IMG/VR virus record: IMGVR_UViG_3300042484_000592
Coordinates: 1-21,618 of that record
Source: a virus
Strand: one strand, 5' to 3'
Length of the DNA stretch: 21,618 nt
Below, in pieces: positions 1 to 21,618 of this stretch. The position numbers were made by a program, and so were the translations under genes. Under the pieces are notes generated by a model. That model made no database searches. It was given only the letters and a program-made list of their open reading frames with translations, and was not told the origin of the DNA. Positions within the stretch are counted from its first letter, which is position 1. Each line of letters opens with the position of its first letter.

Positions 1-391
1 CTTTATCTCCCCAGGCGATGTGCGACCATGCGGATTCAATTTCGACGAAATCAACCAACTCGTTAAATAGGCATGGCAAGAACCGATTGCCAACATCGCA
101 CCAAGCACCAGGCTTGATGTCACGAGGATGAGCGGTAAGACTGTGAGTACGACTAACCCAACGATTATTGATGTAATACTTAACATCGTAGATCTTTCTA
201 ATAGGCCAAGTTACAAAATCCTGGATATAGCCTAGACCTTCTTCAGCTAGCCAGTAACGAAAATTATGCTTCATTTGAGCCGCAGTGGTCCAGTTGTCCC
301 ATTCTTCAGCTGTGCCTGCGCTTAATTTTTTAGTGCCTCGAAGCCAGTCTGCAAAAGGACTGCAACTCCAGTAATTTGCGTGTTGTGCCAT
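1..391 (-). CDS. Hypothetical phage protein, C-terminus cut by window edge
   Basis: I read about 130 codons from an ATG at 391 to the window edge with no stop, so the C-terminus lies outside. The protein starts MAQHANYWSCSPFADWLRGT and is rich in Trp and Tyr. It has the look of a conserved marine-phage hypothetical with an FADWLRG signature, but I know no function for it. Its ATG shares one base with the stop of the preceding gene (TAATG), so it is the last visible member of the ligase operon. The frame is too short to be called automatically because it is truncated, but the coupling and amino acid composition make it a real gene. Confidence 0.85.
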   Translation of the reverse strand, partial: MAQHANYWSCSPFADWLRGTKKLSAGTAEEWDNWTTAAQMKHNFRYWLAEEGLGYIQDFVTWPIRKIYDVKYYINNRWVSRTHSLTAHPRDIKPGAWCDVGNRFLPCLFNELVDFVEIESAWSHIAWGDK

Positions 392-828
392 TATACTCTT
401 TCGTAAGTTTGTGCGAATATATCTTTTTTGACTACACCGTAGTCGTTTTCACCGTGGCGAACAATAACATCTTCGCCTGGATTATAGTGTAACTTCTCAC
501 CCCAGCTGGTGTCAACCGTTCCGGAGTGATCTGCTAGTTTGGCAAACTTGACAATTTTCTTTGGTGTACAAACACCATCACCTAAATCATCTTTAAGATC
601 GTTAAACTTTTCTGGAGTAATAGGATACTGCTCACCTTTTGGTCCAGTCATAATATAGTAGCCCGCTGGATACTTAACTGGACCTTCTAGAGTGTCAATA
701 GTGCCTGGCTCGTCTGCAATCTCATAACGTTCTTTAGCAGGACGTTTGTAAGTTGTGAACCCACCGTCCGTAAACCAAGCATCAGTGACACGCAGTCCTT
801 CTACAATGTTGATAAATTCACGTATCAT
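391..828 (-). CDS. Hypothetical protein with two PGDYG-like repeats
   Basis: 145 residues. Two similar halves are visible. Residues about 41-75 read GTIDT...EGPV..PAGYYIMTGPKGEQYPI...F, and residues about 102-140 read GTVDT..GE...NPGEDVIVRHGENDYGV...F. The spacing of Gly, Tyr and the final Phe is the same. The first half resembles the PGDYG family (PF14083) of phage and bacterial proteins of unknown function, so I read this as a tandem duplication of that fold. The start overlaps the stop of the Bax-inhibitor-like gene by four bases (ATGA), indicating translational coupling. No catalytic residues can be named. Alternative: an unrelated small beta-rich protein. Confidence 0.85.
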   Translation of the reverse strand: MIREFINIVEGLRVTDAWFTDGGFTTYKRPAKERYEIADEPGTIDTLEGPVKYPAGYYIMTGPKGEQYPITPEKFNDLKDDLGDGVCTPKKIVKFAKLADHSGTVDTSWGEKLHYNPGEDVIVRHGENDYGVVKKDIFAQTYERV

Positions 829-1520
829 TTTCTATCGCCAAACAGTTGTAACAGATTAATAAACAAGTTGATAAAGTCCATGTATAGAGTTAGTGCGCCA
901 CGAACTTCGGCAACGTCACTGGCTTCTACACTGAGTTCTTCACGAATCTTTTGTGTGTCGTATGCTGTCAACCCCAAAAAGATAATAATTGCTAAAGCAG
1001 ATATTACCATTTGCATTACAGTACTACCAATAAAGATGTTGACAATACTGGCAATAATGATAGCAATTAAGCCAACAATCATAAATTTGCCCATACTATC
1101 TAAACTTTGTTTGGTAAAGTAACCGTAAGCACTCATCACACCAAACAGAATAGCCGCACCCATAAATGCTGACACAATACTGCCCATAGTAAACACTGCA
1201 AAGATTGTGGCAAAGCTCAATCCCATCAAGGCCGCAAAACCATGTAAGCATAATTGCGCTACACCTTTGCTAGGATTATTACTCAGTACCATAGCAATTC
1301 CAAAAATTGCTACCAGCGGTGCAAAAATAACAATCCATTTTAATACACCTGTAAAAAAGAACGCCAATAACTCTGGGCTAGTGCCTACAAAGTAACTGAC
1401 TAGCATTGACACGATAACAGCAAGGCTCATGTGTCCGTAAACACGACCCATTGCTGAATTGACTTCACTAGCACTACGGTAACTTAGGGTACCGCCACCC
1501 GTATAATTTGTACCAAACAT
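825..1520 (-). CDS. Bax inhibitor-1 / YccA family membrane protein
   Basis: 231 residues from the ATG at 1520, chosen because an AGGAG lies seven bases upstream; a longer frame from 1565 would run through that site. About seven hydrophobic segments follow a short soluble N-terminus. The family signature is visible near the C-terminus: LGLTAYDTQKI followed by a final hydrophobic pair with YMDFINLFINLLQLFG. This matches the BI-1 (TMBIM/YccA/YbhL) family. Cellular members are ion-leak channels, and in bacteria YccA modulates FtsH proteolysis, while YbhL-type members are poorly understood. In a phage it could modulate host membrane proteases or ion balance (inference). It sits between the MazG-like gene and the PGDYG-like gene, overlapping the latter by four bases. 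Confidence 0.93.
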   Translation of the reverse strand: MFGTNYTGGGTLSYRSASEVNSAMGRVYGHMSLAVIVSMLVSYFVGTSPELLAFFFTGVLKWIVIFAPLVAIFGIAMVLSNNPSKGVAQLCLHGFAALMGLSFATIFAVFTMGSIVSAFMGAAILFGVMSAYGYFTKQSLDSMGKFMIVGLIAIIIASIVNIFIGSTVMQMVISALAIIIFLGLTAYDTQKIREELSVEASDVAEVRGALTLYMDFINLFINLLQLFGDRK

Positions 1521-1531
1521 ATTAGTCTCCT

Positions 1532-1897
1532 TTAAATAAATTTTGTAAGATCGGGCGGAACCCAACCTGTAGGTTTCAAAACTTTTCCATCTTCACGTTT
1601 ACGCACTTTACCAGTATCTTTATCAATTTTGGCAAAGTTTGTCATCATGACTTCTTTCCACGCACCTTCTGCATCACTGCCCATACTATGTATGGTGCCA
1701 ATAGTAACAACCAGTATGTCAATAAGTGCATCCAGTGTTTCTACTTGATCATGATTGTTTATAGCAACCTGCAGTTCTTTAAATTCTTCTTCAATTAGTC
1801 CAAGATACATGTTAAATTGTTCTTGGTCAAATTCCCCGCCTGTAGTTTGATCACAGGCTTTCATAAATTTTTCTTGATCTCTAAACGGGTTTGTCAT
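1532..1897 (-). CDS. MazG-like nucleotide pyrophosphohydrolase
   Basis: 121 residues. The all-alpha NTP pyrophosphatase pattern is visible: EEEFKEL at about residues 36-42 supplies the ExxE metal ligands, and ETLDALIDILVVTIG at about 53-67 supplies the second acidic cluster (ExxxD). The tail KVRKREDGKVLKPTGWVPPDL is typical of phage MazG-like proteins. Enzymes of this fold cleave nucleoside triphosphates to monophosphates and pyrophosphate; phage members act on dNTPs or on alarmone-related pools. The exact substrate cannot be read here. The ATG shares one base with the stop of the coiled-coil gene upstream, with AGGA seven bases ahead of it, so it belongs to the ligase operon. Confidence 0.9.
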   Translation of the reverse strand: MTNPFRDQEKFMKACDQTTGGEFDQEQFNMYLGLIEEEFKELQVAINNHDQVETLDALIDILVVTIGTIHSMGSDAEGAWKEVMMTNFAKIDKDTGKVRKREDGKVLKPTGWVPPDLTKFI

Positions 1898-2100
1898 TAT
1901 GCCATCCTATCTATGTTTTGTCCAACCGCATGATTCATCATGCGAGCCATTTCAATACGTTTTTGTTCGTTAATTTCTTTTTCGTATTTGATACGACGTT
2001 CTTCTAATCTAAGTTCTTCGTGCCGCTTGTCTAACTTTTTAATATCAAGTCGTCGATATATCTCTGCTGTGTGAGCGGCAACTCTACTAATGTCTGTCAT
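1897..2100 (-). CDS. Small coiled-coil protein
   Basis: 67 residues, strongly charged. From about residue 20 to 58 it is an almost continuous Glu/Lys/Arg-rich helix (DKRHEELRLEERRIKYEKEI), so a coiled coil is likely. I recognise no family. The start overlaps the ligase stop by four bases (ATGA) and has a strong AGGAG ten bases upstream; its stop overlaps the MazG-like start. The tight coupling and the ribosome site argue it is translated despite its size. Confidence 0.82.
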   Translation of the reverse strand: MTDISRVAAHTAEIYRRLDIKKLDKRHEELRLEERRIKYEKEINEQKRIEMARMMNHAVGQNIDRMA

Positions 2101-3419
2101 ATTTTCTCTCCTATTTCAAATCCACGGAACCGTAGGAACCTTGGAAATCGCAAACTGTAGCTTCCGTCTTGGTTTTGTGTGACTGCGTCTGCTCGCACTT
2201 CCACGATCTGACCAAGTAGGGAATCACGTGAAGCCCAATAGTTATCACGATCACTATCACTAAAACCACTGCCAACATTGACTCGAATAGTTTTTCCATC
2301 GTCGACTCCTTGGCATACAATCGCTCCAAGCCGTCCAACGTTTCTTCCTGTTCCTTCTTCAACATCTACTATCTCCAATGATACTTCAATGAAAGGTTTT
2401 AACTTTAGCCAGGCTGTACTGCGTTTACATTCGTATCCAGCAAGAGGATCTTTGATCATAATGCCTTCATAACCGCCTGCAATAGCACGGGCATTAATTT
2501 CTTTAAATTGTGCTTGCCCTTGCTCTGTATTTAAATCAACGTCTTCGTGACTGAGTACAGTTATGCCTGGCAAAGAAGTTTCATAAACATCAAACCAATT
2601 TTGTAGCATTTCACTTCTACGTATTTGAGGAGTATCACTCTCTCCAGCTTCAAACTCCGCCAATGTCAGCATGTCAAAAAGATTAAGAACTGCGTCTGTA
2701 CTTTTTACATCACTTTTTCGATGTACTTGTTTCATCAAGTCTTGGAAACTACTTGACATAATTTCACCATCTAGTACCATTGCCTCACTAAATCCACCAA
2801 TGCTTGTTACAAATTTTAATTGTTCAATTACATGTGGAAAGTTTACAAGTTCTTTACCATTACGACTAAACATATCCACACGACCATCAGGGTGTACAAT
2901 AGTGATAACACGTACCCCATCTAATTTGACTTCGATAAGTTTTCTACCAGCAACTTTAGATTCATGACCATTACTATCATGAGCAAGCTGGCAACCAAAT
3001 ACAGGAATGCTGTAGGCAACATATTTTTTCTCTACTACTTTGTTGATTGTGCGTTCAGTGAATCCTGCTCGCATGTCTTTAATCAAAATCCTACGATACC
3101 AACCGTTCCACTCTTTCTTCGTGGCTTGCGCCATCATCTCATCAAGTGTGTCGCGAGCAAGGTTGCCGGTGACTGTACGATTACGAAAACTGCCAGCGAC
3201 ACTAACAAAAGTATCCCAAGGCAACCCAGGGCCGTCTTCATCTTTCTTTTCCTTTACTTGTTTAATTCCAAAAGTGATCATTGGATCCAATGCCAATTGG
3301 CAACCATGAAAAAACTCATCGTTACCTTGTTCTGCTTGTGCAAGTACTATGGCTTCTTTATTCAAACGACTGGGATGAATTTCCAAATCATTAATAACTT
3401 GATAGCACGGATCGCTCAT
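2097..3419 (-). CDS. lig: ATP-dependent DNA ligase
   Basis: 440 residues. The adenylation motif EVKLDGVR places the catalytic lysine at 165. Other nucleotidyltransferase motifs follow in order: FSRNGKE (motif III), LDGEIM, EGIMIKDP (motif IV) and TAWLKLKPF (motif V). A C-terminal OB-type domain ends the protein. About 160 residues precede the catalytic lysine, as in T4 gp30-type ligases (Lys159) rather than the minimal T7 form. It seals nicks in duplex DNA using ATP. It is the first gene of its transcription unit, behind a near-perfect promoter at 3453-3481, with AAGG ahead of the ATG, and is coupled to the small coiled-coil gene downstream. Confidence 0.97.
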   Translation of the reverse strand: MSDPCYQVINDLEIHPSRLNKEAIVLAQAEQGNDEFFHGCQLALDPMITFGIKQVKEKKDEDGPGLPWDTFVSVAGSFRNRTVTGNLARDTLDEMMAQATKKEWNGWYRRILIKDMRAGFTERTINKVVEKKYVAYSIPVFGCQLAHDSNGHESKVAGRKLIEVKLDGVRVITIVHPDGRVDMFSRNGKELVNFPHVIEQLKFVTSIGGFSEAMVLDGEIMSSSFQDLMKQVHRKSDVKSTDAVLNLFDMLTLAEFEAGESDTPQIRRSEMLQNWFDVYETSLPGITVLSHEDVDLNTEQGQAQFKEINARAIAGGYEGIMIKDPLAGYECKRSTAWLKLKPFIEVSLEIVDVEEGTGRNVGRLGAIVCQGVDDGKTIRVNVGSGFSDSDRDNYWASRDSLLGQIVEVRADAVTQNQDGSYSLRFPRFLRFRGFEIGEKI

Positions 3420-3452
3420 GATTAGACCTTATGAATAACTGTTAATGTAGTT

Positions 3453-3481
3453 ATTATACAGCCTATATATCAGTATGTCAA
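3453..3481 (-). promoter_or_regulatory. Sigma-70 type promoter for the ligase operon
   Basis: Minus strand reads TTGACA (3476-3481), 17 bases, TATAAT (3453-3458): both hexamers match consensus exactly. The -35 lies in the last codons of the upstream HExxH gene, and the ligase ATG follows about 27 bases after the predicted start site. Confidence 0.93.
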
Positions 3482-4198
3482 GTGATTTGTTGTCTTAAAT
3501 GGTTTACCTGCGTGGGCGTATTCTAACTGGGTCATTATTTTACGTTTCATTTGACGAACTTTTAGATGGGTATGATCGTATTCAAAAGCCTTCATAAAAC
3601 GTCCCCAACCATTTGGACGGACTCTTTTTGGTACTGGGCTATCCAAATACTCTTTGATAGCACGGGTATCCAAACCAAATTTATCAATCATGTCCTGTGC
3701 TAGATTAAATGAGTGTGCGCCCATTTCATCACGATGACCATAGTATTCTTGTTCACGGCGATCTTTGGCATAATAGGCGGTACTTTCAAATCCAGGAATA
3801 TCTTTAAAGTTTCTAGCACGATATTGGCGTGTATGTATGATTTCATGTAATACTGTGTCTGCAAAAAGTGTGCAAATACGTTCCCAGCGATATGAACTGG
3901 TTTTCATAGTTTGAGTATCTGTAGGAAATGACAATCCAATTTCAATAAATCTCTTTTTTCCTGAACTATCAAGATCACTATAATAAGCGCCGCCTATCCA
4001 AACTTCGCCTGGTTTAACGGGTTTATATCTATTACTAACTACCTTAACTGGAAGATGCGCTTTGATATGTTTGCTTATTTTTCGAATAATATCACCAATA
4101 GGTAACCGCTTGTCTACAATTTCTGGTTTGAGACTGTAGAGCATTGAGTACAACGTGTCTCGATCCAACAAGGACCAATTAAAAGCCTGACGGGCCAT
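3470..4198 (-). CDS. Zincin-like metallopeptidase (HEIIH)
   Basis: 242 residues. The zinc motif is LHEIIHTRQYRARN at about residues 117-130, and a likely third ligand or conserved acidic site follows in YYGHRDEMGAHS at about 152-163. The C-terminus is basic. The gene at 9506-10177 shares the pattern HExxH.RQ.R.RN followed by DE[ML].A, so the two are paralogues. No signal peptide is visible, so it would act in the cytoplasm or virion. The substrate is unknown. AGGAG precedes the ATG at good spacing. A T4-type late promoter (TATAAATA, 4219-4226) sits just upstream, which suggests late expression and perhaps a role in capsid maturation or lysis (inference). Confidence 0.85.
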   Translation of the reverse strand: MARQAFNWSLLDRDTLYSMLYSLKPEIVDKRLPIGDIIRKISKHIKAHLPVKVVSNRYKPVKPGEVWIGGAYYSDLDSSGKKRFIEIGLSFPTDTQTMKTSSYRWERICTLFADTVLHEIIHTRQYRARNFKDIPGFESTAYYAKDRREQEYYGHRDEMGAHSFNLAQDMIDKFGLDTRAIKEYLDSPVPKRVRPNGWGRFMKAFEYDHTHLKVRQMKRKIMTQLEYAHAGKPFKTTNHLTY

Positions 4199-4218
4199 AG
4201 TACACTCCTAGACATTAG

Positions 4219-4226
4219 TATTTATA
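4219..4226 (-). promoter_or_regulatory. T4-type late promoter box
   Basis: Minus strand reads TATAAATA about 20 bases before the ATG at 4198. This octamer is the late promoter of T4-like phages, recognised by the gp55 sigma factor. I saw only this exact copy in an intergenic position in the window, so the call rests on one match. Confidence 0.55.
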
Positions 4227-4257
4227 GTGTACTACGGCTTTTGGATATATGCGTACT

Positions 4258-4848
4258 TTACGGACGTTTTGTTATAATTTCGTCAACCAACCCGTATTCT
4301 AGGGCTTCCTGCGCACTCATAAATTTATCACGTTCCATGTCGTGTCTAAACTGTTCGAACGTTTTGCCCTTACTGTTATGATTCACATAAATCTGAGTCA
4401 AGTTCTTTTTCATTTTGATAATTTCTTCAACTTGAATCTGCATGTCTGTGGCCTGTCCACCAGCTCCGCCCGAAGGTTGGTGAATCATGTGACGAGCGTT
4501 GGGCAATATTTTTCTTTTGCCAGGAGCACCTGCGGCCGCAAGCAAACTGCCCATACTGCAAGCCTGCCCCATAACGATGGTGGATACATTGGGTTTGATA
4601 AACTGCATGGTATCATAGATAGCCATACCAGCAGTTACGCCTCCGCCAGGGCTATTAATAAAAAAGTGAATATCTTCATTGCCTTGACTTTCTAAAAATA
4701 ACAGTTGGGCAACTAACAGGCTTGCTGTATGTTCATTGACATCTGTGTCTAACATTATAATACGATCTTTGAGCAATCGACTATAAATGTCATATGCTCG
4801 TTCTCCACGGGCTTCGGTCTCAATGACCATTGGTACTAAATTTGGCAT
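4258..4848 (-). CDS. clpP: ClpP-like ATP-dependent protease subunit
   Basis: 196 residues, full length for ClpP without a long propeptide. The Ser-His-Asp triad is intact: Ser98 in GQACSMGS, His123 in [10 protein letters not shown], Asp174 in [24 protein letters not shown] and YDTMQFIKP are family hallmarks. ClpP forms a tetradecameric barrel fed by ClpX or ClpA; no phage ATPase partner is seen in this window, so it may use host ClpX or replace host ClpP subunits (inference). In some phages ClpP-like proteins act as prohead proteases, but no capsid gene is nearby. Its ATG shares one base with the stop of the upstream gene, and AAGGA is nine bases ahead. It ends the long operon starting at 9469. 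Confidence 0.97.
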
Positions 4849-5288
4849 TACTTATATTCCTTATCTAAATTTACGTTTGTTAAACCTGCAACTGTTTGAA
4901 ACTTGTCCCACGCCATTTTAGCGGCGGGATTCTTTTCTAATTCTTCACTGGGCAAAACTGCCTCTAGCCAAATTTCTGGACGACGTCTGGGGTGAGCACC
5001 AAATTTGCGTGGCTGATGCAACAAGCCTCTTTCCCAAAGTTCAATGCTGACACTACGAAACTGATCTTCATCATGATAGCCTGCCCATTCTGGATTGCTT
5101 TGACTGAAGAAACCTGTGGCGTATCCGTTGTCAGTACCGCCACCGTAACCAATCCAAATGCCCTGCCACTGTTCAGCATCATGCGGATCAAAATCTGTAC
5201 GAGTAATGACTATGAGAACATCGTCAATGCTTACTTTACCGTCTACAATATCCCTAACACATCGACTGTAACTTAGTCCAATTTTCAT
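4848..5288 (-). CDS. Hypothetical phage protein
   Basis: 146 residues, beginning [20 protein letters not shown]. Visible features are an acidic and aromatic centre ([20 protein letters not shown]), a basic stretch HPRRRPEIW, and a C-terminal helix. I think similar proteins occur in other aquatic T4-like phages but know no function. It overlaps the 5285-5617 gene by four bases and the ClpP gene by one, so it is translationally coupled on both sides. Confidence 0.85.
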
Positions 5289-5617
5289 TCGATCACGCTT
5301 TCTTCTTTATGAGTTTTAAAAACATTCTGTCCACAACGTCTAATAGCATCCGCTAACACTTGTGGTGTTTCTTCAGAATAAATCTGCAATTCTTTTAAAC
5401 TAATTTCACTTTCAAAAGCCCATATTTCTGGAAACCTCTGTGGGTTAGCTCTTGCCCTTAGTATAGCATGTCTGGGTATGGGGAAGTCAACCTTCTCGTC
5501 ACCTTTTAACACAGCCCAAAACTTTTTCTTTTCATAGTCGGTAACATCGAATATCCATTCAAATCCCAACGTATCAAAATATGCCATATAGGCATTGGTA
5601 ACTACTTTCTTTTTCAT
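5285..5617 (-). CDS. Hypothetical protein
   Basis: 110 residues with a mixed alpha/beta pattern (YMAYFDTLGFEWIFDVTDYE, then FWAVLKGDEKVDFPIP). No family recognised and no catalytic motif visible. AGAGG lies five bases before the ATG. The stop codon overlaps the start of the next gene (ATGA); the upstream gene ends one base before this gene's leader. Confidence 0.8.
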   Translation of the reverse strand: MKKKVVTNAYMAYFDTLGFEWIFDVTDYEKKKFWAVLKGDEKVDFPIPRHAILRARANPQRFPEIWAFESEISLKELQIYSEETPQVLADAIRRCGQNVFKTHKEESVIE

Positions 5618-5618
5618 T

Positions 5619-5858
5619 TCAACCTCTTGAACTGGCTCGTGTTATTGAAATTTTTGGACCGTTGCTGACAAAATCCATACCAGCCATACGACCTTCGTAC
5701 ACTCTTCCATTCCACTTCATGACAAGTTTTACACTTTTGTTTATTATAACATATAATGTATCTAATTCCTTGAAGTCTTGGACAACTGCTTCTACAATTT
5801 TATTGCTTGTAACGTTCTTAACATCACAAATATCACTGTGGCTGCGTATTGTGCTCAC
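5619..5858 (-). CDS. Small hypothetical protein, GTG start
   Basis: 79 residues if started at the GTG at 5858, which has GGAG six bases upstream; a TTG at 5870 would add four residues but has no better site. The frame contains no internal ATG near its start. Short beta strands with a Gly-rich turn (WNGRVYEGRMAG) suggest a small SH3-like barrel similar in style to its neighbour, but I cannot name a family. It overlaps the upstream gene by 26 bases. Confidence 0.7.
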   Translation of the reverse strand: MSTIRSHSDICDVKNVTSNKIVEAVVQDFKELDTLYVIINKSVKLVMKWNGRVYEGRMAGMDFVSNGPKISITRASSRG

Positions 5859-6147
5859 GGTCTTCTCCAATGGTAAATGCTACACTTTTAATACTGTCCC
5901 AACGGAAACTGCGCCAGCCACCTGCATCTAAATCAAAAACAGGCATTACATCTTCGTTTACTTTTCTATCACTTTTTGATTCTAATATGCTAGGATCTTT
6001 AAACATGATATATGTAGGATTGGTAGTGCATTTCATTACTCTATCACTACCATCCTTTTTAGTAAACGTCAGCGTAACTGGACCAAATTTAAGATGACCA
6101 GTGAGCCATTTTTTAAAAAGTTTAAAATCTTTTTCACTTAAGGTCAT
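5833..6147 (-). CDS. WYL_2 (SH3-like barrel) phage protein
   Basis: 104 residues. The segment VMPVFDLDAGGWRSFRWDSI at about residues 67-86 is the hallmark of the small phage family PF10902 (WYL_2, formerly DUF2693), a Sm/SH3-like barrel of unknown function frequent in T4-like phages. GGAG precedes the ATG by eight bases, inside the end of the upstream gene, with which it overlaps by 14 bases. A nucleic-acid-binding role is plausible from the fold only. Confidence 0.82.
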   Translation of the reverse strand: MTLSEKDFKLFKKWLTGHLKFGPVTLTFTKKDGSDRVMKCTTNPTYIMFKDPSILESKSDRKVNEDVMPVFDLDAGGWRSFRWDSIKSVAFTIGEDREHNTQPQ

Positions 6148-6277
6148 CGCTGAGTCTCCGTTTCATATCGGCGTTCTCTGCCTCCAAACGTTCAATATGA
6201 TCTGCCATCTTGTTCAGCAAGTCATATGTGTTTTGAGCAGTTTGTCTCAACATTTCAACTACGGTAATTTCACTCAT
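6134..6277 (-). CDS. 47-residue leucine-zipper-like protein
   Basis: Short gene from ATG 6277 to TGA 6134. The product starts MSEITVVEMLRQTAQNTYDL and continues with a heptad-like helix (ADHIERLEAENADMKRRL), so a short parallel coiled coil is likely. GGAG lies six bases before the ATG, and the upstream gene's TAA is directly adjacent. Similar tiny proteins occur in T4-like phages; function unknown. It fills what would otherwise be a gap in a gap-free operon. Confidence 0.82.
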   Translation of the reverse strand: MSEITVVEMLRQTAQNTYDLLNKMADHIERLEAENADMKRRLSDDLK

Positions 6278-7138
6278 TTAAATCTCCAAAATTTTAGTAG
6301 GATCCCAGCCAGTTTGTTCGCTGTATCCGTCGTTTTCATAACCACGTGGGTTACATACAATACGTGTCTCACCAATTACATAATCAAACGGATGATGAGT
6401 GTGACCATGTGTCCACAGTTTGATCTGCGGATGATCCATGATGAACTCACTGAGGTCACTGTGGTAACCACCGTTCATCAAAGTTTCATGTGCGTAAATT
6501 GGATTTACACTTTGGAAACTTGGACTGTGATGTCCGACCACAACAAACTTCTTGTCATGTTGTTCAGCAAGTACACTTTTAAAGTAACTCAATGTTCTAG
6601 CATGACGACTTGCCACATCTCTGGCACTCATTGAAGCATAGTTACGCTTGTCGTTTTTAATAATACGGAAGTCGTTCATCATACCTTCGATGGCATGCAT
6701 GGTCAATGGATCACCCTTATTCATGTCAGTCCATAACGTACCACCAATAAATGTTACATCGTCGATAACTTTAGTGTCATTTTCTAAAAAGTAGATATTG
6801 GGAAACTTGGCACACTCCTCACGTAAGTAATCGATACCGGCATAGAATTTACCATTGTAAAATTCATGGTTGCCAGCAATATAGATCACATGCGGAAATT
6901 GGAAACTGCACCGTTTCAAAAAGTCACGGAATCTTTGAGCAGCCTGTTGTCTACGACCTAAACCGGTACCTGCCGCAATAGCCGCCTGATCAGCAGTATT
7001 ATTGGGCTCTGGATGATCGTGCAGATCCTGAGCAATCATAATGTCGCCACCCAAAATCAATACATCGGCGCCTTCGTTATTGTTAATTAAACAATCCGAA
7101 AATTCCAAATGTAAGTCACTAACCAATTTAATCTTCAT
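6278..7138 (-). CDS. Calcineurin-like metallophosphoesterase
   Basis: 286 residues. The five dimetal motifs occur in order: SDLHLE (Asp8, His10), GGD (Asp32), GNHEFY (about residue 96), GHH (about 200) and GHTHH (about 243). This is a complete calcineurin-type active site. Family members hydrolyse phosphomonoesters, phosphodiesters or cyclic nucleotides, and the substrate cannot be read. It differs clearly from the second phosphoesterase at 11679-12284. It overlaps the gene upstream by 11 bases and abuts the 47-residue gene downstream. Confidence 0.95.
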   Translation of the reverse strand: MKIKLVSDLHLEFSDCLINNNEGADVLILGGDIMIAQDLHDHPEPNNTADQAAIAAGTGLGRRQQAAQRFRDFLKRCSFQFPHVIYIAGNHEFYNGKFYAGIDYLREECAKFPNIYFLENDTKVIDDVTFIGGTLWTDMNKGDPLTMHAIEGMMNDFRIIKNDKRNYASMSARDVASRHARTLSYFKSVLAEQHDKKFVVVGHHSPSFQSVNPIYAHETLMNGGYHSDLSEFIMDHPQIKLWTHGHTHHPFDYVIGETRIVCNPRGYENDGYSEQTGWDPTKILEI

Positions 7139-7697
7139 CTACTTCTTTCGATTTTATAAATGCCTGTGCATCTTCTTTGGTAAGACGGCCTGCTTCGTAT
7201 TCGCTAATAGCATGACGCAATGCTTCTTCAACAAATTCGTTAAATGTCATATCACGATCATGCGCTAGTTTCATATATTGTAACAGCTCTTCGTCCGAAA
7301 AGTCAACCGGAATCTGCACTCTTGTGTCATATTTCTCACCGGCCCGAATAGCCAATGCTTTTTGGATAAAATCATCATCCACATCCAAATCAATATAGTT
7401 GACATCATCCCATGCTTGGTTTTCCAGTACACTTCTATTCTCAGCTTCCTTACGATGTTTTTCAACATTTTTAGGATTGATCATGCGGTAAGCACGGTTA
7501 TTGGTATAGTCACACATATTGACTTCGTAAACTTTTTGGCTTTTGGTACTAAACACGATACTGAAACTATAGCCATCCTGCTCACCGTTCCACGAATCCA
7601 GTGTATAGGCATTAGGTCCATAACACGACCACATGTAATCACTGCCCTCAGTAATTTTATAGTCAACCAATTCCATCCATTCTTTCATCGTAATCAT
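7128..7697 (-). CDS. Hypothetical protein with C-terminal RHH-like segment
   Basis: 189 residues. The N-terminal half (EWMELVDYKITEGSDYMWSC, then YGPNAYTLDSWNG) is aromatic and of a type I associate with phage hypotheticals. The C-terminal part, roughly residues 125-165 (RVQIPVDFSDEELLQYMKLA then DMTFNEFVEEALRHAI), has the strand-helix-helix pattern of a ribbon-helix-helix DNA-binding domain, so it may be a regulator (inference). AAGGA precedes ATG 7697. It overlaps both neighbours. Confidence 0.82.
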   Translation of the reverse strand: MITMKEWMELVDYKITEGSDYMWSCYGPNAYTLDSWNGEQDGYSFSIVFSTKSQKVYEVNMCDYTNNRAYRMINPKNVEKHRKEAENRSVLENQAWDDVNYIDLDVDDDFIQKALAIRAGEKYDTRVQIPVDFSDEELLQYMKLAHDRDMTFNEFVEEALRHAISEYEAGRLTKEDAQAFIKSKEVDED

Positions 7698-8308
7698 TGT
7701 TCGTTTCCTTCTTTAAGTAATTGTTTCATTTCCCATTCTTCGTCTTGTTTTTTACGTGCTAGCTCACGTGCTTCTTCGCAAGGTGTACAGTAAGTATGAA
7801 TCCATCCACCGCCTCGGCTTTCACCAATATTGCCACAGCTTTCGCAAGTGACTCCAGTCATGCTTTCTGCCATTCGAACCATACCGTCGATAACATCATC
7901 ACCACCTGAGTAATAAAATCTCAGTGTACCAAACTTTTCTTTAACTTGGTCCAAGGTCACTTGTGGAATAGACTCTGGTACTGCTCTAAAGTCTCCAGCA
8001 ACAATTTCACCCAGTCGTTTTTCTTTGTACTCGTCGTTGGGTAGAGCTTTCATAGTTTCTTCAAACAAGTCAAAGTTACCAGCTTTTGCCTGTGTGGCCA
8101 TTTCATTATAGTCAATTGCCCATTTGCGCTGTTTCTCTTTCCAATCAATGTGATGTTGAATATTACTCATGAGCTGATTAAGAATATTGAACCAGCCGTC
8201 ACCACATTCAAACCCCCAACACATGCAAGTTTCCATCATGGGCTTGTTGCGGTTCACCATCATTTTTGGATACCGCTCGCACAACAACTTATCTAGTTCT
8301 TGTTTCAT
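7694..8308 (-). CDS. Zinc-ribbon phage protein
   Basis: 204 residues from ATG 8308; this start overlaps the previous stop as ATGA, whereas a longer frame from 8380 would overlap that gene by 70 bases. Four cysteines C155-x2-C158 and C174-x2-C177 around GNIGESRGGGWIHTY form a zinc ribbon. The preceding block QVKEKFGTLRFYYSGGDD is one I have seen in many phage hypotheticals, along with the N-terminal CWGFECGDGW. Function unknown; a nucleic-acid or protein adaptor is plausible. The C-terminus is a charged helix. Confidence 0.88.
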   Translation of the reverse strand: MKQELDKLLCERYPKMMVNRNKPMMETCMCWGFECGDGWFNILNQLMSNIQHHIDWKEKQRKWAIDYNEMATQAKAGNFDLFEETMKALPNDEYKEKRLGEIVAGDFRAVPESIPQVTLDQVKEKFGTLRFYYSGGDDVIDGMVRMAESMTGVTCESCGNIGESRGGGWIHTYCTPCEEARELARKKQDEEWEMKQLLKEGNEQ

Positions 8309-8529
8309 CTCATTGCGTCCATTGTAAGTTCTTTTCCATATACGTGTGCCACTGGTTTGATCCAACCATGCTGAATACACTCTTGAATCAAACTTCGATA
8401 ATTCTCAGGGCATCGTTGACTAATTTCAAATCCAGCTCTTGGACAAGTAACAAATTTGTCTGTGAGCGTGAACTTGGGATCACCTTGCCGAATAGTTCTA
8501 ATGTTGCTTTGATGACCGGTAATATTCAT
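8305..8529 (-). CDS. Small hypothetical protein
   Basis: 74 residues, MNITGHQSNIRTIRQGDPKF onward, with two cysteines bracketing CPRAGFEISQRC. Not recognised. It is joined to neighbours by ATGA overlaps at both ends, and an AGAGGA lies about ten bases upstream. Its reality rests mainly on this coupling. Confidence 0.78.
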   Translation of the reverse strand: MNITGHQSNIRTIRQGDPKFTLTDKFVTCPRAGFEISQRCPENYRSLIQECIQHGWIKPVAHVYGKELTMDAMR

Positions 8530-8780
8530 TTTATGTCGTCCTCTGTTACTACAAAATGACTAATAATCAAATCCAATGCCGCTATGGTACGTATATTGAT
8601 GCCCACATCTTGATCGTGCATCCAATGCCCATCTGGATTATCTTCAGTCTTGGGATTCTTCTTCCATTGTGCTAGTTCTTTTTTAAGATATGCACGATAG
8701 TCTTTTAAATTGAGGCTAGTAATACGATCCGCAGTTTCGCCATCAATCCATTGATAGGGTTTGTGTTTTGCTCTACTCAT
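8526..8780 (-). CDS. Small hypothetical protein
   Basis: 84 residues, mostly helical and charged: SLNLKDYRAYLKKELAQWKK, then a His/Asp-rich turn and a hydrophobic helix (IRTIAALDLIISHFVV). No family recognised. AAGG precedes the ATG; it overlaps both neighbours by four bases. Confidence 0.8.
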   Translation of the reverse strand: MSRAKHKPYQWIDGETADRITSLNLKDYRAYLKKELAQWKKNPKTEDNPDGHWMHDQDVGINIRTIAALDLIISHFVVTEDDIK

Positions 8781-9469
8781 TGCGCCGCCTTTACAAAATT
8801 AAGTCTGGTTACATCATTTTGATGTTTCCAGTGTTTAGTGTGATCCTTTACCTTGGCCTTGACAACAACACATGGCCCTAAATCTAGATTGGTCTTGTTG
8901 AGCCAGGACGTCATCTTATTGCTTATTATAGCATCTATATTGTAACCTTCAAAGTTTTTTGACTTAACTGATGAAATAATTTCTGCATCCAAGTCTTTAA
9001 CTGTGCTACCAATTTCTGCCAAATAACCTTGTTCAGTTTGACTTGCGGCCCGTTTAACTTTGGTCTGTGCAACGTCTCGAACATATACACTGGGCAAACA
9101 TGCCACATACCCAAACTGATTTGTTTGAACGGTTTCATTTGAAAGAATTGCATTTACGTTTGTTTGAAATTCATTCTCACCCTGTATTGCGGCAAACATG
9201 AATTTTCGAAAATGTTTTTTAATGTCCACTGCTTGGGCAATGTCTTCTTGTAAAATTTTAAGAGGCATGGGAGCATCTTTAGGATCAGCGGTCCAATTGT
9301 TTGGAAGTAGAGTACACAACATCAGCATCTTGTTGGTCTGTTTGGTGTACATGTAAACACCATCTGAGCTATGAACACCTTCAGCTTCTTTTAGATATTC
9401 ACAGTTGACCCGTTGTGCCGCACAGGCCAGCTCCAAAACCTGTTGCATGGGAAATTCTTTTTTGGCCAT
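8777..9469 (-). CDS. Hypothetical protein, first gene of the ClpP operon
   Basis: 230 residues with no recognised motif. The C-terminal part (GPCVVVKAKVKDHTKHW then TRLNFVKAA) looks like two beta strands of an OB-like barrel, and the middle is helical and charged. It is the promoter-proximal gene of a twelve-gene operon: TTGACA-N17-TAAAAT lies at 9503-9531 and the leader is about 27 bases. There is no clear Shine-Dalgarno site; the leader reads GCGAGCGAGCA before the ATG. Confidence 0.85.
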   Translation of the reverse strand: MAKKEFPMQQVLELACAAQRVNCEYLKEAEGVHSSDGVYMYTKQTNKMLMLCTLLPNNWTADPKDAPMPLKILQEDIAQAVDIKKHFRKFMFAAIQGENEFQTNVNAILSNETVQTNQFGYVACLPSVYVRDVAQTKVKRAASQTEQGYLAEIGSTVKDLDAEIISSVKSKNFEGYNIDAIISNKMTSWLNKTNLDLGPCVVVKAKVKDHTKHWKHQNDVTRLNFVKAAQ

Positions 9470-9502
9470 TGCTCGCTCGCTACGTGAGTTAATATACTAT
9501 GT

Positions 9503-9531
9503 ATTTTACACGAAAACGTAGTCTGTGTCAA
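9503..9531 (-). promoter_or_regulatory. Sigma-70 type promoter for the ClpP operon
   Basis: Minus strand TTGACA (9526-9531), 17 bases, TAAAAT (9503-9508). It overlaps the last codons of the upstream HExxH gene. Predicted start about 9496. Confidence 0.82.
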
Positions 9532-10177
9532 TCTTTTTCAGTCTAATATATACTTTTTTGGACAACCGTTTTATTATGGGAGCATCTACGCCACCAAAAT
9601 GACTTACGTATGCATTTAAATTTGGACTGACAAATTGATTTTTGATTTTGAATTTGCTCAAATAACTCAATCTTTGCATGTAACGCAATGCTCGAAATTT
9701 ACCCAAATTCCTACAAAGCTCAATGGCAATACTCAAAGCATACGCATCAAGTTCATCGGGATCTGAAAGATATTCGTTATAAGGGGTTAATGGGTGATCG
9801 GAGAATGTTACATAATTCCTACTGCGGCTTTGTCTTTGATGTCTGTATTCGTGCACCACCGCATCAAAAATTTGTACCAACATGTCAGTAGTGTGTTGTG
9901 TGTCCCAAATTTCGTTGTTGTCAAAATTATGAAATATTAACACTTCAATTGGAGTTTCATTATGTTTGTCGTCGTCTGCATCGTAATATGCATTGACATA
10001 AAACTCTTCGTGATTTAAAAACGCTTGTCTCTTAGTTTTTATTTTAAGATCAAAGTTTTTACTTTTGAATACTTTTCTTGTTTTACTTAAAAGTATTTTA
10101 AAAGTCGTTGGGTACTTGATGCTATTTCTTATAACAGTACATACAGAGTTGACCTGCTCCAGTATGTTGTTCATCAT
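9506..10177 (-). CDS. Zincin-like protein (HEYRH), paralogue of 3470-4198
   Basis: 223 residues. The zinc motif is VVHEYRHQRQSRSRN at about residues 92-106, followed by a conserved DELDAYALS block at about 128-136. Both features align with the protein at 3470-4198. The rest is basic and rich in Lys, Asn and Tyr. There is no signal peptide. The ATG shares one base with the IF-1 stop and the ribosome site is weak, so translation is probably coupled to IF-1. Peptidase activity is inferred from the motif only. Confidence 0.85.
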   Translation of the reverse strand: MMNNILEQVNSVCTVIRNSIKYPTTFKILLSKTRKVFKSKNFDLKIKTKRQAFLNHEEFYVNAYYDADDDKHNETPIEVLIFHNFDNNEIWDTQHTTDMLVQIFDAVVHEYRHQRQSRSRNYVTFSDHPLTPYNEYLSDPDELDAYALSIAIELCRNLGKFRALRYMQRLSYLSKFKIKNQFVSPNLNAYVSHFGGVDAPIIKRLSKKVYIRLKKIDTDYVFV

Positions 10178-10392
10178 TATAACCTATAGGTTACTCTGCC
10201 CTTGGTCAAGTCGTAGGAACTGGTTTCAATTTTAACTTTGTCGCCTAAAATTATTTTAATTTTATGCTGTTTAAGTCTGCCACCCAAATAACACAACATA
10301 ACATGTTCCATATTATCTACTTTGACCCTATAAGTATTATTGGGTAATACTTCTGTGACCGAACCCGTAAGTTCAATTAACTCTTTACTCAT
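10177..10392 (-). CDS. infA: Translation initiation factor IF-1
   Basis: 71 residues, the usual IF-1 length. The S1/OB-fold pattern aligns with bacterial IF-1 along its whole length: LTGSVTEVLPNNTYRVKVDN, then a variable turn with YLGGRLKQHKIKI where hosts have H.SGKMR..YIRI, then LGDKVKIE and SYDLTKGRVTYRL. IF-1 binds the 30S A site during initiation with IF-2 and IF-3. The central basic loop diverges from the cellular consensus, so it could be a modified or competing factor. It is coupled on both sides (ATGA upstream, TAATG downstream). Confidence 0.95.
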   Translation of the reverse strand: MSKELIELTGSVTEVLPNNTYRVKVDNMEHVMLCYLGGRLKQHKIKIILGDKVKIETSSYDLTKGRVTYRL

Positions 10393-10559
10393 GCTTTTGA
10401 TATCACAATAGCACCATCCTCAACTTTAATATTTAAAGTATCACCTTCTTTCCAGCCCTGTGCTTCACAAATTTCTGGAGGGATTTTCATCATGACATTG
10501 TCTGGATCACCAGGAATGTCTTCAAATATTTCTTCTGCTAAAAATGTTAGTTTTTCCAT
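10389..10559 (-). CDS. AbrB/MazE-like small protein
   Basis: 56 residues from the ATG at 10559 (MEKLTFLAEEIFEDIPGDPD). The C-terminal half VMMKIPPEICEAQGWKEGD, then LNIKVEDGAIVI, matches the SpoVT-AbrB swapped-hairpin DNA-binding fold. ATGs at 10583 and 10589 would add 8-10 residues, but none of the three has a strong ribosome site; I prefer 10559 because the domain starts there. Such proteins act as transcription regulators or antitoxins, but no toxin is adjacent. It overlaps the IF-1 start by four bases. Confidence 0.8.
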   Translation of the reverse strand: MEKLTFLAEEIFEDIPGDPDNVMMKIPPEICEAQGWKEGDTLNIKVEDGAIVISKA

Positions 10560-10572
10560 AATAGTATTTACT

Positions 10573-11142
10573 TTAGTTGTCATCGTCATTGTAAGGTACT
10601 GGACGCCATCCTAATCGATTTAAGTCCAATTCAATTTCTTCAGTTACAACACCTTCTGGTACGTAGTTACGTCCGTCCGGATCTTGAGTGGGTTGACAAT
10701 GATCTAATCCAAAACCAGATTCTTTATTGCCAATGCCGCTACAATACCAATCAATGTAGTCGCCCTTTTCTTGCATGTCAGCAACGATACCACCAGCATG
10801 ACGCCAACTGCACGACCAAGTTTGACCTTTTAGCTCTTGCCAAAAATCTCTGCTTTGCCAATCCATGTTACACATGGCCGCATACAAATTTTGAGCATAG
10901 TTGTCCGACTCCTTAACTTTGTCACAAAGTTCTTTGCTACTGCGGAGATCGTACTCCATGTTGTGTTTTTGCCATTTAGGATCGTTGATCTTGTTAGCTT
11001 CATCAATCTTGATTTGATCCCACATGTCAATGTATGCTTGGCTAGGCTCTTCGCCCTTTTCTTCTGCACGTTTAATAGCACCTTCCTTTTGAAAGGTATG
11101 TCGTTCAGGACTACTTGCTATTTTATTCATTTTTTCCGGCAT
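10573..11142 (-). CDS. Conserved phage hypothetical protein
   Basis: 189 residues. The N-terminus is charged and helical. The block YAQNLYAAMCN, then WSCSWRHAGGIVADM and GDYIDWYCSG, then VPEGVVTEEI..DL..LGW, is one I recognise from other T4-like aquatic phages, where it has no assigned function. GGAG is six bases upstream of ATG 11142, and the start lies 20 bases inside the upstream gene. Confidence 0.88.
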   Translation of the reverse strand: MPEKMNKIASSPERHTFQKEGAIKRAEEKGEEPSQAYIDMWDQIKIDEANKINDPKWQKHNMEYDLRSSKELCDKVKESDNYAQNLYAAMCNMDWQSRDFWQELKGQTWSCSWRHAGGIVADMQEKGDYIDWYCSGIGNKESGFGLDHCQPTQDPDGRNYVPEGVVTEEIELDLNRLGWRPVPYNDDDN

Positions 11143-11488
11143 GCCAATCTCCTTGGAAACAGTGCATCATTTCGTGTCCAACAGTTCTCATGTCTACCTT
11201 TTTAGGCACAACAACTACACATTTGTCATCCCAGAAAAATGTGCATGCTAGCACTCCGTATTTGTAACCGTTGTTGCCAAACTTACGGCTCAATGAGTCA
11301 CAAGTTTTTTGTATGTCTTGAGGTTCAACATATTTTAATTCAACAGTGGTCTTTTTGGTTATGTTTTTGCTCATGTCAAAAACTCGACCACCACTGTTAT
11401 CAAAACTCCATTGTGCATACGCATTATTGTTCCATGCAAGGAACCAAACGCTTGCAATTACGCATACAATCCAAAATACTCTTTTCAT
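11123..11488 (-). CDS. Secreted or periplasmic HExxH protein
   Basis: 121 residues from ATG 11488, chosen for AAGG seven bases upstream; a longer frame would run through the tRNA-like gene. A signal peptide is clear: MKRVFWIVCVIASVWFLAWN, then NNAYAQ with likely cleavage after AYA. Near the C-terminus is GHEMMHCFQGDWH, an HExxH zinc motif with a downstream His. The mature part has four cysteines (KTCD, LACT, DKCV, HCFQ), suggesting disulfides in the periplasm. A small exported metallopeptidase or wall-acting enzyme is the best guess; the substrate is unknown. Confidence 0.82.
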   Translation of the reverse strand: MKRVFWIVCVIASVWFLAWNNNAYAQWSFDNSGGRVFDMSKNITKKTTVELKYVEPQDIQKTCDSLSRKFGNNGYKYGVLACTFFWDDKCVVVVPKKVDMRTVGHEMMHCFQGDWHAGKNE

Positions 11489-11520
11489 AATGTGCCTTTC
11501 TGTGCCTGTGTTAAAAACAA

Positions 11521-11618
11521 TGGTGTAGTCGGTAGGACTCGAACCTACAAAGCATGACAATGTCACCTGCCGGACCCTCCCCGAAGGGAGGAGGTCTACC
11601 AATTCCACTCACGACTAC
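11521..11618 (-). tRNA. Aberrant class II tRNA-like RNA, isotype unresolved
   Basis: 98 nucleotides including an encoded CCA. The acceptor stem GTAGTCG/CGACTAC and T arm (GTAGG, loop TTCGAGT, CCTAC) are perfect, and the D loop carries GGAATTGGTAGA as in tRNA-Leu. A long variable arm (TGAC-ATT-GTCA) is present. The anticodon region is odd: it forms CCTCCC-TTCG-GGGAGG, a six-pair hairpin closed by a UUCG tetraloop. If forced into a seven-base loop the anticodon would be TCG with one mismatch. It may be a decoy, a non-decoding stable RNA or a diverged tRNA. The promoter at 11625-11653 places the start site at the first tRNA base. Confidence 0.7.
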
Positions 11619-11624
11619 ACAGTA

Positions 11625-11653
11625 ATTATACAACACTTTACTAATTTAGTCAA
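11625..11653 (-). promoter_or_regulatory. Sigma-70 type promoter at the tRNA-like gene
   Basis: Minus strand TTGACT (11648-11653), 17 bases, TATAAT (11625-11630). The predicted start, 11617-11619, coincides with the 5' base of the tRNA-like RNA at 11618. It directly follows the T-run of a terminator. Confidence 0.9.
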
Positions 11654-11679
11654 AAAAAACGGTGACCTAAGTCACCGTT
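11652..11679 (-). terminator. Rho-independent terminator
   Basis: Minus strand hairpin ACGGTGAC-TTAG-GTCACCGT followed by eight T. It ends the unit containing the phosphoesterase at 11679-12284; its stem begins at that gene's stop codon. Confidence 0.93.
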
Positions 11680-12284
11680 TACATAGTTGGACCGTTACCG
11701 TTTTTAAATCCAACACTTCCACCTTCAGCTTCAATGTTGCGGATAACATCTTCAAATAAGATGGGAGCGAAGTCCGGGGTCTGTTCTACGCATACGCAAT
11801 GGTAGCGGACATCGTTCTCATCACTGTATAAGATCTCTCCAGTTCTAGCATCAACACCTCGAGCCTTCTTCACGCGGTTTGCGTGTAAGTGTCCGTGAAT
11901 GTTAACACCAAATCGACCCATTGAATCCGAATGTAACGGAATATGGCTAAGAATCATTCCGTTCATAACATGGTATGCACGTAATTCTCTAAAGTACATT
12001 CTGTACTCGTCATCTCTAAAGATGTCGTGGTTACCGCGGATTAAAACCTTGTCACCGTTTAAGCGACTTAATACTTTTAATGCCTTACGGTTGATAACAA
12101 CGTCACCTAAATGGTAAACTTTGTCAGTGGGCTTGACACGTTCGTTCCAAGCCTTGACCATAGCTTCGTCCATTTCCTCTGGACTATCCCACGGCCTTAA
12201 TTTTGTAACGCCATCGTTACGTGTGAAGCGGCATACACCTGTGTGTCCAAAGTGCGTGTCGCTTACTAAGAATACACTTGGCAT
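11679..12284 (-). CDS. YfcE-like metallophosphoesterase
   Basis: 201 residues. Motifs in order: SDTHFGH (Asp9, His11), LGDVV (about residue 60), RGNHD (about 86), SHIPLH (about 113) and IHGHLHANR (about 128). This is the compact prokaryotic calcineurin-like phosphoesterase seen in many phages. A phosphomonoesterase or 2',3'-cyclic phosphodiesterase activity is plausible but not readable. AAAGGAG precedes ATG 12284. It is co-transcribed with the 57-residue gene upstream and closed by a terminator. Confidence 0.94.
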   Translation of the reverse strand: MPSVFLVSDTHFGHTGVCRFTRNDGVTKLRPWDSPEEMDEAMVKAWNERVKPTDKVYHLGDVVINRKALKVLSRLNGDKVLIRGNHDIFRDDEYRMYFRELRAYHVMNGMILSHIPLHSDSMGRFGVNIHGHLHANRVKKARGVDARTGEILYSDENDVRYHCVCVEQTPDFAPILFEDVIRNIEAEGGSVGFKNGNGPTM

Positions 12285-12298
12285 ATTATGCTCCTTTC

Positions 12299-12472
12299 TT
12301 AATAAACTTCTTTTACAATATTAAATTCTTCAACTGGCCATTTGGCTTTGAACTCTTCTGACTTGACATATTCGTTATAGCCCTTTGCATCAAAAAACAT
12401 TTTATGAAATTCTGTTTTCATCGAACCTTTTTTGGTTACTGTTAAGTAAACCGATTTTGCTTTGCCAGCCAT
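12299..12472 (-). CDS. 57-residue hypothetical protein
   Basis: Starts MAGKAKSVYLTVTKKGSMKT at ATG 12472 and ends at TAA 12299; AAAGG lies six bases before the ATG. It is basic, with aromatic residues in the second half (EFKAKWPVEEFNIVKEVY). No family recognised. It is the first gene behind a consensus promoter at 12500-12528, which supports expression. Confidence 0.85.
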   Translation of the reverse strand: MAGKAKSVYLTVTKKGSMKTEFHKMFFDAKGYNEYVKSEEFKAKWPVEEFNIVKEVY

Positions 12473-12499
12473 TGAGTACCTTTCACTGTTTAATGTATA

Positions 12500-12528
12500 A
12501 TTATAACATCAAACTTTGATTTTGTCAA
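12500..12528 (-). promoter_or_regulatory. Sigma-70 type promoter
   Basis: Minus strand TTGACA (12523-12528), 17 bases, TATAAT (12500-12505), exact consensus. The TGA inside TTGACA is the stop codon of the kinase-like gene. Confidence 0.93.
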
Positions 12529-13034
12529 GCATACCAAATTTCTTTAAAGCCTTCTTCTAGAGTTGGTTCTTCCCAATTATCAATCATACTATCTATTACG
12601 GTCTTTGGAATGTGCTTACCTGGACGACCACTCAATCGAACATCCAATTCGTCACGTGGTGGTGTTCGAAATACTACGGCAATATGTTCGTAGTCCGGCA
12701 ACATGTTAAACTTACGAGCACGACTTGCAAGAGTAGTACTCGTTTGATCCCAAATTATAGTATGTCCGTGTTCCCGAGCAAACACAACTTGTTCAGCCAT
12801 TAGGTCAACCGCTGTAGGCATATAATCCTTAAACACTTCTGAATAAGTCTTACCTTGTTTTTTAGCATAGATTTCCACCCACATGTCTGTAGAGACTACA
12901 GTTAATCCTAACATCCAGTCTTGATTAGAAATCCAAGTAGATTTTCCACTGCCTGGTACTCCAATTAGTTGATAACATTTTGGCTTATCGACTTTTGGGA
13001 AATCAATTGGATTGTCTGTGTTTGTATAATGCAT
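12525..13034 (-). CDS. P-loop kinase, polynucleotide-kinase-like
   Basis: 169 residues from ATG 13034, which has GGAG eight bases upstream and overlaps the previous stop (TAATG). Walker A is GVPGSGKST at about residues 25-33, followed by STDMW (acceptor Asp region), a hydrophobic strand IIWDQT with Asp at about 95, and a lid-like segment RLSGRPGKHIPKTVIDSMI. The order resembles the kinase domain of T4 polynucleotide kinase (GCPGSGKSTWA.. RDD.. SDTN.. IP..V). It lacks the C-terminal phosphatase domain. 5'-kinase activity on nucleic-acid ends is the best guess; other small-molecule kinases of this fold remain possible. The gene's stop is inside the next promoter. Confidence 0.85.
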   Translation of the reverse strand: MHYTNTDNPIDFPKVDKPKCYQLIGVPGSGKSTWISNQDWMLGLTVVSTDMWVEIYAKKQGKTYSEVFKDYMPTAVDLMAEQVVFAREHGHTIIWDQTSTTLASRARKFNMLPDYEHIAVVFRTPPRDELDVRLSGRPGKHIPKTVIDSMIDNWEEPTLEEGFKEIWYA

Positions 13035-13225
13035 TACCAATTCTCCACACCTGAAATTTCTGTTCTAAACTCGCCATCGAGTCCGTTAATTTTAGTATGT
13101 ACAATTAAAGCAGTAACGCTACCGATACCACTGTGACTGTCTTGTACTAACTCAAAAGATGTTGCTTCTGGAAACTTGTCCATAGTGTCTAGAATTTTTA
13201 CAACTTCATCTCTACACAAGTACAT
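13034..13225 (-). CDS. 63-residue hypothetical protein
   Basis: Starts MYLCRDEVVKILDTMDKFPE at ATG 13225, preceded by GGAG at six bases. The C-terminal half (GIGSVTALIVHTKINGLDGE) looks like a beta hairpin. No family recognised. It begins one base after the phosphatase stop and overlaps the kinase start by one base. Confidence 0.82.
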   Translation of the reverse strand: MYLCRDEVVKILDTMDKFPEATSFELVQDSHSGIGSVTALIVHTKINGLDGEFRTEISGVENW

Positions 13226-13226
13226 A

Positions 13227-13697
13227 TTAGTCTCCAATAGGCCTCATAGTACGCCAATCATCAATGTTTGGCTTTTCGTCTGCGTCATAAGTCCAACCTA
13301 GTGCCTTCATCATACGATGCTTGACTAACAAGTTAGGACTACGGAAACGCTCAGTATCATTGAAGCCCATCATGACTCCAACCTCACAAACCGCACCCGA
13401 CCTGCAAATGCCAGCATAGCAATGAACTACAACGTTCATGCGATTGTCTAGTGCATGTTGTAGCAGTCGAACAAGTTCTGCGGCCTGCTCGTGACTGCAA
13501 CGCATGGCTTCGTCTAGAGCAAAGTCCTTTTCTTCAATGTCCAAGAACTCAAAGTTGTGACGTTCTTTAAATTGGTGTTTGGCTTCAGGACGCCAACTTG
13601 CTGGATCAACAATGCTGATCAGCATACTGTTTGGGCCAGCATCGTGATGAAATCCCGTTGGGATATCAGCGGCGGCTACATTTTCAATCCATGGCAT
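13227..13697 (-). CDS. Dual-specificity/tyrosine-type phosphatase
   Basis: 156 residues. The active-site loop VVHCYAGICRSGAV at about residues 90-103 is a complete HCx5R(S/T) signature of cysteine-based phosphatases, with the nucleophile in HCYAGICRS. A general acid Asp is likely in FALDEAM or upstream. The size fits a small dual-specificity phosphatase. Substrates could be phosphoproteins or nucleic-acid 5' ends, since some members of this fold are RNA phosphatases. Its position two genes before a polynucleotide-kinase-like protein makes an end-processing role worth considering (inference). AAGGAG precedes the ATG. Confidence 0.93.
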   Translation of the reverse strand: MPWIENVAAADIPTGFHHDAGPNSMLISIVDPASWRPEAKHQFKERHNFEFLDIEEKDFALDEAMRCSHEQAAELVRLLQHALDNRMNVVVHCYAGICRSGAVCEVGVMMGFNDTERFRSPNLLVKHRMMKALGWTYDADEKPNIDDWRTMRPIGD

Positions 13698-13706
13698 GAT
13701 AGCTCC

Positions 13707-13907
13707 TTAAATTAGTCCATACAAACGAAACACTTCGTCCTTTGGAATATAAAAATCTGTAGTTGGGTCATAGTATTGACCTTCTTTAGGATCGTAATAC
13801 ACAACACGGCCACCAAAGTTGAACGGACCTTCAAGTCCTGCACGTGGGCCGTATTTGGTACGCATTTCGTCCATTTGCGATTTATCTGCGATAACTTTGT
13901 AACCCAT
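13707..13907 (-). CDS. 66-residue hypothetical protein
   Basis: Starts MGYKVIADKSQMDEMRTKYG at ATG 13907, with AGGAG six bases ahead. Aromatic repeats (VVYYDPKEGQYYDPTTDFYI) suggest a small beta-rich fold. Not recognised. It is the first gene after the promoter at 13938-13966. Confidence 0.82.
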   Translation of the reverse strand: MGYKVIADKSQMDEMRTKYGPRAGLEGPFNFGGRVVYYDPKEGQYYDPTTDFYIPKDEVFRLYGLI

Positions 13908-13937
13908 GTTCAACTCCTGTTTTGCTAGTATTTGTAT

Positions 13938-13966
13938 ATTATAACATCAAAAAGAATCCTTGTCAA
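13938..13966 (-). promoter_or_regulatory. Sigma-70 type promoter overlapping a terminator
   Basis: Minus strand TTGACA (13961-13966), 17 bases, TATAAT (13938-13943), exact consensus. The -35 is part of the 3' arm and loop edge of the terminator hairpin at 13956-13983. Confidence 0.92.
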
Positions 13967-13983
13967 CCTGCGCTGACAAGGAT
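13946..13983 (-). terminator. Rho-independent terminator after the vWA gene region
   Basis: Minus strand hairpin with ten-pair arms ATCCTTGTCA and TGACAAGGAT around an eight-base loop, followed by TCTTTTTGAT. It closes the vWA transcription unit and embeds the -35 of the next promoter. Confidence 0.8.
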
Positions 13984-14010
13984 GGCGTTGCATAAAAACA
14001 ACAAATTAGT

Positions 14011-14125
14011 GGTAAGTTTTTTTGTGTCAGGAAACTTACCAAACCCCGGATACACAGCCCATCCCACATTTCGTGTATCGCGGATGCTGGGTTCTCAGCC
14101 TAGGCTAAGGTGGGCCAGCAGTTAC
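14011..14125 (-). ncRNA. Structured 3' region downstream of the vWA gene
   Basis: No gene is visible between the vWA stop and the terminator. On the minus strand I see three nested or successive helices: GCTGG/CCAGC (14086-14119), GATACAC/GTGTATC (14049-14079) and GGTAAGTTT/AAACTTACC (14011-14040), the last followed by a T-rich run. It may be a long 3' UTR, a weak terminator, or a processed RNA. I match it to no known family. Confidence 0.5.
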
Positions 14126-15538
14126 TTACAGAGCGTAACGATCACTCATTACAGTCTTAAGCATGATGCCTTCTGGAGTGAATTGATCCAAATCAGCGGC
14201 TAGCAAGCTAGTCATGATTGATGGACTGAATCCACTTACCAATGCGGCACCACTCTTGTCTGCCTTAACAGGTACGTTGTCTGAACTGTTTAGGTTCCAG
14301 AAAACAATCTGTGGCACAGTGTAACCTGCATCTGCGAACTTGCGTTCGATCATTTGCATTGCTGTGTCGTCGTAACGAGCACATTGGTTAAACTGCATGT
14401 CTGACAAGATTAGCAACATGCCTGGCATGTCGCTAGCTGGTACTGAACCCTTAACTGCAACGCTTAGGATCTTGTCCATAGCGGCATGCAAGTTAGTGCT
14501 CATGTTCCAATCACTCTTGCTCATTTGAGCAACCTTGTCAACAATGTTACCCTTTAGAGTAACAAGTTGTGGCTTGTCTGAGAAAGTCAAGAAAGTGTCC
14601 TTGAACACACCCTTGTTCTTGTCTGCTAGGTACAAGCCCAAGCTGATTGAAACATCCATGCAAGTTACATTAGTGTTCTTTCCTGCTGGGCAAGACATAG
14701 AACCACTAACGTCTACAATTGGCATGATGCTAGCATCACCCACGTAGTTTGGCAAGCTGTCCCATTGTGCGATCACATGGTCAGTTTCTGTCTTGTCAAA
14801 AGTTGCACGGTAGCTACCGATCACTCCCTTCAACACGTCATGTGGGAAGATTGCGCTGGCGTTAACCTTAACAGTCTTATCACCACTTACCAACTTGGCA
14901 ACATACTCAGCAAACGCTGGGCTGTGACGGTTGAATGCCTTCTTGTATAGTCGAGACGCTACAGAAGGAACGTGACTGAAGTTGATGTTGTCCCAATCTC
15001 CTGCACACATTTGGGTTTCAACAACCTTTGTAAGAGCCACAAGACTCTTACGGTATTGCTTTGGAGTCATGCCAAAGAAGGCACGAACTTCAGCGGCAAT
15101 TTGACCCTTACGTGGAGTCCACTTTGCAGCCAAACCGTTCTTAGCACGAAGGGCATCGCCCAACATACTATAAGCGGCTGACTTCAATACTGGTGATTGG
15201 AAGACAAAGATGTCATCCCAACGACCAACTTCTGGAACCTTGCGAAGCAAAGCCAAAGCGGCGTCTGGGTCACGCTTTTCTAGATGTACTAGAATGTCGC
15301 GGAACAATTGACGTTCACCTGCACCACCTCGGACATCACGTGCCCATTGTGCGATGCGTAGTGCAACGTCTGAGTTTTCCACATAAGCGGCTGTGAAGTC
15401 GCCTGTGATGTCCTTACCACGGCTTGCGCCGATTTTGTAGAACAAGTCAACACAAGACGAAGCTGTTGACTTACGAGCCTTCATACCGTTTGCAGTACGG
15501 GCTTCTTGATTTGCGATTGCGTTTACAAATGCGTTCAT
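14126..15538 (-). CDS. Ro60-like protein: TROVE/DUF2828-type helical domain plus vWA
   Basis: 470 residues. The N-terminal 260 residues are helical with the signature RDVRGGAGERQLFRDILVHL at about 67-86 and VPEVGRWDDIF at about 101-111, which fits DUF2828 (PF11443) and the related TROVE helical-repeat domain. The C-terminal domain is a von Willebrand A fold with an intact MIDAS: DVSGS (Asp276, Ser278, Ser280), Thr348 and LSD with Asp380. The same two-part architecture defines Ro60/Rsr proteins, ring-shaped binders of Y RNAs and misfolded RNAs. RNA binding here is inference. AAAGG lies eight bases before the ATG and directly abuts a pseudoknot element in the leader. Its base composition looks less AT-rich than its neighbours. 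Confidence 0.88.
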   Translation of the reverse strand: MNAFVNAIANQEARTANGMKARKSTASSCVDLFYKIGASRGKDITGDFTAAYVENSDVALRIAQWARDVRGGAGERQLFRDILVHLEKRDPDAALALLRKVPEVGRWDDIFVFQSPVLKSAAYSMLGDALRAKNGLAAKWTPRKGQIAAEVRAFFGMTPKQYRKSLVALTKVVETQMCAGDWDNINFSHVPSVASRLYKKAFNRHSPAFAEYVAKLVSGDKTVKVNASAIFPHDVLKGVIGSYRATFDKTETDHVIAQWDSLPNYVGDASIMPIVDVSGSMSCPAGKNTNVTCMDVSISLGLYLADKNKGVFKDTFLTFSDKPQLVTLKGNIVDKVAQMSKSDWNMSTNLHAAMDKILSVAVKGSVPASDMPGMLLILSDMQFNQCARYDDTAMQMIERKFADAGYTVPQIVFWNLNSSDNVPVKADKSGAALVSGFSPSIMTSLLAADLDQFTPEGIMLKTVMSDRYAL

Positions 15539-15550
15539 TTTAATTACCTT

Positions 15551-15610
15551 TACAGAATGTATTTTTTTCTCTATGCTTGAAAATTTAAAGTTGCTGTTAA
15601 CATTCTAAAA
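15551..15610 (-). ncRNA. Pseudoknot element copy 3, abutting the vWA ribosome site
   Basis: Minus strand starts TTTTAGAATGTTAACAGCAA and ends ACATTCTGTAAAGG. P1 pairs AGAATGT with ACATTCT; ACAG near the 5' side can pair with CTGT at the 3' side (H-type pseudoknot), sharing one or two bases with P1. An inner TTTTC/GAAAA hairpin fills the loop. The 3' strand runs into the AAAGG ribosome site of the vWA gene, so this copy could control its translation. Confidence 0.65.
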
Positions 15611-15615
15611 CTTTA

Positions 15616-15847
15616 AACAGGATGATCGTGCCAATTTGTTTATTATTCTGGTCTGGCCAATTACAGCACCCAGACCCTAGCAACATTCATGTTGCCTAGT
15701 TTGTGTTCTTCTGTACAAACATCATATTCCAGATTCTCTGGACCTATCTATTCCATCAGTGTCTATTTCTAGAAAACATTTCTGCCTGTCCTCCGACCAC
15801 CTTCTATAGCATTAAGATGTAGTTTAAATTGCTGTAGTCATCCAAAA
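15616..15847 (-). ncRNA. Pseudoknot element copy 4, expanded with internal hairpins
   Basis: Minus strand begins TTTTGGATGACTACAGCAA (15829-15847) and ends TCATCCTGTTT (15616-15626). P1 is GGATGA/TCATCC and P2 ACAG/CTGT. The about 200-base interior holds several good hairpins (plus-strand GGTCTGG/CCAGACC, CTAGCAACAT/ATGTTGCCTAG, CCAGA/TCTGG, AGAAA/TTTCT). No reading frame of note. A novel structured RNA is the best reading. Confidence 0.6.
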
Positions 15848-15848
15848 C

Positions 15849-16020
15849 TAACAGGATCGTTGTTGACTGCTTTTATTTTACACAGGCCATCACTCTGTGC
15901 TCGTTAGTCTTGTTTCAATAGACCCCTTCAACGCTCGGTGTTTTTACGCACTCCGCTCCAGTTTCTACCACAGTGTCTAACAGTTCATAGTATATGAATG
16001 TTGCTGTACCGATCCTAAAA
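15849..16020 (-). ncRNA. Pseudoknot element copy 5, expanded with internal hairpins
   Basis: Minus strand begins TTTTAGGATCGGTACAGCAA (16001-16020) and ends CGATCCTGTTAG. P1 is GGATCG/CGATCC, P2 ACAG/CTGT. Interior hairpins include plus-strand CACAG/CTGTG (inside GACT/AGTC), GTCT/AGAC and TTCAT/ATGAA. It is the first element behind the promoter at 16051-16079. Confidence 0.6.
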
Positions 16021-16050
16021 CTCTTTAGCATTGTTACTTGCTATGTGTCT

Positions 16051-16079
16051 ATTATAGTACATTTACTACGACTTGTCTA
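16051..16079 (-). promoter_or_regulatory. Promoter for the structured-RNA leader and vWA gene
   Basis: Minus strand TAGACA (16074-16079), 17 bases, TATAAT (16051-16056), within a gene-free stretch. Predicted start about 16044, giving a leader of roughly 500 bases that contains three pseudoknot elements before the vWA ATG. Between this promoter and the tRNA-Val end (16080-16109) I see nothing. Confidence 0.8.
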
Positions 16080-16109
16080 TTCATTTTGGTTAAATGAAAT
16101 AAACTATTT

Positions 16110-16184
16110 TGGTAGGACGTGACAGGTTCGAACTGCCGACCTTCTCCGTGTAAAGGAGACCTTCTACCGCTGAATTAACGTCCC
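16110..16184 (-). tRNA. tRNA-Val(TAC)
   Basis: Cloverleaf with acceptor GGGACGT/ACGTCCT, anticodon loop TTTACAC, T loop TTCGAAC and encoded CCA. Reads GTA (and other GUN) codons. It lies directly behind the omega-like gene, on the same transcript. Confidence 0.95.
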
Positions 16185-16189
16185 AAATC

Positions 16190-16459
16190 TCAATTTCTTG
16201 CAGTATGATCTTTTTGGTGAACATCTTTGAATTTAATTTTCTTCAAATATTCTTTACCAACAGATCCATCTTGTATATCAGTCAGTGCTGATATAATGCT
16301 GTAAACGTGTTCACGCTTGTCGCTTTCTTGATGCTGTCTTTTAATTTCTCTGGCTCTTTCAGTTGCAATCAAAACTAGATCAAATCGATTGCCTCCTACA
16401 CTTTCTACACATTTTTCAGTGTCAATGTTCGGGCCACGACTTAGTGTTTTTGATTTCAT
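16190..16459 (-). CDS. rpoZ: RNA polymerase omega subunit-like protein
   Basis: 89 residues. The segment GGNRFDLVLIATERAREIKR at about residues 22-41 matches the core of bacterial omega (GNRFDLVLVAARRARQ in E. coli), and the following helix with SALTDIQDGSVGKEYLKKI corresponds to the omega ALREIEEG region. Omega wraps the beta-prime C-terminus and helps assemble RNA polymerase; a phage version may replace the host subunit or adapt the enzyme (inference). GGAG lies five bases before ATG 16459, and an exact-consensus promoter is at 16480-16508. The C-terminus is short and charged, unlike the longer Glu/Ala tail of E. coli. Confidence 0.9.
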   Translation of the reverse strand: MKSKTLSRGPNIDTEKCVESVGGNRFDLVLIATERAREIKRQHQESDKREHVYSIISALTDIQDGSVGKEYLKKIKFKDVHQKDHTARN

Positions 16460-16479
16460 ATTAGCTCCATTAAAAATTA

Positions 16480-16508
16480 ATTATAACACATACTTAGCAG
16501 TGTGTCAA
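16480..16508 (-). promoter_or_regulatory. Sigma-70 type promoter for omega and tRNA-Val
   Basis: Minus strand TTGACA (16503-16508), 17 bases, TATAAT (16480-16485), exact consensus; predicted start about 16473, fourteen bases before the omega ATG. Confidence 0.93.
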
Positions 16509-16514
16509 CGGTAT

Positions 16515-16606
16515 TGGTACCAGCGGAGGGAATCAAACCCTCTCAAGAACGCTAATCTGGCGCTAAAAGGTTTATAAAACCTCTCTGACTGTCAAGTCTC
16601 GCTGGC
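16515..16606 (-). tRNA. Aberrant class II tRNA, anticodon read as TAT (or ATA)
   Basis: 92 nucleotides with encoded CCA. Acceptor GCCAGCG/CGCTGGT; anticodon stem GAGGT/ACCTT with loop TTTATAA, anticodon TAT if the stem is fully paired. A long variable arm (AGCGC/GCGTT) is typical of Leu, Ser or Tyr, not Ile. The D arm is reduced to GACT-TGAC-AGTC with no GG, and the T loop is TTTGATT (C56 replaced by T). Since G19-C56 normally pair, both halves of that contact are lost. It could be the missing tRNA-Tyr gone astray, an AUA decoder, or a non-decoding RNA. Confidence 0.65.
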
Positions 16607-16613
16607 AGTTGAT

Positions 16614-16687
16614 TGGAGCGGAGTGAGAGAATCGAACTCTCGACCGAAGATTGGAAATCTGCTGTTTTGCCATTAAACTAACCCCGC
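16614..16687 (-). tRNA. tRNA-Gly(TCC)
   Basis: Acceptor GCGGGGT/ACTCCGC, U73, anticodon loop TTTCCAA, T loop TTCGATT, encoded CCA. One mismatch in the anticodon stem. Reads GGA. Confidence 0.94.
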
Positions 16688-16693
16688 ATTGTT

Positions 16694-16769
16694 TGGTGGA
16701 GGTGACAAGGATCGAACTTGCTACATCCTGCTTGCAAAGCAGGCGCTCTCCCAAATGAGCTACACCCCC
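16694..16769 (-). tRNA. tRNA-Ala(TGC)
   Basis: Acceptor GGGGGTG/CACCTCC, anticodon arm CTGC-TTTGCAA-GCAG, T loop TTCGATC, encoded CCA. Position 3 is G and pairs with C70, so the usual G3-U70 Ala identity pair sits elsewhere (G4/U69 in my pairing); this deserves a check. Reads GCA. Confidence 0.93.
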
Positions 16770-16776
16770 GATATTC

Positions 16777-16953
16777 TTACTTCTTTTCTTCTTGAACAAA
16801 TGTAACTGTCTGTTTTGGTATTTCTTTCATCACCAAGGGAGGAGGTACCCAACGTTCTTTAGGCTCCTTTTTACCAAAAATATTATCAAAAGAAGCGTCA
16901 AACTCTTTTAGAGGTACGCTTTTTGGTCTTGGTCTTGATCCTTTTCCAGCCAT
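16777..16953 (-). CDS. 58-residue basic protein of a phage family
   Basis: Starts MAGKGSRPRPKSVPLKE at ATG 16953 and ends at TAA 16777. AGGAG lies seven bases ahead. The MAGKGSRPRP start followed by F...FD.IFGKK.P is a pattern I recognise from small proteins of aquatic T4-like phages; function unknown. It sits between tRNA-Pro and tRNA-Ala, so its mRNA is released from, or processed with, the tRNA transcript. Confidence 0.88.
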   Translation of the reverse strand: MAGKGSRPRPKSVPLKEFDASFDNIFGKKEPKERWVPPPLVMKEIPKQTVTFVQEEKK

Positions 16954-16970
16954 TTACTATCTCCTAAAAT

Positions 16971-17047
16971 TGGTCGGAGTACAAGGATTCGAACCTTGGA
17001 CCCCCTGGTCCCAAACCAGGTGCGCTACCAGGCTGCGCCACACTCCG
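16971..17047 (-). tRNA. tRNA-Pro(TGG)
   Basis: Acceptor CGGAGTG/TACTCCG, anticodon arm CCTGG-TTTGGGA-CCAGG, G37 as expected for Pro, T loop TTCGAAT, encoded CCA. Reads CCA. Confidence 0.96.
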
Positions 17048-17052
17048 AAACT

Positions 17053-17128
<76 letters not shown>

Positions 17129-17151
17129 GTAATCATACTTATTACTAACAT

Positions 17152-17227
17152 TGGTTGCGGGACTTGGATTTGAACCAAGGATGGCAAAGGCTTATGAGAC
17201 CTCGCTGGTGACCGGACCCTTCCCGCG
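17152..17227 (-). tRNA. tRNA-Met(CAT), initiator type
   Basis: Acceptor CGCGGGA/TCCCGCA leaves C1 and A72 unpaired, the hallmark of bacterial initiator tRNA, and the T loop TTCAAAT equals that of E. coli tRNA-fMet. Anticodon loop CTCATAA. The anticodon stem has G29-C41 and G30-C40 but a T31-G39 pair, so only two of the three initiator G-C pairs are present. The D arm is odd (GGT/ACC with a short CCGGTC loop, and A in place of U8). Encoded CCA. Initiation function is inferred from C1-A72. Confidence 0.88.
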
Positions 17228-17230
17228 ATA

Positions 17231-17367
17231 ACTTTATAGGTGCTCTCTGTCCGAATCGAACGGAATTGTCTAACTCCTTATCTTCCTAGGCCTTTCACGT
17301 ACGGGTCGACTTATACGCTTCTTATCGGTTGCTAGTGTAGTTAAACTTCAGAAAGCATTTATAAAGT
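17231..17367 (-). ncRNA. Structured spacer RNA with tRNA-like 3' half
   Basis: Between tRNA-fMet and tRNA-Asn. Ends pair over 17 positions: minus-strand ACTTTATA-AA-TGCTTTCTG with CAGAGAGCA-CC-TATAAAGT (one G-U, one 2x2 internal loop). Directly inside the 3' arm is TCCG-TTCGATT-CGGA, a perfect T-arm mimic, and the arm reads ...GAGAGCACC. No anticodon arm is evident in the about 70-base interior. It resembles half a tRNA on an extended acceptor helix. Function unknown. Confidence 0.6.
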
Positions 17368-17570
17368 GTCCGGCTACTCACACCACATGAGCCCCGGACT
17401 GAGCGGTTACTCTGTCCATAACATTTATTCTTATGGGAAGGTGTTAAACCTCACCTAATGCGTCTCCGGATTCCCTACACAGGATCGGAAGGCCATTGCA
17501 CTACAAACCTAGCACTCTTTATGGTGACTGCCCCACCCCCTTTGTATAACGGACAAGGGCGTCCGGGGTC
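17368..17570 (-). ncRNA. Multi-hairpin spacer downstream of tRNA-Asn
   Basis: No gene. Plus-strand helices: GTCCGG/CCGGAC (17368-17399) enclosing CTCA/TGAG, CCATAA/TTATGG (17416-17436), AGGTG/CACCT (17439-17456), and a GC-rich hairpin with CCCTTTGT/ACAAGGG at 17526-17570 next to tRNA-Asn. There is no T-run, so a terminator is unlikely. It could be one RNA with the 17231-17367 element. Confidence 0.5.
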
Positions 17571-17646
17571 TGGCTCCACAGCCTGGGTTCGAACCAGGGA
17601 CCAATTGATTAACAGTCAACTACTCTACCAACTGAGCTACTGCGGA
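17571..17646 (-). tRNA. tRNA-Asn(GTT)
   Basis: Acceptor TCCGCAG/CTGTGGA, G73, anticodon loop CTGTTAA, T loop TTCGAAC, encoded CCA. Reads AAC and AAU; a G34 that could carry queuosine. Confidence 0.96.
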
Positions 17647-17653
17647 ATAAATT

Positions 17654-17878
17654 TTACTTGTATACTAACACTGGCTGTTCTGGTGTGTTGGCATTTTTAT
17701 AAACTGTGCCGCTATTGCGATCTTTCTTTTCATGCTTAACAACAATCTTACTGCAAAGTTCTGCGTCAATCATTGCACGTTTCCATTGATGACGTTGATC
17801 TAAACTTTTAAATTTACTGAGAGCAAGACTTGTCTTAAGTGGCTTACTCATTTTATAATTGCTTGTGGGTTTTAACAT
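17654..17878 (-). CDS. 74-residue basic hypothetical protein
   Basis: Starts MLKPTSNYKMSKPLK; AGGA five bases before ATG 17878 supports this start over the internal Met. The middle (SKFKSLDQRHQWKRAMIDAEL) is a basic helix, the rest Lys-rich. No family recognised; nucleic-acid binding is possible from charge alone. It lies between tRNA-Ser(GCT) and tRNA-Asn. Confidence 0.75.
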   Translation of the reverse strand: MLKPTSNYKMSKPLKTSLALSKFKSLDQRHQWKRAMIDAELCSKIVVKHEKKDRNSGTVYKNANTPEQPVLVYK

Positions 17879-17897
17879 GTTTTTCCTTTTTAAAATT

Positions 17898-17987
17898 TGG
17901 CGGTGCGACTGAGACTCGAACTCAGAAACCGGCTTTCACCGATCGACGGATTAGCAATCCGCTCTAATACCATTATAGGACCGCACC
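17898..17987 (-). tRNA. tRNA-Ser(GCT)
   Basis: 90 nucleotides with long variable arm (CGGT/GCCGG region), acceptor GGTGCGG/TCGCACC, G73, anticodon loop TTGCTAA, encoded CCA. Reads AGC and AGU. Confidence 0.95.
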
Positions 17988-17996
17988 ATTTTTATT

Positions 17997-18087
17997 TGGT
18001 GGAAGATGTGAGATTCGAACTCACGGCCCGCTTTCGCGAACGTCGGTTTTCAAGACCGGTGCAATAATCCATCTCTGCCAATCTTCC
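17997..18087 (-). tRNA. tRNA-Ser(TGA)
   Basis: 91 nucleotides with long variable arm, acceptor GGAAGAT/ATCTTCC, anticodon loop CTTGAAA, T loop TTCGAAT, encoded CCA. Discriminator is A rather than the usual G73 of tRNA-Ser. Reads UCA. Confidence 0.93.
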
Positions 18088-18092
18088 TTATT

Positions 18093-18169
18093 TGGTGCCC
18101 TGGGAGAGACTCGAACTCTCAGCTTACGGCTTCTAAGACCGCTGTGTTTACCAATTTCACCACCGGGGC
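18093..18169 (-). tRNA. tRNA-Leu(TAG) with short variable loop
   Basis: Acceptor GCCCCGG/CCAGGGC (one mismatch), A73, Leu-type D loop (GAAATTGGTAAACAC), anticodon loop CTTAGAA, encoded CCA. The variable loop is only about five bases (AAGCT), whereas bacterial tRNA-Leu is class II with a long arm. Reads CUA. Confidence 0.9.
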
Positions 18170-18173
18170 TTTA

Positions 18174-18851
18174 TTAAACTAACTTGCCAAAAGCCCATAC
18201 ACGTTCTTTGCACCACCAGCATTCGCCGCAATGTGCATCTAACACTGTAAGACTTTCGCATGACCTTGTCATTGAATATAGATATTCAATGTCTAAAACT
18301 TTGTATAGTTTTGCTATTTCTTTTTTGTTTATATTGATAAACGGAGAAGCCACTGCTAATGGTAATTTAAAACCTTTAGCCTTTGGTCCAAATATATCAA
18401 TTAATTCTTCATCCTTAGACCAATAAGTTTTCCTTACCAACTCGCTATCAATGCCGCCTGCTGCCGCCACATTTTGTGTATCAAATTCAACGATCTCATC
18501 TTTAGGCGGAGGTCTTGTAAATCCAAAATACATTACATCAAGTTTTAATGTATCTACTACTAATTCTTTTTGGAATGTAGTAGTTAATTGTTTATTTTCA
18601 GCCCAGTGGGTTATAAAATATACATTTTTTTTGCCAGTTAGCTTCATAATTTCGTTTGTAATTTTCAAAGCATTCACTGGCTCTTGATTATGAGTCAAAC
18701 TGTTTCCACAAGAAATTATAGTGATTGGGGCAGTTATGTTCTTCATAATAATATAAAGCAATAACGCACTATCGACTCCACCAGATACAGCAACACCGAT
18801 ATTGCCGTTGTGTAGGTCAATATTCAAATTGTCAATTGTTATTGTTTTCAT
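18174..18851 (-). CDS. PP-loop ATPase, QueC-like
   Basis: 225 residues. The PP-loop SGGVDSALL begins at Ser23 and binds the pyrophosphate of ATP. At the C-terminus Cys198, Cys208, Cys211 and Cys214 in RSCES...HCGECWWCKER form a zinc site like that of QueC (7-cyano-7-deazaguanine synthase), and PFININKKEIAKLY resembles the QueC region before it. QueC makes preQ0, precursor of queuosine in tRNA and of deazaguanine DNA modification in some phages. The middle differs from QueC, so another PP-loop enzyme acting on tRNA (TilS or thiouridine type) remains possible. It lies inside the tRNA array behind tRNA-Glu. Confidence 0.75.
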   Translation of the reverse strand: MKTITIDNLNIDLHNGNIGVAVSGGVDSALLLYIIMKNITAPITIISCGNSLTHNQEPVNALKITNEIMKLTGKKNVYFITHWAENKQLTTTFQKELVVDTLKLDVMYFGFTRPPPKDEIVEFDTQNVAAAGGIDSELVRKTYWSKDEELIDIFGPKAKGFKLPLAVASPFININKKEIAKLYKVLDIEYLYSMTRSCESLTVLDAHCGECWWCKERVWAFGKLV

Positions 18852-18873
18852 TGTAAATTACTTATCTTTACAA

Positions 18874-18948
18874 TGGTACACCGTAGGAGAATCGAACTCC
18901 TCTTACCGCCGTGAAAGGGCAGTGTCCTAACCGATAGACGAACGGTGC
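18874..18948 (-). tRNA. tRNA-Glu(TTC)
   Basis: Acceptor GCACCGT/ACGGTGT, anticodon arm CTGCC-CTTTCAC-GGCGG, T loop TTCGATT, encoded CCA; discriminator A. Reads GAA. First product of the promoter at 18994-19022. Confidence 0.95.
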
Positions 18949-18993
18949 ATTTGTCTTTTAAATTTTTAATGAACATTTACTAACTAAGTCACT

Positions 18994-19022
18994 ATTGTAC
19001 AGTAACTTGCAACCTTTGTCAA
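18994..19022 (-). promoter_or_regulatory. Promoter for tRNA-Glu and the PP-loop gene
   Basis: Minus strand TTGACA (19017-19022), 17 bases, TACAAT (18994-18999). The TGA in TTGACA is the stop of the DUF3307-like gene. Confidence 0.82.
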
Positions 19023-19387
19023 TACAAAATGTATATTAAGAACAAATAAGTTAGCTGATGTGCCATTTGATCTAGGCCAAACTGATTCCAAAACATTGGC
19101 TTGGTCATGTCCCGTGTGCCGTACTTTATTTTTACGTAGTCAATGTGATAGTGGATCACGCTGTCAAAAATAGCCGCTATAATAATCCATCCAACATACA
19201 ATCCGTTAACATAAAAGCTGGCCACAAATAGTGCGGCCAGTGTTCCTATGCCATGTTCTAAACTGTGACTAATACCAACCCGGTCACCGTAAATGCCTTT
19301 TCTTGCAATTTGATCAGTGGACTGAATTACAAAATCCACAATCCAATGTTTGATCTGTAACCATGTTAATATTATTAGAATTTCCAT
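19019..19387 (-). CDS. DUF3307-like membrane protein
   Basis: 122 residues, three to four hydrophobic segments. The His/Asp pattern IKHWIVDFVIQ, ISHSLEHG, FDSVIHYHIDYVK and FGLDQMAHQLTYL fits DUF3307 (PF11750), small membrane proteins of unknown function found in bacteria and phages; the buried His and Asp residues suggest metal binding. A promoter at 19394-19422 puts the transcript start at or beside the ATG, and no ribosome site is present, so the mRNA may be leaderless. Confidence 0.87.
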   Translation of the reverse strand: MEILIILTWLQIKHWIVDFVIQSTDQIARKGIYGDRVGISHSLEHGIGTLAALFVASFYVNGLYVGWIIIAAIFDSVIHYHIDYVKIKYGTRDMTKPMFWNQFGLDQMAHQLTYLFLIYILY

Positions 19388-19393
19388 ATGCTT

Positions 19394-19422
19394 ATTTTAC
19401 ATTACCTTTTATGCAAAGTCAA
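19394..19422 (-). promoter_or_regulatory. Promoter placing the start site at the DUF3307 ATG
   Basis: Minus strand TTGACT (19417-19422), 17 bases, TAAAAT (19394-19399), followed by AAGCAT and the ATG at 19387. Confidence 0.78.
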
Positions 19423-19442
19423 GCATTATATATCACAATGTT

Positions 19443-19517
19443 TGGCGGGCCTTGAGAGGATCGAACTCCCACCCTCGGTTTCGAAGACCGAGATGATATC
19501 CATTTCACCAAAGGCCC
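19443..19517 (-). tRNA. tRNA-Arg(TCG)
   Basis: Acceptor GGGCCTT/AAGGCCC, G73, anticodon arm TCGGT-CTTCGAA-ACCGA, T loop TTCGATC, encoded CCA. Reads CGA. Confidence 0.96.
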
Positions 19518-19521
19518 AATG

Positions 19522-19596
19522 TGGTCCCGTTAACAGGAATCGAACCTGTATCTAATTCTTAGGAGGAACTTGTTCTATCCATTGAACTATAACGAG
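19522..19596 (-). tRNA. tRNA-Arg(CCT)
   Basis: Acceptor CTCGTTA/TAACGGG, anticodon arm AGTTC-CTCCTAA-GAATT, T loop TTCGATT, encoded CCA. Reads AGG. Its first base is the last base of the 17-base inverted repeat that closes the adjacent spacer. Confidence 0.95.
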
Positions 19597-19842
19597 TATT
19601 AGTAAAGGGCTTGCAGAGTTTTGGTCAACGATAGTTAAACTTGGCTACCCGCGGCTTACAGTCGCGCTCTTTTTGTCTAGCAAACATGGAGTATCATTCG
19701 CTTTCAGAAGTCGCCCATGCTGTAAGCACTAACTTCTAGTCCAGCTGGAGTGCAGTCTATAACTGCTAGATACAACAGGCTTCCGACCCATTATAACTTC
19801 TCTTACGAAACTCCTAGATACTTTAAGCCCTTTACTAATACT
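19597..19842 (-). ncRNA. Large structured RNA closed by a perfect 16-17 bp helix
   Basis: Fills exactly the space between tRNA-Leu(TAA) CCA and tRNA-Arg(CCT). Plus-strand GTATTAGTAAAGGGCTT (19596-19612) is the perfect reverse complement of AAGCCCTTTACTAATAC (19825-19841). Interior helices include AGAAGT/ACTTCT (19706-19737) around TGC/GCA, GCAGT/ACTGC (19752-19766), CGCG/CGCG (19650-19666) and the palindrome TCCAGCTGGA. No open frame with a ribosome site. Flanking tRNA processing would release it with paired ends. I match it to no known family. Confidence 0.78.
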
Positions 19843-19927
19843 TGGTGCGACTGGCCGGAATCGAACCGGCACGCCCTTCGGCGAGAGATTTTAAGTCTCT
19901 TGTGTCTACCTATTTCACCACAGTCGC
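19843..19927 (-). tRNA. tRNA-Leu(TAA)
   Basis: 85 nucleotides with a class II variable arm (CGCC-GAA-GGGCG), acceptor GCGACTG/CAGTCGC, anticodon arm AGAGA-CTTAAAA-TCTCT, T loop TTCGATT, encoded CCA. Reads UUA. First gene behind the promoter at 19945-19973. Confidence 0.96.
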
Positions 19928-19944
19928 ATTTTCTAACTTAATCT

Positions 19945-19973
19945 ATTATACAACATTGACCTTTGTTAGTCAA
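19945..19973 (-). promoter_or_regulatory. Promoter inside the tRNA array
   Basis: Minus strand TTGACT (19968-19973), 17 bases, TATAAT (19945-19950), about ten bases of leader before tRNA-Leu(TAA). It would also drive the structured RNA at 19597-19842. Confidence 0.88.
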
Positions 19974-19979
19974 CTGCTT

Positions 19980-20060
19980 TGGTGCCCCAGGCGGGAGTCG
20001 AACCCGCATTAAAATTTCTCCTTTTGAGAGAGACGACTTTGCCAATTTGTCTACTGGGGC
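19980..20060 (-). tRNA. tRNA-Leu(CAA)
   Basis: Acceptor GCCCCAG/CTGGGGC, A73, anticodon arm TCTCT-CTCAAAA-GGAGA, T loop TTCGACT, encoded CCA. The variable region is a minimal AATTTTAAT. Reads UUG. Confidence 0.94.
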
Positions 20061-20065
20061 TTTGT

Positions 20066-20141
20066 TGGTGTAACCTGTAGGGATCGAACCTACTTCCTCG
20101 GTGCTTCAAACCGGTGCTATGACCACATCAGCTAAGGTTAC
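20066..20141 (-). tRNA. tRNA-Phe(GAA)
   Basis: Acceptor GTAACCT/AGGTTAC, A73, anticodon arm CGGT-TTGAAGC-ACCG (fifth pair C-A mismatched), T loop TTCGATC, encoded CCA. Reads UUC and UUU. A second tRNA with the same anticodon is cut by the window edge at 21569. Confidence 0.9.
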
Positions 20142-20146
20142 ATATT

Positions 20147-20222
20147 TGGGGTGCCTTATGGGGAACGATCCCATACTACCGATTTCACAGAACGGGGTGC
20201 AGACCACTACACTAAAGACACC
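20147..20222 (-). tRNA. tRNA-His(GTG) with inverted T-loop pair
   Basis: G-1 opposite C73 as required for His, acceptor GTGTCTT/AAGGCAC, anticodon loop CTGTGAA, encoded CCA. The T loop is ATCGTTC instead of TTCGAxx, so T54-A58 is replaced by A54-T58. Reads CAC and CAU. Confidence 0.92.
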
Positions 20223-20445
20223 ATAGATTGAATTTGTAAGTAGTTGCGTCCCTCATATCGCAACCATTTTCCCTTGTAATAAAGCCGGCAGGGTCAAGAT
20301 ACGTCACTTGGGATTCATCCAGCGTGGTAACCATGCTACACCGATCTTCCGATCAGCCGGGAGTCGAACCCGCTTGCCTTCTACTACTCAGTACCTTCGA
20401 AGAATACCGAACAGCGTGACTTCACTTGCTGACACTTACAAAACT
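20223..20445 (-). ncRNA. Structured spacer RNA with tRNA-like domain
   Basis: Between tRNA-Arg(TCT) and tRNA-His. Plus-strand TTTGTAAGT (20233-20241) pairs with ACTTACAAA (20434-20442). Minus-strand 20434-20352 looks like a degenerate tRNA: a partial acceptor TGTCAGC/GCTGATC, GTATT-CTTCGAA-GGTAC resembling an Arg(TCG) anticodon arm, and T arm CGGG-TTCGACT-CCCG, but a stunted D hairpin (GTG-AAGT-CAC). A further hairpin is GTTGCG/CGCAAC (20243-20264). Either a decayed tRNA plus spacer or a stable RNA containing a tRNA mimic. Confidence 0.55.
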
Positions 20446-20520
20446 TGGCACCGCTGGAAGGAATCGAACCATCATTCACACTTTAGAAGAGTGTTGTCCT
20501 ATCCATTGAACGACAGCGGT
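20446..20520 (-). tRNA. tRNA-Arg(TCT)
   Basis: Acceptor ACCGCTG/CAGCGGT, G73, anticodon arm ACACT-CTTCTAA-AGTGT, T loop TTCGATT, encoded CCA. Reads AGA. Confidence 0.96.
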
Positions 20521-20525
20521 AAATT

Positions 20526-20599
20526 TGGCAGGGGCATTAGGGATCGAACCTAAACTAACAGAGTCAAAGTCTGTTGTGCTACCATTACACAATGCCCCA
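20526..20599 (-). tRNA. tRNA-Gln(TTG)
   Basis: Acceptor TGGGGCA/TGCCCCT with weak position 1-72 as usual for Gln, G73, anticodon arm ACAGA-CTTTGAC-TCTGT, T loop TTCGATC, encoded CCA. Reads CAA. Confidence 0.95.
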
Positions 20600-20603
20600 A
20601 CAA

Positions 20604-20673
20604 TAAAACAGGATAGCATTTTTGGCTTTTTTTCAAGAAAAGATTTTTAATGTTTGCTGTTGCTATCCTAAAC
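20604..20673 (-). ncRNA. Pseudoknot element copy 1, behind tRNA-Gly(GCC)
   Basis: Minus strand starts right after the tRNA CCA: GTTTAGGATAGCAACAGCAA ... TGCTATCCTGTTTTATT. P1 is GGATAGCA/TGCTATCC (eight pairs), P2 AACAG/CTGTT, with an inner CTTTT/AAAAG hairpin. Shares the GGATnnnnACAGCAA core with the copies at 15551-16020. The U-rich tail allows an alternative reading as an attenuator. Confidence 0.68.
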
Positions 20674-20747
20674 TGGAGCGGGTAGCGAGAATCGAACTCG
20701 CGAATAAACCTTGGCAAGGTTTCAGGTTACCATTACATCATACCCGC
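20674..20747 (-). tRNA. tRNA-Gly(GCC)
   Basis: Acceptor GCGGGTA/TACCCGC, U73, anticodon arm AAACC-TTGCCAA-GGTTT, T loop TTCGATT, encoded CCA. Reads GGC and GGU. Confidence 0.96.
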
Positions 20748-20754
20748 ATTAACT

Positions 20755-20828
20755 TGGCATACCGCCAGGGACTCGAACCCCGACTGACAGTTTTGGAGAC
20801 TGTAGTGCTGCCATTACACTAGCGATAC
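20755..20828 (-). tRNA. tRNA-Trp(CCA)
   Basis: Acceptor GTATCGC/GCGGTAT, G73, anticodon arm ACAGT-CTCCAAA-ACTGT, T loop TTCGAGT, encoded CCA. Reads UGG. Confidence 0.95.
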
Positions 20829-20833
20829 ATATT

Positions 20834-20908
20834 TGGCGGTCCCAAGGGGTAACGATCCCCTTCTTCAAGCGTGACAGGCTTGTGTGCGTCCATGAACACT
20901 TTGAGACC
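20834..20908 (-). tRNA. tRNA-Asp(GTC) with inverted tertiary pairs
   Basis: Acceptor GGTCTCA/TGGGACC, G73, anticodon arm CAAGC-CTGTCAC-GCTTG, encoded CCA. The T loop is ATCGTTA (A54, T58) and position 8 is A with T at 14, the reverse of the usual U8-A14 and T54-A58. Reads GAC and GAU. Confidence 0.93.
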
Positions 20909-20913
20909 AAATT

Positions 20914-20987
20914 TGGTTCCCAGAACAAGAATCGAACTTGTAATGGCCGGTTATCAGCCGACTGTTATACCATTTAACTATCCGGGA
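20914..20987 (-). tRNA. tRNA-Ile(GAT)
   Basis: Acceptor TCCCGGA/TCTGGGA, A73, anticodon arm GTCGG-CTGATAA-CCGGC, T loop TTCGATT, encoded CCA. Reads AUC and AUU. Confidence 0.95.
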
Positions 20988-20992
20988 ATATT

Positions 20993-21070
20993 TGGAAGTG
21001 CGAGTGAGATTCGAACTCACGGTGTTGCGGATTTGCAATCCACTGCATTGGGCCACTCTGCCATCGCACT
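20993..21070 (-). tRNA. tRNA-Cys(GCA)
   Basis: Acceptor AGTGCGA/TCGCACT, U73 as required for Cys, anticodon arm GTGGA-TTGCAAA-TCCGC, T loop TTCGAAT, encoded CCA. Reads UGC and UGU. Confidence 0.95.
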
Positions 21071-21077
21071 ATAAATT

Positions 21078-21153
21078 TGGTAGTAACGGTGAGACTCGAA
21101 CTCACGATAAACACCGTATGAAGGTGGTGCATTAGCCACTATGCTACGTTACC
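21078..21153 (-). tRNA. tRNA with CAT anticodon (elongator Met, or lysidine-type Ile)
   Basis: Acceptor GGTAACG/CGTTACT, fully paired at 1-72 (G-U) so not initiator type, A73, anticodon arm CCACC-TTCATAC-GGTGT, T loop TTCGAGT, encoded CCA. Met is the default; a lysidine-modified AUA reader cannot be excluded from sequence. Confidence 0.93.
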
Positions 21154-21239
21154 ATATAGAAACACACTTAGCACTTTTGCCAACGCTGGTGTGCAGTCCT
21201 TACAACCTAAATTATATTTAGGCTAAATGTGTTTTTATA
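21154..21239 (-). ncRNA. Spacer RNA closed by an 18-21 bp helix
   Basis: Between tRNA-Lys(TTT) CCA and tRNA-Met 5' end. Plus-strand 21154-21172 (ATATAGAAACACACTTAGC) pairs with 21222-21240 (GCTAAATGTGTTTTTATAT) with one mismatch and one G-U. Inside are the hairpins CTAAAT/ATTTAG and CCA-GCGT-TGG. A double-stranded processing stem or a small stable RNA. Confidence 0.72.
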
Positions 21240-21313
21240 TGGTAGGGGTGTTCGGGAACGATCCGAATTTTACCGGTTAAAAGCCGGTTACTTCACCTTA
21301 AAGTTTCACCCCC
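21240..21313 (-). tRNA. tRNA-Lys(TTT) with inverted tertiary pairs
   Basis: Acceptor GGGGGTG/CACCCCT, A73, D arm ACTT/AAGT, anticodon arm ACCGG-CTTTTAA-CCGGT, encoded CCA. T loop ATCGTTC (A54, T58), and A8 with T14. Reads AAA. Confidence 0.93.
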
Positions 21314-21316
21314 ATA

Positions 21317-21391
21317 TGGTCCATGCTCTGAGAATCGAACTCAGTTCCTCCGGTTAAGAGCCGGTTACTTCGCCACTAAAGTTTAGCATGG
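21317..21391 (-). tRNA. tRNA-Lys(CTT)
   Basis: Acceptor CCATGCT/AGCATGG, A73, D arm ACTT/AAGT, anticodon arm ACCGG-CTCTTAA-CCGGA, ordinary T loop TTCGATT, encoded CCA. A8 and T14 are inverted as in tRNA-Lys(TTT). Reads AAG. Confidence 0.95.
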
Positions 21392-21464
21392 GTGTTCGTA
21401 TTGATATTATCTTTTACGTGCCACCTTAGACCATACGGGGATCTAAGGGACACTAAAGTTTAGC
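21374..21464 (-). repeat. 14-base direct repeat of a tRNA-Lys segment
   Basis: Plus-strand CACTAAAGTTTAGC occurs at 21374-21387 (acceptor to D arm of tRNA-Lys(CTT)) and again at 21451-21464 upstream of the gene. The second copy has no cloverleaf around it, so it looks like a remnant of a tandem tRNA duplication. Confidence 0.6.
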
Positions 21465-21503
21465 TGAGCTTCGCTTCATTGTGTTCTCCTTGAACGTTAT
21501 TAA
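21392..21503 (-). other. Gene-free spacer with hairpin and tiny start-stop frame
   Basis: Minus strand AAGGAG-AACACA-ATG at 21479 opens an eight-codon frame (MKRSSAKL) ending at TAG 21453. Downstream is a hairpin CCTTAGA/TCTAAGG (extended by GTGTC/GGCAC) with an 11-base loop. No larger gene. The tiny frame could be a leader peptide or chance. Confidence 0.4.
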
Positions 21504-21568
21504 AAAAACAGGATGCTTATTTTTCAATTAAAAGTTGAATTTTTGAATTTGCTGTTCGCATCCTAAAA
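21504..21568 (-). ncRNA. Pseudoknot element copy 2, behind tRNA-Phe
   Basis: Minus strand TTTTAGGATGCGAACAGCAA ... GCATCCTGTTTTTTT. P1 GGATGC/GCATCC, P2 AACAG/CTGTT, inner hairpin TTCAA/TTGAA. It follows the CCA of tRNA-Phe without a gap, as copy 1 follows tRNA-Gly. Confidence 0.68.
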
Positions 21569-21618
21569 TGGTACACCCTGTTGGAATCGAACCAACTTCA
21601 ACGGTTCTTCAGACCGCC
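21569..21618 (-). tRNA. tRNA-Phe(GAA), 5' half beyond the window
   Basis: Encoded CCA, A73, T loop TTCGATT, anticodon arm GCGGT-CTGAAGA-ACCGT (one weak pair). The 5' half is cut off. Same anticodon as the tRNA at 20066-20141 but different body sequence. Confidence 0.85.

Follow-up and report, generated by a model that had tools for sequence, protein, structure and literature searches.

What occupies the gap between two tRNA genes in the tRNA cluster of an uncultured phage? The window we analysed, an IMG/VR record of 21,618 bases, yields 28 ARAGORN calls, 27 of them in the tRNA cluster, and also encodes a QueC-like protein, a DNA ligase and a Ro-like 'RNA-binding protein'. On the minus strand, tRNA-Leu(UAA) (19843-19927; ARAGORN tRNA-Leu(taa)), which encodes its own CCA, is followed downstream by tRNA-Arg(CCU) (19522-19596; ARAGORN tRNA-Arg(cct)), and these ARAGORN borders therefore place the spacer between them exactly at 19597-19842 (246 nt, minus strand). 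A sequence-only reading had proposed that a structured RNA with base-paired ends and internal hairpins precisely fills this spacer. Comparative analysis points to a structured non-coding RNA here, with a likely mature span of about 19597-19840, and covariation among its relatives makes the existence of a new structured RNA family very secure.

An inverted repeat closes the spacer

The spacer is closed by a perfect inverted repeat, as first noticed, although the repeat spans 18 nt (19595-19612 with 19825-19842) rather than 17. On one side the repeat runs across the tRNA border, its outermost two positions being the first two nucleotides of tRNA-Arg; 16 bp thus lie within the spacer. No perfect repeat of at least 16 nt within 300 nt arose in any of 100 first-order Markov simulations of the window. 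On the tRNA strand the spacer folds at -73.2 kcal/mol (z -2.43), an energy reached by 1 of 200 shuffles; the opposite strand gives z -3.36. Single-sequence folding energy is thus only moderately better than that of shuffles, and the comparative evidence for a structured RNA is far stronger.

A family of forty RNAs in phage contigs

Relatives of the Ro-like protein at 86-100% identity pointed to sister contigs of up to 356 kb, and a search of these with the spacer returned full-length homologues at 73-75% identity. Scanning all viral contigs for a conserved motif gave further members, and a profile search gave 40 non-redundant ones (below 97% identity), all in IMG/VR phage contigs, where they sit within tRNA clusters on the same strand as the tRNAs. 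A covariance model, R1, built from 34 of the 40, separates members (at least 100 bits) from noise (at most 15 bits), assigns 228 bits to the copy in this window and scores members outside its training set (L171, L184, L185 and L191) at 102-173 bits. There is one copy per contig, the 345- and 356-kb contigs included. Comparison with related phages therefore finds the RNA present and paired, refuting the notion that it might be absent or unpaired in close relatives.

Members are 230-251 nt long, differ by insertions and deletions of lengths not divisible by three, and share no long open reading frame. Together these observations argue against protein coding, a reading we rejected, and they bear out the original impression that the spacer contains no gene. 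Searches further afield added no members. INPHARED gave no match to the family; a DNA motif search of GTDB contigs gave five matches, none supported by the covariance model; and an exact search of viral contigs with the 17-base arm gave five chance matches, all outside tRNA clusters. The relatives of the QueC-like protein lie in other phages, in which no copy of the RNA scored above noise. We found no description of the family in a partial coverage of the literature.

Covariation defines a compact fold with a pseudoknot

We derived a consensus structure from an alignment (A2) of 34 sequences, aligned from sequence alone, extending the RNAalifold consensus by a covariation scan of all columns and by checks of individual columns. 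Compensatory double changes occur in 48 of the 54 proposed pairs and 90.1% of cells are paired, compared with 38-46% for control structures in which the partners were slid. The proposed structure has a covariation score of 0.588; the slid structures score 0.096-0.148, and shuffles average 0.236. Covariation in this same alignment helped to select helices P2 and P8 and the kissing pair, a mild circularity that leaves their counts not fully independent. Paired columns contain 154 G-U cells but 41 A-C cells, an excess which places the RNA on the tRNA strand. The predicted fold is kept across about 40 related phage sequences, whereas the letters are not.

The features of this fold, all on the minus strand, can be followed from the 5' end. 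The closing stem P1 (5' arm 19826-19840; 3' arm 19597-19611, flush with tRNA-Arg) combines the inverted repeat with covariation, 15 of its 15 pairs being compensatory and 95.2% of cells paired. Inside it, the long-range helix P2 (19816-19822 with 19690-19696; double changes in six of seven pairs) encloses hairpins P3 to P6. P3 (19800-19809) has a GNRA-type loop and three of three pairs that covary; P4 (19775-19791) has an invariant GGAA loop, also GNRA-type, on a stem in which all six pairs covary; and P5 (19752-19766) has an AU-rich pentaloop, with covariation at five of five pairs and 98.2% of cells paired. The apex of P6 (19718-19728) presents the loop CUUACAG (19720-19726), which pairs with the loop CUGUAAG (19655-19661) of hairpin P7 (19650-19666; four of four stem pairs covary). 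This L6-L7 kissing-loop pseudoknot comprises 7 bp, with 94% of cells paired and double changes in four of seven pairs. P7 is in turn surrounded by P8 (19642-19682; 19678-19682 with 19642-19647), where three of five pairs show double changes. An extra helix just inside P2, which can be made out by eye and in folds of single sequences, lies outside the 54-pair count.

Two unpaired or largely invariant strings stand out in the alignment of 34 sequences. One is a strictly conserved stretch with CCAUGUU at its start, running through GCUAGACAAAAAGAGC (19666-19689), whose columns are mostly invariant; the other is the conserved unpaired GACCAAAAC near the 3' end (19618-19626). Covariation in relatives thus upholds the structured RNA with paired ends and internal hairpins that a single sequence had suggested.

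The RNA lies beside tRNAs that differ between phages

Location inside a tRNA cluster, first noted for this window, proves common to the family. All tRNAs at member loci are on the strand of the RNA. Downstream sequence is available for 39 members, and in 33 of these a tRNA starts 0-8 nt past the end of the profile. This tRNA is most often tRNA-Gly(GCC) and otherwise Cys, Arg, Thr or Ile, while the upstream neighbour varies among Leu, Met, Trp, His and Pro tRNAs or is an open reading frame. The precise filling of the spacer holds for this window but not for some relatives, in which there are short linkers or an adjoining open reading frame. For a minority of members (L106, L096 and L180) an open reading frame, not a tRNA, comes next downstream, which means that tRNA processing cannot account for the 3' end throughout the family. 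That the adjacent tRNAs and genes differ among members argues against a cis element, and we set aside a cis-switch reading.

RNase P cleavage and tRNA 3' maturation are established tRNA biology, applied here by inference. It is plausible that processing of the flanking tRNAs frees the RNA, and we infer that its context is best explained by co-transcription with tRNAs, RNase P setting the 3' end.

Further conserved elements in the window

The minus strand of the window carries several other elements. Directly upstream of the Ro-like gene lies a non-coding stretch of 555 nt (15555-16109) with 86% mean column identity over 15 relatives and matches in sister contigs down to E 1e-136. It was not found in the tested contigs that lack the Ro-like gene, and is a candidate Ro-partner RNA or regulatory leader. 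Another conserved non-coding RNA candidate, of about 210 nt (17359-17567), shows compensatory changes in 20 of 43 predicted pairs and also occurs in a more distant phage contig (L009, 13068-13276). A third, of 224 nt (20222-20445), extends from tRNA-Arg(UCU) to tRNA-His with compensatory changes in 12 of 34 predicted pairs; within it a T-arm-like segment precedes acceptor- and D-arm-like segments. A second tRNA-tRNA spacer, from tRNA-Lys to tRNA-Met (21154-21239), has a 23-nt, 91% inverted repeat abutting both tRNAs, and is kept in relatives. Four copies of a recurring element, TTTTAGGATnnnnACAGCAA...ATCCTGTTTT, lie in the tRNA region (21500-21571, 20600-20673, 15850-16021 and 15555-15612) and look like a family of short structured elements.

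A tRNA with a CAU anticodon (17152-17228), initiator or Ile2-like, was apparently missed by ARAGORN. A tRNA-like element of about 120 nt (17239-17358), with a seven-pair acceptor (GCUUUCU/AGAGAGC) and a T-arm with a large insert, also received no ARAGORN call; it may be a divergent tRNA or one that contains an intron, and the cluster yielded no tRNA-Tyr. The QueC-like gene (18174-18851, minus strand) sits within the cluster, flanked by tRNA-Leu(UAG) and tRNA-Glu.

A probable trans-acting RNA and its alternatives

We consider it probable that these RNAs form a new family of independent, trans-acting structured RNAs belonging to a group of large phages rich in tRNAs, and that they act most likely as a stable RNP or an RNA scaffold. 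In this scheme the RNA would be transcribed together with the tRNAs; RNase P, cutting at the downstream tRNA (here tRNA-Arg(CCU)), would generate its 3' end; in members whose upstream tRNA directly adjoins the RNA, maturation of that tRNA's 3' end would release the other. The long closing stem would shield the ends, and the compact fold with its conserved unpaired strings could bind a protein, a second RNA or more copies of itself. During infection the product would then act as a stable particle, and neither as a message nor as a cis switch.

A bolder proposal, which we regard as unlikely, is that the RNA represents a new class of phage RNA machine, built on kissing loops and self-assembling or catalytic, and is one of at least four undescribed structured RNAs that large phages encode with nearly complete tRNA sets. 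Also unlikely, as an alternative to a trans-acting RNP or scaffold, is that the RNA is catalytic or forms an RNA-only multimer in which the kissing loop joins separate molecules. Conserved kissing loops, GNRA-type loops and invariant unpaired strings would suit such a role, and two points keep it in play: the L6-L7 contact could form between molecules, and ROOL and GOLLD, which occur near phage tRNA islands, form cages via kissing loops (PMC12286853). Against it, L6 and L7 are able to pair within one molecule, and Rfam reveals no known ribozyme core. The RNA is also much shorter than ROOL or GOLLD.

The Ro-like protein raises the prospect of a Y-RNA-like partnership, which we judge distinctly improbable. 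Its gene (14126-15538) lies about 4 kb from the RNA; its product contains DUF2828 and DUF7788 and matches phrog_850, 'RNA-binding protein'. The AlphaFold model is poor (mean pLDDT 50) and searches of solved structures returned no Ro relative, so the Ro assignment rests on PHROGs and Pfam family names and on phage annotation. In favour of a partnership are the match to an RNA-binding family, base-paired ends as in Y RNAs, the joint presence of RNA and gene on many contigs, and the occurrence of TROVE proteins in a small subset of jumbo phages (PMC7824862). What disfavours it is G037, a contig of 265,680 bases not established as a complete genome, which has the RNA in its interior (177119-177375) and no Ro-like gene detectable by profile or tblastn. 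The 133-kb contig G027 likewise carries the RNA with no detectable Ro-like gene. Conversely, six isolate phages with the Ro-like gene are without the RNA. The Ro-bearing contigs that lack it appear, from their contig ranges, to be truncated upstream of the Ro gene. Moreover, it is the 555-nt stretch that tracks the Ro-like gene, and Rfam gives no Y-RNA match. Taken together, these results favour an independent trans-acting RNA.

Less probable still is a mere processing or spacing device, its stem a target for RNase III or RNase E or a means of joining tRNAs, and the released piece waste. The stem adjoins both tRNAs in this window and the second spacer is likewise closed by an inverted repeat; yet a stem alone would suffice for such a purpose, whereas the internal helices, loops and pseudoknot are just as conserved, and the flanking tRNAs vary among phages. 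Finally, a chance inverted repeat or assembly artefact, for which the modest single-sequence z-score might speak, is next to impossible given the simulations, and is already refuted by compensatory changes in 40 relatives on independent contigs.

Comparison with known phage and bacterial RNAs

Over the whole window only tRNAs reach Rfam gathering scores. The Rfam/Infernal search proposed for the spacer yields no family, with two chance matches at E≤10; a permuted-tmRNA match of 17.7 bits rests partly on tRNA-Leu. The covariance models for tmRNA, RNase P RNA, 6S and group I introns are not matched, in agreement with the lack of their hallmarks noted by eye. For ROOL nothing reaches gathering, and even at E≤10 neither the spacer nor the copy in contig L102 gives a match; the GOLLD model matches neither of these two sequences. 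At the sensitivity of Rfam, ROOL, GOLLD, tmRNA, RNase P and 6S are therefore excluded as homologues.

Bacterial Y RNA (YrlA) shares base-paired 5' and 3' ends (P1 here) with this RNA, and a Ro-like gene lies near the RNA in many of these phages. Unlike an RNA that accompanies a Ro60/TROVE protein, though, the present family is not tied to that gene. Typical Y RNAs are also about half as long.

Phage tRNA islands hold structured RNAs of unknown purpose, among them T4 RNAs C and D, GOLLD and ROOL. The family described here adds a compact, well-conserved RNA with a testable secondary structure and pseudoknot, of a size suited to chemical probing or cryo-EM, and several distinct conserved RNAs can share one tRNA region; the question of what phage RNAs do thereby becomes more tractable.

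The resemblance to T4 stable RNAs C and D raised at the outset holds for position but not for the model. The T4 record annotates rnaC and rnaD beside tRNA-Arg, as small stable RNAs adjoining tRNA genes in a phage tRNA cluster, just as here, but they measure 139 and 119 nt against about 245 nt, and R1, run over the complete T4 record, scores no better than chance, at places away from rnaC/rnaD (70908-71171). Like our RNA, ROOL is phage-borne and near tRNAs, although it is much larger, and GOLLD often exceeds 800 nt, compared with about 245 nt. ROOL is a structured phage non-coding RNA often found near tRNA islands, GOLLD a phage and prophage RNA of similar location; both have kissing loops, through which they form RNA-only cages (PMC12286853). 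We judge the RNA to be a new family of the same broad kind as GOLLD, ROOL and T4 RNAs C and D.
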